This document shows, in pieces, positions 1 to 64,000 of a DNA stretch of 64,000 nucleotides (within the stretch, counting starts at the first letter, position 1; every line of letters begins with the position of its first letter). The stretch is from Verrucomicrobiaceae bacterium. Lineage in GTDB: Bacteria > Verrucomicrobiota > Verrucomicrobiia > Verrucomicrobiales > Verrucomicrobiaceae. Position numbers and translations under genes: made by a program. The notes beneath the pieces were generated by a model. It did no database searches, was not told the DNA's origin, and worked only from the letters and a program-made list of their open reading frames with translations. The DNA is taken from contig JAIYDW010000245.1 in NCBI GenBank assembly GCA_027487315.1, forward strand, positions 1-64,000, in the 5' to 3' direction.

Positions 1-1631
1 GTCGCCCCTGGACCACTCGCCGCCGCCCTCAAGGTCGGCATCGAATCAAAGAAAAACTGCAACGCCTCCCGCCCCCGCTCCATATCCCCAAAATGCCACT
101 GCGCCAACCCGTGCATCAAATACCCCATCACCTCCTCCGAATCCCGACGATACCTCAGCTCCGTCACCTTCAACTTGCTCCCCCAGTTTTCCAGCAGCCG
201 CCCCCCCACCAACTTGAAAAACCCGTCCAAATCTCCCGCACCACTCTCCGACTCCGCCGCCTCCTCCTCCAATTGCTTCAACACCTTCCGCACCGCCGCC
301 TCATCCCCCAGCTCCATCTCGCAAATCGTCAAATGCACCCGCGCCCAGCTCAGCGTCGGCTGCCGCAACCCCTCCGCCAGCAACCCCTCAAAAATCACCC
401 GTCCCGCCTCCGCCTCTCCCTGAATCACTTTATCCCTCCCCTGCCGAAATCGCTCCCCCACCGTCGACTGCCCAACCGCCAAGGTCACACCCGAACCCAC
501 ACCCACACCCGTCCCCACCACCGGCGCCACCTTGATCGATTTCACCGCCCGTTCCCCCGTACTCCGCGCCAGCCACCCCACCACAAACGCCATCACCACC
601 GCCGCCGCCGCCACCAGCACAAACCGCTGCCGTCGGCTCCCCATCAGCCGCGTCACCCCCCCGGACAACCGCTCCGCCATCCGCAGTTCCTCAATCACCG
701 CCTCGTAACTCGCCTGCCGCTTCTCCGGCGAGATCGCCAGCATCCGATTCACCACCGCCACCGTCCTCGGCCGGAACGCCATCCCCGTGTCCTCCAACTC
801 CACCTTCTCCGACTTGATCCTCCGCAACTCCGACAGCGACGCCGTGTTCGCCTTATGCGGCGGCTTCCCCGTCAACGCATGATACAGCGACGCCCCCAAA
901 CTGAAGATATCACTGCGCACATCCTCTGAATTCTCGATCACCTTCTCCGGTGACACATAATACGGCGTCGCCCAGATCTCCCCGTCCTCGTCATCCTTGG
1001 AACCCGCAAAAACCGCCAATCCAAAGTCCACCACCTTCGACGTCCCCGAATCCGTGAACAAAATATTCGCTGGCTTCACATCCCGGTGCAGCAGCCCCTC
1101 CTTATGCGCCGCCTTCAGCCCCTCCGCCACCTCCAGCCCGATCCTTAGCACCTCCTCCTCTGGCAACCGCCCCTGATTCTTGATCCGCTGCTCCAAACTC
1201 CCCCCACTCACCAACTCCATCGCAATGTAAAAATACCCGTGATCCTCCCCGGTTGAATACAGCTTGATCACATTCAAGTGACTGATCTTAGCCGTCAGCA
1301 ACGCCTCCCGCTTGAAACTCTCCACCCGCACCGCATCACGGCTGAATTGCCGATTCAAAATCTTCAATGCCACACGCCGCCCCAGCGTCTCATCCTCCGC
1401 CTCAAACACCCGGCTCATCCCCCCCTCGCCAATCTGTTTGATGATCTTGAAATGATCAAAATTCCGCCGCACCCGCACCAACTGCCCACAGTGCGGACAC
1501 GCCACCTTGCTAAAAGGCTCCAGCGCCGACACATCAATCGGGTTCTGGCAAACCGGACAGACACTCACAAACGGCGATGGCACACTCTCTGGCACCCGAC
1601 AGGCATGCCATAAAATCCCCCCCACCTCCAC
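1..1631 (-). CDS. Ser/Thr protein kinase with N-terminal zinc ribbon (C-terminus outside window)
   Basis: Reading the complement gives an open frame with no stop to the left edge, so the C-terminus is missing. It begins with two zinc knuckles (CPVCQ, CPHCGQ), then a Hanks-type kinase domain: Gly-rich loop IGEGGMSRVF, ATP-binding lysine in VALKIL, catalytic loop HRDVKPANIL, and DFG in VVDFGLAVF. A hydrophobic stretch near bases 600-650 is a single transmembrane segment, followed by a periplasmic region rich in helical, TPR-like sequence. It probably senses an outside signal and phosphorylates cytoplasmic targets. No ATG fits; GTG at 1631, 1625 or 1595 are candidate starts, so the N-terminus is uncertain. 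The kinase assignment is secure; the ligand and targets cannot be read from sequence. Confidence 0.88.
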   Translation of the reverse strand, partial: MEVGGILWHACRVPESVPSPFVSVCPVCQNPIDVSALEPFSKVACPHCGQLVRVRRNFDHFKIIKQIGEGGMSRVFEAEDETLGRRVALKILNRQFSRDAVRVESFKREALLTAKISHLNVIKLYSTGEDHGYFYIAMELVSGGSLEQRIKNQGRLPEEEVLRIGLEVAEGLKAAHKEGLLHRDVKPANILFTDSGTSKVVDFGLAVFAGSKDDEDGEIWATPYYVSPEKVIENSEDVRSDIFSLGASLYHALTGKPPHKANTASLSELRRIKSEKVELEDTGMAFRPRTVAVVNRMLAISPEKRQASYEAVIEELRMAERLSGGVTRLMGSRRQRFVLVAAAAVVMAFVVGWLARSTGERAVKSIKVAPVVGTGVGVGSGVTLAVGQSTVGERFRQGRDKVIQGEAEAGRVIFEGLLAEGLRQPTLSWARVHLTICEMELGDEAAVRKVLKQLEEEAAESESGAGDLDGFFKLVGGRLLENWGSKLKVTELRYRRDSEEVMGYLMHGLAQWHFGDMERGREALQFFFDSMPTLRAAASGPGA

Positions 1632-1682
1632 CCCAATCTTTCACCCCGTGACAAACGCAAAAAACAACGTCATCTCAACGTT

Positions 1683-3002
1683 CTACACCTCATTGGCCTT
1701 CAATACCCGCAGCATGTTCCCACCGATCACCTGCCGAATCGCTTCATCCCCATGTCCGCGCATGATCATCCCTAGCGTGAAAAGCGGCCAATTGCTCCAG
1801 GCCAGACTCTGCTCCGCCTCCAGCGTCGTCACATAGTCGTCCTTCGGCCACAAATGTTCCCATCGCTCGGCACTCCCACTGGGCGCCTTCAATAGCTTCG
1901 CCCGCTCCTCCTTGTCGAAACGCGAGGTGTACGCCACATCGCACCCGATCGCCGCATGCTCCGCACCAAACCTCCGAATCAAGTAATCCAGGTGATCCAT
2001 CAACGCCAAAACATCCCCCTTACCGCCCAAAAAGCGCGGAATGCAGCACATCCCCACAAGCCCGCCCGTGTCGCAGATCGCCTTGATCGTCTCGTCCGGC
2101 TTGCCCCGAAAATGCTCATACAAAGACGCGCATGTCGTGTGACTCGCCACCATCGGCTTCGTCGAGGCCTTCGCCGCATCAAGCGCCGTCTTCCACCCGC
2201 TGTGAGCCACATCCACAATCACCCCGATCCGGTTCATCTCCGCCACCGTCGCATGCCCGAAATCACTCAGCCCACCATCATGCGGTTCACCCGCGCCATC
2301 ACCGATCGGATTCCGCCGATTGTACGTCAAATGCATCATGCGCGTCCCCAACTCATGAAAAAGCCGCACCCAACGCAGTTCATCCCGCACACTCTCCCAG
2401 TCCATCATCAGCGGCACCCCGTTCGTCGTGAAGCATAGCCCGACTTGACCCGCCTTCTTCAACGCCACCACCTCCTCCGCAGTCACCACCTTCGACAGTT
2501 CAGGCCGCATCAAATCCGTCGCCTTCGTGAAGTGCGCCAACCGCTTGATCAACCGCATCGGATCACTCCCCTCCTCGCCTGTGTTTTGAAAAACACACGT
2601 CACTCCTGCCGCGTGAAACGCCTCCAAAAACTCCTTCCTCTCCCGCTCGTTTGTCGCATTTCGACTCATCGTCATCGACTCGCGCAAATCACTCAACTCA
2701 GCCGCCGACGCCCCTCCCGCAATCGCCTCGTTCATCGTCTCCGCATCAATCGCACATCGCGGCGCAAAACCGTAGCTCTCAAACACCACCGACCCAAAAT
2801 GCAGCTCCCACGCATGCTCAATCTGCGCCTGCGTCGGCTTCAACAAGCTCAACGCAATCTCCCGTGGCTTGTCGATGGCCGGATTGCCCGTCACCCACAG
2901 CTTCTTCGCATCTTGCGAACGCACCTGAATCTGCAACCCGCTCCCCAGCGCGGCGAGCGGCAGCGTCTTGAACATCTGGCGGCGGGAAAACAGGGAACTC
3001 AT
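1683..3002 (-). CDS. M19 (renal dipeptidase-like) family protein, exported
   Basis: About 439 aa. The N-terminus SRRQMFKTLPLAALG looks like a Tat or Sec signal with a paired arginine. Membrane-dipeptidase (M19) hallmarks are present: VDVAHSGW and ASHTTC carry the two bridging/second-site histidines, and AIGCDVAY matches the late conserved Asp region. The usual N-terminal HxD metal motif is not found; the aligned place reads LHFGSVVFES. It may be a variant dipeptidase or an amidohydrolase with altered metal binding. I chose the ATG at 3002; an in-frame start at 3041 would overlap the end of the upstream lipocalin gene by 4 nt, so the two genes are probably co-transcribed. Family call fairly sure, activity unsure. 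Confidence 0.75.
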   Translation of the reverse strand: MSSLFSRRQMFKTLPLAALGSGLQIQVRSQDAKKLWVTGNPAIDKPREIALSLLKPTQAQIEHAWELHFGSVVFESYGFAPRCAIDAETMNEAIAGGASAAELSDLRESMTMSRNATNERERKEFLEAFHAAGVTCVFQNTGEEGSDPMRLIKRLAHFTKATDLMRPELSKVVTAEEVVALKKAGQVGLCFTTNGVPLMMDWESVRDELRWVRLFHELGTRMMHLTYNRRNPIGDGAGEPHDGGLSDFGHATVAEMNRIGVIVDVAHSGWKTALDAAKASTKPMVASHTTCASLYEHFRGKPDETIKAICDTGGLVGMCCIPRFLGGKGDVLALMDHLDYLIRRFGAEHAAIGCDVAYTSRFDKEERAKLLKAPSGSAERWEHLWPKDDYVTTLEAEQSLAWSNWPLFTLGMIMRGHGDEAIRQVIGGNMLRVLKANEV

Positions 3003-3037
3003 GGCAGCAAACAAACGTCCCCCCACCCTGCCACTTC

Positions 3038-3586
3038 TCACCGCGTCGGACGAATCAACTTCTCGGTCTCAAACCCCAGCGCCTTCGCCCTCGCCACCAA
3101 ATCCGCTTCCACACCCGCCGGCACCGTCGCCGTCCGCGCCAAAATCCACAAAAACTTCCGATCCGGCGTCCCCACCAGCGCCTGCTCATACCCCGGCGAC
3201 ACATACAAAATCCAGTAGTTCCCCTCCTTCGACACCGGAATCAACGGCCCAAACCACGTATCAAACCGCACCGCCAACCTCGTGTTTTCCCCCGGATTCA
3301 GCACCGTCGCCGTCCCCCGAATCTCCGCCGTCGTCCCGTCCGGCCGCGTCGCCACATTGTGCACCCCCACCTTCCCATCCGCCCGCGCCTCATAAGTCGC
3401 CGTCGCCGCATCCCCAGCCCGCTGAAACGCCATCGGCAACCGCGCAATCTCATGCCACTTGCCCGCATACCGCCCCAGATCCACCCGCCCCGCCGTCGCC
3501 AGCGAAGAACCCTTCGACCCCGAAGAGCACGCTACCCCAATCACCAAAAGCCCACCCACCAAAACAAATCGCAAAAAGTCCGTCAT
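3038..3586 (-). CDS. blc: lipocalin family lipoprotein (Blc-like)
   Basis: 182 aa with an N-terminal hydrophobic helix ending in VIGVAC, a plausible lipobox, so it is probably a lipid-anchored envelope protein. The lipocalin signature GKWHEIARLP (GxW) follows directly, and the C-terminal strand DRKFLWILAR matches the bacterial Blc/apolipoprotein D group. Members bind lysophospholipids or other hydrophobic ligands in a beta-barrel and help with envelope lipid turnover. The length is typical for Blc. It lies immediately upstream of the M19 gene on the same strand with almost no gap. The ligand is not predictable. The symbol is by family resemblance. Confidence 0.85.
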   Translation of the reverse strand: MTDFLRFVLVGGLLVIGVACSSGSKGSSLATAGRVDLGRYAGKWHEIARLPMAFQRAGDAATATYEARADGKVGVHNVATRPDGTTAEIRGTATVLNPGENTRLAVRFDTWFGPLIPVSKEGNYWILYVSPGYEQALVGTPDRKFLWILARTATVPAGVEADLVARAKALGFETEKLIRPTR

Positions 3587-3792
3587 CCCCTAACCCACAC
3601 CCACCCAGCCCCCAGTCAACCCCCAACCCACCCCATTTTCACCCCAATCCCCGCATAGTAGCCATCATCGCTCCGCGTGATGAGCCCCACCCCCTAGCGA
3701 CTAACGGCAGCGAAAACACCATCTGGATCGGCATCAAATGGTCTGCACTGGACAACTTGATTGAATCCTCCTTACTTTAGGTTCGACAAAGC

Positions 3793-3900
3793 ATGGAACC
3801 ACTTTTCATTTCACCGCCAAACGACGAAGCACTCGTTTTCTTTGAGTGGCTCTCTGCGACCCGCGCTCCATTGTCGAACGTCGTTCCGGAATCACTTTAA
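3793..3900 (+). CDS. small ORF, 35 aa, function unknown
   Basis: An ATG-to-TAA frame of 35 codons starting MEPLFISPPNDEALVFFEW lies 6 nt upstream of the DUF4304-like gene on the same strand, in the same AT-richer patch. The composition is protein-like rather than the arginine/proline-rich shadow seen in off-frames nearby. It could be a small partner protein, a leader peptide, or the decayed start of a larger gene. No family recognised. Confidence 0.35.
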   Translation: MEPLFISPPNDEALVFFEWLSATRAPLSNVVPESL

Positions 3901-3906
3901 TCGGAA

Positions 3907-4350
3907 ATGAAAACGGCTGAAGTATCTTCCATTGTTTTTCGAAAGTTGAAGCCCTTGGGAGCAACCCGAAAAGGGCGATCAACGTTTGTCCTGGAAACCC
4001 CAGATTTGCTTAAATCGATCGATATTCAAAAATCAGATTTCAGTCAACTTTGCTACCTCAACTACGGTTTCACATTGAAGCGGGTACCCACTGGTGGACT
4101 CAAAAGTCATCTGATGAAACGGGCGACGTCTAAAGATCCGCTCATAAAGGAGCAAATAGATCGTTGGCTTGACCTCGATTCAGATTTTCCCGATCACGAA
4201 AGGTTGCAGGGAATTGAATGGATCATCGATGAAATCGTGCTGCCTGAGATCCAGACGATCAACACAGAGAGTGATCTGAAAAACTTCATCCTAACATTAG
4301 ACACAATGAATCTTGTTCCAATTCGCCTCCGCGAACACTATGGACTTTAG
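3907..4350 (+). CDS. DUF4304-like protein
   Basis: 147 aa. The start (RKLKPLGATRKGRSTFV, then an IDIQKSDFSQ segment and YLNYGF) has the layout of the DUF4304 family: a 'lkplGf.kkgrtf' opening, an 'inlQkS' strand and a later 'lN.G' strand. The family is of unknown function and is often found among scattered, laterally moved genes, including toxin/immunity neighbourhoods. The base composition is clearly more AT-rich than the flanking lipocalin and typA genes, which supports import. A second small gene follows within 10 nt. Function unknown; family call moderately sure. Confidence 0.65.
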   Translation: MKTAEVSSIVFRKLKPLGATRKGRSTFVLETPDLLKSIDIQKSDFSQLCYLNYGFTLKRVPTGGLKSHLMKRATSKDPLIKEQIDRWLDLDSDFPDHERLQGIEWIIDEIVLPEIQTINTESDLKNFILTLDTMNLVPIRLREHYGL

Positions 4351-4357
4351 CCTCTTA

Positions 4358-4927
4358 ATGAAAACGAGAAGTGGGAATGCCTTGCTTCCCAGTTGGATGG
4401 TTTGGCTAATGCTGAATGCTTGCCTTATAAAACCTTGTTCATCACAAAACTCTGATGAACTTAACGACCTCTTCAGGCTAATCCGCGAGGCAAAAACGGT
4501 CCGCATCGAGGGAACCCTCGATTCCTGGATGGAGTTGAACCCAGGGCGCGCACCCATTATCGAAGCTGTAACCGACAAGAAAGACATCATCTTTTCGATA
4601 GCTAACACATTCAGCCAGAATCAGTGGATTAAGTTGAAGGAGAAGAATGATCCGGCTCAGTTTTCGACCGCTTCATCCATCTTCGTTTTGGTGGTCACGA
4701 ATTCAGAAGGAATTGAGACGAGCTTTACTGTGCTTGCTGGTTATTCTATCTGTCATGAGAAGAGCCAATGGGAAATGACTGATGAAAGTAACGGCGACAT
4801 TATTGGAGAGTTGGCAGGCCTAATTCATAGCAATCAGCAAGATTGGAAGATCAAAGACACCAGCTTGGAGGACTACAAAAAGGAACTTCGTCGATTACGA
4901 GATGAAACAAAAAGTGAACCCAAGTAG
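4358..4927 (+). CDS. hypothetical protein with hydrophobic N-terminus
   Basis: About 189 aa from the ATG at 4358, just after the DUF4304 stop. The N-terminus MKTRSGNALLPSWMVWLML followed by NACLIKPCSS looks like a weak signal sequence, perhaps of a lipoprotein (Cys in KPCSS). The rest is soluble and charged, with beta-rich stretches such as SSIFVLVVTN and a lysine/arginine-rich C-terminal helix. No family recognised. The same AT-richer composition and tight spacing suggest one two- or three-gene transcript with the DUF4304 gene. It may serve as its partner or immunity protein, but that is only context. Confidence 0.55.
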   Translation: MKTRSGNALLPSWMVWLMLNACLIKPCSSQNSDELNDLFRLIREAKTVRIEGTLDSWMELNPGRAPIIEAVTDKKDIIFSIANTFSQNQWIKLKEKNDPAQFSTASSIFVLVVTNSEGIETSFTVLAGYSICHEKSQWEMTDESNGDIIGELAGLIHSNQQDWKIKDTSLEDYKKELRRLRDETKSEPK

Positions 4928-5180
4928 ATAACTCAATGGGTTCAACACCGCGAGTAGGACTTCGCGAGAGACTCGTGTCGTTCGCCTCAGTTCATCGTGA
5001 GCTCTTCACAAACCCCGCCGTTTATCTTCAGCCCAGTGCGTCACCACAAAAACGTCACGGAATGCACCTCACAAACGCCGTCTCGGCACGCCGGAACAAT
5101 CACCCAGCAACGACCGACGCAAACACGACGCTCCCAACCTCAGTGCACGGGCTAACCCCCGCCAAAACCCCCACGTCGAA
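4928..5180. other. intergenic region, convergent gene ends
   Basis: About 250 bases between the hypothetical gene (plus strand) and typA (minus strand), which converge here. I see no gene and no strong hairpin with a T-tract; a few short complementary stretches are present. GC rises back to the chromosomal style in the second half, so the right border of the AT-richer patch lies about here. Confidence 0.5.
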
Positions 5181-7025
5181 TCAACTGTTCTCAGCCAAAT
5201 CCTTCATCTTCTTCACCTCACGCATCCGCTGCTGATGATCCAGCGTCCGCTTGCGCAAGCGAATCGACTTCGGCGTCGCCTCGACCAGCTCATCCGGTGC
5301 AATGTATTCGATCGCCCGCTCCAAACTGAAGCGAATCGGTGGCGTGAGTTGAATCCCCTTGTCACCACCCGCCGCACGGAAGTTCGTCAACTGCTTCGAC
5401 CGCGTCGGATTCACCGGCAAATCATCCGTCCGCGGATTCTCACCCACCAACATACCATCATAAACGGGATCACCCGGTGCCACGAAAAGTTTGCCCCGCA
5501 CCTGAATCGTATCCAGCGCATAGCCAGTCGCTTCGCCTGATTCCGTGCTCACCAAAGTCCCCGTCGTGCGCGTGCTCATCGCACCACAATGCGGTGCATA
5601 CTCCTTGAACAAGTGACTGAAAATCCCGTGACCACTCGTCAAGTTCATCAACTCAAACTCAAATCCAATGATCCCCCGGGTCGGAATCGTCGCCACAATC
5701 GTCGTGCTGTGGGAATGCGGCTTGATGTCGTCAATCCGCCCCTTACGAGCCGACAAACGCTTCATGATGCCACCCACATACTCTTCAGGGGATTCCACCC
5801 AAAGCGTCTCAAAGGGCTCCAACACATGCCCCTTCTCGTCCTTCTTCGTGATCGCCACCGGACGCGACACACACACTTCGAATCCCTCCCGCCGCATCTG
5901 CTCCACAATCACCGCAATCTGCATCGATCCACGCGCACTGACCGCAAAGACACCAGCCAAATCCGTGTCCCGAACCTGAATCGCCACGTTCGCCTTCGAT
6001 TCCTTCATCAGTCGGTCCCGAATTTTCCGCGACGTCACATGCTCACCCTCACGCCCACCCAAAGGCCCGTCATTCACCGAGAACTGCATCTCAATCGTCG
6101 GCGGATCAATCGCCACAAACGGCAGCGCCTCAGCCGTCGCCGATCCCCCAATCGTTTGCCCGATGTCCACATCCTCACATCCTGCCACCCCGATGATGTC
6201 ACCAGCAGTGCCCTCAGCAGTCTCGATCACACCCAGACCCGTGTATTGGAAAACCTTCGTTACTTTGAACGGCTTAGCCGCCTCACCCGGCTCCTTGCCC
6301 AACAGGAACATCCGGTCGCCGATCTTCACCGTTCCACGGTTCACCTTGCCCAGCATCACGCGGCCCACAAAATTGTCCCAGTCGATGTTACTCACCAGCA
6401 TCTGGAATTCTCCTTCCAACTCCGCCTTCGGCGCCGGAATGTGGTCCACGATCTTTTGCAGCATGAACGCCATGTCATGATGCTCGCCATCTGGCGAATC
6501 CGAAACCCATCCCGCCCGGGCACTGCCATACAGGAAAGGGGCATTGAACTGATCATCATTCGCTTCCAGTTCCAAGAAAAGCTCCAACACTTGATCGTGC
6601 ACCTTGGCTGGATCCACGTGCGGCCGGTCCATCTTGTTCACGAGAACCACGGGGCACAACCCCTGTGCAAGAGCCTTCTTCAAAACGAAACGCGTCTGCG
6701 CCTGTGGTCCCTCATAAGCGTCCACGACCAGAAGAACACCGTCCACCATCTTCATCACCCGCTCCACCTCACCACCGAAATCAGCATGGCCCGGGGTATC
6801 CACAATGTTGATGATGTGGTCGTTCCACCTCACCGAAGTGTTCTTCGCTTTGATCGTAATCCCCTTCTCCTTCTCCAAATCCATCGAGTCCATCGCACGC
6901 TCATCGATGTGCTGATTCTCACGGAAGTTGCCGCTGGCGCGCAGCAAGGTATCCACCAGCGTTGTCTTACCATGGTCAACGTGGGCGATGATCGCCAGAT
7001 TTCGAATGTTCGAGGGAAGTGTCAT
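5181..7025 (-). CDS. typA: ribosome-associated translational GTPase TypA/BipA
   Basis: About 614 aa, the normal TypA length. G-domain motifs are clear: [15 protein letters not shown] (P-loop), KGITIKAKN (switch I), [15 protein letters not shown] (G3) and VNKMD (G4). Domain II and the EF-G-like domains III and V follow ([33 protein letters not shown]), ending in the C-terminal domain specific to BipA, with a YVGG-type motif and a basic tail. It binds ribosomes and aids 50S assembly and stress adaptation. The start [16 protein letters not shown] at 7025 gives the usual N-terminus; an upstream in-frame extension to 7079 is not conserved-looking. Confidence 0.97.
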
Positions 7026-7206
7026 GTAGTATTTTTGGGAAAAGGGCGGGCATACTACCCGCATTCCAGCCAGACGCAAACGCCGTCTCGTTTCACTTTG
7101 CCCACAATCACTTCCGACACTGCCCTCGATAAGTTTTCAAAAAATACAAAACTCCAGTTGCATCCTTCCTGCCACCAGACATACTCCACGCCCTTGCATT
7201 TCCAAC

Positions 7207-7291
7207 GCGCGAGTGGCGGAATTGGTATACGCGCAGGATTAAGGATCCTGTGCCGAAAGGCTTGGGGGTTCGAGTCCCCCCTCGCGCACCA
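7207..7291 (+). tRNA. tRNA-Leu (anticodon AAG by structure)
   Basis: An 85-nt class II tRNA: acceptor GCGCGAG pairs with CTCGCGC at 7281-7287 and is followed by encoded ACCA. The D-stem is GCG/CGC, the T-arm is GGGGG-TTCGAGT-CCCCC, and the long variable arm is TGCC-GAAA-GGC(T). The anticodon stem CAGGA/TCCTG encloses the loop TTAAGGA, placing AAG at positions 34-36 with G37, as in leucine CUN tRNAs. The anticodon A34 is uncommon for a bacterial leucine tRNA. Confidence 0.93.
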
Positions 7292-7525
7292 CCTTTGAGA
7301 AACAAAGGCTGGCGGAAGCAAGGAAAGCGTTCTAACAAGGACGCTCGCTGCCCAGATGCAGGCACGTCTCTTACCACAATGAGTGAATGCGCTATCACCC
7401 ATCAGAACTGCAAAAACTTCGGTCCCTTAACCAAAAGGGTCGGATTCGTCACCATTATTCGTATTTGACTTAGAATCGGAACGAGATGAAACTTTTTCCT
7501 TATCCATTCCGTATCACCTGACCGC

Positions 7526-9685
7526 ATGAGCCTGACCCCGGCCCCTAGCCCTTCCACCACCCCTGACCGCGACGCCTACATCCTGGCGATCGCTCACCTC
7601 TCCACGCTCACCGATGTGCCTTTCGACCGCGAACGCGCCACCCAAGCCGTCGACAATGCCCTCCGCTCCTCAGGCGACCCCCTGGAACTCCTCACCGCCG
7701 CAGCCGAAGAAGTCTGCCTTCACATCGCCCCAACTCGCACCACCATCGCAGACGCCGTCTGGAAGGCCAATGTGAACATGCCCATCATTGCATGGTCGCC
7801 CACCGAAAATCGTTGGCTCGTCATCCGGAAACACGGCTTCTTCCGCGCCAGAGTCAGCGTCCCCGATCGCCCGGTCGAAATCGCCACGCTCTCTCGAATC
7901 GAAATCGCCAAGCGCCTCGGCTTGGCCAGTCACGACAGCATCCTAGAAATGGGCATCGTCAGCCCAGAACGGCCCGCTGAACCCACCAGCCATTCTGCCC
8001 ACGCACATCATCACGCTCACATTTCACCCGCTCGGCGTTTCCTCGGCCTCATGCGCCCGGAGTTGCCAGATGTCTGGACCATCATCCTATTCAGTCTGGT
8101 CACCGGCCTGCTCTACTTGGCACTCCCCCTCGCCGTCAACGCCTTGGTCAGTAACGTCGCCTTTGGCACTCAAAGCGGACCTTTCCTTCAAGCCCTTCTC
8201 GTTCTCGCCACCGTCCTCTTCATCTGCCTCTCCATCGCCGCCGCCCTCAGAGGTCTGCAATATTACGTCGTCGAAGTCATCCAACGCCGGCTCTTTGTCC
8301 GCATGACTGCCGACCTCTCTTACCGCATCCCCCGAATCAACCTGCGCTCCATTGACGGCGTCCATGCTCCGGAACTCGTCAACCGCTTCCTCGATGTGGT
8401 GACGATGCAAAAAAACACCGCCCTGCTCCTTCTCACAGGTATCAATCTCGTTCTCAGCACCGTGATCGGCATGGTCGTTCTCGGGTTCTATCACCCCTTC
8501 CTCCTCGCCTTCAGCCTCGTGCTGTTGACCTTTCTTTCCTTCATCATTTTTGTCCTCGGACGGGGCGCGGTCGCTTCCAGCATCGCCGAGTCCCTCTGCA
8601 AATACGGAGTGGTGGGTTGGCTGGAGGAAATCGCCCGCTGCCCTCGTCTATTCAAAGGCCCAGGGGGTTACCAACTCGCCACCAACCGCGCCGACGACCT
8701 GGCTCGTTCCTACCTCGAAGCCCGCCGCAGACACTTTAAAGTCCTCATGGGCCAAATCACGGGCCTTCTCGTTCTCGAAGTCATCGCCAGCGCCACCCTC
8801 CTCAGTGTCGGTGGCTGGCTCGTCATCAACCAGCAACTCACCCTCGGCCAATTGGTCGCATCCGAAATCATCGTCTCCGCCATCGTCGCCTCCATCTCAA
8901 AACTCGGCAAACAATTCGAAGCTTGGTACGACACGCTCGCCGCCGTCGATAAACTCGGTCATCTCGTCGATCTCGAAATCGAACGCGAAGACGGCGATTC
9001 CCCTCTCCGGCTCACCAATGGCGCCCGAATCCAAGTCAGCGATGTGGCGTTCGAATACAGCCCCGGGAAACCCATCTTTTCCAACGTCAATTTCTGCCTC
9101 GAACCCGGCGAGTGCGTGGCTCTCTTCGGCTCCCAAGGCAGCGGCTCCAGCACCATGCTCGATCTCCTACATGGCCTGCGAATGCCCACTGAAGGCCATA
9201 TCATCATTGATCAACTCGACCTTCGTGGCTGGTATCTCGAAAGCCTCCGCTCCCAAGTCACCCTCATTCGCTCCTCCGATCTCGTCAACGGAACCATCGC
9301 CGAAAACGTTCGCCTGGGACATCCAGATGTGTCCATTTACGATGTCAATGCCGCCCTAAACACCGTCGGACTCCTCCAAGACGTTCTCGATCTCCCAGAG
9401 GGCATCAATACCACCCTCCTCGCTGGCGGACTCCCCCTCTCCAGCCGCCAACGGATCCGGCTCCTCATCGCCAGAGCCATCGTCTCCCGCCCTCGATTGC
9501 TTCTCCTCGACGAGATCCTCGATGGCCTCGACAAAACTGCCCTCGCCGAACTCTCCAACATCCTGCTCGATCCCTCCCGGAATTGCACCGTCCTCATTTC
9601 CACCCGTGAAGATGCCGTCATTCGCCGCTGCACACGCCTCATCGATCTCGACGCCCCCGAGTGCCACCTTTCTAATCCAGCCTGA
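7526..9685 (+). CDS. type I secretion-type ABC transporter with degenerate ATPase domain
   Basis: 719 aa: a roughly 180-residue soluble N-terminal region ending in a His-rich linker (SHSAHAHHHAH), a six-helix exporter membrane domain (about residues 185-480) and a nucleotide-binding domain (about 505-719). Unusually, the Walker A reads GSQGSGSST at 535-543, with Ser541 in place of the invariant Lys. The signature is LSSRQ (638-642) instead of LSGGQ, and the H-loop reads ISTRED, lacking His. Walker B LLLLDE is intact. It heads a cassette with HlyD and TolC genes downstream, so it probably forms the inner-membrane part of a tripartite exporter whose ATP hydrolysis is weak, asymmetric or absent. 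No substrate gene is next to it. Confidence 0.85.
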   Translation: MSLTPAPSPSTTPDRDAYILAIAHLSTLTDVPFDRERATQAVDNALRSSGDPLELLTAAAEEVCLHIAPTRTTIADAVWKANVNMPIIAWSPTENRWLVIRKHGFFRARVSVPDRPVEIATLSRIEIAKRLGLASHDSILEMGIVSPERPAEPTSHSAHAHHHAHISPARRFLGLMRPELPDVWTIILFSLVTGLLYLALPLAVNALVSNVAFGTQSGPFLQALLVLATVLFICLSIAAALRGLQYYVVEVIQRRLFVRMTADLSYRIPRINLRSIDGVHAPELVNRFLDVVTMQKNTALLLLTGINLVLSTVIGMVVLGFYHPFLLAFSLVLLTFLSFIIFVLGRGAVASSIAESLCKYGVVGWLEEIARCPRLFKGPGGYQLATNRADDLARSYLEARRRHFKVLMGQITGLLVLEVIASATLLSVGGWLVINQQLTLGQLVASEIIVSAIVASISKLGKQFEAWYDTLAAVDKLGHLVDLEIEREDGDSPLRLTNGARIQVSDVAFEYSPGKPIFSNVNFCLEPGECVALFGSQGSGSSTMLDLLHGLRMPTEGHIIIDQLDLRGWYLESLRSQVTLIRSSDLVNGTIAENVRLGHPDVSIYDVNAALNTVGLLQDVLDLPEGINTTLLAGGLPLSSRQRIRLLIARAIVSRPRLLLLDEILDGLDKTALAELSNILLDPSRNCTVLISTREDAVIRRCTRLIDLDAPECHLSNPA

Positions 9686-9697
9686 TATCTTCCCCTC

Positions 9698-11023
9698 ATG
9701 GACGCCGCCGCCTCTCATCATCACCCCGCTCCAGCCGCCCTCCTCGGCTCTCTGCCCGCGCTCGCCCTCTCAGGCTCCGCCCGGGCACCTCGGATTCTGT
9801 CACGTGTCCTCTTTGTCATTTTCCTCCTCATTCTTGCCGGGGTCTTTTTCATGCCATGGCAACAGTTTGTCAGTGGCACCGGTCGCGTCATCGCCTTCAA
9901 TCCCCTCGACCGCCGCGTCAACGTCGAAGCCCCCGTCGCAGGCCGCGTCAAACACCTCCACGTCGTCGAAAACCAACGCGTCAAAAAGGGCGATATCCTC
10001 CTCGAAATTCAGGACAACGATCCCAACCTCCTCGCCAACATGCGCCTCCAGCATGATGCCGCCATCGCTCGCAAAGCCGCCGCTCAACAACGCATCGAAG
10101 ACCTCGGCGCCCAAATCGCTCAAATGGAACTCGCCAAAAGCCAGGCCATCGACTCCGCTCGCCAGCGAGTCCTCTCCGAGCAATACTCACTCAACACCAA
10201 CCAACTCAATTTCGAGCGCGTCGAAAAACTTCTCAAACCCGGCTACGTCTCCCAGCGCGACTTCGAACTCGCCAAACTCGCCATCGACAGTTCCGAAGCC
10301 AATCTCCAATCCGCCAAAGCCATTCTCGAACGCACCGAGAGAGAAATGGACGCCTCCATTTCCAGCATCAAAGGCAGCCGAAGCTCCGCCCAAAGTGAGC
10401 TCGCCACCGCCGACCGCGACATCACCACCATCGACATTCAAATCAATCAGGCCCAGCAGCAAGTCATCGAAGCTCCTCGGGACGGCATCGTCTTCAGCAT
10501 CACCGCCACCGACGGCACCTACCTTCGCCCCGGCTCCGCCATCTGCGTCATCATCCCGGAAACCGAAAGCCGGTTCGTCGAAATGTGGGTCAACGGCATG
10601 GACATGCCCCTCATTACCCAGCGTCACGAAAACCCGGATGGCACCGTCACACCCGGCAGCCCCGTCCGCCTACAATTCGAAGGCTGGCCCGCCATTCAAT
10701 TCGTCGGCTGGCCCAGTGTCGCCGTCGGCACCTTCGGCGGCGAAGTCGTCTTCATTGACCCCACCGACGATGGCTACGGACGCTTCCGCATCGTCGTGTC
10801 CGCCAAACCCGATGTCACCATCCGCGATGGCAAAACCCATGTCGAAGACTGGCCCGGCAACCGCTTCCTCCGCCAGGGCGTCCGGTCCAAAGGCTGGGTT
10901 CTCCTCCAGCAGGTTCCTCTCTGGCTCGAAATCTGGCGTCAGTTGAATGGCTTCCCTCCAGTTGTTGCCAACGCAGAACCGGGTAAAGAAAAGGGCGCCA
11001 CCATGCCTGCCTCCACCAAATAA
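9698..11023 (+). CDS. HlyD-family membrane fusion protein
   Basis: 441 aa. A proline/alanine-rich cytoplasmic tail and a single transmembrane helix (about 33-52) are followed by a biotinyl-lipoyl half-motif (VEAPVAGRVKHLHVVENQ), a long coiled-coil hairpin (about 105-240; many Ala/Gln/Glu heptads), the second lipoyl half (VIEAPRDGIVFSI) and a beta-barrel region. This is the periplasmic adaptor of type I or RND-like export systems, linking the inner-membrane ABC protein to a TolC channel. It starts 12 nt after the ABC gene and ends 7 nt before the TolC gene, so the three form one operon. Good family confidence; cargo unknown. Confidence 0.92.
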   Translation: MDAAASHHHPAPAALLGSLPALALSGSARAPRILSRVLFVIFLLILAGVFFMPWQQFVSGTGRVIAFNPLDRRVNVEAPVAGRVKHLHVVENQRVKKGDILLEIQDNDPNLLANMRLQHDAAIARKAAAQQRIEDLGAQIAQMELAKSQAIDSARQRVLSEQYSLNTNQLNFERVEKLLKPGYVSQRDFELAKLAIDSSEANLQSAKAILERTEREMDASISSIKGSRSSAQSELATADRDITTIDIQINQAQQQVIEAPRDGIVFSITATDGTYLRPGSAICVIIPETESRFVEMWVNGMDMPLITQRHENPDGTVTPGSPVRLQFEGWPAIQFVGWPSVAVGTFGGEVVFIDPTDDGYGRFRIVVSAKPDVTIRDGKTHVEDWPGNRFLRQGVRSKGWVLLQQVPLWLEIWRQLNGFPPVVANAEPGKEKGATMPASTK

Positions 11024-11030
11024 CAGCCGG

Positions 11031-12461
11031 ATGATCCCCCGACTCTCTCTCGCCCTCCTTTTCGTCCTCGCTACCCGTCCCGCCATCCTCCCGGCGGCGG
11101 ACGCCTCACCCTTGCTGTTAGACTCCGTCGTCGCCTCCGTCAAAGGCCGCTACCCCCCTTGGCTCGCCGCCCTCATCGAGCAGGACATCATGAACGGCCG
11201 CGCACGCCAGGCCCTCGGTTCCTTCGACACCAGCCTCTCCGCGAGCGGCATCTTCCACCCCTCAGGTTATTACAACGGCACCTCCGGCTATGTCGCCGTC
11301 GAACAACCGCTTTCCTTCTGGGGTGGCGGTGTCTATGGCGGTTACCGCTTCAGCGGCGGTTTCCTCGCCGATTACGACAAAAATCGCACCGAAGAAAATG
11401 GCCAGGCCATGATCGGGTTCCGCCTCCCTCTCCTTCGTGATGGCACCCTCGACAAACGCCGCGCCGACCTCTACAAAGCCCGTATCGACCAGGAACTCGC
11501 CGACCCCTTTATCCTCCGTCAACAACTCGACTTCATCCGCACCGCCACCATCTCCTACTACAACTGGGTCGCCGCTGGCTACCGCGTGCAACTCGCCAAC
11601 CAACTCCTCGAAATCGCCCGCAATCGCCAAACCGCCATCACCGAAATGGTCGCTCGTGGCGCCCAGGCTCCCATCGTCAAAATTGACAACGAACGCCTCG
11701 TCATCAGCCGCGAACTCGCCCTCGTCTCCGCCCGTCGCCTCCTCGAGGCCCACGGCATCGAACTCTCCCTTTTCTATCGCGACGCCTCAGACCAACCCAT
11801 TCGACCCGCCAACAACCAAATCCCCTCCGCCTTTCCTCCCGCCAACGGACCCGGCCCTGAGGAATTGCCCAACGACATCGCCAAAGCCCTCATGTTCCGC
11901 CCCGAAATCCGCCGCGTCGAACTCAACATCGAAAAGAACGCCATCGACCAACGCCTCGCCAGAAACAACCTCCTCCCCAACCTCGACCTCAGCCTCGAAG
12001 CCAATCAAGCCATCGGCACCCAATCCCAAAAAGACATCGACCGCACCGAACTCGAAGCCCGCATCGATCTCAAAGTCCCCATCCAACGCCGCGAAGCCAA
12101 AGGTCGCCTCGCCGTCACCGAAGGCCAGTTCACTCAACTCATGCGGGATCGCCAATTCACCCGCGACCAAATCACCGCCACCGTCCAGGACGCCCATTCC
12201 GCCCTCCAGGCCGCGCGCGACCAAATCAAACAGACCGACCGCAACGTCGAACTCGCCGAGCAACTCGAAAAAGCCGAAAGCGCACGCTTCGACCAAGGCG
12301 CCGCCGACCTCCTCGCTCTCCAAATCCGAGAACAAGCCACCTTCGACGCCCGCCTCATCCAACTCCAAGCCAAAGCCGACTTCTTCCGCGCCCTCGCCAA
12401 CTACCGCGCCTCCATCGCCGCAGACGCCCCCACCAGCCTGGCTAAGCCCCTCCCTCAATGA
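11031..12461 (+). CDS. TolC-family outer membrane efflux protein
   Basis: 476 aa from the ATG at 11031, chosen because it gives a clean signal peptide (MIPRLSLALLFVLATRPAI, then LPAADA). The body is two repeats of long alpha-helices with TolC/OEP character, e.g. ELADPFILRQQLDFIRTATI and the C-terminal TVQDAHSALQAARDQIKQTD. It would form the trimeric outer-membrane channel for the upstream HlyD/ABC pair. Its stop overlaps the pepD start in an ATGA, so pepD is translationally coupled to it. Length and architecture are normal. Confidence 0.9.
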   Translation: MIPRLSLALLFVLATRPAILPAADASPLLLDSVVASVKGRYPPWLAALIEQDIMNGRARQALGSFDTSLSASGIFHPSGYYNGTSGYVAVEQPLSFWGGGVYGGYRFSGGFLADYDKNRTEENGQAMIGFRLPLLRDGTLDKRRADLYKARIDQELADPFILRQQLDFIRTATISYYNWVAAGYRVQLANQLLEIARNRQTAITEMVARGAQAPIVKIDNERLVISRELALVSARRLLEAHGIELSLFYRDASDQPIRPANNQIPSAFPPANGPGPEELPNDIAKALMFRPEIRRVELNIEKNAIDQRLARNNLLPNLDLSLEANQAIGTQSQKDIDRTELEARIDLKVPIQRREAKGRLAVTEGQFTQLMRDRQFTRDQITATVQDAHSALQAARDQIKQTDRNVELAEQLEKAESARFDQGAADLLALQIREQATFDARLIQLQAKADFFRALANYRASIAADAPTSLAKPLPQ

Positions 12462-13909
12462 CGTCCCCCGACATCCGCTCCGTTGAACCTCGCGCTCTCT
12501 GGAATGCGTTTGCCGATCTCAACGCCGTCCCCCGCCCCTCCAAACGCGAAGCTCGCATCGTTGCCTTCGTTCGGGAGTTCGCTCAAAAACACGGTCTCAC
12601 GTCCATCATCGACTCTGGCGGCAACGTCATCGTCACCAAATCCGCCACCCCGGATCGCCAAGACCGTCCGCCCCTTATTCTCCAGGCCCATCTCGACATG
12701 GTCCACAAAGCCGCCGACGGCCTGACCTTCGACTTCGACCAACAAGGCATCGACATGTGGGTCGATGGCGATTGGGTCCGCGCCCGTGGCACCACCCTCG
12801 GAGCCGACAACGGCCTCGGCGTCGCCGCAATACTCGCCATCCTCGCTTCCACCGACCTCCCTCACCCGCCCATCGAGGCCCTCTTCACCATCGACGAAGA
12901 ACAAGGCATGTCAGGTGCCCTCGCCCTCCAGCCCAACCTGCTCACCGGCAAAACCCTGCTCAACCTCGACTCCGAAGAAGACGACACCTTCACCATCGGC
13001 TGCGCTGGCGGCGTCGACACGCTGATCAGCCACACCTACCCCGAGTCCACCCATTCCCCCGACCACCCCTTCATCACACTCCGCATCACCGGTCTTCGCG
13101 GTGGTCACTCCGGACTCCAAATCCACGAAGGCCGCGCCAACGCCATCAAACTCATCACCCGCATCCTCCACGCCTGTGGCGAAGAGGTCGCCGCCCTCAA
13201 CTCCCTGCACGCCGGCAGCGCCCGCAACGCCATCCCAGCCCAAGGCACCGCTCAAATCGTCCTCCTAGAACCCTCCCGTTTCGAAACCATCTTCTCCCGC
13301 GAAGTCACTCAAATCCGGGGAGAATTCCAACTCATTGAACCCCATCTCCAAGTCACCACCCAACCCATCGAACCCCCGCACGGCCCCATTCCCGCCATGG
13401 CCGCCGCCTCCCAAAAAGCCCTCATCCTCGCCCTCCAGTCAGTCACCAATGGCGTCTATCGCATGAGCCCCGTCGTCCCAGGCCTCGTCGAAGCCTCTTC
13501 CAATCTCTCCCTCATCACACTCGCCAACGGCCGCCTCGACTGCAGCGGTCTCCAACGCAGTTCCGTCGACTCCAGCAAACAAGATGTCGCCGCCGCCTTC
13601 GCCGCCCCTTTCCAGTTGATCGGCGCCCAGGTTCATCACGATGCCGGTTACCCCGGTTGGAGCCCCAGCGCCTCCTCTCCCATCCTCGAAACCATGCGCT
13701 CCCTCTATCGCGATCTCTTCGGACACGAGGTCAAAGTCGGCGCCTGCCATGCCGGACTCGAGTGCGGCGTCATCGCCAAAACCTATCCCGGCCTCGACAT
13801 GATCTCCTTCGGCCCAAACATTTTCGAAGCCCACTCCGAAAAAGAATGCGCCAGCATCACCTCCACCCAAAAATTCTGGAAGCTCCTCACAGCAGTGCTC
13901 GCGGCCTAG
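12458..13909 (+). CDS. pepD: aminoacyl-histidine dipeptidase (M20/M25 family)
   Basis: 483 aa, typical of cytosolic non-specific dipeptidase PepD. Metal and catalytic motifs: LQAHLDMV (His, Asp), TTLGADNGLG (bridging Asp), TIDEEQGM (catalytic base Glu and ligand), NLDSEE (ligand Asp), and the C-terminal FEAHSEKE (ligand His). It hydrolyses unblocked dipeptides, classically with N-terminal beta-Ala or Gly and His. The ATGA overlap with the TolC gene is notable: a peptidase coupled to an exporter could process peptides linked to the transported cargo, though that is only inference. Its TAG stop codon lies in the left terminus of the 168-bp hairpin element. Confidence 0.94.
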   Translation: MTSPDIRSVEPRALWNAFADLNAVPRPSKREARIVAFVREFAQKHGLTSIIDSGGNVIVTKSATPDRQDRPPLILQAHLDMVHKAADGLTFDFDQQGIDMWVDGDWVRARGTTLGADNGLGVAAILAILASTDLPHPPIEALFTIDEEQGMSGALALQPNLLTGKTLLNLDSEEDDTFTIGCAGGVDTLISHTYPESTHSPDHPFITLRITGLRGGHSGLQIHEGRANAIKLITRILHACGEEVAALNSLHAGSARNAIPAQGTAQIVLLEPSRFETIFSREVTQIRGEFQLIEPHLQVTTQPIEPPHGPIPAMAAASQKALILALQSVTNGVYRMSPVVPGLVEASSNLSLITLANGRLDCSGLQRSSVDSSKQDVAAAFAAPFQLIGAQVHHDAGYPGWSPSASSPILETMRSLYRDLFGHEVKVGACHAGLECGVIAKTYPGLDMISFGPNIFEAHSEKECASITSTQKFWKLLTAVLAA

Positions 13910-14074
13910 AGCATTTTAAGAAAAGATGTGGTCGTTGATTTGGGAGCGCCGGAGGTGGAGATGGGCCGTTGGCAGCGCCGGGGCATATGAGAACATACGT
14001 CCCAAGCTGACGACGGCTCAGATCCACTTCCGCCGCCCCAAAAAAGCGGCTACAGTTTTGCTTAAACTGCTCTA
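13907..14074. mobile_element. MITE-like hairpin element with TA ends
   Basis: A 168-bp sequence between two convergent genes has terminal inverted repeats TAGAGCATTTTAAG (13907-13920) and CTTAAACTGCTCTA (14061-14074), with one mismatch in 14. The ends begin and finish with TA, as expected for IS630/Tc1-mariner-type insertion into TA. The interior is one long imperfect palindrome: GCGCCGGAGGTGGA on the left mirrors GCGGCGGAAGTGGA on the complement of the right, with a central hairpin GCATATG-AGAA-CATACGT. No ORF. Both flanking genes stop at TAG codons inside the termini. It probably also acts as a two-way terminator. A related transposase or other copies are not in the window. Confidence 0.6.
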
Positions 14075-15499
14075 ACCGACACTGATCTGCCCCTCGTGCA
14101 CTCCCGCCTTCAATCGCACCGATGAACTCGTGTGATTGTGTATCACCACATCACCCTTGAACACCACATCGGCCTCACACGCCACCGGACCATGCACCAG
14201 CAAACTCCGACAGTGCAACAAACTCGGCGTATGCGGAAAGTTCTGCTCCAACCCATCCACCAGCTTGCATAGCCTCTGATCGAGATGCAAATGCGGCGGC
14301 TGTCCCTTCCGATCCGGATGCAGCCGCAAACAGAAATCCTCCGTCAACTCGTACGCATCCGACCGCACCGCCAGCAGATCACTCGTCGTCTTCACCGGCG
14401 CAAATCGCACCCGCGACACCTCGATCGCCCCCGCCCCGGCAAAACACTCAATCGCCGCCCCCATCGCCGTCTCCACCTGCACCACCGCCGGAGAACTCCC
14501 GTCCCGCGGATCCACCGTCTTCTTATTCATGATCGGCGGCAACGGAATCAGCCCCTCATTCGCCTCCAACGCCGCCTCCAACGCCACCAGGTCAATCCAA
14601 AGATTGTTCGTGTTGAAATAGCGATGCAACTCAATGTTCTGAAAGCTCCCCTCATCCTCCTTCAAACACTGCGCCGACTCCCTCAACAAAAACTGCCCAT
14701 CGCGCTTCCGCACCGCCAAGTGCCCCCCCTTCTTGTCCGACTCCGTCCGCCTCGTCACCTCCATCGCAAACGGCATCCCACTCTCCACAAACCAGGCCAA
14801 AATCGCCGGATCAAGCGTCGCCCCCAAATTGTCTGAGTTGGAAACAAACGCATACCGCACCCCTCCGCCCAGCAACCTCTCCAACCATCCCGACCCCGCC
14901 AAACAAGCATAGATATCCCCATGCCCCGGCGGACACCACTCCTGCTCAGGATTCGCCGGCCAACTTGCCGGCTCCAGCGAACCCGCCAAAACCTTTGGCA
15001 CCTTGTTCTGCATCAACTCCCAAGTCTCCCTGCCACCCAGCTGCGGAAACCTTTCCGCCAAATGCGCCGCCGTATCCGCAGACGTGCTAAAACTGTTCAT
15101 CAGCATGAACACCGGCACATCGCCTCCCGTCTGCCCGCGCAAACGCAAAATCTGCCTCGCGATCAAATCCAAAAACGTGTCCTCACCCCGCACCGGCAGC
15201 AGCGACTTCGCCTTCTCCAATCCCATCCCAGTCCCCAGTCCACCATTCAGCTTGATCACCACCGTCTGCTTCAGCAACTCCCCCGCCCGACCCGCCTCCG
15301 GCGCAGTCAAAGCATCCGCACACGGCAAATCCTTCGCCGCCTCAATCGTCCCCTCAGGAATCATCCCCGTCTCACCCGCCAACAGCGCCGCATAGCTCCC
15401 CCGGAAAGCCCGAATCGCAGACTCGCTCAGACCCGCAGCCAGCATTCTCTCACGAAAAGGGGCAAACGACGCTTCAATCCGGCTCTCAGTATCACTCAT
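14072..15499 (-). CDS. UTP-glucose-1-phosphate uridylyltransferase, eukaryotic type
   Basis: 475 aa. The nucleotide-binding loop KLNGGLGTGMG and the following KSLLPVRG lysine region are the hallmarks of the UDPGP family of eukaryote-like pyrophosphorylases; GHGDIYACL and FVSNSDNLGAT match its uridine-binding motifs, and the C-terminus forms a left-handed beta-helix (VVFKGDVVIHNHTSSSVRLK). The enzyme makes UDP-glucose for polysaccharides and glycolipids. Verrucomicrobia often use this form rather than GalU. The gene is monocistronic here, convergent with pepD, and its TAG stop is provided by the end of the hairpin element. Confidence 0.93.
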   Translation of the reverse strand: MSDTESRIEASFAPFRERMLAAGLSESAIRAFRGSYAALLAGETGMIPEGTIEAAKDLPCADALTAPEAGRAGELLKQTVVIKLNGGLGTGMGLEKAKSLLPVRGEDTFLDLIARQILRLRGQTGGDVPVFMLMNSFSTSADTAAHLAERFPQLGGRETWELMQNKVPKVLAGSLEPASWPANPEQEWCPPGHGDIYACLAGSGWLERLLGGGVRYAFVSNSDNLGATLDPAILAWFVESGMPFAMEVTRRTESDKKGGHLAVRKRDGQFLLRESAQCLKEDEGSFQNIELHRYFNTNNLWIDLVALEAALEANEGLIPLPPIMNKKTVDPRDGSSPAVVQVETAMGAAIECFAGAGAIEVSRVRFAPVKTTSDLLAVRSDAYELTEDFCLRLHPDRKGQPPHLHLDQRLCKLVDGLEQNFPHTPSLLHCRSLLVHGPVACEADVVFKGDVVIHNHTSSSVRLKAGVHEGQISVG

Positions 15500-15584
15500 C
15501 CCACCACCTTAAAAGCCATAGCCGTTCCCAGCAAATGATTCATCACCAAGATACACCCTCGGCAACCAATCTAAATCGATATTG

Positions 15585-16511
15585 CTAAGTCACATCCAAT
15601 TCAGGCTTGAAGTCCGCCGCATGATACGAACTCCTCACCAGCGGCGCGCTCGCCACATGCCTGAAACCCTTCTTCCTCGCAATCTCCTTGTAGTTCTCAA
15701 ACGTGTCAGGATGAACATACTCCACCACCGGCAAATGCTGTGGGGATGGCCTCAAATACTGCCCCAGCGTCAGCACCGTCACGCCGTGCTCCAGCAAATC
15801 ATCCATCGCCTGAAACAACTCCGGCTCCGTCTCCCCCAGCCCCAGCATCAAGCCGCTCTTTGTCGCACAACGATTGCCCAACTCCGCCGCCATCTCCTTC
15901 GCCCGCTTCAACACGTGCAAACTCCGGTCATACTTCGCCCGCGACCTAACCAGCGGCGTCAATCGCTCCACCGTCTCCAGGTTGTGATTGAAAATATGCG
16001 GCCTCGCCTTCATCACGCTCATCAGCGCCTCATCCTTGCCATTAAAATCCGGCACCAAAATCTCAATCACAATCCCCTCCACCTCAGCTCTCACCGCCTC
16101 AATCGTCTGCGCAAAATGCTCCGCCCCGCCATCCGCCACATCATCCCGCGCCACCGCCGTGATCACCACATGCTTCAACCCCAACCGCTTCGTCGCCTCA
16201 GCCACCCGCTGCGGCTCATCCGCCTCCAACGCGAACGGCTTCGCTGTCTTCACCGCGCAAAACCCGCACGCCCGCGTGCATCGATCTCCCGCGATCATGA
16301 ACGTCGCCGTCCCCTGACTCCAGCACTCCCACCGGTTCGGACACTGCGCCTCCTCACAAACCGTATGCAGCTTCAAATCCGAAATCAGTCCCTTCGTGCT
16401 CCAAAAAGCCGGATCACGCGGCAGTTTGACTCGGATCCAGTCCGGCTTCTTTTCGCGATGCAGCGTGGGGTCAATCTTGCAGGCCATGAGTTTTTGGGGG
16501 AGGCAAACCAT
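15585..16511 (-). CDS. lipA: lipoyl synthase (radical SAM)
   Basis: About 308 aa. LipA has two Fe-S motifs, both visible: CEEAQCPNRWEC (auxiliary cluster) and CTRACGFC (radical SAM CxxxCxxC); the C-terminal RSSYHA motif provides the serine ligand. It inserts two sulfurs into octanoyl groups on lipoyl carrier proteins. I placed the start at the ATG at 16511 because AGGG lies 7 nt upstream; starts at 16550 or 16487 are possible and change only the leader. No lipB adjoins. Confidence 0.95.
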   Translation of the reverse strand: MVCLPQKLMACKIDPTLHREKKPDWIRVKLPRDPAFWSTKGLISDLKLHTVCEEAQCPNRWECWSQGTATFMIAGDRCTRACGFCAVKTAKPFALEADEPQRVAEATKRLGLKHVVITAVARDDVADGGAEHFAQTIEAVRAEVEGIVIEILVPDFNGKDEALMSVMKARPHIFNHNLETVERLTPLVRSRAKYDRSLHVLKRAKEMAAELGNRCATKSGLMLGLGETEPELFQAMDDLLEHGVTVLTLGQYLRPSPQHLPVVEYVHPDTFENYKEIARKKGFRHVASAPLVRSSYHAADFKPELDVT

Positions 16512-16618
16512 GCATTCACCCTGCCAAACATGCAAGTTGGGACTTGCCATCAGCCTTTCCGCTCCTCATTGTCTCTCCGGGAACATCCCAACCCTAAAAC
16601 CACACCCGAAACATCACC

Positions 16619-17248
16619 ATGATCCATCGCTTGCTCAACATTGCCTTCGCTGGAGTGCTCCTCTCCGCCGCCACTTCAACCTCTTGGTCCGAAGAAAAAA
16701 AGAAGGAGGAAGCCAAACCCACCGAAGCCCCAAAAACCGAAACCAAAGCCACCACTGTGAAAATCACGCTCGAAACCTCCAAGGGTAACATCGAAATCGA
16801 ACTCGACGCCGAAAAAGCCCCCATCAGCACCGCCAACTTTGTCGCCTACGCCAAAAAAGGCCACTACGCCGGCACCATTTTCCATCGCGTCATCCCGGGC
16901 TTCATGATCCAAGGCGGTGGCTTCGATGCTGAAATGACCCAAAAACCCACTGACGCACCCATTCAAAACGAGTCCAAAAATGGCCTCAAAAACACACGCG
17001 GAACCCTAGCCATGGCGCGCACCAATGTCCCCGACAGCGCCACCTCGCAGTTCTTCATCAACGTCAATGACAACGCCAACCTCGACTACCCCAGCTTCGA
17101 TGGCTACGGCTACGCTGTCTTCGGCAAAGTCACCGCTGGCATGGACATCGTCGACGCCATCGTCGCCGCCCCCACCACCAGCAAGGGCCCCCACCAAAAC
17201 GTCCCTGCCGAAGCCATCCTGATCAAGAGCGCCAAAGTCGCCGAGTAA
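16619..17248 (+). CDS. peptidyl-prolyl cis-trans isomerase, cyclophilin type, exported
   Basis: 209 aa. A signal peptide (about 1-24) and a charged Lys/Glu/Pro linker precede a complete cyclophilin domain: [13 protein letters not shown] contains the catalytic Arg, then [17 protein letters not shown] and the C-terminal [17 protein letters not shown]. It speeds proline isomerisation during folding of envelope or periplasmic proteins (PpiA-like). The gene is divergent from lipA, monocistronic, and followed by a strong hairpin terminator. Confidence 0.94.
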
Positions 17249-17278
17249 TCACACCCGACACCCATCCGTTTCTCACAA

Positions 17279-17311
17279 CGCCCGCCGGCCCCGCGCCGTC
17301 GGGCGTTTTTT
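17279..17311 (+). terminator. rho-independent terminator
   Basis: The stem CGCCCG (17279-17284) pairs with CGGGCG (17300-17305), with a further GC-rich inner helix, followed by six T. It sits 31 nt after the cyclophilin stop. Confidence 0.85.
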
Positions 17312-17372
17312 GTGCCAACCTTTCTCGTTTCCAGGGTCCCGCCAGTTGCAGGCATCCTTCCGGCTCTCAGGG

Positions 17373-17846
17373 CTATCGACTCAAATCCTCCTGCGCCAGC
17401 ACATGAAATCCGGACTCATGCAGCGACGTCGCGCAAACCTCCCCATCGTCACATTGCACCACCATCACCGCATTCCTTCCAGGCCGCGCCAGCAACGCAT
17501 AAAGAAAATGAATGTTCACCTCCGCCGCTAACAGCACCGACAAACAGTGATTCAAATCCCGCCCGCCTTCATCCAACTCCACCACCACCACATCCACCGT
17601 CGTGTGGGCGATTCCCTTCTCGATAAACAACGCCTGCGCCCCCTCCGGATCGGTCACCACCAGTCGAACCAGAGTCAACTCCGTCGAATCCTGAACCGAA
17701 AGCCCCAACACCTCAATGTGGTGGTCCCTCAAGAGCTTCACCAACGACATCAACGAACCCACCCGATTCGCTAAAAACACCGAAAGCTGCTGAATCTGCG
17801 AACACGCGGGCGTGTCCATCGTCGTCATTTCTTGTCCTTCTTCCAT
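17373..17846 (-). CDS. ACT-domain protein
   Basis: 157 aa with two ACT-like repeats. The first starts IQQLSVFLANRVGSLMSLVK, with the glycine turn and helix typical of amino-acid-binding ACT domains; the second covers roughly 90-150 (LLAAEVNIHFLYALLARPGR). Stand-alone ACT proteins bind amino acids and regulate metabolic enzymes or gene expression. Such tandem proteins are common in Verrucomicrobia and Planctomycetes and lack assigned partners. It lies 36 nt downstream of the DUF6941 gene on the same strand, so the two may share a transcript. Ligand unknown. Confidence 0.82.
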   Translation of the reverse strand: MEEGQEMTTMDTPACSQIQQLSVFLANRVGSLMSLVKLLRDHHIEVLGLSVQDSTELTLVRLVVTDPEGAQALFIEKGIAHTTVDVVVVELDEGGRDLNHCLSVLLAAEVNIHFLYALLARPGRNAVMVVQCDDGEVCATSLHESGFHVLAQEDLSR

Positions 17847-17882
17847 GATCGAATGTGGGGATCACTGATTCTCAATTCAAGC

Positions 17883-18308
17883 TTAACCCGCCGGCCCCGT
17901 CGCCGAGCGGCTTTCATCAAATAAAGTGACTCGCAGAGGAATACGCATCACCACCGCATTGTGGTGCCTCACCTCCCACGCATAAATGCCCGGCCGCTCA
18001 AACTTCACCCGCTGCAAATTCAAAACCAAATTCCGGGTCACAAACGGCACGAACTCGGACGGAAACGTCACATCCACCACCGGATCAAACGGCGGCAGCG
18101 CCTCATTGCCCTCCGGATCCAAGCACCTCACCGAAAATCCATGCCTGCCCGCCTCATGATGATCAAACGTAAACCGCAACGCCAGCGAACATTGCGGATG
18201 CACCACCGGAAACTCCCTAGCACAAAGCGTGTCAAACGAACCCATCACACACAGCTTTCCTCCATAGTCCGCCGCCGAATCGCAAAGTGTGGCTATTTGA
18301 ACAATCAT
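17883..18308 (-). CDS. DUF6941-like protein
   Basis: 141 aa. The N-terminus MIVQIATLCDSAADYGGKL followed by VMGSFDTLCA matches a widespread family of about 140 aa that opens 'IATLCDaa.d..GKLnilG.FD'. It has no signal peptide and alternates beta-strands, ending with VRHHNAVVMRIPLRV, which suggests a small beta-sandwich. The role is unknown. It lies 20 nt after the TIM-barrel gene and before the ACT gene, all on the minus strand. Confidence 0.75.
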   Translation of the reverse strand: MIVQIATLCDSAADYGGKLCVMGSFDTLCAREFPVVHPQCSLALRFTFDHHEAGRHGFSVRCLDPEGNEALPPFDPVVDVTFPSEFVPFVTRNLVLNLQRVKFERPGIYAWEVRHHNAVVMRIPLRVTLFDESRSATGPAG

Positions 18309-18328
18309 CGCAAAAAAATCCTCTCCCC

Positions 18329-19141
18329 TTATGCCAGCATTCGCTTCAAATAGCCAATGCTCTCCCTCGCAATCTTCTCCGCTCCAGGTCGGTAATCAAA
18401 CACCTCCACCGAAACATAGCCCGAATACGCCGTCTCTCTCAACGCCGCAATGATCGGCTCAAACTTCACCTCCCCCATCCCCGGCCCCAGCAAATTGGGA
18501 TCATTCGCATGAAAATGCACCGTCCAATCCCGGCTCGCACGGATGATCTCCGGTATCTCCGTCTCCTCATCACTCATCGCTTTCACATCCAAATGCAGCT
18601 TGCACGCTGGATGATCCACCGCCTCGCAAAACCGAATCGTCTCCGCCGCTGTGTTCAGGAAATTCGTCTCCTTCCGCCCCAACGGCTCCATCGCAATCGT
18701 CACCCCATAGCGCCCCGCCTCCTCCGCCACCCCACGCACCGCTTCCACCGCCCTCTTCCAGCACTCCTCCCGATCCCATTCCGGCTGCAAACTCCGCGCC
18801 TTCGGACTCCCCCAAACCATGATCCGCCCGCCCGTCATCGCGCAAAAACGCGCCAAATGCCGACCAAATTTCACCGTCTCCTTCCGTTGCAACGCATCCG
18901 GACTCGTGATGTGAAACCACGTCGGCTTCGTCAGCAGCCAATGCAGCCCCAGAATATCCAGCCCGTGCTTGCTCGCGGTTCGACTCAACGTCAACGCATC
19001 CGCTTCCGTTAACTCGCGCGGATCCTCCTTCAAAGTAAACGGCGCCAGCTCCAGCGCATCATACCCGCACTCAGCCACATCCCGGCACACTTCGTCAAAA
19101 CTCTTGTCCTGGTAAGTCTCGTTGCAAATCGCCAAACGCAT
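18329..19141 (-). CDS. sugar phosphate isomerase/epimerase-like TIM-barrel protein
   Basis: 270 aa of the AP endonuclease 2/xylose isomerase-like superfamily. Barrel strands and metal-site motifs are visible: CGYDALELAPF near the start, TIAMEPLGRKETNFLN (Glu ligand), CKLHLDVKAM (His/Asp), WTVHFHANDPN and YVSVEVFDY (Glu). Members isomerise or epimerise sugars or inositol derivatives, and many act on unknown substrates. It heads a minus-strand run with the DUF6941 and ACT genes. The exact reaction cannot be told. Confidence 0.88.
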   Translation of the reverse strand: MRLAICNETYQDKSFDEVCRDVAECGYDALELAPFTLKEDPRELTEADALTLSRTASKHGLDILGLHWLLTKPTWFHITSPDALQRKETVKFGRHLARFCAMTGGRIMVWGSPKARSLQPEWDREECWKRAVEAVRGVAEEAGRYGVTIAMEPLGRKETNFLNTAAETIRFCEAVDHPACKLHLDVKAMSDEETEIPEIIRASRDWTVHFHANDPNLLGPGMGEVKFEPIIAALRETAYSGYVSVEVFDYRPGAEKIARESIGYLKRMLA

Positions 19142-19264
19142 AGCCCCCCACTCTGAAACCCACCCCCCATCCCGTCAACCCCCGCCTTCCCCGCCAGCCG
19201 ATTGATCGAAACCTCCCTTGCGATCTATCCGTTCCCTTTCCATCATCCCCCCTCCGTTTCACCC

Positions 19265-19636
19265 ATGTCCGAAAACGCCCAGATCCTCTACTGCCGCTGC
19301 GCCTACGCCCAAGTCGTCCCCAATGGCGTCAAAAACGCCGTCCTCGAGCAACTCTCCGCCTGCGGCAAAAGCTTCGAAGCCGTTTCCGACCTCTGCGAGT
19401 TTGCCGCCCATCGCGACCCCCGCCTCACCGAACTCAGTCAAAAAGCCAGTACAGGCGGCCTGCAAATCATCGCCTGTTACCCCCGAGTCGTCCGCGGCCT
19501 CTTCAAACAGGCCGGATCAGACCTTCCCGACTCCGGAATCACCTTCCTCAACATGCGCACCCAGTCCGCCGACGAGATCACTCAGGCTCTCCTCGCCCCA
19601 CCTTCTCCTGAAACGCCCGCCACAGACGCTCAATAG
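19265..19636 (+). CDS. hypothetical protein with Cys motif
   Basis: 123 aa from the ATG at 19265. The N-terminus contains YCRCAYAQVVP and the middle LQIIACYPRVVRGLFKQAG, so three or four cysteines sit in positions that could bind a metal or Fe-S cluster; the 'iiACyPR' strand resembles hydrogenase/heterodisulfide reductase-associated domains. The family is not recognised with certainty. Its last 59 nt overlap the 3' end of the Lhr-like helicase gene, which runs the other way. Confidence 0.6.
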   Translation: MSENAQILYCRCAYAQVVPNGVKNAVLEQLSACGKSFEAVSDLCEFAAHRDPRLTELSQKASTGGLQIIACYPRVVRGLFKQAGSDLPDSGITFLNMRTQSADEITQALLAPPSPETPATDAQ

Positions 19637-22214
19637 CCTCCTCCGGATCTTCCAGCATCATCCCCTCCTTGATCTTGCTCGCGTAAATCCCAAACGCGAA
19701 CGGACTCACCACCGGCACCTCCACAAAGCGCCACTCCAGCGCCGCCGCTCCCGCTAAAAAAGCCATCGCCCGCGGCAGATCCAGGAACGCATGCGTCGCT
19801 TCCCGATACGCCTGCGTCAGCAGCGGATGATCCGGCTCATGCTCCATCAGCACTCGCCACAAGATTTCCGAGCTCCATCGCAACTGCTTCACCCGCCGCT
19901 CCTCACCCGGTCGATTGCGCGGCACCATCAGCCCGGTCTGAGCCACCCCTCTGAAGTTCCACTTCACTAGCTCCGAATCCTCCAGCGCGGAACGCAAATC
20001 CGCTTCCGCACTCTCCACCCGAAACAACTCCCGCCAATCCTCCACCGCCAAATCCTGAAACGCTTTCAACGTCAGCAGAAACCCATAATCATCAATCGTC
20101 ACCATCGCATTCCCACCCACCGCCTGCTTCACCCGCCACGCCACGATCCGCGACAACGCATCATTTGCCGCCCGCCCAATCAGCGAATGAAAAAAGAAAT
20201 GCACCAGCTCCTCCCCCGACTCCTCCCGCCCAATCGGCGCCTCCACATAACGCTCGATCACCAATCGCTCCGCCGTCGGCAAACACGACACCTGAAGCTG
20301 GTGCAAACAATGATTCAAGATCGCCAAAGCATTGCTCCCGCTGATCTCAAAACGCTCCACCAGCCAATCCAAAATCACATCCTTCTTCACCGCCTCCAGC
20401 ACCGGCCGCACAAACCGTCCCCGCTCCACTGAGCCACTCCCCGCCGTCTCGATCCGCCTCGCCAACTCGGATCTCAGCTCACGCACCTCCTTCGCCAACC
20501 CGCTCGCCAACGGCATCTTGTTCGCATTCCAAGCCGGGACCGTCGGCAGCGCCAACCTAGCCTCCTCCACCTTCGCCTCACCCACCCCCGTCTCAACCAG
20601 CCGCACCATCCGCGCCGCCAGCAAAAACACATCCCCCGTCTTCAATCGCTTCATAAACCCCTCCTCCACTTGCCCCAGCCGACGCTTGCCCAGATACACA
20701 CTAACCATCCCCTCCGTGTGAATCACTCCCACATTCGCCAGATACTCCCGCTCCACCTTCTTCGACGGCACCGCCAGCTTCCCGTCCACCTCCACGATCT
20801 TCCCGAAATGCTCCGCATACTGCTTCTCTAGCGACACCCCGCCGCCCCTCAAATACCTCGCCACCCGGTCAAACTCCGTCCGTTCCAGCCCCTCAAAACA
20901 CTTCGCCCGTCGCACCACCTCAAACGCCTCATCCATCGTGTAACCACCCTCCATCGCCATCCCCACAAAATGCTGCGCCAGCACATCTAGCGGCTTCTCC
21001 ATCAACCTCACCTCGTCCAACCGCATCGCCCGCGTCATCTCCGCGCACACCACACATTCCATCAGATCATTCACATTCGTCGCCACCAGCACCCCGTGAC
21101 TGCTCTGATGAATCGAATGCCCGCTCCGCCCAATCCGCTGCAACGCCCTGCTGATCCCCTTCGGCGTCGAAATCATCACCACACAGTCTACGGACCCGAT
21201 GTCCACCCCCAACTCCAGACTCGTTGAACACACCACCGCCCGCAGTTCCCCATTCTTGAGCCGATCCTCCACCCCCAACCTCACCTCCCGATCCAGCGAA
21301 GCATGATGTGCCTCAATTCTGTCCGCCAACTTCGGCAGCACCCGCTTCAACCGATGCGCCAGACTCTCTGTCGCACTCCGCGTGTTACAAAAAACGATCA
21401 CACTGCGCTTCCTCTGCACGATTCCCCCAATGTCATCCAGCACCCGCTGCGCCGTGTAGCCAGCGGACGGATACGGGTCCTTCTTCAACGGCGACAGCAC
21501 CTCCACCCGCCGATCCCGCTCCATTCGCGCCACCAGCACCTCACACTTTCGCCCAACCCCCACCAACATCTCCCCCAGCAAGGGCAAAGGCGCCGCCGTC
21601 GCCGACAGACCCACCCGAACTAATCCCCCTCCCACCCAGCGCTCCAACCTCTCCAGCGTCACCCCCAAATGCGCCCCACGCTTGTTCTCCGCCAGCGCAT
21701 GCAACTCATCCACAATCACAAATCGACACCCCTTCAGCCCCGCTCGCGCTCCCCCTTGTGGCAAAAGGATCGCAAGACTCTCCGGTGTCGTCAGCAGAAT
21801 ATGCGGAGGCTTCCGCCGCAACTTCGCACGCTCTCCCGCCGTCGTGTCCCCCGTTCGCATCCCCACCCGAATCACCTCCTCCAGCCCCATCTCCTTCAAG
21901 GGCCGCATCAAATTCTTTTGAATGTCATAAGTCAGCGCCCGCAACGGAGACACATACACCGCCACCGTCTGATCTCCCTCCAGCCGATCCGCCTCCCACT
22001 CCCGAATCAAAAAATCCAGCACCCCCAGAAATCCTGCCAACGTCTTTCCACTCCCCGTTGGTGACGATAACAAAACCGACTCCCCCGCAAACACCCTCGG
22101 CAAAGTCAATTCCTGAGCCTCCGTCAACTTTCCTCCAAACGCCTCCTTCACCCACGCCCTCAGACGCGGATGCAGCTTTTCTTCAGTTTTCGACGTGACC
22201 CTTGAGCGCCCCAT
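19578..22214 (-). CDS. Lhr-like (ligase-associated) DEXH-box DNA helicase
   Basis: 878 aa, in the size range of short Lhr/ligase-associated helicases. Superfamily 2 motifs: SPTGSGKTLAGFL (Walker A), VDELHA (DExH, motif II), LSATAAP (III), VFCNTRSATESLAHR (IV), STSLELGVDIG (V) and QRIGRSGHS (VI), followed by the Lhr winged-helix and C-terminal domains. Lhr proteins unwind RNA-DNA and DNA and take part in DNA repair; in many genomes this form sits with an ATP-dependent ligase and nuclease, but neither is here. It overlaps the convergent hypothetical gene by 59 nt. Confidence 0.92.
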   Translation of the reverse strand: MGRSRVTSKTEEKLHPRLRAWVKEAFGGKLTEAQELTLPRVFAGESVLLSSPTGSGKTLAGFLGVLDFLIREWEADRLEGDQTVAVYVSPLRALTYDIQKNLMRPLKEMGLEEVIRVGMRTGDTTAGERAKLRRKPPHILLTTPESLAILLPQGGARAGLKGCRFVIVDELHALAENKRGAHLGVTLERLERWVGGGLVRVGLSATAAPLPLLGEMLVGVGRKCEVLVARMERDRRVEVLSPLKKDPYPSAGYTAQRVLDDIGGIVQRKRSVIVFCNTRSATESLAHRLKRVLPKLADRIEAHHASLDREVRLGVEDRLKNGELRAVVCSTSLELGVDIGSVDCVVMISTPKGISRALQRIGRSGHSIHQSSHGVLVATNVNDLMECVVCAEMTRAMRLDEVRLMEKPLDVLAQHFVGMAMEGGYTMDEAFEVVRRAKCFEGLERTEFDRVARYLRGGGVSLEKQYAEHFGKIVEVDGKLAVPSKKVEREYLANVGVIHTEGMVSVYLGKRRLGQVEEGFMKRLKTGDVFLLAARMVRLVETGVGEAKVEEARLALPTVPAWNANKMPLASGLAKEVRELRSELARRIETAGSGSVERGRFVRPVLEAVKKDVILDWLVERFEISGSNALAILNHCLHQLQVSCLPTAERLVIERYVEAPIGREESGEELVHFFFHSLIGRAANDALSRIVAWRVKQAVGGNAMVTIDDYGFLLTLKAFQDLAVEDWRELFRVESAEADLRSALEDSELVKWNFRGVAQTGLMVPRNRPGEERRVKQLRWSSEILWRVLMEHEPDHPLLTQAYREATHAFLDLPRAMAFLAGAAALEWRFVEVPVVSPFAFGIYASKIKEGMMLEDPEEAIERLWRAFQEKVGRGEPE

Positions 22215-22242
22215 GCCACCTCAAATACGCCTCCGCCCGCGA

Positions 22243-23439
22243 CTACTTCCTGAATTCCCCCGGAAACTCCGTGCTCGCCCCTCCTCCCAGCTGCTCGCTC
22301 TCCTCTCCCGCCAAATCAAAGTCCGCCATCAAGACCACCTCACCCTTCGTGATCTTCTTCTTCGCCATCGCTACCGCCATCCAGCGAAACTCATCCGAGT
22401 GCCCCAGCATCATCTTCACCATCATCGTCAAAGGCACCGCCAAAAACATCCCCACCGGACCCCACATCCACCCCCAAAACAGCACCGATGTCACAATCAC
22501 CAGCGGTGACGCCCCAAACCGCCTCCCCAGCAGCAACGGCTCCAAAAACGTCCCCAGGGCCGCATTGATCCCCAAATACCCCAGCATCACTCCAAACGCA
22601 CTCCCAAATCCATTCGTCACCAGTGCCAGCAACACCGGCGGCACCCCTGCCAAAATCGATCCCACCGCCGGTATGTAGTTCATCAAAAAGGCCACGATCC
22701 CCCACAGCACCGCATACGGCAGATCAAACATCAGGCACCACACCCACGCCAAAATCCCCGTCGCCACACTGATCAGCGTCTTGATCACCAGATACTTCTG
22801 AATGTCCGTCGCCGACTCCAGCAACTGCCCAAAATCCGGCCCTCCCGCCAACTGCACCGCATTCAACCGCCCCCTCGTCCCCACCGCCTCCATCAAAATA
22901 AACACCATCAAAATCATCACCAACGTTGTCGTCGAAACCACAGACGCCGCTGTCCCCACGGTGCTTCCCATGATCGTCGTAAGCCCCTGCACTATATTCT
23001 GATTATTCCCCAGGCCCTGCCAGTCCCACATCTGATTCACAATCGCCGTCGCCTCCTCCACCCCTTGCCCCTCCAGCCAAATCGCCCCCTGATCCAGCAG
23101 CCCCTTCAAGCCGCGAATATACGACGGCAACTCATACTGCATCCGCGTCAGCAAATGCACCCCCGCCTGAATCACAAACACCAGCACGCCCACGTTCACC
23201 AGCACCGTCACCAGCACCCCGACCAGATGCGGCACCTTGCGCTTCCGCATCCACCTTAAAAACGGATAACTGAGCACGCTCATGAAAAACGCCAGCACCA
23301 CAGGCACAAAGAAACTCGCAGCCGCCTTCATCCCCGCCAACACCACCACCAAACACGCCGCCGTCAGCAAAAGCCGGAAACCCCGCTCCTGCCCAGGCTT
23401 CAATCCGCCCACGTCACTCTCACTGTTCAATTCACTCAT
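22243..23439 (-). CDS. AI-2E family permease
   Basis: About 398 aa from the ATG at 23439 (MSELNSES). Architecture of the AI-2E/YdiK/PerM family: N-terminal helix pairs (LLLTAACLVVVLAGMKAAAS; FFVPVVLAFFMSVLSYPFL), a central soluble segment, then a cluster of helices with the signature PYAVLWGIVAFLMNYIPAVG. Members move small molecules or ions (AI-2, Na+/H+), so the substrate is unsettled. It starts upstream of the Lhr helicase on the same strand with a 28-nt gap. Confidence 0.9.
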   Translation of the reverse strand: MSELNSESDVGGLKPGQERGFRLLLTAACLVVVLAGMKAAASFFVPVVLAFFMSVLSYPFLRWMRKRKVPHLVGVLVTVLVNVGVLVFVIQAGVHLLTRMQYELPSYIRGLKGLLDQGAIWLEGQGVEEATAIVNQMWDWQGLGNNQNIVQGLTTIMGSTVGTAASVVSTTTLVMILMVFILMEAVGTRGRLNAVQLAGGPDFGQLLESATDIQKYLVIKTLISVATGILAWVWCLMFDLPYAVLWGIVAFLMNYIPAVGSILAGVPPVLLALVTNGFGSAFGVMLGYLGINAALGTFLEPLLLGRRFGASPLVIVTSVLFWGWMWGPVGMFLAVPLTMMVKMMLGHSDEFRWMAVAMAKKKITKGEVVLMADFDLAGEESEQLGGGASTEFPGEFRK

Positions 23440-23626
23440 CCGCAACCCACCATCCACCCATGCCATCAACCTGACAATAAAAAATCCCGCCACATACCCC
23501 GTTCACCTGTTGCCTCATAAGTTTTGACACCCTGGGGGTAAAAGCTGGGAGTGAGTCGCCTCATCCCCCAGGCGCAAAAAACTACCTCAGAGACGACTCC
23601 TCCGTTAGTCCACAAAGTAAACCCGA

Positions 23627-24523
23627 TCAGAAAAGCATCGGCTGATCTGAGCTGTCGGCTCCACCCGACTTCCGCCCACCCCTCACCTTCTTCACTTTAG
23701 GGGCTGGATCAACTTCGGTTCCCTCCACTGCTACCGTCACTTCCTCTTCCTCCCCCACTTGGACAACCACCCCACCCTCAGTCGGCTTATGAGCAGAGAC
23801 TTCCTCGACGACAACTACCGGCTCTTCCTCAACCTCTCCTCCAAACTCGACAGCATCCCCAAAGGGACTTTCGTCCTCAAACGGACTTTCCTCATCAGCA
23901 TCAGGAGCCTCAAATCCGCCACCTTCAATCGTTACAGGTTCGCTACCCAAATTATCAAATGGCGGCTCCAACTCAATGTCATCGGGCAAAATAGCCCCAG
24001 AATGAATTTCTGCAATTGGAGTGTTTTCCCCACTTAAATCACTCTTCAACAACTCTTTAACGGTGTTCCTTCGTTGATTCACCGCCTTTACCTTCGGAGT
24101 CACAGCGCCTCCCGGCCCTGAACCATTCGTTACTAAGACCTTCTCGACATTCTCATCCTTTTCGTCACTCGTCCGTTTCCTTTCACGATGCCGACTCACC
24201 CGCTGCGCCGTCAAGGCCCGCCCTTTCCCCTCAGGTCCATTGTGCCTTCCAAAATTCGGAAACTGCATCACCCCATCCACCTCCTTCAACCAACCCGCTT
24301 TCATCAGCGCAGCGCCAAAACCTTTCTTCCCAACCAGCTTATCGAGAAACTCAAAAGTAACGCTCATAGCGTTAGCATTAATCCGACTCACCTCGGCCCA
24401 TGACCAAAGTCGAACCAACTTCCCCACCACCGCATCCGGATCCAACTTGAGCTGTGTCGCCATCACGCACACCTCTGGCTTGTCCATCGTTACCGTTTCA
24501 ATCTTGATCCAATTTCGTCCCAT
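23627..24523 (-). CDS. replisome-organizer/DnaT-like protein with C-terminal clamp-binding-like motif
   Basis: 298 aa. Residues 1-110 form a helical winged-helix-like domain opening WIKIETVTMDKPEVCVMATQ, with VVGKLVRLWSW and FPNFGRHNG, resembling phage-type replication initiation/DnaT-like N-terminal domains. The rest is a long acidic, low-complexity tail (many EE/DE/SPF repeats), a basic patch (KVKKVRGGRKSGG) and the very C-terminus SSDQPMLF. QPMLF fits the QxxLF pattern by which replication proteins bind the beta sliding clamp. It stands alone between the AI-2E gene and folB. Role in replication restart or initiation is inferred. Confidence 0.55.
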   Translation of the reverse strand: MGRNWIKIETVTMDKPEVCVMATQLKLDPDAVVGKLVRLWSWAEVSRINANAMSVTFEFLDKLVGKKGFGAALMKAGWLKEVDGVMQFPNFGRHNGPEGKGRALTAQRVSRHRERKRTSDEKDENVEKVLVTNGSGPGGAVTPKVKAVNQRRNTVKELLKSDLSGENTPIAEIHSGAILPDDIELEPPFDNLGSEPVTIEGGGFEAPDADEESPFEDESPFGDAVEFGGEVEEEPVVVVEEVSAHKPTEGGVVVQVGEEEEVTVAVEGTEVDPAPKVKKVRGGRKSGGADSSDQPMLF

Positions 24524-24663
24524 TTAGCGTAATGCAATCGTTACGGTAAAAATGCAAGCGACTTTCAGCTGACGCCTCAGACACAACTGCCTTCACCAAT
24601 CCAGCCTAGCCTTCCGCACTCAATCAAGAAGACCAAAAAGGCATCAATAGCGTTTCAATTTCG

Positions 24664-25041
24664 TTACTTGGCTCGGTGGATTCTCACCGCCACATCATCA
24701 ACCCCAGGAAGAATTCGTTTCCGGATCGTTACCAAAACACCGCCAATCAAAGGCTTAACAAGCAACGCCTGCGCTATCTCCCCAGCCAACCTCTCAATCA
24801 ATCTCCTTGGCCTTTCCGCCGCCAACTGCCTGATCTCCCTCGCCACCGCGTCGTAATCCACCGTCGCCGACAAATCATCTCCAAAGTCCTCCACCCTCCC
24901 CACCAACTCCAATTCCAGGTCCGCCCTAAGTGTCTGCCATCCCGCCCGCTCCTCATCGGGCACCCCAATCTGAACCGGCAATTCCAGCCCATTGATCAAA
25001 ATCCGGTCAGCAGCTGTCTCAGCACCAGTAAAAGAACTCAT
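24664..25041 (-). CDS. folB: dihydroneopterin aldolase
   Basis: 125 aa from the ATG at 25041. FolB features: ILINGLELPVQIGVPDEER (the start strand with conserved Glu) and the central TVDYDAVAREI. The catalytic Lys and Tyr of the family reside in the equivalents of the late LLVKPLIGG region and YDAV. It cleaves 7,8-dihydroneopterin to 6-hydroxymethyl-dihydropterin for folate. The start codon overlaps the stop of the HAD-Nudix fusion gene (ATGA), so the two are translationally coupled, which is informative for that gene's role. Confidence 0.9.
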   Translation of the reverse strand: MSSFTGAETAADRILINGLELPVQIGVPDEERAGWQTLRADLELELVGRVEDFGDDLSATVDYDAVAREIRQLAAERPRRLIERLAGEIAQALLVKPLIGGVLVTIRKRILPGVDDVAVRIHRAK

Positions 25042-26090
25042 TCGCCCACCATACCGCGTTTCACGCATTCTTCCAGCAACACCCGCGTCGGCTGATTCAA
25101 ATCCATCTCAAACGCCTCTTCCAGCGTCACCCAAACAAACTCCTGCGCTTCTTCATTCAAACTCACCTCAGGACAGGCCTCGACACATTCCGCCAAGTAG
25201 TTCAGCAGCAAAAAATGCGCCGACCGCAGAAACTCCGGGGGCTCGATACAATCCTGCACCATCACAAACGCCACTTCTCCCAACTCCAAACCCGTTTCCT
25301 CCCTCACCTCACGCCTCAACGCCTCTTCACAAGACTCCCCCCGCTGAATCTTCCCTCCAGGAATCCCCCATCGATGACTCCACTTGTGAGTCCGAATCAT
25401 CAAAAATCGCCCCTCAGCATCCCGGATCAAGGCACCCACCGTCGCCACCGGCAGCATCTCAGCCCCCGCTTTCCAGCCCCCCAACATTCGCGGCATCGCC
25501 TGCAAATCCCTCAACACCACATCGGGATCAACCGTCATCAGCTTCGACACCGACTCATAGCCCGTCGCAACGGCCACACTCATCACCCCAGCCGCCCGCG
25601 CCGCCTCAATGTCATGCCTCATGTCCCCCACAAACACCGTTTCCTCCGGTCTCATATCCATTTCCCCCAGCAAAAGCACCAACTCGCTTCGCTTATCAAT
25701 CACCCCGCACGCCACCCGCTCAAAAAAATCCAACACCCCCAGACTCCCCGCCTGCCTCTGAAAATGCTCCAACGGCGCGCTGCTCAGCAGCACCATCCGC
25801 CGCCCCGTCGCCGCCCCATACTCCAGCATCTCCCTCGCATGCTCCAAAAGAGGCACCTCCCATTCCTCCGGAAAATGACAGCGATACAACCGCTGCAATT
25901 CGCTCAACTCAATCCCGGGCAAAACCTCCTCATAAAACTCCGTGAACGGCAGTCGAAAACACTCCCGAAACTCCTCTTCCGTCAGCACCCGTTTTCCAAA
26001 ATGCTCCAAAGTGGCATTGGTCGCATGCAATACCGAACCCAAGTCATTCGCCAGCGTCCCCGACCAGTCAAAAATCAAATTCTTGATCAT
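25038..26090 (-). CDS. HAD phosphatase-Nudix hydrolase fusion, candidate dihydroneopterin triphosphate phosphatase
   Basis: 350 aa in two enzymes. Residues 1 to about 200 are a HAD phosphatase: DWSGTLAND (DxSGT nucleophile loop), LLSSAPLEHF (motif II Ser), KRSELVLLL (motif III Lys) and FVGDMRHDIEAARAAG (motif IV Asp). Residues about 215-345 are a Nudix domain with box GGKIQRGESCEEALRREV followed by REETGLEL. It overlaps folB by 4 nt downstream and the transglutaminase gene by 4 nt upstream. Folate synthesis needs a pyrophosphohydrolase (Nudix, as NudB/FolQ) and a phosphomonoesterase to turn dihydroneopterin triphosphate into dihydroneopterin, the FolB substrate. This protein has both folds in one chain. 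The function is inferred from fusion and coupling; an alternative is nucleotide-sugar or glycolate phosphate housecleaning. Confidence 0.8.
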   Translation of the reverse strand: MIKNLIFDWSGTLANDLGSVLHATNATLEHFGKRVLTEEEFRECFRLPFTEFYEEVLPGIELSELQRLYRCHFPEEWEVPLLEHAREMLEYGAATGRRMVLLSSAPLEHFQRQAGSLGVLDFFERVACGVIDKRSELVLLLGEMDMRPEETVFVGDMRHDIEAARAAGVMSVAVATGYESVSKLMTVDPDVVLRDLQAMPRMLGGWKAGAEMLPVATVGALIRDAEGRFLMIRTHKWSHRWGIPGGKIQRGESCEEALRREVREETGLELGEVAFVMVQDCIEPPEFLRSAHFLLLNYLAECVEACPEVSLNEEAQEFVWVTLEEAFEMDLNQPTRVLLEECVKRGMVGE

Positions 26091-26965
26091 GCCATGCGCC
26101 TCACCCGGACCTCGACCACCATGTCCTGCGTGCCCTTACCCAAAAACCTGCCCCCAACCGGCCTCACATCCGCATAATCCCGACCCACCGCCAGCTTGAT
26201 GTATCGGGGGTCCACCTCCCGATCATGCGTCGGGTCAAAGCCCTTCCAACCATATCCCGGCACAAAAATCTCCACCCACGCGTGCGATGCCTCAATCTCA
26301 TCCGCCGCCGTTTTCCCATTGTAAAAATACCCGCTCACATACCGCGCCGGAATTCCCCGGCTGCGACACATCGCGATCATCACATTGGCAAAATCCTGAC
26401 ACACCCCTCGCCTCGCCGCCAAAGCCTCCGTCACCGGTGTCCTCGAATCCGTCGCTCCCGGCACATACGCAAACGTCGCATGCACATGCCTCCCAATCGC
26501 CACCGCATCCCACCACAGATGCGACACCGTCTCCCCAATCACTCGAATCGCCTCATCCATCACCTCCATCGGTGTCTGGATCAGCTGCGATTCCACCTGA
26601 TATTCAAACACCGAAACATCCACATCCCGAGAATCCAACGACTTCAGCGTCAATCCCTCCGGAATCGATCCCCGCATCTCCGCCCGCGTCTCAATCACCG
26701 CCGTCGACTCGACCTCCAAAGCATCGTGCGGCTCCATCACATCGAAATAATCCACTCGATTCAGGAAAAAATCCCTCCTCGTAATGATCTTCACCGCCGG
26801 CGTCACCTTCAAATCAAAGGACGCACACCGTTGCAGCGGATCACTAATCGGGCACAGACGCGCCTCATTGTGGCTCTCCAACACTTCGCCGTGATAGAGA
26901 AACCGCGTCAAATGCACGACTTTTAAGGTCATGCCTTCTTGAATGCCGGGAGTAGTCAGAGACAT
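26087..26965 (-). CDS. transglutaminase-like cysteine peptidase
   Basis: About 292 aa from the ATG at 26965. An N-terminal beta-rich domain (VVHLTRFLYHGEVLESHNEA) precedes the transglutaminase core with the catalytic triad Cys in ARRGVCQDFAN, His in ASHAWVEIF and Asp in FDPTHDREV. This is the classic partner of circularly permuted ATP-grasp and alpha-E proteins, in clusters proposed to synthesise and trim unusual peptides or modify proteins. Here it follows alpha-E by 82 nt and its stop overlaps the HAD-Nudix start. The substrate is unknown. Confidence 0.9.
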   Translation of the reverse strand: MSLTTPGIQEGMTLKVVHLTRFLYHGEVLESHNEARLCPISDPLQRCASFDLKVTPAVKIITRRDFFLNRVDYFDVMEPHDALEVESTAVIETRAEMRGSIPEGLTLKSLDSRDVDVSVFEYQVESQLIQTPMEVMDEAIRVIGETVSHLWWDAVAIGRHVHATFAYVPGATDSRTPVTEALAARRGVCQDFANVMIAMCRSRGIPARYVSGYFYNGKTAADEIEASHAWVEIFVPGYGWKGFDPTHDREVDPRYIKLAVGRDYADVRPVGGRFLGKGTQDMVVEVRVRRMA

Positions 26966-27047
26966 GGATGGATTGGCCCTGTGATTTGGGCCACACAACC
27001 CTCTAGGTCAAGCTCACGATGCACGATCCTCCGCCCAGGCCCGACCT

Positions 27048-28157
27048 TCAATTCACCACCTCCACGCATTGAACCGGACTCTGTTGCTGCTGCTCTTGCT
27101 GTTGGTGAAAGCGAATTTCCGCCACCATATCCACCGGCGGACTGTACATGTAGGTCTCAAACATGTAACTCGCCACCTCAGCCAACTGCTCCTGCACCTC
27201 CGTCACAAACTGGTGCAAGCCCTGCTTGAAGACGTCATCCGTCGTCAAAAACTTCAAACTGCTGGCAAACTTGCCAAACTTCCTCACCCCCGCACTCTGA
27301 CTTTCCCCAGCCCGATCCTCACTGATCAGCTGCACAAACTGTCGCAACTGGTCCACACAAAAGTAAATCGAGCGAGGAAAAGACTCCTGAAAAATCAAGA
27401 ACTCAGCCACTTTCCAGGCCAGGATGTCCGCCACATAAAACCGCCGGTATCCTTCAAGCGCACTTGTCGATCGCAACACCGCCTGCCACTGCGCCGCATC
27501 CACCGCCCCACCCACATCCGTCACCTTCGGCAGCAAAATGTGATATTTCACGTCCAGCAACCGGCTTGTCTTGTCCGCCCGCTCCATGTACTTGCCAAAC
27601 TGAATGAACTCAAACCCCTCATTCCGGGCAAAAGTCGAAACCGTAATCCCCTGGAACAAATGGGAAAACTGCTTGATCTGGTCATAAAACGCCCCCACAT
27701 CCCCATCCCAAACCTTGCGGATATCGTGGTTGTTGATGAAATGATACGCATCATTCAACACCGTCCACATCTCACCCGAGATCTGGTCCCGCACCTGCCG
27801 GGCGTTCTCACGCGCATTCGAAAGGCAGCAAACCAGTGAGTTCGGATTCGTGGGGCAAAATGTGATGAAATCCGTAACGCTCTCGCTGTCTGCCGTCTCA
27901 TAAAGCTGGAAGAACAATTCCTCATCACCAATCGCCTGAAGAATCGGCCCCCAATGCTCCTTCAGCGACTGGTCGTCCAACTCACCAAAATCCAGCAGCA
28001 ATTGCAGATTCACATCCAAAAGACGCGCCACATTCTCCGCCCGCTCAAGATAGCGGCTCATCCAATAAAGACTCCCCGCCACCCGGGAAAGCATCACGTT
28101 GTTCTGTTTGCTGCGCGCAAACTCTTCCTTGAAAGTCGGTCCTTGTGTCGTTTTAGG
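27048..28157 (-). CDS. alpha-E domain protein
   Basis: About 369 aa from the ATG at 28157 (MPKTTQGPTF). It opens the alpha-E domain with MLSRVAGSLYWMSRYLERAE and repeats a related pattern later (GFEFIQFGKYMERADKTSRL), the two ERAE/ERAD helices of this all-helical family. Alpha-E proteins are consistently encoded with circularly permuted ATP-grasp ligases and transglutaminases and are thought to hold the substrate. It sits directly between the two here, 40 nt after the ATP-grasp gene. A glutamine-rich stretch (QQQEQQQQ) lies near the C-terminus. Confidence 0.9.
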   Translation of the reverse strand, partial: PKTTQGPTFKEEFARSKQNNVMLSRVAGSLYWMSRYLERAENVARLLDVNLQLLLDFGELDDQSLKEHWGPILQAIGDEELFFQLYETADSESVTDFITFCPTNPNSLVCCLSNARENARQVRDQISGEMWTVLNDAYHFINNHDIRKVWDGDVGAFYDQIKQFSHLFQGITVSTFARNEGFEFIQFGKYMERADKTSRLLDVKYHILLPKVTDVGGAVDAAQWQAVLRSTSALEGYRRFYVADILAWKVAEFLIFQESFPRSIYFCVDQLRQFVQLISEDRAGESQSAGVRKFGKFASSLKFLTTDDVFKQGLHQFVTEVQEQLAEVASYMFETYMYSPPVDMVAEIRFHQQQEQQQQSPVQCVEVVN

Positions 28158-28197
28158 CATCGTTGAAATCAGGTCAATGGTTTGGGTACTACGCACC

Positions 28198-29667
28198 TCA
28201 GCCCTGCTGAGCCGGCTTGCTGTTCGGATGCCTCAGCACCCACGTGTCCTTCGAACCGCCACCCTGAGAGCTGTTCACTACCAGCGATCCCTTCCGCAGG
28301 GCCACCCGCGTCAATCCGCCAGGGGTCACCGTCACTTTCTCCCCGTAGAGAATGTATGGCCGCAAATCAATGTGCCGTCCTTCAAACCCCTCACCCACCC
28401 ATGTCGGATGCCGACTCAACGAAATTGGGTCCTGCGCAATGAAATTCCTCGGGTCCGCCTCAATGTTCTTCCGGAACATCTCAATCTCAGCCTTCGAAGC
28501 CCACGGCCCCATGAGCATGCCATATCCACCCGCCTCATTCGCCGCCTTCACCACCAACTTGTCCAAATTCGCCAAGATATGGGATCGATGATCATCTTCC
28601 GACGCCATGTAGGTCTCCACATTCGGCAGAATCGGATCCTGATCCAGGTAGTACTTGATGATCTTCGGCACAAAGCAATACACCGCCTTGTCATCAGCCA
28701 CCCCGGTTCCCACCGCATTCGCCAACGTCACATTGCCCGCACGCGCCGCATTGAAAAGCCCGGGAACCCCCAAAAGCGAATCCTCTCTGAACTTCGACGG
28801 ATCCAAAAAGTCATCGTCAATCCGCCGGTAAATCACATCCACCCTCACCAACCCCGCCGTCGTCCGCATGTAAACCTTCGAATCCCGAACCACCAAATCC
28901 CTCCCCTCCACAATCGGAATACCCATCTGCCTCGCCAAGAACGCGTGCTCAAAGTAGGCACTGTTGAACACCCCAGGCGTCAGCAGCACCACCGTCGGGT
29001 GATCATCCCCGCCATAACTGTCCGGCGCCGCATACTGCAACGCCGCCAGCAAATCCTGCGAATACGCCCCCACAGGCAAAGGCTTCACCGATTGAAAAAG
29101 ATCCGGAAATGCCCGCTTCAAGGCCGCCCGATTCTCCAACATGTAACTCGCTCCCGACGGACACCTCAAATTGTCCTCCAACACCAAATACCTACCCTGC
29201 CGATCCCGAATCAAATCCGTCCCGCAAATGTGCACATAAATCCCCTTCGCTACATCCATCCCCGAACACTCCCGCCGAAAATGCTTCGCCCCAAAAATGT
29301 AACTCGCCGGAATCGTCCGATCCTTCAGGATCTTCTGGTCGTGATACAAATCATGCAAAAACAGATTTAGCGCCGTGATTCGCTGAATCAATCCCGCTTC
29401 AATGGTGTCCCACTCCTCAGCCGAAATCACCCGCGGCGCGCAATCAAAAGGAAAAATTTTCTCCGTCCCCTGATCATCCGAGTACACCGTAAAGGTCACT
29501 CCGTGGCGCATGAATGACGCGTCCACCGCTGTCTGCTTGTTCCGAAACTCGTCGATTGAAACATCATTAAACACCTCCGCCACAGCCTCATAGTGAGGCC
29601 TTACCTTGCCGTCCGCTTCGAACATCTCGTCGAAGAAATCCTCAGTCTGATAATTGTCCAATAGCAT
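28198..29667 (-). CDS. circularly permuted ATP-grasp type 2 protein
   Basis: 489 aa, the normal length. Conserved blocks: [82 protein letters not shown] and [16 protein letters not shown], with the ATP-grasp acidic metal ligands in LEDN and GMLMG-like blocks. Members ligate amines to carboxylates with ATP, probably building a peptide that the transglutaminase later cuts. It is the first gene of the five-gene operon ending in folB. Confidence 0.9.
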
Positions 29668-29760
29668 GATGGTTGATGGTCCGGTTGAAGACCATATTCA
29701 TCAAATAGCAGGACTTGGGCCAGAATCCAAAGAGCTTCTTATCGAGAACCGCCGATTCTC

Positions 29761-31650
29761 TCACATCTCCAACTGAATCCCCAATTCACAAACCTGCCTT
29801 GGGGGCAACTCAAAGTAACCCGTTGCAGGTCGCGAGAGCCGACTCAGGAACACATATAGCTTCTTCCTCCAAAGCGCCATCTTGCCCTTCCCATTCGTCA
29901 GCAAAATCTCCCGGCTCTGGTAGAAAGTCACCGTGTTCTTCTTGATCTTGGTCTTGTCTCCCAAGGCCTCCAGCAAGTGATCAAACACATTGGGCGACTC
30001 CGAAAACCCATACCTCAAGATCACCCGGTAAAATTCCACACACTCCTGTTCCACCGTAAACCGCTCCTCCGCGGGGACATACGGCTTGTCCTCAAACCTC
30101 ACCGTCAGAAGAATCACCTGCTGGTGCAGCGCCTTGTTGTGCTTCAAATGATGCAACAACGACAACGGCAACCCGTCAGCACTGGCCGACATGAAAACCG
30201 CCGCTCCGGGCACCCGAATGATCCGGTCTTTGCGGATTTCATCCACCAAATACTGCACCGGCAACCGCCCCCGCTGCATCGCCTGAAACAACACTTGCCG
30301 CCCATCCGTCCACGTTTTCATCACAATCCACAGGCAAATCGCCACCACCAACGGGAACCACGCTCCCTCGAAAAACTTGCTCAAACTCCCCGCCACGTAC
30401 GTGCTCTCGATCACCAAAAAGAGGATGACTGGCAGCACCGCCTTCCAAAACGGCCACGCCCAAACCCGCCAGGCGACATAGAAGAACAGCACACTCGTCA
30501 ACAGCATCCCCATTGCCACGGAAAAACCATACGCTGAGGCGAGCCTGCTACTGCTTCCAAAGGTCCAAACCAACGCCAAACAACAGCCTAAAAGCAAAAA
30601 ATTGACCTGCGGCATGTAGATTTGACCGCGCATGTCGGGATTCGTGTGAACGATCTTCAATCTCGGCAAGTAGCCCAATTGCACCGCCTGTTGCGTCAGG
30701 GAAAACACCCCGGTGATCATCGCCTGCGACGCAATGATCGTCGCCATCGTCGCCAAAACAATCAAGGGTATCAGCGCCCAATCTGGAGCCATTCGATAAA
30801 AAGGACTTCCATCCAACACCACTGTAGGGTCCGCCAGGATCAGCGCACCCTGCCCCAGATAATTCAGTGTCAACGCAGGATAAGCCAGATAAAACCAAGC
30901 CTTCTGCATCGCGCTTCGTCCAAAATGTCCAATGTCGGCATACATCGCCTCACAACCCGTCACCGCGAGCAAAACCATCCCCATAATCACGATCCCATGC
31001 AACCCATGATGGGTCAGGTAATGCACGCCGTAATAAGGTGACAAGGATCCCAAGATTTCTGGTCGATCCCAAAGCCGCCACAAGCCTAACCCGCCAAGAA
31101 CCAAAAACCACAGCACCATCACAGGACCAAAACTCACCCCGATCTTCGCAGTGCCAAATTTCTGCACCAAAAACAAAACGAGCAAAATCACCGTCGCAAT
31201 GGGGAGCACATACTTCATAAGTCCCTCACTCAACTCTCCCATCCCCTCGACTGCTGACAAAACTGAGATCGCCGGCGTAATCATCCCGTCCCCGTAAAGC
31301 AACGCCGCTCCAAAAAGGGTGCAAAGAACAAAAAAGCTTACCGTTTGAGGTCCAAAGCCATCCTTTTTGGCCCGCAAAAGCGAAAGCAACGCAAACATTC
31401 CACCTTCCCCTTGGTTCGTCGCGTGACTAAGTATCAACAAATACTTAAATGCCGCCATCAACGTCAACGACCAAAAGACCAATGAGATCGGTCCAAAAAC
31501 CTGCGTGGCCACGTCCACCGTAGGATCGAACCCCGCATGGACTAAACTCTCTTTCAGGGCGTAGAGCGGACTCGTCCCGATATCCCCATAAACCACACCC
31601 AATGCTGCTAAGGCCAATGCCCCGCTACTTGACGACTTTTGATGTTCCAT
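29761..31650 (-). CDS. kup: KUP-family potassium transporter
   Basis: 629 aa from the ATG at 31650, which matches the usual Kup start: about ten residues before LALAALGVVYGDIGTSPLYA. Twelve hydrophobic helices follow (e.g. GGMFALLSLLRAKK before helix 3, YGDGMITPAISVLSAVEG) and a C-terminal soluble domain of about 150 residues (PNVFDHLLEALG, FYQSREILL). It imports K+ with H+. An in-frame extension upstream to 31710 or 31773 is unlikely. The Shine-Dalgarno AGGG is inside a stem-loop just upstream, so translation may be structure-controlled. Confidence 0.95.
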   Translation of the reverse strand: MEHQKSSSSGALALAALGVVYGDIGTSPLYALKESLVHAGFDPTVDVATQVFGPISLVFWSLTLMAAFKYLLILSHATNQGEGGMFALLSLLRAKKDGFGPQTVSFFVLCTLFGAALLYGDGMITPAISVLSAVEGMGELSEGLMKYVLPIATVILLVLFLVQKFGTAKIGVSFGPVMVLWFLVLGGLGLWRLWDRPEILGSLSPYYGVHYLTHHGLHGIVIMGMVLLAVTGCEAMYADIGHFGRSAMQKAWFYLAYPALTLNYLGQGALILADPTVVLDGSPFYRMAPDWALIPLIVLATMATIIASQAMITGVFSLTQQAVQLGYLPRLKIVHTNPDMRGQIYMPQVNFLLLGCCLALVWTFGSSSRLASAYGFSVAMGMLLTSVLFFYVAWRVWAWPFWKAVLPVILFLVIESTYVAGSLSKFFEGAWFPLVVAICLWIVMKTWTDGRQVLFQAMQRGRLPVQYLVDEIRKDRIIRVPGAAVFMSASADGLPLSLLHHLKHNKALHQQVILLTVRFEDKPYVPAEERFTVEQECVEFYRVILRYGFSESPNVFDHLLEALGDKTKIKKNTVTFYQSREILLTNGKGKMALWRKKLYVFLSRLSRPATGYFELPPRQVCELGIQLEM

Positions 31651-31710
31651 GAGCAAACCCTGGCGTCCTTTCGGACCCTTTCGGTAGATCCAGGGTCGAA
31701 CCCTATTCAT
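31651..31710 (-). promoter_or_regulatory. structured kup leader that can hide the ribosome binding site
   Basis: On the minus strand the stem CCCTGG/CCAGGG (31695-31690 with 31663-31658) encloses two small hairpins with GAAA loops. Its 3' arm contains AGGG, the ribosome binding site 7 nt before the kup ATG. The 5' CCC arm can instead pair with GGG in an upstream GGGTTCGACCC hairpin (31703-31693), which would free the site. The two folds exclude each other, as in a switch. Ligand or temperature control is unknown. Confidence 0.4.
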
Positions 31711-31754
31711 CCAAAAGTCTCTCCGCGCAACCAAAACCCTCTCCCTACCCTGCC

Positions 31755-31937
31755 TTAGTCGGTAAACGACCAAGGTTGAGGACGCTTCACAAACAAGTCC
31801 AACTCCAACTGCACGTCCCTCAACCGAGGTGATTCCAGTGATCCCGCATGAAAACCCTGCCTCGACGGTGCGATGGCAATCAAGGTGCGGAGCTTGCGAA
31901 ACAATGTGGTCAAACGAGGCCGTGGACGATTTTGCAT
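31755..31937 (-). CDS. small ORF upstream of kup, 60 aa
   Basis: A 60-codon frame from ATG at 31937 (MQNRPRPRLTTLFRKLRTLI) to a TAA inside a CCTT-GTCG/CGAC-AAGG hairpin at 31757-31779. The C-terminal half (RDVQLELDLFVKRPQPWSF) looks like real protein, and the base composition matches neighbours. It is co-directional with kup, 105 nt upstream. It could be a small regulator, a leader peptide or noise; no family recognised. Confidence 0.35.
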   Translation of the reverse strand: MQNRPRPRLTTLFRKLRTLIAIAPSRQGFHAGSLESPRLRDVQLELDLFVKRPQPWSFTD

Positions 31938-31960
31938 GAGATTGAGTTAAACTTCAGGAT

Positions 31961-32005
31961 TGAACAGAACATATGAACACTAGTAAGTTCAAGTGAACAG
32001 TTCAA
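31961..32005. promoter_or_regulatory. cluster of TGAAC/GTTCA half-sites
   Basis: In about 45 bp there are TGAACA at 31961 and 31974, GTTCA at 31987, TGAACA at 31994 and GTTCA at 31999. The first three are spaced 13 bp, and GTTCAAGTGAAC (31987-31998) is a perfect palindrome. It lies in the divergent region between the kup side and the cupin gene and looks like an array of operator half-sites. The regulator is unknown. Confidence 0.4.
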
Positions 32006-32103
32006 GAAATATTTCGCTCTGCCTTCATTTTCTCTCTCCTCAACTCATCATCCCAAGCCCTCACCTTGCATCCCTCCCCAACTTCCTTCATCCTCCCAAC
32101 ACC

Positions 32104-32469
32104 ATGGTCATCCGCTCCCTCTCCCACCAACCTCCCTTCACGACCAAAGACGGCTCCACGATTCGAAGCCTTCTCGACCTCGCCAACGCCCCCGTCCAAA
32201 ACCAATCCCTCGCCGAAGCCACCCTCCCCGCCAGCAATGCCACCGAACGCCACTACCATCGCCTCAGCGAGGAATTCTATTTCATCCTCGAAGGCTCCGC
32301 CGAAATGGAAATTGATGGCACCACTCAAATAGTCAATCCCGGCGACGCCATCCTCATTCCCCCAGGTGCCTGGCACCAAATCACCGCCTCAAAAGAAGCT
32401 TCCGTCCGCCTCCTCTGCTGCTGCGCTCCACCCTACTCTCACGAAGATACGTACTTTGCCAATTTGTGA
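32104..32469 (+). CDS. cupin-domain protein
   Basis: 121 aa from the ATG at 32104. One complete cupin fold: motif 1 ERHYHRLSEEFYFILEGSAE (two His, Glu) and motif 2 NPGDAILIPPGAWHQI (late His), giving the usual metal site. Small cupins of this type are sugar- or acid-binding isomerases, dioxygenases or sensors. The C-terminal end CCAPPYSHEDTYFANL is typical until HEDT, after which it may have been rewritten, because the serine recombinase gene of the adjacent element overlaps its last 89 nt on the other strand. This gene end is the likely integration target. Confidence 0.85.
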   Translation: MVIRSLSHQPPFTTKDGSTIRSLLDLANAPVQNQSLAEATLPASNATERHYHRLSEEFYFILEGSAEMEIDGTTQIVNPGDAILIPPGAWHQITASKEASVRLLCCCAPPYSHEDTYFANL

Positions 32470-33940
32470 TTTCTTGATAGGAGGGAAGCTGGACCAGGTT
32501 GAATTCGATCTCTCCGTCTCCGATGATGATCGTTCTCACCATGAGTTCGGCCACTCGGCGCTTTTCCTCCAGAGTCATCTCCGGCCAACGAGCGTGAAGA
32601 TCGATTGCTTCCGTGACGATCTGTTCGCTCGAAAGGTTATCGATTTTGAGAACATCGATTTCCGACTGAAGGCGAGCAAGTTCTTCCTCTAGCTGGCCGC
32701 GCTGCTCACTGAGAGGCTGATTGAACTTCTTGAAGTCCTCGCCTCCAATGTCACCATCCAAATAAAGCCGGAGCATCCGCTCAATGTCCTGGGTTTGCTT
32801 TTCAGCTTCATTTTGCCGCTGATCGAGAAGAGTTTGCTTCTCAGCGAGGGCGCCACTCGCCTTTTGCAGGTAGGATTGTACGTTCTCCGGCTTCACCAGG
32901 TAGCCTTTGACTTCCTCCATGAAAATCTCTTCCAGGTCCTGGCAGCCGATGCTGTTTCGGCACTTTTGACAAGTGTATTTGGGTGTGCGCATGGGGACAT
33001 ACATTTTGGCCCCACAGTGACAAATCACGAAACCGCTAAAGATGTGTGCTGGCATTTTGGCGGGTCTCCGCTCGCGTTTCATGTAACGAGCGTCCAGGAC
33101 CTCGTTGCAGCGCTCCCAAAGCTCGGCTGACACGATGGCTTCGACCTCGTTGAAGATGTGTTCACTCTCGGGTTTGTTGACGAGCTTTTTCCCACCGAGA
33201 TTAGTGGTGTAGTTGCGGCGGTGGATGCCTTTGGGTGTGGGGTCGCGAAGCTGGAAACGCACGGCGGTATCTGACCACTTTTTATTGTTCCGCGTGCGAT
33301 AACCTCGGGTGTTCAGCATTCGGGCGACGGTTTTGATGCGCTTGTGCTCGTCAAAAAGTTCATAGATCAACCGCCGAACGGGAGCCTCCTCAGGCTGCAC
33401 CGCGAGCTTTTTGTCCTTCCACATGTAGCCGTACGGGGCTTTGCCGCTGAGGGGCTTGCCCATCTTGGCACGCACGATCACCGAGCTTTTGATGCGGTCG
33501 GTGATTTCCTCGCGCTCCCATTGCGCCATGCAGCCCAAAAGATGGAAAAAGAGCCGCCCGGATGGGGAACTGGTATCGATGCTCTCGCCGAGCGAAACGA
33601 GGTCTGCCTGATGGACTTGAAAGAAGTCGCTGAACTCTATGAGCTCCTTGGCGTTGCGGGTCAGTCGGGCGAGCTTGGAAAAGATGAGGCCCTGGATGTG
33701 GCCCCGCTTCACATCTGCCATCATGCGCTTGGCTTCGGGGTGATCGGCAACGCTGCGACCGCTGACACCGGCGAGGTCGTAGATTTCCATTACCTTCCAG
33801 CCTCTGGATTTCGCATACATTTCGGCCCGGACCCGGTGGTGCTCGGGGCTGTCTCCCTTAGCTTGTTCTTCGCTGGAAACACGAATCCAAATACCTACAC
33901 GCTTGTTGCCGCTTTCGCTAAATGGCAAAGTCTTAGTCAT
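32381..33940 (-). CDS. large serine recombinase (site-specific integrase)
   Basis: 519 aa. The resolvase catalytic domain starts GIWIRVSSEEQAKGDSPEHH (active-site Ser, partner Arg) with SKLARLTRNAKELIEF and RLFFHLLGCMAQWEREEI. A recombinase domain follows (GKAPYGYMW; the helix up to RTRNNKKWSDTAV), then a zinc ribbon (CHCGAKMYVPMRTPKYTCQKC region), a coiled coil (QRQNEAEKQTQDIERML) and a C-terminal tail. It probably integrates and excises the element that fills the rest of the window. Its 3' end runs 89 nt into the cupin gene; the last roughly 30 residues are therefore antisense to cupin coding, as expected if the integrase sits at the junction. Confidence 0.93.
   Translation of the reverse strand: MTKTLPFSESGNKRVGIWIRVSSEEQAKGDSPEHHRVRAEMYAKSRGWKVMEIYDLAGVSGRSVADHPEAKRMMADVKRGHIQGLIFSKLARLTRNAKELIEFSDFFQVHQADLVSLGESIDTSSPSGRLFFHLLGCMAQWEREEITDRIKSSVIVRAKMGKPLSGKAPYGYMWKDKKLAVQPEEAPVRRLIYELFDEHKRIKTVARMLNTRGYRTRNNKKWSDTAVRFQLRDPTPKGIHRRNYTTNLGGKKLVNKPESEHIFNEVEAIVSAELWERCNEVLDARYMKRERRPAKMPAHIFSGFVICHCGAKMYVPMRTPKYTCQKCRNSIGCQDLEEIFMEEVKGYLVKPENVQSYLQKASGALAEKQTLLDQRQNEAEKQTQDIERMLRLYLDGDIGGEDFKKFNQPLSEQRGQLEEELARLQSEIDVLKIDNLSSEQIVTEAIDLHARWPEMTLEEKRRVAELMVRTIIIGDGEIEFNLVQLPSYQEITNWQSTYLRESRVERSSRGGGRKLLLRR
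32430..32470. other. candidate attachment site (left junction) of the element
   Basis: The cupin 3' end and recombinase 3' end share these bases, and base composition changes here from C-rich chromosomal style to the balanced style of the element. A cupin whose last codons are rebuilt by the element is a common outcome of integration. The exact core cannot be fixed because the right junction lies outside the window. Confidence 0.4.
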
Positions 33941-33970
33941 ATTTTGCTTTTAGCATTCAACGGTTGTTTT

Positions 33971-36900
33971 TCAAGTTGAGTCACCGCCTTTCTTCTCGCG
34001 CTTTTTGGTTTTCCCGCGTCGCAGATTCTCCGCCATAGTGGCGGCCATCTCCTTATCCAGCCGTGGCACATCTTCGATGGGCGCGGGGATGGAGTTGGTT
34101 CTGACTTTCCATCCTTTGACCATCTTCTGCTTGCCCTCGGTAGTGATGGCTGGTGGATTGGGGGGGTCTTTGGGTGATAGGCTGTCGAGATAAGACACGA
34201 ACTCATCCTTCTGGATGCAGAGCACTTTTTCCTGCTGTTCCGGCGAAAGAATGCTGGCAATGGCAGCACTGAGCCGCTGATACTTCTCGGGTGCGACGGT
34301 CAAAACGAGCACCTGTTGGACTCCAGCCCAGAGGCATTTGGTGATGTTCTTCATCTCATATTCGAGAGTGTTGGTCACGGAAACCTCGCAGGCGATACTC
34401 ACTCCATCGCGCTCAATATAAAGATCAACGGTGTCCTGTGAATCGGGTAATTGCCGCTCAATGGTCGCTCGAAAACCGCGTGCTTCGGCGATTCGTTTGA
34501 ACTCCGCCTGGGCAGACCTGTGGATGTCACCTCCACGCCCCAATTCCTCAAGATCAGCTTTCAGCGTGGTCGTGCCATACTGTGGCTGTTCAGCTAGGGT
34601 TTCTACGGCTACTTCGACTGGCTCTTCTTTTGCAGGGATCAGCGGCGTAGGAATAGCCGGAGGCTCCGCAGGCTCAGGAGCCGGAGTGGGTGGCGGCTCG
34701 ACGATCTTCTTTCCTTTGCTGGGCGTCGTTTCAGCCAAATCAGCCAGGCGTTTGCGTTCGGCGGCCTCGATTTCGCTGCGAGCTACGGCGTAGCGCAAGC
34801 GTGATCGTGCAATCACTTCCTGCTGGCGTCCTTCACTTCCGGGTTCTGAGGATAGTCCAGCCGGGACACTCAGATTAAAGTCCTGGTCGCTGCGTTCCAC
34901 CCGAATGATGGCTTCACCAACAGCCAGCGATTGAAGCGCCTCGGGTTCAAAGTGTGCAAACCCCTTTGCCAGCTCACGAGCATCTGAGTCGCCAACCCGG
35001 AACACCACCCGAGTCCCGGCATTGGCTAAAACCGCACTGGCAACGGCATCATTCCTTCCGAGTTGAGCCAGTTCTTGGTGCGCCAAAACGAGAGAGAGGC
35101 GATACTTGCGGGCGCCGGACAGGATTTCAGCCATGGAGGGCGTGATGAAGTTCTGAAACTCATCAACATAGAGGGTGAAGAGTCGCCGCTGGCTTTCAGC
35201 CATTCGCTGGCGGGCCATAGCCGCCTGCTGTATCTTCGAGACGATCAATGATCCAAGCAGGTAACTGTTTTCAGCACCCATCAGACCTTGGGGGAGCTTC
35301 ACGAGCAGGATTTTTCCCGAGTCCATGATCTCGGCGATGTTGAGTTTTGTGTCTCGCTGCCCAACCATGCAGCGGATCGGCTTGGGGGAGAGGAAGGTCT
35401 GCAAGCGGGTCAAGACAGGCCCGATCGACTTGCTGCCTCCGAGCTGCGGGAAGCCTTTCTTCCAGTAATACACCACATCAGCATCCAGCACGGTTTCGAG
35501 GACGCTGGCTCGAAAGTCGGGTTCCAACAAAAAGCGCTGCACGTCCGCCAATGTCCCGCCTTCGGGACGCTCAAGGAAGGCCAGGATCGCATTTCGCAGC
35601 ACAACCGTCATCTGATCACCCCAGCTCGTGCTCAGCCGTTGAAACACACTGACCAGATCAGACGCGAGCAGTGTCTTTTCATAATCAGCCTTGGCGCTCA
35701 AAATGTTAAAACCCACGCTGAATTCCTCATCACCTGCGTCGATCAACACCACATCATCCAAACGATTATCCGGCACGATTGAAAGGAGCCGATCCACCAA
35801 ATCACCATGTGGATCGAGCAATGCGAAGCCCTGGCCGGACTCCATGTCCTGGTGGATCAGATTTGCCAGGAAGGTAGTCTTCCCAGTGCCCGTGCCACCA
35901 ATGGCATGGATGTGTCTGACTCGCTGCTCCGGCGTCAAATAGACCTCCTGCCGTCGTCCGGCATGGATATTCCATCCTAAATGTAGACCGCTGGAGGTAT
36001 CGGACTCATATGCTCTCGTCTGCCCGGAATCCTGTCGGAGGCGTTTCGACAGGCTCCGGTCATTCGGGAGTCGGATGAGGGAGAGGAGTTCCTCCTGAGA
36101 AAGGATCATTCCCCAGCGATGCGATTGTCTCCGCAGGATGTCCTCCTCCTGCGCCTCAGCGGCGTAGTCGTTCATCGCCAGCGGAACGAGATGGTTGCCG
36201 CCCGGCCGCGAAACCGCATTGAGAGCTGCTACCAGCGGAGCGAGCAATGCCCACGCTCGATTGCCGTCTTTAGCGCAGGCGACAAGTCGCAACACCACGG
36301 CATACAGCGGACTTCTTGCCTTCGTGGCAGCTTCACGAGCAAGGTCAGGCCTGTTCTTGAAGACGGGACTTCCATCAGACCTTGCGGAAACTTGCACCAT
36401 GCCATCGGCCCAGGAAGCGGCGACTGGCTCGAAAATGACCTGAAACAGAGCCATTTCGCCCTCTACCAGCGAAGACATACCAGCGATCAAACCTGAGAGC
36501 ATCTCAACCTTGCTAGTCTCGATGGAGAGCAGGAAATCACGTCCAAGACCGACCTCCGAAGCCGCATAATTGCTACCTGTCCGTTCCCATATCTGACCTA
36601 GCTGGGCACCTCCATCCCGGGGCGACCATTCAGAAAAATGGGCGTCGCACTGCGCTTTGACAAAGGGTTCATCGTTCGCACTGCATGCCCATTGAAAGCC
36701 AATTTCGCGATGATCGGCCAAAACCTCAAAGGCCACCGGCTCGTTGCAACTCCGGCACATGCGGAGAAAGGACTCGGCATGATCTCGTTTCGGATTCACC
36801 GCCCTGGGAAAAGTTAGCGCGATCTCAGAACACCCATCCCGGCTCCAGGTGGTAATTTCGTTTTCGGAAGCCGTGTCATCTGATTCCCGGACTGGAGTGG

Positions 36901-37081
36901 GGGGTGGATTGAACACTCGTCCGGCTTTTTTTAGCCACTTCTCAGCAAGCGAGGGTCTTCGCAGATCATCCGCATCAGATGAACTTTGAATATGATATCC
37001 TCGAAAGGGCGTAAAGGGAGGTTCCAGCGCCACGGGTTCCTGATGCACGAACCAGCCACGTCCCCGCAGCTCCCACTGCAA
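33971..37081 (-). CDS. VirD4/HerA-like conjugation ATPase with nuclease-like C-terminus
   Basis: About 1036 aa. The core ATPase (about residues 390-720) has Walker A IGGTGTGKTTFLANL, DPHGDLVDR, the assisting GKILLVKLPQGLMG block and Walker B LYVDEFQNF, as in TraG/VirD4/HerA-type translocases used in conjugative elements. After a proline-rich linker (PPPTPAPEPAEPPAIPTP), residues about 860-1010 look like a PD-(D/E)XK fold: DTVDLYIERDGVSIACEVSV. The first residues (HEQLSAQYLQWELRGRGWF) have no ATG, only TTG at 37081, and the frame is open back to a stop near 37190. The membrane part in another frame covers the same region, so a frameshift probably separates them. Likely DNA coupling or processing. 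Confidence 0.8.
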   Translation of the reverse strand: MQWELRGRGWFVHQEPVALEPPFTPFRGYHIQSSSDADDLRRPSLAEKWLKKAGRVFNPPPTPVRESDDTASENEITTWSRDGCSEIALTFPRAVNPKRDHAESFLRMCRSCNEPVAFEVLADHREIGFQWACSANDEPFVKAQCDAHFSEWSPRDGGAQLGQIWERTGSNYAASEVGLGRDFLLSIETSKVEMLSGLIAGMSSLVEGEMALFQVIFEPVAASWADGMVQVSARSDGSPVFKNRPDLAREAATKARSPLYAVVLRLVACAKDGNRAWALLAPLVAALNAVSRPGGNHLVPLAMNDYAAEAQEEDILRRQSHRWGMILSQEELLSLIRLPNDRSLSKRLRQDSGQTRAYESDTSSGLHLGWNIHAGRRQEVYLTPEQRVRHIHAIGGTGTGKTTFLANLIHQDMESGQGFALLDPHGDLVDRLLSIVPDNRLDDVVLIDAGDEEFSVGFNILSAKADYEKTLLASDLVSVFQRLSTSWGDQMTVVLRNAILAFLERPEGGTLADVQRFLLEPDFRASVLETVLDADVVYYWKKGFPQLGGSKSIGPVLTRLQTFLSPKPIRCMVGQRDTKLNIAEIMDSGKILLVKLPQGLMGAENSYLLGSLIVSKIQQAAMARQRMAESQRRLFTLYVDEFQNFITPSMAEILSGARKYRLSLVLAHQELAQLGRNDAVASAVLANAGTRVVFRVGDSDARELAKGFAHFEPEALQSLAVGEAIIRVERSDQDFNLSVPAGLSSEPGSEGRQQEVIARSRLRYAVARSEIEAAERKRLADLAETTPSKGKKIVEPPPTPAPEPAEPPAIPTPLIPAKEEPVEVAVETLAEQPQYGTTTLKADLEELGRGGDIHRSAQAEFKRIAEARGFRATIERQLPDSQDTVDLYIERDGVSIACEVSVTNTLEYEMKNITKCLWAGVQQVLVLTVAPEKYQRLSAAIASILSPEQQEKVLCIQKDEFVSYLDSLSPKDPPNPPAITTEGKQKMVKGWKVRTNSIPAPIEDVPRLDKEMAATMAENLRRGKTKKREKKGGDST

Positions 37082-37821
37082 ATACTGCGCTGAGAGCTGT
37101 TCGTGCGGCGTCGTAATGCGCTCGTTAATGTCGGAGCCTGCACCATCCGTGCGAGCAGCGGGTGAAGGTCTGGCCTTGCTTCGATGAACTCAATCTTTTC
37201 GATCCCTTCCGAGGCCGTGACCTCCTTGATTTTGTCCTGAATGACCCGCTCCATCATTTCGATATACATGAATCGTGTGTCCTGACGGAAAAAAGTCTCT
37301 TTGCGAAAAATCGCCTCATAGACACGCCCGAAAACCGGCACAGTCAGAAGCCATGCATCGAAATCGTCAAAGCCGAGCGTCAGCGTATTGCGCAGCAGCA
37401 GCGCAAAACCAATCGCAGTCATCCCGATGGTGATTCCACCCCAAAGCGTGCCAAATAGGGCAATGTAACCGAAAACTAGAGCTGTCAGGAACCCGGCGGC
37501 GATCAACAACTGCAATCCTGGAAACGGCGCTGGAATTTCACAAAAGCGGTAGGAGAAGAACCAAGACGTTCCAAACGGGGCAGAACAAAGATCAAAGGTC
37601 AATCTCTCACGTCTCATGCGCAGGTAATCACGTTTCGATGAAAGAAGGCCGCCCTCTCGGTAATCGAGCCGAACCAACTCAAGGCCCGGCACGTTTCGGG
37701 CTTTCAGTTCTTGTTCGATGCTCTGGTAAAAAGCATCGGTGGACGTTTCAAACCCGTCGATCAGTGTGTAGGTCGGGGGCCTAAGTTCTTCTGGTTTACG
37801 TTTTTTCCAGAGGCCAAACAT
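36931..37821 (-). CDS. membrane protein, probably the N-terminal part of the downstream ATPase (frameshifted)
   Basis: A 296-codon frame. Residues 1 to about 220 look real: MFGLWKKRKPEELRPPTYTL, two adjacent membrane helices (LQLLIAAGFLTALVFGYIAL and GGITIGMTAIGFALLLRN), then soluble sequence ending RPDLHPLLARM. After that the frame turns Arg/Ser/Cys-rich (off-frame-like), while the ATPase frame has sensible protein through the same bases (DINERITTPHEQLSAQYLQW). The simplest reading is one approximately 1300-aa membrane-anchored ATPase broken by a shift between 37100 and 37170, or a sequencing error there. A programmed frameshift is less likely: no slippery heptamer seen. Confidence 0.65.
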   Translation of the reverse strand: MFGLWKKRKPEELRPPTYTLIDGFETSTDAFYQSIEQELKARNVPGLELVRLDYREGGLLSSKRDYLRMRRERLTFDLCSAPFGTSWFFSYRFCEIPAPFPGLQLLIAAGFLTALVFGYIALFGTLWGGITIGMTAIGFALLLRNTLTLGFDDFDAWLLTVPVFGRVYEAIFRKETFFRQDTRFMYIEMMERVIQDKIKEVTASEGIEKIEFIEARPDLHPLLARMVQAPTLTSALRRRTNSSQRSICSGSCGDVAGSCIRNPWRWNLPLRPFEDIIFKVHLMRMICEDPRLLRSG

Positions 37822-37842
37822 CGTGGTGAGGGAGTTAGTGGT

Positions 37843-38100
37843 TCACTTGGCGTCCTTGAATTTCTTCATGAGTTCGAGCGTTTCCTCGACAGGATCAGCA
37901 CCCAGCGCTTCAAATAAATCAAAAGCCTCAATGATGTCCACCCTTCGTTCACCCAGCTCAATTCGGCCTACCATACCATGTTCTCTTCCCAGAGCAGTAG
38001 CCAAATCTCGCTGCGTCATGCCAGCCTTCTCCCTTAGCGAGCGTATATGTTCGCAGAAGATTTTGGAGCGCGTGCCGTGGAGTGGCTTATTCACACTCAC
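37843..38100 (-). CDS. XRE-family transcriptional regulator
   Basis: 85 aa; a near-complete HTH_3 domain, with RSLREKAGMTQRDLATALGR (helices 1-2) and EHGMVGRIELGERR as recognition helix. It lies 22 nt upstream of the membrane/ATPase gene on the same strand and divergent from the 81-aa gene, fitting a repressor that controls transfer genes and itself. The binding site is not visible with confidence. Confidence 0.88.
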   Translation of the reverse strand: MSVNKPLHGTRSKIFCEHIRSLREKAGMTQRDLATALGREHGMVGRIELGERRVDIIEAFDLFEALGADPVEETLELMKKFKDAK

Positions 38101-38169
38101 TTTTTGCCAGTAAAACCACTTGCCTCCAAAATGCGAGCAAGTATTCTAGAGCACTAACCCCCTCAAGCT

Positions 38170-38415
38170 ATGAACTTCCTCCGCAGAATCGGCCCTGATC
38201 CCCACGCCAACGGACAACAGACCCCCGCCCTGGAAAACTGTCCTGACATCTGGGAGCTGGATGACGGTGACTTCGCCATCATCGGCATCGACATGACCGA
38301 TGCAGCGAAGTCGCTCCTGCCCGCCACCGCTGGCTGTGGGCCAGACGAGCGCATCGTGCGGGTTCCACGCCGCATCCTCGTCGATGCTAAAGCAGACATT
38401 CCTTCCAAGCTCTGA
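38170..38415 (+). CDS. conserved small hypothetical protein
   Basis: 81 aa, starting MNFLRRIGPDPHANGQQTP. The core CPDIWELDDGDFAIIGIDMT and the end ERIVRVPRRILVDAKADIP match a recurrent small family ('D.GsF.viG.d.T' then 'ViPR..L'), known mainly from actinobacteria and mobile elements. No function is known. The gene lies divergent from the XRE regulator, with 69 nt between them for a shared promoter region. Confidence 0.7.
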   Translation: MNFLRRIGPDPHANGQQTPALENCPDIWELDDGDFAIIGIDMTDAAKSLLPATAGCGPDERIVRVPRRILVDAKADIPSKL

Positions 38416-38459
38416 CCACCTGGCGCTTTGTAGCCTGTCCATGGTAGAATGGGCAAGTC

Positions 38460-38912
38460 ATGCCCAGCTTGCTTTCATGGATTGGTAGCCACGCCTTCGA
38501 TATTCTATCAGCCGTTGGAATCATCTCCAGCTTGGCTTTTACCGCAGCCAGTTTTCGAGAGGACACCCGCTCTCGCCGCCTCAACAACCTCGTGAGGCTC
38601 ACCGAGCAGCATCGCGATATCTGGGAGGAGAGCCAGAACAACCCCAAGGTCGCCCGCGTTCGTGATCCTCAGGCCGACCTTTACACCAAACCGGTGAGTG
38701 CCGAGGAGGCCCAGTTTGTCATGTTGCTTGCGTTCCACCTGCACTGCTGGTATCGCGCGATTTTGGAGAGAGAGGTATCAAACCTGGAGGGAGTGGAAAA
38801 AGACGTTCGTAACTTCTTCAGCCGCCCCGTGCCAAGACATGTGTGGGAGGAGCGCAAATCCTTCTTCGACCGCGACTTCAGGCGTTTCGTGGATGACCTA
38901 CTGCACTCATAA
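38460..38912 (+). CDS. hypothetical protein with one N-terminal membrane helix
   Basis: 150 aa: helix SHAFDILSAVGIISSLAFTA anchors the N-terminus, and the rest is cytoplasmic and helical (RLNNLVRLTEQHRDIWEESQ; LLAFHLHCWYRAILEREVSN; FFDRDFRRFVDDLLHS). The pattern resembles DUF6082-like proteins, though I am not certain. It follows the 81-aa gene by 44 nt and ends at a two-way hairpin. No function assigned. Confidence 0.6.
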   Translation: MPSLLSWIGSHAFDILSAVGIISSLAFTAASFREDTRSRRLNNLVRLTEQHRDIWEESQNNPKVARVRDPQADLYTKPVSAEEAQFVMLLAFHLHCWYRAILEREVSNLEGVEKDVRNFFSRPVPRHVWEERKSFFDRDFRRFVDDLLHS

Positions 38913-38932
38913 TCACAACCCGGCTCACAATA

Positions 38933-38964
38933 AAAAGCCCGCCTGGACATACGTCCAAGGCGGG
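38933..38964 (-). terminator. hairpin terminator shared by convergent genes
   Basis: The stem CCCGCC-TGGAC (38938-38948) pairs with GTCCA-GGCGGG (38953-38964); five A at 38932-38936 give the T-tract on the minus strand. It terminates the minus-strand 38970-39272 gene and also stands just after the plus-strand gene ending at 38912. Confidence 0.75.
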
Positions 38965-38969
38965 TGTGT

Positions 38970-39272
38970 TTAGTATTCGCTGGGCAGGAGTACCGTGGTC
39001 ACGGAGCGATCCCATTCAGTGATGATCCAGAACTTCACTTTAGAAGCAGAGGTGTAGGCTGAAAGAAGCCTACTTCCTTGCTCCAAGGCACGATTGTTCT
39101 CGTCGATGTCCTCCTGGCAGAGTTCACCCCAGTCGCCCATGGAGTGACGGGCGAGAGCGGCGGAGATGTCATCGGTGGACACTTCCACCAGAACGCCTGG
39201 CGTGGCGAAGAGCTGACCCAGTGCGAACCGGGACGTTTGTGGATAGAGAATGAACAGGGTGATAGTTTTCAG
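38970..39272 (-). CDS. conserved plasmid/ICE protein, apparent CTG start
   Basis: The C-terminal 72 aa (ALARHSMGDWGELCQEDIDE, then FWIITEWDRSVTTVLLPSEY) belong to a very common family of plasmid and ICE proteins ('hyp. protein of about 100 aa ending WIITEaDRs.TT.LLP..Y'). The family normally starts with a '.lGQL.aTPGal' stretch. In this frame upstream of the first GTG the sequence reads FALGQLFATPGVL, preceded by TGA and then CTG. No ATG, GTG or TTG is available before that motif, so either CTG at 39272 starts translation or the start codon was lost; a shorter start at the GTG encoding 'VE' is possible. Role unknown. Confidence 0.7.
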   Translation of the reverse strand: MKTITLFILYPQTSRFALGQLFATPGVLVEVSTDDISAALARHSMGDWGELCQEDIDENNRALEQGSRLLSAYTSASKVKFWIITEWDRSVTTVLLPSEY

Positions 39273-39282
39273 TCATGGGTTC

Positions 39283-40347
39283 TCAGTCCAGCAGAGCGTG
39301 TAGCTCATTCTCGGTCAGATGATCAGGCTGCGCTCCTTCTTGGGGAAGTGGCACGACCCGGACAAACAACCGCCTCGCCAGCTTCACGAGAGCCTTTTCT
39401 CGGCCCATGCGTCCAGCTTCGTCCTCATCGAACATCAAGATGATGCCCGCCCTGCCTTCAGAAGCCTCCACGAGGGCTGCTTCCTGAGCCACAGAGAGGG
39501 AACTCCCCATGATGGAAACAACCCGCTGAAAACCAAGCTGCCAGAGTTTGAGGACATCAAAGAAGCCTTCGACGACGATCAAGGGTAGCCCCTTTTCCTC
39601 CTTGGAAGCGCGGTCGAGATTGAAAACCTCGGCGCTCTTGCGGAATCCAGCGGGCAACTTGTATTTCGGTCGATCATCAGGCGGTTGCCCAGGCCAACGT
39701 CCGGCATAGCCGACGAGTTCGCCATCCTTGTTGTGGATGGGGATGACGATGCGCCCGGACATGGTGCCCTTGGCGCAAAAACCGAGACCAAACTCCGCCA
39801 CCGTTGCCGGGTTGAGTCCTCTCTCAGTCAGATACCCATGATCTATTCTCAGGTTCTCCAGCTTGAAGCTAAGAGGGGTGTTTTCGCCAGGTTCCTCAGC
39901 TGGCTCTTGTGGCTCCACAATCCGTGAGGGTTGTGTGGTGTTTCTATGGGCAGACGTTGAGCCCGACCATGGACGAGTGTTTGAGGCTGACGTGCTTTGC
40001 TGCTGACGCGGCGGAGGTGGGTCCGATTTGCCAGCCAGCCCCAGGTTGAACCACTGATCCAGCTTCAACGCGGCCTCGTGGGCATCGCAATTCTCCATCT
40101 TGGCGACAAAGTCGAGATGATTACCGCCGCATTTGCATGCGGAGAGATGACAGAACCAGCAGTTCTTCGAGAGTGTCACCTTAAAGGTGTCTTTCCCGGG
40201 CGCTTCTGGGTGAATAGGGCAGGCTCCTTCGAGGCCATCGCCGTCGCGAGTGCTGCGCATCTGGGTCGTAAATCCGTAATGATCGAGCACCTGCTGAAAC
40301 GAAACAGCCGCTTTGACCGCTCCAAAATCAATGAATTGTTTCGGCAT
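39283..40347 (-). CDS. DNA primase-like protein (CHC2 zinc finger and TOPRIM)
   Basis: 354 aa from the ATG at 40347 (MPKQFIDFGAVKAAVSF). The zinc-finger region reads CPIHPEAPGKDTFKVTLSKN followed by CWFCHLSACKCGG, a DnaG-type CHC2 finger with altered spacing. After a Ser/Pro-rich linker come a DnaG-like catalytic core: LTERGLNPATVAEFGLGFC, SGRIVIPIHNKDGELVGYAG and TOPRIM motifs VEGFFDVL and ILMFDEDEAGRMG. It would make RNA primers for element DNA, for instance after single-strand transfer. C-terminal helicase-binding domain of DnaG is absent. It precedes the 38970 gene by 10 nt. Confidence 0.88.
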   Translation of the reverse strand: MPKQFIDFGAVKAAVSFQQVLDHYGFTTQMRSTRDGDGLEGACPIHPEAPGKDTFKVTLSKNCWFCHLSACKCGGNHLDFVAKMENCDAHEAALKLDQWFNLGLAGKSDPPPPRQQQSTSASNTRPWSGSTSAHRNTTQPSRIVEPQEPAEEPGENTPLSFKLENLRIDHGYLTERGLNPATVAEFGLGFCAKGTMSGRIVIPIHNKDGELVGYAGRWPGQPPDDRPKYKLPAGFRKSAEVFNLDRASKEEKGLPLIVVEGFFDVLKLWQLGFQRVVSIMGSSLSVAQEAALVEASEGRAGIILMFDEDEAGRMGREKALVKLARRLFVRVVPLPQEGAQPDHLTENELHALLD

Positions 40348-40522
40348 AATAATGAACTTTGCGTTGGTGTTTGTGGGACGTTTGCGTTGTGCAAACACCT
40401 CTACAACCCATGGTATCAGACTGACCGAAATATCGGGAGTTGACGCAACGGCAACAGTGTTGTGCAAGAATACTGATCTTCAGTTCAGCGAAACGCGCGA
40501 CAGCCAATGCCTGATGCGATCA

Positions 40523-43500
40523 TCATCGTGACACCCGGAGTCTCACAAATCGGCCCCGAGATGCACCTAGTGGCACGGAGACTTCGACTTTCTCCGTCAG
40601 GCCCTGGTCAGTCACGAAAGTGGATACCCCTTCAGTGTTCCAGTCGTTTGTTAGAAGGGTGTCGCTCCACTCAACGAAATAAGAAACGCCATCGATCACC
40701 GCCCGTTTACTTCGAGTGTAGGTAAACGTCATGGTTGTTTCGCCAATGACCACTTCTCCGGGATTGTTTCCACCTTTTGTGGGATCCATTCCAGTCGCAA
40801 ACTTCATCAGATTGGTTATGCCGTCATTTTCCGGCATGGAGCCATCGGCGGCGCTTCCGTTGTTCTCCGATGTGCCAAAATATTTGAGCCGCCAGCCTTC
40901 TAGCAATGTGATGCCGGTGCCTTTCAACACAATCTGGAACGGATTGTCTGCCGGATCATTGTTCGCAATTTGCAATGCACCCTCCTTAGCTCCAACACTG
41001 CTAGGCGTGAATTCCACAGTGAACGAAGTGCTACCATGTGGACCAATCAGGGGTGCCGTTGGTCGCTGAGTCACCTTGAAAGAGGCCTCATCAGCTCCAT
41101 CTTTCGTGATCGTCAAATCATCGAGATATCCAAGTCCTTGGTTTTTGATCGTAAACATCAGGCTTTTACCCTCACTGATACTTGCACGCCCGAAGTCAAT
41201 CGTTCCTCCATTTGCGAGCATCACACCGGCAGGTTGTTCGACCAAAATTTCAGGGCCAGAAAGATCATTGAATTGGGTCAGTTGTTCCAATCTCCCCGAG
41301 CTGTTTCCACCGCCAAAGATGATCGCTCGGGCCCGGATCAAACCGTTTCGAGGCAGTCCTAGACCGGTAAAGTGCCATCCACCAACAATCCGTTTTCCAT
41401 GTCCCAAATGGTTCCAACTTGCCCCCGAATTAGTGGACAAATCAAAAGAGACCTGCAAGGTTTCAGGCGTTGCTCCACCACGCAACCACTGAACTTGGGT
41501 TGTATCAGAAACGACCAAGTTTCGAGTTCCTCTATCATTTCCTAATCGAGCAATAAGGGTGCTAGGATAGCCATTTACACTCGTAAACCTGCCTCCGATG
41601 ACGATTTTCCCATCATCCTGGATCGCGATTCCGTTGACAAGATTATTGGGCCCTGAACCTGCATCAAAGCCATCCGTCCCTTCTAAGCTGCCATTCGAAT
41701 AAACGCGAGCGATTCGGCGCCGCGACTGACCGTTCACTGTCGTAAAATGCCCACCAAGCAAGAGCTTCTTATCCGCTTGTTCAACGATGCTCAAAACTCG
41801 ACTATTCGGACCATTCCCCGGATTAAATGTTACGATATTCTCCACACTTCCGTCGGAATTGAGGCGGGCGAAATTGCTACGCGCCTGATTATTTACATGA
41901 GTGAAATCGCCACCCAAAAGAATCTTTCCATCCGCTTGCACAGTGACACAATACACAGTGGTCATACCGCCTGTGATCCCTCGACCAGGATTAAAGGTGT
42001 CCGAGCCTTCCAAACTGCCGTCTGGATTCAGGCGGGCAACGCCGTTACGTGGTTGACCATTCACAAATTTGAATGCACCAGCAATGATGATTTTTCCATC
42101 TGGCTGCAATGCCAAACCAAAGACCGGACCGTCAACCCCCACACCCGGATCAAAGCTCCCCAGGCTCTCCAAACTGCCATTCGGGTTGAGGCGTGCGACC
42201 CGGTTTCGCAATTGGTCGTTGAAGAGGGTGAAGGTCCCAGCGATCAAGATTTTCCCATCTGGCTGCACAATCATGCAATTGATCGCGGCGTTGGCCCCTG
42301 TTCCTGGATCAAATGTTCCAATACCCTCCAGCCTGCCGTCAGGATTGAACCGGGCGATCCGACGGCGCACCTGACCGTTTACGGTACCGAATGCTCCCGC
42401 AATGAGAATCTTATCGTCTGGCTGCAGGCAAATACTTGTCACAGTTCCCCCAGGGCCACTACCTTGATTAAGGTTGGTACTCCGATCTAATCTGCCGTCA
42501 GCATTCAAGCGCGCAAAATTGTCGCGTGTTCGTCCTTCGACGTCACTGAAGAGACCCCCTATCAGGATCTTTCCGTCAGGCTGAATGGCGATAGCATTCA
42601 CGGAGGTGCCTTCGACTTCAGGATCAAAGGATGCGTCCACCTTGCCAGCAGCAGCATTGGCACGCGTGACCATAATCGAATACTCCAGTGTCGTGATCTG
42701 ATCTTGGGCTGTGACTGTCACCGCAATCACGTTGCTGCCTTCCATCAGATTCACAATGCCGCTGGCAGTTCCCGAGGTAATTTGATTGCCGTTGACAGTA
42801 AGAGACGCTCCGGACTGCGCGACTTTCGGAGTAACCGTGATGCTTGTAACCGAATTCGGGACCGTAACACTATAGCTGGTCGTCGTTCCTAAGAACATGG
42901 GCGTGAGAGTCCCGTTACTTATTGTAAGTGCTACCAGATTCGCGTTATTGCTGGGTGTCGTGAAGGTGCCGTCCATACCATGGCTGACGCCATTGCTATT
43001 TGTGCCTTTCAATCGGTAGTGATACCTGGCACCAGACAGCAAGCCGGAAAGGACGGCTGTGACGTTTGCATCTGTGTTGTCTGTCACCATCGAGGGCGTG
43101 GCGTCGGCGCTCTCCCCATAAGCACTGGTTAATCCGTACTCAAAGGACATCGTAGTGGGGAGTCCTTTGGAACTTACGATACCGGAAAGAGTGGCACTAG
43201 TGGCTGACATGACGATGGCTTCGCCAGTCGTGATGGTAGGGAAAATGGGTGCAAAATGAGCAATGAGATGGTGAGAGGTGGTAACCGTGAACGTGAGGCT
43301 GGGATCGGTGCTGACGATCGTATCGCCTTCGCTCCAGTGGTCGAAAACAAAAGCTCTTCCGGCGGTGGCGGTGAGCGCTGAGCTTGTATTGCGAGGAAAG
43401 CGGCCTGCTCCGGTGACGGTGCCGCTGCCAGGAGGATCGACGGTGAGGGTGAGTTCGACCGGGCGGGTGACGATGCGGTCGAGTTGGTTGCCGTTGCTGT

Positions 43501-43645
43501 CACGCGGGTAGTCGATGGTCGAACCATCGGCATAGATCACGCGAGTCAGTCGTCCATCCGTGTCATAAGTCGCCGTGGCGGCGCTCACGGTGAGCGTTAG
43601 GAGCCATTGGAGGGCGAGGCAGAGGATGGGCGGCTTTGTCATCAC
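40523..43645 (-). CDS. secreted delta-60 repeat protein
   Basis: 1040 aa. A signal peptide (about 1-22) is followed by an RHS-like short stretch (YDTDGRLTRVIYADGSTIDY), InlB-type repeat (PGSGTVTGAGRF, HWSEGD), Fn3- or TTL-like and cadherin-like beta-sandwich domains (NNANLVALTISNGTLTP), then about seven delta-60 repeats, each with 'iQ.DGKI.IGG.F..VnG' plus 'ARLN.DG'. The C-terminus holds a choice-of-anchor/HYDIN-like domain (FGRASISEGKSLMFTIKNQG). Very large beta-repeat proteins of this kind are a verrucomicrobial trait. Adhesion or matrix use likely. No clear sorting signal was recognised. Confidence 0.85.
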   Translation of the reverse strand: MMTKPPILCLALQWLLTLTVSAATATYDTDGRLTRVIYADGSTIDYPRDSNGNQLDRIVTRPVELTLTVDPPGSGTVTGAGRFPRNTSSALTATAGRAFVFDHWSEGDTIVSTDPSLTFTVTTSHHLIAHFAPIFPTITTGEAIVMSATSATLSGIVSSKGLPTTMSFEYGLTSAYGESADATPSMVTDNTDANVTAVLSGLLSGARYHYRLKGTNSNGVSHGMDGTFTTPSNNANLVALTISNGTLTPMFLGTTTSYSVTVPNSVTSITVTPKVAQSGASLTVNGNQITSGTASGIVNLMEGSNVIAVTVTAQDQITTLEYSIMVTRANAAAGKVDASFDPEVEGTSVNAIAIQPDGKILIGGLFSDVEGRTRDNFARLNADGRLDRSTNLNQGSGPGGTVTSICLQPDDKILIAGAFGTVNGQVRRRIARFNPDGRLEGIGTFDPGTGANAAINCMIVQPDGKILIAGTFTLFNDQLRNRVARLNPNGSLESLGSFDPGVGVDGPVFGLALQPDGKIIIAGAFKFVNGQPRNGVARLNPDGSLEGSDTFNPGRGITGGMTTVYCVTVQADGKILLGGDFTHVNNQARSNFARLNSDGSVENIVTFNPGNGPNSRVLSIVEQADKKLLLGGHFTTVNGQSRRRIARVYSNGSLEGTDGFDAGSGPNNLVNGIAIQDDGKIVIGGRFTSVNGYPSTLIARLGNDRGTRNLVVSDTTQVQWLRGGATPETLQVSFDLSTNSGASWNHLGHGKRIVGGWHFTGLGLPRNGLIRARAIIFGGGNSSGRLEQLTQFNDLSGPEILVEQPAGVMLANGGTIDFGRASISEGKSLMFTIKNQGLGYLDDLTITKDGADEASFKVTQRPTAPLIGPHGSTSFTVEFTPSSVGAKEGALQIANNDPADNPFQIVLKGTGITLLEGWRLKYFGTSENNGSAADGSMPENDGITNLMKFATGMDPTKGGNNPGEVVIGETTMTFTYTRSKRAVIDGVSYFVEWSDTLLTNDWNTEGVSTFVTDQGLTEKVEVSVPLGASRGRFVRLRVSR

Positions 43646-43707
43646 TGGTTTCGTTATGGCAGCATGGAGTTCGAGATAATAGTAAATGAATATTAAACAA
43701 AATTACG

Positions 43708-44253
43708 TTAGGCGAATGGAGCTCGCTTCACATCAAACAGATCGATGCCCAAGTGGTGGACAAAGCGCTCCGGCCCCACATCCTTGATTGTCGCTATCTC
43801 GGATTGATGGATTGGATATATCTGCGAGAGATGAATTTTTCGATCTGACAATGATATTGAGAGATCGGCTTCATCTAGAACCGTGCATGCGTAAACAAGG
43901 AAGTTGCTCATTGGTGATTCATCAGAGATAGGCTGGCCGAAGTTCAGAATTAAACCGTAGCTAAAGTGACAATGTTCACGGCCATTCCGAATGATTTCTC
44001 CCATTGCCAATGGCCACGATGTGTCGAGCGAGTTAACTGAGATTACAAGTTCAGGACGACTATTAACCCAGGCTGGATTTGCAATTGAAGAAAGACCAAT
44101 GCTGAATGCAGTGGTGCAGCCTCTCTCTGGAATATTGGCATACGACACTATGCTAATCTGAGGTTGCTCGCTCTCGTCAGTGATTCTGAAAAAGCGACCA
44201 GCTTCACCGCAGATAGACTCAAGGTGTTTAATGTAAGGTTCAATTTTGTTCAT
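43708..44253 (-). CDS. SUFU-family immunity protein for the RHS toxin
   Basis: 181 aa from the ATG at 44253. The layout matches the suppressor-of-fused (SUFU) domain: EPYIKHLESICGEAGRFFRI, TTAFSIGLSSI, PELVISVNS and PMSNFLVYAC, ending ERFVHHLGIDLFDVKRAPF. SUFU proteins are established immunity proteins in bacterial polymorphic toxin systems and are encoded right after the toxin. Here it overlaps the toxin's last 14 nt and reads in the same direction, so it protects the producer from the GH-E nuclease. Lower-GC than the neighbours, as is typical for exchangeable tip-immunity modules. Confidence 0.82.
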   Translation of the reverse strand: MNKIEPYIKHLESICGEAGRFFRITDESEQPQISIVSYANIPERGCTTAFSIGLSSIANPAWVNSRPELVISVNSLDTSWPLAMGEIIRNGREHCHFSYGLILNFGQPISDESPMSNFLVYACTVLDEADLSISLSDRKIHLSQIYPIHQSEIATIKDVGPERFVHHLGIDLFDVKRAPFA

Positions 44254-47200
44254 ATTTGCGGCTTCGATTCGTTGATCGGTTCTCCCACTGATATAGGTCT
44301 GGATTGTTCTCTGCTTCGATAACCTCTTTGCGGGTTGATCCCTGCGCCTCATGCATGGACTTCCGCCTTCGCCACTCGTTCCCTGGTTTGTGGCCCAGAT
44401 CAATCTCTCCAGACTTCAGCGGCTGCCGCGTATTTGGATCGATTAGATTGCCATCTAAATCACGAGGTTGATTTGCGTCCACTTTCTCTAAAGTGCTTTT
44501 TCGCGGCTTCACTCTATTCTTCGTGGCAACGTTTAAGGCATCAATTGCATCGTCGGAACGGTTTAGAAGAGGGCTAGCGTAATTGACTACCTTTGCGACC
44601 TTGTAAGCTTGATAAGCCTTTGAAAAACCCCCAGTCAAATATGTCACGACTATCTCGGTGCTGACGAAGATTGATGCCTTTTGCGAAAACTCCGCCAGAA
44701 ACATGGCATCATCCACCCATTGCGCCTCAGTCCAGTGCGGCTGACGTTGAGAATAGAGCAACGGATTGACTGGAACGAACCCACTCGGATCACTGAATCC
44801 AAACGGATCACCCAAAGCATAAACATACCGGTTGAGCGATTGCCCATCCTGAATGCTGCCGAACAGCAGATCATTCGACAGGAAACTGCCAAGGCGTGGA
44901 TGGTAGGAGCGGGCGCGGGCGTGGAGAGTACCGTCGTCATTGTCCCAAACACCGAGTCCACCGAGGTATCGGAAGCGATTTAAAGCTGCGAAAGAGCCGG
45001 AGGCCGAAACGAGAATCCCATTCGGGTCATATTGATAATCGGCGGCAGTCGAACCGCTGCCATCCGTGAGGAGAACGATGTTCCCCTGTCGATCTGGATG
45101 ATACCACAGGGCGGTGCCATCCGGCAAGATGCGGGCGAGAAGTGTATCGCCTGCGTAGAGATAGTAGGCGGTGGGTGCGCCTGCGGCATCCGTCTCCGCC
45201 ATGATGCGGGGCATGGCATGGCGGTCATCATGCAGGAAGCCGGTGGTAACGCCGCTGCGAGTGGTGCCGGTGCGGTGGCCGAGGCCGTTGAAGGTATTTG
45301 AGAACGGCGCTGCACCGATGGTGCCGTTGGTGAGACGATTGGCATAGTCCCAGGTGAGCGAGTCCGTAGCGGGTGAGGCAGGACTCAGTTTGCCTGTTTT
45401 GAGATTCCCCCTCCCGTCATGGGTGACGGGGGAGCCTGCGATAGTGAGCAGTTCGTTCGCTTTACCGTAGGTGCAGGTGTAATTGCTGTCGGGCTCGGTG
45501 AGCTGCACATCGGGAAAAGAATCCACTTTGCCCAGGGCATTGAAGCCATAGCTGAGGTGACGCAGCGCGGGGTCGGTGCCTTTCTGGTGGGAGAGCACAT
45601 TGAGCCTGCCAAGCGGATCGTGAGCCAGATCGGTGCGAACACCATTCGGGAACTGGAGCCTTAGCGGGCGATCACCTGCGGTGTAGGTCTGGCTGATGGT
45701 GCGGTTTTCCCAATCCGTGACGGATTGGAATCGCCCTGCGGCATCTGTGACATACTTAGCGGGGCGATCACCTGGATAGTTGATGATCTCCGTGGCTCCG
45801 AGCGGATCGTAGCTGAAGGTGAGTTTGAGGCCATTCGGCATCTCAATGGAGGCCACCTGATCTAGTGTGGAGTAGCTCCACTTGGTCGTACCGGTGGGAT
45901 CACTCATCTCGATCCGGCGGCTGGCCTTGTCGTAAATGAAGGTGATCGGCGGGCCAGTAGGCGGATTGATACGGGTAAGGCGATTCAGCGAGTCATGCAC
46001 AAAGGCCGTCTCAATCGGCGTGGCGCTGTTGCTCTCTTGGACATGTCGGGAAAGATTTCCCGCATCATCATAGAAGAACTCCTCCGAGTGCCCATTTTCA
46101 TCAATGCGCTTCTTCAACTGGTATCGTCCGTTGTATTCCTGGTAGCGGGTGGCGTTTCCTGTGGAAGACGTGTGAGTGGCTGATTTGAGATTCCCTTCAT
46201 CATCATAAGCGAAGGTGAACTCGATGCCTGATTTGGAAACGGTGCGGATGTGATCCCCTGCTAGATTGTAGTAATAAAACGTCTTTCGCTTCACGCCATT
46301 CGAGTCGCCCTCATCTTCGTCCCACTCCTTCTGCCCGAGCAGGTTGTATGAGGTGCGGGTTTCGTCGAACTCCGTGGCAGACTTCCACCGTCTCGTCACG
46401 ATGACTCGATCCATCGAATCATATTCAAAAGTCGTGCGCACGCCGTCGCCATCCGTGAGCTCTGTGGCATTGCCATTCGCGTCCCGCTTGTAGGTGTTAA
46501 CATTGCTGGATGGAGCGGGACTCGACTCCGACATGACGTAGCCTGCGAAGTTGTAGGTGCGCCGCGTGATGCCGCCCTTGGCATTCTCCGTCTCCACCTC
46601 ACGGCCAAATGCGTCGAAACGATGGATGACAGGATTGCGGTCATGGTCTTCGCTCTTCCACACACGGCCATGCACATCACGATGGCTGTAAGTGTGGTGT
46701 AACAGCTGATCGGTGGACTGGATGAGCTGTTCATTCTCGTCGTAGCTCAGAGTGGTCACGATGGGATTGGCCGGGTCATTCGGATCGGCTTGCTCCGTAA
46801 TGATGAGATTGCCGACTGCATTGAAAATCGAGTCCACCCGATGATTCAGGGGACTGATGCTCGCAGTCTGGCGTCCGTTATCGTCGAACTCGGCTTGCGA
46901 CACCTTGCTCTCCCCATCCGTGAACTGGTAAGGACGCCCCCAAACATTGAACTCTGTGGACTGTGCGACGCCATTGGCATCCTTTTTGATTTTCACCTGA
47001 CCAAAGACGTCCACTGTGAAGCTCCGTTTGTTCTTGGTCGGCTGTGTGGCGTCGTAGGGGAAGATGACGGCAGTGAGATTGCCCTTTTCATCATACTCAC
47101 GCATCTCCTTCACCCTGGCGTCGGGGAAAGTGATCAAAGTCGGCAGTGTCGGATTATTCGGATCGCCATATTCCAACGTACGCACGGCTCCATCAGGTGT

Positions 47201-50200
47201 CTCCACGCGGATGAGGTTGCCATTCGACCAACCGAACTTGTTTTCTTTGCCACGACGGTTGATGCGCGTGGTCACGTCATTCGTCACCGGATCGTAGGCC
47301 CAAGTCTCGGTGAGCCAGGTCTCAGTGGGTGGTGGCGTCAGGCGGACACGCTGCTGCACACGACGGAGCTTTGGGTCGTGCACGTCCACCGTGACTTCAT
47401 TACGATCATCTTCTGCGGCGTAAGTTGGGGCAGCCAGGCGGGTGATGGTGGTGAGACGATTGCTCGTCGTGTCGTTTGGGAAGTCGTAGGTGAAGAGCGT
47501 GACATCTAGACTGGGGTCTTCCTGCTTCCAGACGCGACGGTCAGCATTGTAGTAGTTGCGGACAAACTGCTGATTCTTCCCATCGCGGCCCGTTTCAAGC
47601 TGGTGTAGTGGATCATAAGTGTAGTGGGTGGTGTGATTTCGCTCGTTCGTCCACGAAACGAGGTCTCCCACCGCATTCTGGGTGAACTCGATGAAGTGAT
47701 GCATCGGGTCTTCTAGCTTCCAAAGTAAGGCCGGCGGAGCTGGCCGATAGGTGAACAGCACTGCACGAGTCTGACTGCCATCATCCGGCCCGCCGGGCAG
47801 CACCACCTTCTGAATTCTCCGTGCTCCTGCTACACCCGGCACGTCCTCCCAAACGATGTCGAGCTTGTTGCCATTCCGGTCCACAATGGCGGCCAGCTTG
47901 CCAAAAACATCGAAATCATGCCGAAGCTGGGAAAGGGTGAGCAGCGAGAAGCGACCCTCAAGGCTCTCGGTGAGCTGGTTCCAAACTCCAGGTTCAGCCT
48001 GCCAGCTCGTATCCCCGGGAGCCATCGTGTATTTCTCTGCATGACCATCTCCAAAGCTGATCATCGCCACACGAACACCGTCCTCGGGGGCGGGTATTTC
48101 AATCCGTGTCTCAAAAGAATGCGTCCACCCATAGCCCAGCGAACCTGGGGGCGTTTCCTGCAACCCTTCACCCGCTGGCCTATAGCTCATTGAGTTGTAG
48201 TAGCCCTGGAACAAAAATGGCACCCCTCGCCCTTCGACAGGCATGACATCGAATCCAAGAAGGAAGGCACCCGTGGCAGTGTTCACAGGATCGAGCGATT
48301 TGCCTTCAGTAGGATTGTTGCCCGCTCCTTTGAGGGAGAACTGGATGGAAGCCGAGTGACTTCCTGTTTGAGAGGTAACTGTCAGTTTAGCCGTGCCTTT
48401 CCCATCTTTAAGTGATTGGGTGAAGGTGTGATTCACATTCACCCCTGTTGCGGTGCCACCATCCGAGAACACCCACTGATAAGAAATCGGGTTTCCCTTT
48501 GAACTGGCTCCCGAGAAGCGAATCGATTTATTCAGCTCAAGTGGCGAATAACTTGACCCATAATCTGGCAAGCTGATGACGGCCAATGGAGGCGAGGTCG
48601 CATTCAGTCCTGTCGTGATGAATGCCACTTGGTTTGATGTGACCGCTCCCGCAGTCTCTACTTTGATTGCAGCGTTTGAGGTGACCAAAGAGGAGGGTAC
48701 CGTCCAGGAGTAGCTCGTTGTGGCTTTGCCCAACGAAACAGGCCCGAAGACGGTAGAGTCGTTGTTGAGAATCGAAAGCTTTTGGCCCGTGACTCCCGAG
48801 GTTACTCCACTGAGCGTCCAGGTGATTATGATATTCGAGCCGACAGGCCAAGGGGAACCGGCAGAGGGAGAAGTAATCGTCAGAACCGGGGAATCCGCTG
48901 CCGGAATTGTAACCGTGCCAGAATTACTCTTGATCGAGCCGACTTTGTTAATTGCCTTGACTCGGTAGCTGTAGCTTTGATTGCGATTCAGCGGGCTGTT
49001 GTCTGTGTAGCTTCTCGCACCTGAAGTTAACGTGGGGGATAGGGTGATCCCATCACGCTCAACGATATACCACTCTGCAAAGCTGGACGCGCCCCAATTG
49101 AGAGTGACAGTTGGCGAGCCGTTTGATTCAGCCGTGGTGAGTGACTGTAGGGCAAAAAGTTCAGGATAGGGTAATACGAAAAAATTGTGCAGCGCGGAAT
49201 CCTGCGCGCTACTTGTAACCCGAACCTGCCAAGGCTCAGGCCACGATGCGGCACTAGTGCCGACGAGTATGTTTAACCGGAAGTGAGTCGAGTTGATACT
49301 TTCAAAGTTAGGCGATGAGATCTTGTAATCTGCTAAACCATTGACCGCAGGCCAAGTAAGGCGAGCTTGGAATCCTGAGTTATAGACAAAATTGGTTCCG
49401 TAGAAATCCACCCACTGCCGAACTGACGAAGCGGGGATGTGGTTGTCTTCTGACTGTCCTGCCACTATTCGGCTTATGGTAGGTAGAGGAGGGGGGAGAG
49501 TGTCAAAAGTCACGTTGTTACCATAACTCGTGCCTCCGGAATTGGATGCTACCGCTCGATAATGGTAGGTCGTGTTTGGCTGGAGCCCCGACCAAACAGA
49601 ACTTCCTGATACCGAGCTGTTCCCGCTGCCAAAATTCCCAGGAGTGGTTGTGCTCCCGTAGGATGTGGTGGGGCCATATTCGAAAAAAGCCGTTGTGGCA
49701 GTACCGTTGGGATTGACTGTGAGGTTGAGCGTAGCAGTCGACACCGTAATTCCGGATGCTCCGTTCGTTGTCACGCTAGGTGGTGCCTGTGGCTGCGACG
49801 GCATTGCCAGTGTCAGAGTGTTCGACTGGGTAAAGCTCAGCGGATCATCGTTGCGTCGCGCAGCGACCAAAAAAGTGTATGTCGCGCCAGCACTCAGGCC
49901 AACGTTATTCGTGAAGGATGTGGCATTTGGATTGTCGATCCGTGTGTAAAACTGCCCGTTGCGGTAAATCTCGAAATATTGGGCTCGCTGACTCTGATTC
50001 CACTGTAGAGGGACCACCGGCCCAGCAGGGGGTCTGCTATCCCAATACGGAGCTTGGCTGGTTGCCAGTGTAATCGCAGATGGGCTGAAGATGGCGAAAA
50101 GACGCGTGCCTGCTCCATCGAACTCGGCGGTGTAACGGTCCGCGCTGAGAGTGTCCCAACGTATCAAGAACCACGAGAGAGTGTTGCCTGAACCACTGTA

Positions 50201-50410
50201 AGGGCCCCCGACAATGGTGCCCTTTGTATTGACTGCGATGCTATCGAAGGTTGACGTGAGGCTGGTATTTGGTCTGGCTCTGGTAGCGGTTGTGCAAATG
50301 ATTCGATCACCCGAGGTGTATTGACCCCACGAGGAGCCTGCAAAAAGGGCAATGCCAACAACCCGGACAATCAGGGAAAAGATTCCGAACCGCTGGGCAC
50401 CAAAAGTCAT
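44240..50410 (-). CDS. RHS polymorphic toxin with GH-E HNH/EndoVII nuclease tip
   Basis: 2056 aa. Signal peptide (about 1-28), FN3-like and PKD-like modules (e.g. NPISYQWVFSDGGTATGV), a DUF6531-type entry (GAFLLGFDVMPVEGRGVPF), then many YD repeats ('Y..DANGN' style, e.g. FEYDSMDRVIVTRRW) from about 770 to 1800. The RHS core end is RYLGGLGVWDNDDGTLHARA and FLSNDLLFGSIQDGQSLNRY, ending YALGDPFGFSDPSG. The variable C-terminal approximately 190 residues carry the nuclease: RDLDGNLIDPNTRQPLKSGE and DLGHKPGNEWR, the conserved G-H-E of the GH-E family in the HNH/EndoVII superfamily. It probably delivers a DNase to competitors. No T6SS gene is in the window; export is likely by Sec. Confidence 0.9.
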   Translation of the reverse strand: MTFGAQRFGIFSLIVRVVGIALFAGSSWGQYTSGDRIICTTATRARPNTSLTSTFDSIAVNTKGTIVGGPYSGSGNTLSWFLIRWDTLSADRYTAEFDGAGTRLFAIFSPSAITLATSQAPYWDSRPPAGPVVPLQWNQSQRAQYFEIYRNGQFYTRIDNPNATSFTNNVGLSAGATYTFLVAARRNDDPLSFTQSNTLTLAMPSQPQAPPSVTTNGASGITVSTATLNLTVNPNGTATTAFFEYGPTTSYGSTTTPGNFGSGNSSVSGSSVWSGLQPNTTYHYRAVASNSGGTSYGNNVTFDTLPPPLPTISRIVAGQSEDNHIPASSVRQWVDFYGTNFVYNSGFQARLTWPAVNGLADYKISSPNFESINSTHFRLNILVGTSAASWPEPWQVRVTSSAQDSALHNFFVLPYPELFALQSLTTAESNGSPTVTLNWGASSFAEWYIVERDGITLSPTLTSGARSYTDNSPLNRNQSYSYRVKAINKVGSIKSNSGTVTIPAADSPVLTITSPSAGSPWPVGSNIIITWTLSGVTSGVTGQKLSILNNDSTVFGPVSLGKATTSYSWTVPSSLVTSNAAIKVETAGAVTSNQVAFITTGLNATSPPLAVISLPDYGSSYSPLELNKSIRFSGASSKGNPISYQWVFSDGGTATGVNVNHTFTQSLKDGKGTAKLTVTSQTGSHSASIQFSLKGAGNNPTEGKSLDPVNTATGAFLLGFDVMPVEGRGVPFLFQGYYNSMSYRPAGEGLQETPPGSLGYGWTHSFETRIEIPAPEDGVRVAMISFGDGHAEKYTMAPGDTSWQAEPGVWNQLTESLEGRFSLLTLSQLRHDFDVFGKLAAIVDRNGNKLDIVWEDVPGVAGARRIQKVVLPGGPDDGSQTRAVLFTYRPAPPALLWKLEDPMHHFIEFTQNAVGDLVSWTNERNHTTHYTYDPLHQLETGRDGKNQQFVRNYYNADRRVWKQEDPSLDVTLFTYDFPNDTTSNRLTTITRLAAPTYAAEDDRNEVTVDVHDPKLRRVQQRVRLTPPPTETWLTETWAYDPVTNDVTTRINRRGKENKFGWSNGNLIRVETPDGAVRTLEYGDPNNPTLPTLITFPDARVKEMREYDEKGNLTAVIFPYDATQPTKNKRSFTVDVFGQVKIKKDANGVAQSTEFNVWGRPYQFTDGESKVSQAEFDDNGRQTASISPLNHRVDSIFNAVGNLIITEQADPNDPANPIVTTLSYDENEQLIQSTDQLLHHTYSHRDVHGRVWKSEDHDRNPVIHRFDAFGREVETENAKGGITRRTYNFAGYVMSESSPAPSSNVNTYKRDANGNATELTDGDGVRTTFEYDSMDRVIVTRRWKSATEFDETRTSYNLLGQKEWDEDEGDSNGVKRKTFYYYNLAGDHIRTVSKSGIEFTFAYDDEGNLKSATHTSSTGNATRYQEYNGRYQLKKRIDENGHSEEFFYDDAGNLSRHVQESNSATPIETAFVHDSLNRLTRINPPTGPPITFIYDKASRRIEMSDPTGTTKWSYSTLDQVASIEMPNGLKLTFSYDPLGATEIINYPGDRPAKYVTDAAGRFQSVTDWENRTISQTYTAGDRPLRLQFPNGVRTDLAHDPLGRLNVLSHQKGTDPALRHLSYGFNALGKVDSFPDVQLTEPDSNYTCTYGKANELLTIAGSPVTHDGRGNLKTGKLSPASPATDSLTWDYANRLTNGTIGAAPFSNTFNGLGHRTGTTRSGVTTGFLHDDRHAMPRIMAETDAAGAPTAYYLYAGDTLLARILPDGTALWYHPDRQGNIVLLTDGSGSTAADYQYDPNGILVSASGSFAALNRFRYLGGLGVWDNDDGTLHARARSYHPRLGSFLSNDLLFGSIQDGQSLNRYVYALGDPFGFSDPSGFVPVNPLLYSQRQPHWTEAQWVDDAMFLAEFSQKASIFVSTEIVVTYLTGGFSKAYQAYKVAKVVNYASPLLNRSDDAIDALNVATKNRVKPRKSTLEKVDANQPRDLDGNLIDPNTRQPLKSGEIDLGHKPGNEWRRRKSMHEAQGSTRKEVIEAENNPDLYQWENRSTNRSRKYEQN

Positions 50411-50537
50411 GACACAACGTTCAAGGAAACGGATGTGAAGTCAATTTCCCACACAGCACAGTTACGCTTAAAAATACCGCTTTTATTATACTGATTGTAA
50501 ATTGAAGCCTGGGGTTCTTGAGAGAAATTCTCAATCA

Positions 50538-51491
50538 TCATGGATGATCTGGCGTTGCGTGACGCCCAGGCGAAAAATGAAAAGTCTCGATTGTAGATTC
50601 TACGAACTCATCGCATGGATCGGGTTCCTGACCTTGCTTGATAAAATAGACACGAAACAAGTTTCGCTTGAGCTTCAGGCGTTTGATGACTTCCAAAATG
50701 TGTCTGGCTCGAAGTAGATTGTTGACGAGGAAGAGGATGTTGAAAGGACTCCTGCCCATGAGTTTATGAGCAACTCCGCTATCGACTGTGCTTTGGTAGG
50801 CTCGCAGCTTTTTTTCGATGCTGGAACACTTGGAACCGTATCGCGACACAGGCATGGTGCCAGTGTCAGCCTCAAGGGAGTAAAAATCACGCTTGCGGCC
50901 TTTAGCAACGCTTGAGTCTTCCAAAGCGAAAATCTTGTCTGGCACGAGCGTGAAATGCTTTCGCCATGGCATCGGCACTCTCCAACCCGGATGCTTGGAC
51001 GGAGCCTTGAAGACTCCCGATTGCCGCAATTCATCAAAAGATGCGATGCGCCTTTTGCCGTCTGCACGGCATTGTAGTTCCAGCCATATCATGAAGTCAC
51101 TGATCATGAGCGTGTGCTCCAAGAAAAGCCGTCCCACATGCTTGTTGCGTGTCGTCCAGTCCATGCGGTGAAAAGGCATGTCGAGATCTCGGCGAAGCCG
51201 CCCTGCCCCGCGTGACGCAAGGCCATAGACCAGACTCTTGGAGCCGCCTTCGTGGAAGTAGTCGAGTTGTGCTCTGGGGCGATCCAGGTAGCCGTGATGA
51301 TAGAGCAAGTTGAGGCGACGAAGTACTTGCTGCCTGCTGCCACCGACGAGCTTCACTAGCCAATCGGAGCGGAGGAAGCGGTGCTCGGAGACATGGCGGA
51401 GGATTTCGAGGTCGCGCTGGGTGATTTGGAATGATCCGGCGGCTTCGGGATCGCGCTTGAAGCGCGGGAGCCGCTGCTGTTTGTCAGTCAT
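50538..51491 (-). CDS. replication-relaxation family protein
   Basis: 317 aa. The N-terminal winged helix fits ITQRDLEILRHVSEHRFLRS with LGGSRQQVLRRLNLLYHHGY and AGRLRRDLDMPF, like the replication-relaxation (PF13814) family found on plasmids and conjugative elements. The C-terminal half has FTLVPDKIFALEDS and FYSLEADTGTMPV, a nuclease-like beta region with conserved acids. Such proteins are thought to help start rolling-circle or transfer replication, although the mechanism is not established. It is in the element core next to ardC. Confidence 0.8.
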   Translation of the reverse strand: MTDKQQRLPRFKRDPEAAGSFQITQRDLEILRHVSEHRFLRSDWLVKLVGGSRQQVLRRLNLLYHHGYLDRPRAQLDYFHEGGSKSLVYGLASRGAGRLRRDLDMPFHRMDWTTRNKHVGRLFLEHTLMISDFMIWLELQCRADGKRRIASFDELRQSGVFKAPSKHPGWRVPMPWRKHFTLVPDKIFALEDSSVAKGRKRDFYSLEADTGTMPVSRYGSKCSSIEKKLRAYQSTVDSGVAHKLMGRSPFNILFLVNNLLRARHILEVIKRLKLKRNLFRVYFIKQGQEPDPCDEFVESTIETFHFSPGRHATPDHP

Positions 51492-51513
51492 GCATGGAAT
51501 TGTATCACGAATG

Positions 51514-51539
51514 AAGCCCCTCCGGGGGGAGAGGCTTCT
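51514..51539 (-). terminator. stem-loop between ardC and the replication-relaxation gene
   Basis: GAAGCCCCTCC (51514-51524) pairs with GGAGAGGCTTC (51529-51539) around four G. It follows the ardC stop by about 5 nt on the minus strand; the T-tract is weak. Could also be a processing or attenuation hairpin. Confidence 0.5.
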
Positions 51540-51543
51540 TGGT

Positions 51544-52467
51544 TCAACCTGTTGTCGTCATTTCAGTTCCGTCCGTTGAACGTGCGGCACGATTGAGGAT
51601 GAAACTGGCAGCTTTACTGGCCTGGGATGCGGCGAGGATGATCCAACGTTTGTGTTCCTTCACACGCAGGACATCCAGCCAACTTTGCAGGTAGGCGGCG
51701 GACTGCTCATGGGAATCGCTCACGATATGGGTATCCATGCCGAGAAAAGCTGCACCCATCTCAGCGACGAGTTCTTCTTGGGAATAAATTTTCCCTCCGA
51801 AGCCGTCATGCTTGATCAGGCTCTCGCGGTTCAATCGCTTTGGATGACCGCTGGCGTGAATCAACTCGTGGAAGAGTGTGAGGTAGTATGCCTCGGCACT
51901 CTCAAACGAGGCGATGGCAGGCATTTGTACCGTGTCTGTTGCCATGCGGTAACAGGCCACGGTGCTCATGCCTTCCTGGATCACCGGAGGTAGCTGCATC
52001 TCAGCAACAATCTGATCGGCGGCTTCGATCCGTTCATTCGGGCTAAGCGCCGGAATGCCTGGTGTGGTGGGGAACTCGATGCCTTCGATCTGCGTGGCGT
52101 TGAATACCGTGTATTCCCGGAGGAAGAGACGTTTTCGCTTGGATTGCGCCGGAACTTCCGAGCCTTCATCCTCGGCGGACTTCGATTCTCCCACCTTGAT
52201 GACGTGTGCTCCACGCTCACCCTTGCGGACATGCCCACCTCTTTCCTGGGCCTGACGAAACGTCAGCCAGTAAGGGGAGGGCGAGTGCCGCAGGCCGAGC
52301 AGGAGCACGTTGATGCCATTGTAGGTCTTGCCGGTGTGGAAGTTGCGCGGGATGCCGACTTCGCGCTGCCATGGGCAGCGCCAGGGAACGACGCCGCGCT
52401 CCAGATGCTCGATGATGACGTTGGTGACGGATTGATAAGGATCTATGCGCGATTTTGCGGTGCTCAT
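51544..52467 (-). CDS. ardC: ArdC-like antirestriction protein (ssDNA-binding, zincin)
   Basis: 307 aa from the ATG at 52467 (MSTAKSRIDPYQSV). The N-terminal ssDNA-binding domain (VIIEHLERGVVPWRCPWQRE, GKTYNGINVLLLGLRHS, WLTFRQAQERGGHVRKGERG) is joined to a metallopeptidase-like domain with HELIHASGHPKRLNRES (HExxH) and YSQEELVAEMGAAFL. ArdC protects incoming single-stranded plasmid DNA against host restriction during conjugation. The gene and its position in the element support conjugative transfer. Length is as in ArdC/TraC-N proteins. Confidence 0.9.
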   Translation of the reverse strand: MSTAKSRIDPYQSVTNVIIEHLERGVVPWRCPWQREVGIPRNFHTGKTYNGINVLLLGLRHSPSPYWLTFRQAQERGGHVRKGERGAHVIKVGESKSAEDEGSEVPAQSKRKRLFLREYTVFNATQIEGIEFPTTPGIPALSPNERIEAADQIVAEMQLPPVIQEGMSTVACYRMATDTVQMPAIASFESAEAYYLTLFHELIHASGHPKRLNRESLIKHDGFGGKIYSQEELVAEMGAAFLGMDTHIVSDSHEQSAAYLQSWLDVLRVKEHKRWIILAASQASKAASFILNRAARSTDGTEMTTTG

Positions 52468-52614
52468 TGGGGCGGTGTTGCTGATGGTCAGATGAAGCCC
52501 ACCTCGTTGTGAGGCAGGATTCAGCCCGACCACCGCCCCCCCTAGGGCACCCGAATGCTCCGCTATGAGCATAGCAAACCGATGCACGGTCTGGCAATGG
52601 CGTGCGCGCGGAGA

Positions 52615-54699
52615 TCAATCACTATTAACGTCGTCACCGCTTTCGGGAGAAAGTCGTCGCACCCAGGAGTAGTCGAAGTAGAAATCGAGGCTGCCAGTGC
52701 TTATGTGGCGTGTCCTCCAAAGTTCGTTTTTGAAGTCGTCGGCACATTGACAGCGTTCAATGATTTGAAGGATTTGTGGAACGCTGAGAAACCAGCAGTG
52801 GAAAAAAGGTTTTTGTTGAGTCGAAACGATGAGCGGTTCAAGCTCACTGACCTGTTGACGGAGTTGTAGAATGTTCTCGTTCAATTCATTGAACTTTTTT
52901 AAATGGATTGGATCAACTGGCCGAAACTGAAGGTTGCTTCCGATGCGAAGAAACTGCTCCAACATCATACGATCTTGAAACGATCCATAATCGAAGAGCG
53001 TAATTGCGATGCGCTCGATCTGGCGATTCCGGTGCTCCAATCTAGTAGTCACGCCATTTTCGTGCAATTCTAGGTATCCCTGCTGCCGTAGAAGAAGTTC
53101 GTGATTCCCAGCTTGGAGTTGAGCTTCCAGCAGGCTACCAGCCAGATCGAGAAGGACGGCGATATCGGAGCCCGTGTTTGCCTTTCGGGTGAGAGGTTTC
53201 TTCTTCACTTCTAAAAGCATAATCGTGTCCTCAGTCTCAACGACAATGTCGCACTCCATCGTCTTGTTTTGATGAGGATATTTCCCTGATTGAGTGGCGA
53301 TACACCGTGACTTGAACTCACGCCGGAGAAACGCCTCGATAGCAAAGCCCAAATTGCCATCGAACTGACGGTCTGCCTGTCGAAGAGGAGTGAATACCGC
53401 CTCAATCGCACCTCGCGCACATAGTGCTGGTAGAAGAAGACAGTAATTCTCAGGATGCAGAGGTAAGCAAGGACGATGCGTGAAGTCTGGCAGCGTGTCA
53501 TCGGTGGGGCTAACATAACCTTGATTCGCTGCGGGCGGGGGGTGGGAAAGAACTTTCTCCAAAATAGCTGCCACCTTTTGCGGTGGGATTACTGCGCAAA
53601 ACTGAGCAACATCACGCCAATGAAAACAGATGGGCATCTGGGCCGCCAGCCCCATATTTAGGAGGGTCTCCGCCACTATAATCACCTCATCCAAGGTAGC
53701 GACATCAGCGATGACTTGCTGCCGCTGCTCAGAAGTCAAAACACCGCGAACGATGGCTATTGCGTGTGCGGGCTTGATCTGGTGGAGCGTGAAGAATGAG
53801 TCGAAAACTGCAAGTTCTTGAAGCCATCGCACCAGAGTATGCGTATCCTTGAACAGAGACTCCCAAGTGCTATATGGCTGCACATCGTGCATTGTGGCGT
53901 ATTGCGTGCTCAGCTCGATTAAGTCATGCCAATTTTGAGCAGCATACAGTGGAGTGGGTGGAGTGATGGGATATTTGGCCGCCAACTGGATCAAGTATCC
54001 CCATGGTACAGCGGGGCTTGTTTTGCCGACCACCGTACTGACTCTGCGCACGAGGTGGTATCGCTGCTGTTCCTGATCATAATACTCGCCTACACATATC
54101 CAAATTTGTCCGACGACACGGATTCCGCCGATCTCACGCACCAGATTGCTTAGTCGGGAGGTCAGCCTCGCTTCCGAAGCTGGGCCCAATGAAACGCGAT
54201 TACTCTGCACTAGAACCGTGTAACCGTGGTCCCGCAACCAGCGTGCCGCCCGTGCGACGGCAAACTGTCTCGAGTGAAAGCGTGGCAACATTTCGTCCGA
54301 CGTGCCCTCGCTCAAAGCAGAATAGTCCGCCGCTGCTTGAACGGCGACGCTCCAGTCAGGCGATGGAGCACTTGTGCCGGTCGTGTCGTGATTGCGCATG
54401 GCGTCTCGAATAATTTCCAGCAGCCTCGCGTAAGGCTGGCGCGGCGCATCATCCAGCACATTCCGCAGAATTATTTCATCAAGCAACAGCCGCACGTGTC
54501 TCTCCACTACCGCCTCCCCCAGAATTCCCAACGCACACTTTATCCTCGCCATAAAAGCGTCGGTAACTGCATCTCGCGACCAAGCGTTTTGTGAGTTCAA
54601 CCCAACATAACTGTAAAGCGCGGGCAAATTGTCTTGAATGGGTGTCACATGATCCTGCGTGCCATCCACTAACTCACTAAGTTTTTGAAGATCGATCAT
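52615..54699 (-). CDS. large hypothetical protein with PD-(D/E)XK nuclease motif
   Basis: 694 aa from the ATG at 54699 (MIDLQKLSEL). Most of the sequence is helical and unfamiliar. Residues about 450-560 show a restriction-endonuclease-like core: GNLGFAIEAFLRREFKSRC (helix with Glu), then MECDIVVETEDTIMLLEVKK with the D...E-x-K pattern. Such large proteins with a C-terminal nuclease core are often defence effectors or mobile-element endonucleases; nothing in the neighbourhood names a partner. It has cysteine-containing regions but no signal or membrane helix. Function unknown; nuclease fold moderately sure. Confidence 0.65.
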   Translation of the reverse strand: MIDLQKLSELVDGTQDHVTPIQDNLPALYSYVGLNSQNAWSRDAVTDAFMARIKCALGILGEAVVERHVRLLLDEIILRNVLDDAPRQPYARLLEIIRDAMRNHDTTGTSAPSPDWSVAVQAAADYSALSEGTSDEMLPRFHSRQFAVARAARWLRDHGYTVLVQSNRVSLGPASEARLTSRLSNLVREIGGIRVVGQIWICVGEYYDQEQQRYHLVRRVSTVVGKTSPAVPWGYLIQLAAKYPITPPTPLYAAQNWHDLIELSTQYATMHDVQPYSTWESLFKDTHTLVRWLQELAVFDSFFTLHQIKPAHAIAIVRGVLTSEQRQQVIADVATLDEVIIVAETLLNMGLAAQMPICFHWRDVAQFCAVIPPQKVAAILEKVLSHPPPAANQGYVSPTDDTLPDFTHRPCLPLHPENYCLLLPALCARGAIEAVFTPLRQADRQFDGNLGFAIEAFLRREFKSRCIATQSGKYPHQNKTMECDIVVETEDTIMLLEVKKKPLTRKANTGSDIAVLLDLAGSLLEAQLQAGNHELLLRQQGYLELHENGVTTRLEHRNRQIERIAITLFDYGSFQDRMMLEQFLRIGSNLQFRPVDPIHLKKFNELNENILQLRQQVSELEPLIVSTQQKPFFHCWFLSVPQILQIIERCQCADDFKNELWRTRHISTGSLDFYFDYSWVRRLSPESGDDVNSD

Positions 54700-54809
54700 G
54701 GCGGAACTATGAATTCCAATCATTCCTCTGCATAGCGAGTATTTGAAGTTCGAGTGTAAGCACTAGCAACCTCAGTGAACGTTTTTTGCTTCTCGGCGTA
54801 TAGCTGAAC

Positions 54810-56087
54810 TCAATGAGCCTCTTTGCGCCACCGCTCCAGCTTGTCTTCGACAACCGCCCGGTTCGTCGCAAACCGCTCCCGACTCCGCGCGATAAGTTTC
54901 TCGCGGCGGCCTTCGTGAGTTTCGATGGGTGGAGAAAGCTGGGTGCGTTGGAAGTGCATGGCGCCATTAGCGGACTGGTTGCGGATGAGGGTTTCGTAAC
55001 GCGGGAGATCGACGAATTGCCTTGGGTGGAATTCCTCGCCGAATTCGCCGTGCAGGTGCTCGGCATCGGCAAAGCCGACGCGGAAGGAGACGAGGGTGCC
55101 GACGTTTCCAAAGACGGCCTCCCGCACAGTGGGGGAGAGTTGGGCGATGTATTGATGGCTGAGGATCAGGTTGAGGCGGTATTTGCGGGCCTCAGCCAGG
55201 ATCGAGGTAAAGGATTCGGTCGCGAAATTTTGAAACTCATCCACGAAGAGGTAGAAATCGCGCCGCTCATGTTCTGGCTGTCGACTGCGGGCCATGGCAG
55301 CGAGCTGGAACTGGGTGATGAGCAGGGAGCCGATCAGGTTGGATTTGTCGTGGCCGATCTCGCCCTTGGAGAGGTTGGCGATGAAGATGCGACCCTCGTC
55401 CATGACGAAGGGGATGCTTACCTTGTTGCGCACCTGGCCAATGATGTTGCGGATGACTGGGGAGAGAAAGAGCTGACCGGCTTTGTTCAGAATCGGAGCG
55501 ATGGCCTCGCGCTGGAAGCGAGTGTCCCAACTCTCGAATTCGTTCTCCCAAAAGTCGCGCAAAAAGGGGTCATCCACGTGGTTCACAACCCAGCGACGGA
55601 ATACCGGATCGGTGAGCAGGCGATTGAGGCCGAGAAGTGTGGTGTTTTGACAATGCGCTAGGGCTGCCACGGCGTTGTGCAGGATGTATTCCATTCGAGG
55701 CCCCCAACTGTCATGCCAAAGGCTCTTGAACGCCCCGACAATGCCGGAGGCAACCAAATGGCGGTCATCTGGGTTGGCTTGAGCAAGCAAGTTCAACCCA
55801 ATGGGATGCTCACGGTCACCGGGGTAAAAATAGACGGTCTTCTCCGCGCGGGCGGGTGAGATGTGATCGAGCAATTCCTCCGCCAGATCGCCATGCGGGT
55901 CGATGAGGCCGACGCCATGGCCCTGCTGAATGAGCTGGAGAATAAGATTCCTCAGAAGCGTTGTTTTGCCGGAACCCGTCTTACCAATGATGTAGGTGTG
56001 GTAGCGGGCATCTGCCAAGTCGAAACCAAACGGCAGCTCGCCGCCCCACGCCTGCCTCATGCCGATGTGAAGATCATGTTCCTCCAT
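54810..56087 (-). CDS. HerA/TraG-like conjugation ATPase, short form
   Basis: About 425 aa from the ATG at 56087. RecA-like core with Walker A YIIGKTGSGKTTLLRNLI, DPHGDLAEELLDHI, a middle GRIFIANLSKGEIGHDKSNL block and Walker B FYLFVDEFQNFATESF, plus a SPTVREAVFGNVGTLVSFRV motif. It is a paralog of the ATPase at 33971-37081: several blocks align word for word (e.g. EARKYRLNLILSHQYIAQL versus GARKYRLSLVLAHQELAQL). It lacks the membrane part and nuclease tail. It likely pumps or couples DNA, maybe as a second motor or recruitment factor. TTG at 56099 is a possible alternative start. Confidence 0.85.
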   Translation of the reverse strand: MEEHDLHIGMRQAWGGELPFGFDLADARYHTYIIGKTGSGKTTLLRNLILQLIQQGHGVGLIDPHGDLAEELLDHISPARAEKTVYFYPGDREHPIGLNLLAQANPDDRHLVASGIVGAFKSLWHDSWGPRMEYILHNAVAALAHCQNTTLLGLNRLLTDPVFRRWVVNHVDDPFLRDFWENEFESWDTRFQREAIAPILNKAGQLFLSPVIRNIIGQVRNKVSIPFVMDEGRIFIANLSKGEIGHDKSNLIGSLLITQFQLAAMARSRQPEHERRDFYLFVDEFQNFATESFTSILAEARKYRLNLILSHQYIAQLSPTVREAVFGNVGTLVSFRVGFADAEHLHGEFGEEFHPRQFVDLPRYETLIRNQSANGAMHFQRTQLSPPIETHEGRREKLIARSRERFATNRAVVEDKLERWRKEAH

Positions 56088-56098
56088 TTGTGTGTTCA

Positions 56099-56240
56099 AG
56101 CCGCCCAGGCCAGCCGCCGCTCCTTAATTGATGAGCCGCACGGAAAGTCACCCCTCGTTTATTGGTGGTATCCATGCATGTCACCGAGCAAACGCCTTTT
56201 GGGCGAACCCGGCGGGTAACAGCAACTGGCCTGGGCGGCT
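56099..56240. repeat. 15-bp inverted repeat in the divergent promoter region
   Basis: AGCCGCCCAGGCCAG at 56099-56113 is the exact reverse complement of CTGGCCTGGGCGGCT at 56226-56240, with 112 bases between. It lies between the ATPase start and the Argonaute start. It could be two operator copies, the base of a large hairpin, or the ends of a small relict element. Bases 56241-56409 hold no gene; I see no convincing -35/-10. Confidence 0.5.
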
Positions 56241-56409
56241 GAATGATGCGTTTATTGTATCAGAAAATCGAAGACACTGCTTTAGGGCAATCTACGCAAG
56301 GGTCGAAGCAGGAGAATAAGCACGAAGTCTCTGCTTGCTGCCTAGGCCATCCGACGCAAAGATTTGATGTGCTGCTCGATTGCACAAGTTTTTACAGATA
56401 GTCTGCAAC

Positions 56410-58665
56410 ATGATTACCAACTTCTTTCGCATCTACCTGCCTTTTGAATCGTTTCAGATACAACGATTCAAATTCTCCGACGAGGCGTTCGAGAGCCAAA
56501 AACGCAAGCACAACCAGGACTGTTCGTTCTTTCGGCATGGCGACTACATATATGCATCGCCGAGGAAGGGGTGTGATCTGGAAGTCGGTGAGTTGGTCAC
56601 AGTCAACGTAACTGATCACACCAACGTGGTTTTGTCGCTGATACGGCACATGGTCTTTCGTGCATTTCGAGATTCGTTCCCAGACCGAGTACCTCAAAGT
56701 TTTTCACCGCTGCGATTCTTCTCTACGAAGGTAGAGCATGACCCGATGAAGAGGCTGCTGCCGACAGACCTACGGGGTTCAATCGCATACCCGAGGATGA
56801 TCGAGGTGGAGGCGAGATGTATTGTAGAACAGGGAATGCCAACATTCGGACTCCTGATTCGAAGCCGACAGCGTTGGCAGTTCAACCTGAGTTTGGAACA
56901 GTTGCACGCACAAGGGTTCGAACTGAAAGGACGCACAGTCATAGAGACACAAGTCATTCCCGGGCTTGCGGGTGTACTGGCACCGGATGAGTCGCTGCTT
57001 GGTGAGGTGATGGAAGTTACCGGAGACGATGCTACAGTCCAAACTAACGAAGGCATTGTTCGACGGAAGCTAGATAGCTTGCAACTTCAGCGCTCTCGCC
57101 ATCAGATTGGGGACTTTCTGGAATTCAGGATGGGGCAAGCCAAGGCCACTCAATTGTTCAAGGCATTTCAGCACGAGCGTAAGCAACACGAAGGCCCGAG
57201 TGCACCTCTTGTAGAAGCACAGAAAGTGGCAAACTGGTTTTGCGAAGCAAATTCCGAACCACGTCTCTATGAGAACGCCGACGGCTTCTGCTTCACGATC
57301 TCATTGCGAAACGGCTTTGTCGGCAATTCGATCCAGCTACACCGAACCAACCTTATATTCGACTTTGGACCGGGTGCATCCGCCGCCACACCACTAGCTG
57401 GACTGAAAAGCTATGGGCCATTCAATGCTGCTCGATTTGAACGGAATGATCTTCGGTTGTTGGCGTTGTGTCGTCCACAAAGTCGAGGTGCAATGACCGA
57501 GTTTCTCGGCCGGCTCATCGAAGGAATACCAGAAAGCAGATACTTCCAGCGTGGCCTGAAGTCGCTATTCCGCTTAACGTCAGTACGAGTGGAGGTGAGG
57601 GAGTTGAAAAGCTCTTTCCCAGAAGCCTACGAGGAGGCTATTGACGCTGCGATACAAGACTCTGAGCAGAGAGGAATCGACATCGCAATGGTTGAATGCC
57701 CGGAGGTTTCTGAGCGGCCGCCAGCCAGAGAAAATTCATACTATCGCGCCCGTGCCAAGCTTATGGCTTATGGTATACCTACTCAGGGAGTGAAGGGTGA
57801 ACACCTTCGCAAGAGAAGTGAGGCGCTTGAATGGACACTGGGGCCTATGGCGCTTCAAATCTACGCAAAGGTGGGAGGAACACCTTGGCGACTTCCTGCG
57901 AGCCAGAGTGTGGATAGAGAAATTCTCATCGGGGTGGGAAATGCCTTGGATCGTCCGAATCTTTGGGCAGGTGCCGAGCAGAGTAGAGTTGTTGGCATCA
58001 CGACGTTCTTTCTTGGAGACGGCAGCTATGTCCTTGGTGAGCGTCTCAGAAGTGTTCCATACGCCGAGTATTTTGAGGAACTTTTGCGTGCACTAAAGTC
58101 ATCAATCGAAACGCTTGCCAGTGAGTATGCTTGGAAGCAGGGGGATTCCGTTCGAATTGTATTCCACATATACAAACCGATCAAAAATGTTGAGGCTGAT
58201 GTGGTCGCTCGACTGATCAACGAGTTTCCACAGTTCAATATCCTTTTCGCATTCGTCACAATTTCAACGGAGCATCCCTGGATGATGTTCCGTGACTTCG
58301 AAAATCAGAACGGACAGTCTGCTGCAACGCTCTGTGAGCGTGGAGACAACTTGGTTTTCGACGAGCACCATTGCCTACTTCAAGTGAGAGGTGACAAGGA
58401 TCGCCCCAATAGGTGGCAACGACCACCCCATCCCGTGTCCGTTAAGCTTCACGAACGCTCTACCTACAAGGACTTGAAATACATCATGCAACAGATTCAT
58501 GACTTCTCTTTTCTCTCGTGGAGAAGCTTCTTCCCGGCGGAGCTTCCGGTCACAGTATTCTATTCAAATTTGATCGCCTCGGAGACATCTACGTTGAGCA
58601 AGATACCAGGATGGAATCCCGCGTTTATTGACAGGCACTTCAAAAGGAAACAATGGTTTCTCTAG
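56410..58665 (+). CDS. long prokaryotic Argonaute, catalytically inactive (long-B-like)
   Basis: 751 aa. N-terminal and linker domains come first, then a MID-like region (YYRARAKLMAYGIPTQGVKG; the conserved Y, K and Q of 5'-guide-phosphate binding are visible), then a PIWI domain: GGTPWRLP (489-496), GVGNALDRP (from 508), IVFHIYKP (583-590), FVTISTEHPW, and the end FLSWRSFFPAELPVTVFYSN-LIA. Catalytic tetrad positions are lost: the first Asp is Gly510, the third region is HIYKP, and the last is Asn720. This is the pattern of long-B pAgos, which guide rather than cut. It overlaps its downstream gene by 13 nt. It is the first gene of the pair; start ATG chosen at 56410. Confidence 0.9.
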   Translation: MITNFFRIYLPFESFQIQRFKFSDEAFESQKRKHNQDCSFFRHGDYIYASPRKGCDLEVGELVTVNVTDHTNVVLSLIRHMVFRAFRDSFPDRVPQSFSPLRFFSTKVEHDPMKRLLPTDLRGSIAYPRMIEVEARCIVEQGMPTFGLLIRSRQRWQFNLSLEQLHAQGFELKGRTVIETQVIPGLAGVLAPDESLLGEVMEVTGDDATVQTNEGIVRRKLDSLQLQRSRHQIGDFLEFRMGQAKATQLFKAFQHERKQHEGPSAPLVEAQKVANWFCEANSEPRLYENADGFCFTISLRNGFVGNSIQLHRTNLIFDFGPGASAATPLAGLKSYGPFNAARFERNDLRLLALCRPQSRGAMTEFLGRLIEGIPESRYFQRGLKSLFRLTSVRVEVRELKSSFPEAYEEAIDAAIQDSEQRGIDIAMVECPEVSERPPARENSYYRARAKLMAYGIPTQGVKGEHLRKRSEALEWTLGPMALQIYAKVGGTPWRLPASQSVDREILIGVGNALDRPNLWAGAEQSRVVGITTFFLGDGSYVLGERLRSVPYAEYFEELLRALKSSIETLASEYAWKQGDSVRIVFHIYKPIKNVEADVVARLINEFPQFNILFAFVTISTEHPWMMFRDFENQNGQSAATLCERGDNLVFDEHHCLLQVRGDKDRPNRWQRPPHPVSVKLHERSTYKDLKYIMQQIHDFSFLSWRSFFPAELPVTVFYSNLIASETSTLSKIPGWNPAFIDRHFKRKQWFL

Positions 58666-59858
58666 AACACAGACAAGATCTGGCGACGTTAGTCGCACAA
58701 GATTCCCAACTCCAGCGCCTTGAATCTCTCTTGAATGGAACAACAGTTCCACCAAGTAAAAGTGGTGAGTTGGGAGTTCGCGAACAGTTGCTCAGCGCAG
58801 TGGTGGACAACGATGCGTCTGGCTTCCGCCGCGTGGCTGACGCAATCGGGGGAAGACGCATAAGTCCAGAAAGTGACTGGTGCCAGGATGACTACCTTGT
58901 GTTCTTGCTGCTTCTCGGCCAAGAAAAGTTTGGGGAACGACTGTTGTTCGTCAATACCGTAATCGAAGCGCGAACCACAAACGTGAATCCTATCCCTAGG
59001 AAGCTCAATGACGTATTTGGGGCAATCTCCAGGCAGGAGTTCGGTATAGATGGTGAGTTCGGCTTCTTGAAAATTCCATTTCTAAACTTAGTCGGCAAGC
59101 TTCGAATCGGACCGCCAGAGGCAAAGAAAGTGTTGAAGGCCATGTCAAAGCCGGGATTGCTCGAGAACATGCCGCCGTTCCTTCGATTGTTGGCGCAAAA
59201 GGCTCACGACTTGGTTCTAACTGAGAGGTATCCAAGCGAGATGGAAAATGCGGCGCAATTGGTCGAGAGATTTGAATCCCATGCTAAAGAATTCTCATTG
59301 AGCGACTGGACGAAGGTGCTGACGGCTCTTCCTGGAAGGGTGCTTATTGCGATAGGAACTGCGATCATTGGGCTGGGAGTATTTCCAGTGCTGTTCGGAA
59401 TTGGAAAGGGGATCGTTGATGCCGGTCAAAATGCCCCGATCCGACTTCGGCCGGCAGGCCTTGCGATCAACCTCGTGCATGTGCCTGGTCCAGAGCTACC
59501 GCCAGAGGCCGCAGTTCTAGTCAAGTCGCTTCAGGCTCCGACCATAGAAACAGACCATCATTCACTCACTTTAGTAATTGAGGCCGAAGCTTTTTCGTCA
59601 GCTACTCCTGCCTTTGTCGTGGAAGTGTCTCATCATGATCATCCCATCAGGTCAGCGTTCGCATTTACAAAAAGTGCATCGACGGGCAATGGCTCGTTCA
59701 CCATAGTTCCCGTGGCTAGGGATGGAGGTCGTTTTCGTGCAATGGTTCCTGAGCAACCTATTGGAGCAACCCTCTGTTTCGTCGTGGAATTTGACGCTCC
59801 GTCTTCTGAGACTGAACAATCGGCTTCGCGCCGACTTGCGCTTCGTGCGCTAGAATAG
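58653..59858 (+). CDS. Argonaute-associated membrane effector candidate
   Basis: 401 aa. The gene starts inside the Argonaute 3' end (ATG at 58653, with AGGA 5 nt upstream, overlapping by 13 nt), so expression is tied to the pAgo. Residues 1 to about 225 are helical and cytoplasmic; about 228-255 form a membrane segment (VLIAIGTAIIGLGVFPVLFG); the remainder is beta-rich (HHSLTLVIEAEAF, FVVEVSHHDHP). There is no similarity I can name to nuclease or Sir2 effectors. Published long-B pAgo systems (BPAN with nuclease, BPAS with Sir2, BPAM with a membrane protein) suggest that the pAgo triggers this protein to damage the membrane. The trigger mechanism is inference. Confidence 0.75.
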   Translation: MVSLEHRQDLATLVAQDSQLQRLESLLNGTTVPPSKSGELGVREQLLSAVVDNDASGFRRVADAIGGRRISPESDWCQDDYLVFLLLLGQEKFGERLLFVNTVIEARTTNVNPIPRKLNDVFGAISRQEFGIDGEFGFLKIPFLNLVGKLRIGPPEAKKVLKAMSKPGLLENMPPFLRLLAQKAHDLVLTERYPSEMENAAQLVERFESHAKEFSLSDWTKVLTALPGRVLIAIGTAIIGLGVFPVLFGIGKGIVDAGQNAPIRLRPAGLAINLVHVPGPELPPEAAVLVKSLQAPTIETDHHSLTLVIEAEAFSSATPAFVVEVSHHDHPIRSAFAFTKSASTGNGSFTIVPVARDGGRFRAMVPEQPIGATLCFVVEFDAPSSETEQSASRRLALRALE

Positions 59859-59890
59859 TTGTGTTTGCACCAGTAGTCCATCCGTCGTCC

Positions 59891-60078
59891 CCCCACGTGT
59901 GATGGGCGAGGGCAGTCCGGCTTTTTGCCGGCTGGCCGCTGCGGCCGACTTCACGCGTTTGGTCATTGTCCGAGGGCGGTTAGCCCGGTTCCGGCATGAC
60001 CTTTGTCCGTAAGTCGATCAAGTCCTTGTCGCTGGAGGAAAACGCGTGAAGTCGGGCGCTGAGCCCGAACACGTGGGG
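59891..60078 (+). ncRNA. large structured RNA candidate, possibly HEARO/omega RNA-like
   Basis: 188 nt closed by a perfect 10-bp stem CCCCACGTGT/ACACGTGGGG. Inside: GGGC/GCCC, hairpin CCGGC-TTTTT-GCCGG, hairpin GGCCG-CTG-CGGCC, a 15-bp stem CGACTTCACGCGTTT/AAACGCGTGAAGTCG, and within it GGTCAT/ATGACC with GGGC-GGTTA-GCCC. The nested, multi-stem layout is RNA-like on the plus strand; no coding frame fits. The architecture resembles IscB-associated HEARO/omega RNAs that also stand alone, but I cannot verify the match. It follows the effector gene by 32 nt. Confidence 0.5.
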
Positions 60079-60243
60079 AACCCGTTGGCAAGGCCTGGCC
60101 GTGAATCACGGCTCAGTGAAGCCTTGAAACAGTCGTCTGTGCGGTAGCACGCCGTCGCGATTTTTCGCGCGCCCCTACATACCATGTAAATAGGGGCAAA
60201 TGTAGGGGGGGCCTAAAGGACATGTGGGTCAAAGTAAGGGCCG
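60079..60243. repeat. series of hairpins after the RNA candidate
   Basis: GCCGTG-AAT-CACGGC near 60098-60112, CGCGA-TTTT-TCGCG (60156-60169) and the inverted repeat CCCCTACAT (60172-60180)/ATGTAGGGG (60200-60208). These may be the end of a small transposable element (IS200/IS605-like ends carry such hairpins) or the terminator region of the ncRNA and of the thiaminase gene. No gene. Confidence 0.45.
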
Positions 60244-61488
60244 CTAGTTCTTCTGGATTTCAGATAGGAGCGCATCGCGCATTGCTTTGCGTTTTTCGAG
60301 TAATCCAGTCTGGGGGAAAGTTCCTGCGCTTCTCATCACTCGATAAACCTGCTGCATGTGTGGGTCGTGCCGTAAGGACTTTGTCTTATATCCACTGCGA
60401 GTCGCAGGTGCGAGATAGCGTGGAGTGCGTCTGGCCTTGGGTGCGTCTTCTGAATTGTGAATCCACTCAAATGTAGCAGGGTTTGCCATGTAACGCGCAA
60501 ATCTTGCTGCGGCTTGTGTCACGGATGTAGATGCTTCACGACGCACAACGAATACATCTGCAAATGCAAGAGCACGATCACCTTCACCCAAACAAGCCGA
60601 TGTTAGGTAGAGTGGTGCTGTATCGGTGCGATTCTTCAAAACGACATGAAGTTTCTCGGAATAGCCGACCAGTGCTTCGGTTCTTCCGTGGGCAAAGTCT
60701 TCAGCAGCAAGGTCAGGTGCGTCGTCATAGGTTCCGTCAAGACCAGGGTTTTTGCCATCTACCACTTGTTGATCTGCAACTAGGCCTAGGGTGGTAACTA
60801 CTCTTTCGTCGAGGTTTGGGCTCACTGCTGTGAGAAGCTTGCGAGGGCCATAGGTGTCCGCCCACGCATCCAAGTATAGGCAAGGGAGATTCCAACTTCC
60901 CAGTAGATTCCCTGAGAGATTGGGAACATTTTCATCGCCAGAATTCAGTATCTTTATAAGATCCGATACAGACGAAACACTCTTCACCTCTTCCATTCGT
61001 GAGACAATAAAGTGACCGCACAGCCAATGGGGTAGGCCGTAAAGTTTGCGGTCGTAATATGCAGCTTTTCTCGCTGGGGATAGCCAATCACTAGACTTCT
61101 CGGAAGTGGGGATTTCACGAATCAAATTGGCTTTTACAACCTCGCCAAGCATTACGGCATCAAGTTCAATTACATCAGAGGCGTTATCATCCGTTTCCGA
61201 GAACCTCTGTTTGATGCCCGCGAGATCATAAGGGTCAAAGCTTGCGTCCATTGGTCGTAAAACGAGGTCGATCCCCGGATTCGATTTTTCGAACTCAAGC
61301 TCAATTCGTATCAACATGGCTCTAAAGCCATCGCCCGCAGCGTCTGGAAGGTACGGAAAAAGACTAACGCGTAGCTGCGTTGGCTCACTGGGCGGTGCAA
61401 TCGCTGTTTCGGTAGATTCTCTGGGGGTTGTGCATGCCTGCATTAGCAAAGCGCAAAGAATCAGAAGTCGCGACAATTTTGTTTTCAT
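60244..61488 (-). CDS. thiaminase I-like lipoprotein (thiamine pyridinylase family)
   Basis: 414 aa from the ATG at 61488. The N-terminus LLILCALLMQAC is a lipobox, so the protein is probably lipid-anchored or secreted. The sequence follows the thiaminase I periplasmic-binding-protein fold: LRVSLFPYLPD, the KLYGLPHWLC motif with Cys157, and VGYSEKLHVVL with Glu278. These fit the active-site nucleophile Cys and base Glu of Bacillus thiaminase I in position and spacing (about 120-130 residues apart). The enzyme replaces the thiazole of thiamine with a nucleophile. The role could be thiamine salvage or starvation of rivals. The call rests on motif memory; an ordinary solute-binding protein is the alternative. 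Confidence 0.7.
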   Translation of the reverse strand: MKTKLSRLLILCALLMQACTTPRESTETAIAPPSEPTQLRVSLFPYLPDAAGDGFRAMLIRIELEFEKSNPGIDLVLRPMDASFDPYDLAGIKQRFSETDDNASDVIELDAVMLGEVVKANLIREIPTSEKSSDWLSPARKAAYYDRKLYGLPHWLCGHFIVSRMEEVKSVSSVSDLIKILNSGDENVPNLSGNLLGSWNLPCLYLDAWADTYGPRKLLTAVSPNLDERVVTTLGLVADQQVVDGKNPGLDGTYDDAPDLAAEDFAHGRTEALVGYSEKLHVVLKNRTDTAPLYLTSACLGEGDRALAFADVFVVRREASTSVTQAAARFARYMANPATFEWIHNSEDAPKARRTPRYLAPATRSGYKTKSLRHDPHMQQVYRVMRSAGTFPQTGLLEKRKAMRDALLSEIQKN

Positions 61489-61843
61489 ATGGAATTGCTC
61501 GTTTGACGTCCGAATCAAACATGCAAGCTGTGATTCGTCTATCAATAAAACATCGAGTTAATGATATGACGGTCCAACGTACCGGACGGGTGTGTCGTGC
61601 AATATTTGTTTCGCGACATGGTGTCACGAAAACGGCTTCAATTGTGGTTTCTCGGACACTTCTTGTCCTCGAGATTGAAGTTCGGTTGCCCGTAGTTTTT
61701 GGGCGTGTCCTTGATCCTTTTGTAGGATCGGCGGCGGCTCACAGGTGCCGATGGCACAAGTCAAAAGAGCTGCTTCGCTGCAGCCCTGATAAAGGGTCGG
61801 GACTTGACGCCCCAGCCTTGGTGTGTTGTAATTTAATGCCGGT
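61489..61843. other. intergenic region with several hairpins
   Basis: 355 bases between the thiaminase-like gene and the toxin gene, both on the minus strand. No gene that looks real. Perfect small stems are present: GATCCT-TTTGT-AGGATC (61713-61729) and GTGCC-GAT-GGCAC (61745-61757). They may be transcript ends or recombination relics. Confidence 0.5.
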
Positions 61844-62182
61844 TTAGAACAGTTCCTCGGCTTCGGTGATGCGTTTTCGCCAGTAGTAGGGACGGCGTTT
61901 CGCGTGAGCGACGGCGAGAATGACGACGCGTTCTTTCCACAGCATGTAGGCAATGTAGTACTCACCAAAACGTGGAGTCAGATTCACACGACGCGTGGGT
62001 GGTCGACGAAAGCGGAACAGTTCTGGCGTGTCCAGGATTGACCTCAAATGATGCTGGAAAGTTAAAGCAAACGCCGAAGCCAGTGGCTTCTCCGTGTCGT
62101 CATTGTCAATGGCTGCATAGTAGCGGATGATCTCGCTAAACTCGTCCTGGGCCGTCGGATGGATGTCGTAAGGTGTCATCAT
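61844..62182 (-). CDS. parE: ParE/RelE-superfamily toxin
   Basis: 112 aa. ParE-like pattern: YDIHPTAQDEFSEIIRYYAA helices, then strands RFRRPPTRRVNLTPRFGEYY and the end VILAVAHAKRRPYYW with the conserved late basic residues. It overlaps the antitoxin stop codon (the start ATGATG covers the antitoxin TGA), the normal arrangement of this family with a CHP02574-type antitoxin upstream. It inhibits gyrase (ParE) or cuts mRNA on ribosomes (RelE) and stabilises the element. ParE rather than RelE is a guess. Confidence 0.85.
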   Translation of the reverse strand: MMTPYDIHPTAQDEFSEIIRYYAAIDNDDTEKPLASAFALTFQHHLRSILDTPELFRFRRPPTRRVNLTPRFGEYYIAYMLWKERVVILAVAHAKRRPYYWRKRITEAEELF

Positions 62183-62457
62183 GCCGGGCGCGGAATGCCA
62201 AGTTCGGCAAAAAGCGCGTCGGTGTTTCGCTCGAATTCCTCACCGGAGATGAGATTCACTTTGCCCTCCTCAATTTCCTTGATTCGAACATCAATCTCAG
62301 TGTCCCATGCGGCCTCGACCTCGGCATTCTCCTCGACGCTTTCCGACGGCACAAACTGGACTGCGAAACGGCGTTGCAGATCAAGAAGCAACTCGCGAGC
62401 CTCATCCGGTGCGAGATTGTCGATCTGTTTGCAAATGTGCTCCACGGTCGCTGTCAT
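62179..62457 (-). CDS. addiction-module antitoxin (CHP02574 family)
   Basis: 92 aa from the ATG at 62457 (MTATVEHICKQIDNLAPDEA). The C-terminal pattern AEVEAAWDTEIDVRIKEIEE, then GKVNLISGEEF, is the hallmark of the 'putative addiction module component' antitoxins that pair with RelE/ParE toxins. The N-terminal helix EHICKQIDNLAPDEARELLL binds the toxin or DNA. It is translated first and coupled to the toxin. Confidence 0.85.
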   Translation of the reverse strand: MTATVEHICKQIDNLAPDEARELLLDLQRRFAVQFVPSESVEENAEVEAAWDTEIDVRIKEIEEGKVNLISGEEFERNTDALFAELGIPRPA

Positions 62458-62522
62458 GATTGGATTGTAGCAGAATGGGGAAATTTTGTCGAGAGTCGGT
62501 AGATGGCTTTGTGCAGACATTG

Positions 62523-63368
62523 TCAGCGCAGCGAGTCATCTCCCCTCACCTGCTCGGCAAGTTGACGTAGCGCCTCCAACATGGATTCCATGGCACCGGG
62601 TTCGCGCTTGCCCCGGAGCGTGGCTGTGCAGTTCCCTTCCCTATGACTAAGCTGGATCATGCTGCTGGTGCGGGATCTCTTTCTTGATTGGGAGCTGTCT
62701 TGTCCGCTGCGAAAGTGCGCAATGCGGGCACGAATGCTGGGAGTGCCCTCCCCTGCCCTGGCGGCTGCGACCAACTCTTCTTGAAACTGGGTATCGTCCA
62801 CCACGGCGATTCGTTGCGCCATATCATAACCAATGCCTGGGGTGTGACGCAATTCCTCCTGCAAACGGGCAGGAAGCTCCAGGATACGCAGCATGCCGCT
62901 CATCCATTGCTCGCTCTTCCCTATTTGAGTGGCGAGTTCGCGCTGAGTGGAGGCAGCTCCCGAATCCAGAAGGCCACGGAGCGTCTCGGCCAATTCGACC
63001 GGGGCGATATTCTCGCGCTGAATATTGGAAATAAGACTTTTGAATCGGCGAGTGACTTGATCGTCCGGCTCGCGCACAAGGACTTCGAGTTCAGTGAGGC
63101 CTACAGCCTTGGCAGCACGATAACGGCGATGCCCGGTGAGAATACGGTAGTGGTCGCCATCGTGGGTGACAGTGATGGGTTCAATGATGCCGTGTCGACG
63201 CACGGACTCGATCATGTCGTCCATGTTATGGAAGATTTTGCGTTCGTTGTCAGGATCTTCTTGAAGACGGTCAATGCTGACAATGAATCGGCCGCGTTTC
63301 GGCAATCCGCCGGTGAGGCCGGACTTCACCAGATCGAGACGACTTTTGCCTTGGGGTAGTTTGGTCAT
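62523..63368 (-). CDS. parB: ParB-family partition protein
   Basis: 281 aa. The ParB/RepB domain is clear: DPDNERKIFHNMDDMIESVR, IIEPITVTHDGDHYRILTGH, HRRYRAAKAVGLTELEVLV and the HTH region AASTQRELATQIGKSEQWMS. The N-terminus reads MTKLPQGKSRLDLVKSGLTG, the region that stimulates ParA. Its start overlaps the ParA stop (ATGA). It binds centromere-like sites on the element and loads a partition complex. No parS-like repeat was identified in the window. Confidence 0.92.
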   Translation of the reverse strand: MTKLPQGKSRLDLVKSGLTGGLPKRGRFIVSIDRLQEDPDNERKIFHNMDDMIESVRRHGIIEPITVTHDGDHYRILTGHRRYRAAKAVGLTELEVLVREPDDQVTRRFKSLISNIQRENIAPVELAETLRGLLDSGAASTQRELATQIGKSEQWMSGMLRILELPARLQEELRHTPGIGYDMAQRIAVVDDTQFQEELVAAARAGEGTPSIRARIAHFRSGQDSSQSRKRSRTSSMIQLSHREGNCTATLRGKREPGAMESMLEALRQLAEQVRGDDSLR

Positions 63369-64000
63369 GCTGTTGGGACGGCGGCGGCATCTGCCTTTGA
63401 GGTAATTATTGGCAACTCGGGCGGTGCAGCCTCCGGTTGGGCCTGTGGCCCGTTAGTGAATAATTCTCGCACCTCTTCGACGAGGGCGGTGATGTCCTGT
63501 GATCCTTTAGAAAGCGGACGGTAGTGGAAGATGCTGCCTCCATTTTCATCCACCTGTGCCAGCCATCCGCAGGAGCGTATCTCGCTACGTGCGGATGGGA
63601 TGCTGTCATCCGCCAGCAAGGTGAGCACACGCTTCCTCAGGCCTGGCAGGCGGGTGAGATTGCTCAGCACATGCAGCATGTGGAAGTCGGCATTTGAGCG
63701 CAGCTTGACGAGCAGCTTGTAGATGCTGGCGTAACTCCTCACCGCCTTCGTGCTCTCGAACGGGACGATGAAGGCATCTGCTGGAAAGATGGCGTTTTCC
63801 ATGATCGGCGAGATTTGGTTCGGCGAATCGATGACGATGTAGTCAAAGCGATCCGCGAGGTGCTCCTCGGCGAGTAACTGCGTGAGCATGGACGGATAGC
63901 CCTCTGTTTGACTGATCTCGCGTCCGAGGTCTTCGAGGCCATCGGCGCTGGCGACAAAGGAGAGGCCCTCAAAGCCCGTGGGCTGGATGACCTCGCTGAG
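63365..64000 (-). CDS. parA: ParA-family partition ATPase (N-terminus outside window)
   Basis: The last roughly 210 residues are visible; the ATPase P-loop lies beyond the right edge. Diagnostic segments: FDYIVIDSPNQISPIMENAI (Walker A', the switch region), FPADAFIVPFESTKAVRSYA and the coil HMLHVLSNLTRLPGLRKRVL. It drives separation of the element copies with ParB, overlapping it by 4 nt. The C-terminal acidic/Pro-rich tail (NGPQAQPEAAPPELPII) is variable. Confidence 0.88.
   Translation of the reverse strand, partial: LSEVIQPTGFEGLSFVASADGLEDLGREISQTEGYPSMLTQLLAEEHLADRFDYIVIDSPNQISPIMENAIFPADAFIVPFESTKAVRSYASIYKLLVKLRSNADFHMLHVLSNLTRLPGLRKRVLTLLADDSIPSARSEIRSCGWLAQVDENGGSIFHYRPLSKGSQDITALVEEVRELFTNGPQAQPEAAPPELPIITSKADAAAVPTA

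Follow-up and report, generated by a model that had tools for sequence, protein, structure and literature searches.

The ABC gene at 7526..9685 of the window, by which we mean the whole 64,000-nucleotide stretch of DNA that was analysed, encodes an exporter whose nucleotide-binding domain (NBD) has lost most of its catalytic residues, and we put a probability of about 0.9 on the reading that it belongs to a conserved family of exporters that are dead as ATPases. ATP hydrolysis is the defining activity of ABC exporters, in which the NBD is as a rule the best-conserved domain. The relatives described below make up a little-noticed family of export pumps that keep the ABC shape and appear to have repeatedly lost the parts that burn ATP, and the question they raise is what powers them. 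The features referred to in the text are the following, with residue numbers (aa) from the ABC protein.

7207-7291: tRNA-Leu (aag), just upstream of the operon; no other tRNA gene lies in the 64 kb window
7526..9685, + strand: predicted pseudo-ATPase ABC exporter, 719 aa (open reading frame, PF00005 and PF00664)
about aa 15-147: C39-like domain of the ABC protein
aa 168-481: six-helix membrane domain of the ABC protein
8492..8494, + strand: His323, between TM3 and TM4 and at the start of TM4 in the model (alignment and AlphaFold2 model)
8864..8866, + strand: Glu447, start of TM6 (alignment)
about aa 500-707: degenerate NBD of the ABC protein
9128..9154, + strand: degenerate Walker A, GSQGSGSST, aa 535-543, with Ser541 for Lys
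9269..9274, + strand: Q-loop position, Arg582-Ser583, where canonical exporters have x-Gln (alignment with canonical exporters)
9437..9451, + strand: degenerate signature motif, LSSRQ, aa 638-642, for LSGGQ
9509..9514, + strand: Walker B Asp662-Glu663, retained
9602..9610, + strand: H-loop position, Thr693-Arg694-Glu695, where canonical exporters have Ala-His-Arg
9698..11023, + strand: HlyD/EmrA-type periplasmic adaptor, 441 aa, starting 12 bases after the ABC gene
about 11031..12461, + strand: TolC-family outer-membrane channel (PF02321, two stretches)

The exporter reading frame is intact, and its coordinates and length were confirmed. Both Pfam domains score above their gathering cut-offs (ABC_tran 72.7 bits, ABC_membrane 35.3 bits) and the fold is that of an exporter, which places the protein in the ABC exporter superfamily. 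The AlphaFold2 model (mean pLDDT 78, pTM 0.72) has an alpha/beta N-terminal domain at 15-147, six long helices at 168-481, two short coupling-type helices at 273-276 and 373-376, and an NBD with pLDDT mostly about 85-95. Foldseek matches HlyB and PCAT1 from end to end, with the N-terminal domain covered, at E about 1e-24, and hence the window protein is type I secretion-like in build. Its best NCBIfam model is TIGR03375 LssB, far below the cut-off at 192.4 bits versus 693.1, with TIGR01846 at 158 versus 725.6, and neither the window protein nor an Acidobacteriota relative comes near the cut-off of any NCBIfam model. What is shared with exporters of the LssB/LapB and HlyB type (TIGR03375, TIGR01846; HlyB/D structures 7sgr and 8dck) is the C39-like domain, the six helices, the NBD, the adaptor, and TolC. 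The window protein differs from them in lacking the Walker A Lys, the Q-loop Gln, LSGGQ, and the H-loop His, and its operon differs in having an EmrA-type adaptor and no conserved cargo gene nearby. Domain order and fold are also those of the PCAT1-type peptidase-containing exporters, but the Pfam search gave no match to a peptidase model in the window protein, and the ATPase motifs are lost.

A first-pass annotation had proposed that Ser541 takes the place of the invariant Walker A Lys, that LSSRQ stands in for LSGGQ, and that the switch, or H-loop, His is absent. All three hold: the Walker A reads GSQGSGSST, LSSRQ is found at 638-642, and the His position is occupied by Arg694 both in an alignment with 27 canonical exporters and in a HMMER alignment to BSEP. 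As a count of the losses, three was one too few, since the Q-loop Gln is also gone, replaced by Ser583 with a conserved Arg582 just before it. What remains is the P-loop glycine skeleton, Thr543, the D-loop Asp669, the A-loop Tyr511, and the Walker B Asp662 with Glu663, the last of these as had been claimed. Taken as a functional ABC ATPase, the domain has thus lost 4 of 5 elements (Walker A Lys, Q-loop Gln, LSGGQ, H-loop His) and kept the Walker B Glu.

The ABC gene is the first of a three-gene operon and is followed by the HlyD and TolC genes, so that both partners named in the first-pass annotation are present directly downstream, and a periplasmic adaptor with a TolC-family channel is what marks a type I secretion (T1SS) operon. 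By NCBIfam, the adaptor scores best as EmrA-type. The TolC reading frame opens at 10947; we infer a start at 11031, where a signal-peptide-like stretch comes first and there is no overlap with HlyD. Upstream of the operon, on the other strand, is a TypA/BipA-like GTPase, and downstream is a peptidase-like reading frame, both named by sequence inspection. No promoter-like site was found, which says little outside organisms with the sigma-70 consensus. Relatives of HlyD and TolC directly adjoin the ABC gene in nearly all loci of sufficient length, across five phyla. Among the variants, L166 and L168 have the TolC gene on the opposite side of the ABC gene, and in L206-L208 gene calling gave no HlyD frame, yet narrower loci of these places did show HlyD. 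The neighbours otherwise vary between genomes, and no conserved cargo or accessory gene is found among them. HlyD systems that do without a normal ABC ATPase are known from SecA_DEAD-associated loci in Planctomycetes and Verrucomicrobia (PMC4452313), but those have no ABC protein, they have SecA-like ATPases, and their gene set differs from that of the window operon.

Close genomes and GTDB contigs supply several dozen relatives at 46-98% identity from Verrucomicrobiota and freshwater Planctomycetota, a few of the records bearing other names in their MAG titles and possibly being mis-binned. Profile searches of genome draws, in which the phylum assigned to a relative is that of the draw's centre genome, found relatives in 23/246 genomes for Planctomycetota (centre included), 5/299 for Pseudomonadota, and 5/149 for Acidobacteriota, and the family is patchy in Verrucomicrobiota as well, at 6/289. 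Plasmid records add relatives from Persicobacter, Aureibacter, Riemerella, and sphingomonads, and altogether the family is found in Verrucomicrobiota, Planctomycetota, Pseudomonadota, Bacteroidota, and Acidobacteriota. With a membrane-domain profile in the Verrucomicrobiota draw, the family scores at E <=1e-129 and the next best sequences, which are canonical exporters, at about 1e-16, and by that gap the family is sharply bounded. Searches with the membrane domain only, over open frames of >=564 aa, returned no member without an NBD. A phage origin was considered upon a match to PHROG 2392 and rejected, as the phage records are weak matches and probably other exporters; none of the viral contigs encodes a relative. 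The sampled records that carry an annotation are called 'ABC transporter ATP-binding protein' or 'ABC transporter transmembrane domain-containing protein', and family members are probably being counted as ATPases. In the open-access literature searched we found no paper on the family, nor an account of systematic ATPase loss in an operon's only ABC subunit; in fold, partners, and descent the family belongs with the type I secretion exporters.

The losses in the window protein recur across the family. In an alignment of 73 family NBDs, the Q-loop Gln, LSGG, and the H-loop His are each kept in 0/73, the Walker A Lys in 23/73 (absent in 50/73), the Walker B Asp in 63/73, and the Glu in 31/73. Scored over six catalytic elements, the family keeps 0-2 (n = 73) and canonical exporters keep 5-6 (n = 27). 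Four Acidobacteriota proteins keep 4/6, with a Walker A of the GASGAGKS type, LSRGQ, LDE, and the His, differing from canonical by the Q-loop Gln and one signature Gly only. At the other end is a planctomycete subgroup (L076, L078, L079, L080, L088) with the NBD even further reduced: its Walker A reads GSRGTEAG, GSRGTESG, or GSRGTETG, the Walker B Glu has become Gly, and the D-loop is one residue shorter. The ABC_tran Pfam score falls from 103.5 bits in Acidobacteriota to 72.7 in the window protein, 37.3 in L078, and 21.9 in L158, and there is no match at all in L156 and L184 from Pseudomonadota, while ABC_membrane holds steady at 31-45 bits. Membrane-domain trees, weakly supported in their deep branches, set the family apart from canonical exporters as a single group, and the presence of the Lys requires three changes on them. 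Because regain of all the motifs is implausible, and because four Acidobacteriota members are still at 4/6 elements, the simplest reading is that a working ATPase decayed inside the family, and did so repeatedly. Repeated decay of the NBD, with the membrane domain and HlyD-TolC held constant, can serve as a natural experiment on the purpose of the NBD.

All domains are under purifying selection. Between closely related members, dN/dS lies mostly at 0.03-0.08 for the membrane domain and mostly at 0.03-0.16 for the NBD; it is about 0.2 in both domains for L148/L150, and L079/L080 are too alike to inform. Membrane-domain identity exceeds NBD identity in 2671/2701 family pairs versus 0/478 canonical pairs, the pairs within each set not being independent. 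The low dN/dS and the reversed conservation together argue that the NBD is still constrained, no longer as an ATPase, and that it is never lost outright argues that it still does something, a point against the proton-driven reading set out below. The pseudo-ATPase interpretation offered at first pass is well supported. From the motifs, ATP hydrolysis by the window protein is very probably too slow to be of use, and with the signature motif also lost there would be no intact ATP site in either a homodimer or a heterodimer; the NBD has very probably been kept as a structural or gating piece.

For the energy source, we examine the membrane domain. Arg287, Gln295, His323, Ser356, Lys359, and His403 are invariant in 77/77 relatives. 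His323 is found in L199 too, and is Ser or Asn in the four near-canonical Acidobacteriota members and Met, Thr, or Gln in canonical exporters. Glu447 is Glu in 74/77 relatives and Trp in 3, is retained in the near-canonical Acidobacteriota, and aligns with Phe in canonical exporters. The three with Trp447 are L141, L149, and L151 from the planctomycete draw, of which L141 and L151 form their own branch. This family-specific conservation points first to Glu447 and His323 as candidates for ion coupling, although His323 tracks the state of the NBD on one branch only, which leaves the link as a single contrast and weakens the case for proton coupling. The AlphaFold2 model is of low confidence exactly around these 2 residues, at 310-323 and 438-455.

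There is precedent for an ion gradient acting on an ABC membrane domain. Without an NBD, MsbA continues to export ethidium by using a pH gradient (PMC4979069), and LmrA has an acidic TM6 residue, Glu314, that serves proton-coupled transport (PMC6155054), so that proton coupling is physically reasonable here. The same papers also report that deleting the Walker A lysine strongly impairs MsbA in cells (PMC4979069) and that ATP hydrolysis is compulsory for LmrA ethidium transport (PMC6155054). MsbA-MD and LmrA are artificial truncations or canonical ATPases, and the window family would be a natural case, bearing on whether ion gradients can drive the membrane domain, which has so far been argued from engineered MsbA and LmrA. 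On the preferred explanation, the window protein would form a three-protein exporter together with HlyD and TolC and be its inner-membrane component, substrate would enter from the cytoplasm or inner membrane and leave through HlyD and TolC, and protonation of Glu447 and His323, where TM6 and TM4 respectively begin, would drive the membrane domain. The step in which proton-motive force drives transport, with these 2 as candidate protonation sites, is weakly suggested by the conserved residues. The full chain, a pseudo-ATPase exporter seated in a HlyD/TolC conduit and driven by proton-motive force, is therefore put forward tentatively, at somewhat under even odds; of the options in the first-pass annotation, a protein driven otherwise is the one it favours. 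More doubtful is the general statement that a natural and widespread ABC-fold family has exchanged ATP for proton-motive force, or for some other membrane gradient, with the NBD as a mere structural clamp. With its gradation from Acidobacteriota to Pseudomonadota, the family allows the power source to be tested.

The alternative that survives best, though we consider it unlikely, is that the protein needs a canonical ABC exporter from another locus in order to work, the two forming either a heterodimer or a larger ring of dead and live dimers on HlyD. Half-degenerate heterodimers are common (PMC7756269), and HlyB/HlyD assembles three HlyB dimers, one of them competent for transport (PMC9751043), which makes mixed assemblies conceivable. 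TM287/288, TmrAB, and TAP likewise have a degenerate protomer kept by selection, but one of their composite sites is canonical, and the composite ATP site in a heterodimer requires the signature motif of the partner (PMC7756269), which is LSSRQ in the window protein, with LSGG in 0/73 of the family. The host genome does have at least five other exporters; of the five best, four are MsbA-like and one is a cyanophycin-associated ABC, and none is a T1SS partner by family model. Nor does a canonical ABC gene (Walker A with LSGGQ) adjoin any inspected operon, in flanks of up to about 9 kb each side; an unlinked partner may still exist. The HlyD-TolC pair is dedicated to the dead subunit. The first-pass suggestion of half a heterodimer is weakened by these findings, and a simple heterodimer is unlikely.

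We regard as improbable a conformational channel or gate rather than a pump, opened by substrate or membrane potential with the NBDs as a passive clamp, the nearest analogue being CFTR. CFTR itself makes use of ATP binding and of one site that is intact, which counts against this reading, and a dedicated HlyD and TolC suggest vectorial export. An NBD that is retained yet motif-dead would fit a channel, and LmrA shows ion conductance in lipid bilayers (PMC6155054).

Also improbable, and ranked after the channel, is a residual or rewired ATPase, in which ATP would sit on the P-loop glycines and Asp662/Glu663, and Arg582, Arg641, or Arg694 would replace the lost charges. The residues retained in the window NBD, from the glycine skeleton and Thr543 to Walker B, the D-loop Asp, and Tyr511, are in keeping with this, and Arg582 is common in the family, but Arg641 and Arg694 are not conserved across it. 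Furthermore, in relatives such as L078 and L080 all four of Lys, LSGGQ, Glu, and His are gone, and Pfam fails to recognise some NBDs from Pseudomonadota, so the new catalytic mechanism that the first-pass annotation had allowed for loses ground.

A local pseudogene, sequencing error, or mis-assembly, which the earlier annotation had doubted and had tied to homologs having the canonical motifs, can be dismissed: the homologs have lost them, identical states recur in 98% identical copies from other assemblies, the Q-loop, LSGG, and H-loop losses are shared by all 73 relatives, dozens of relatives are intact, and dN/dS is low.

Two minor observations concern gene content. In L186, the small plasmid pHAL16 of Sphingobium sp. 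KCTC 72723, the pseudo-ABC operon (1362-8156) comes after a DUF2309 gene, and a carbonic anhydrase gene lies about 4 kb downstream of it, possibly linking the operon to inorganic carbon in this one instance. In the window's own genome, the ABC exporter of L005 (contig C205) exceeds the cut-off of the cyanophycin metabolism-associated NCBIfam model, at 967 versus 880 bits, and hence the host may handle cyanophycin.
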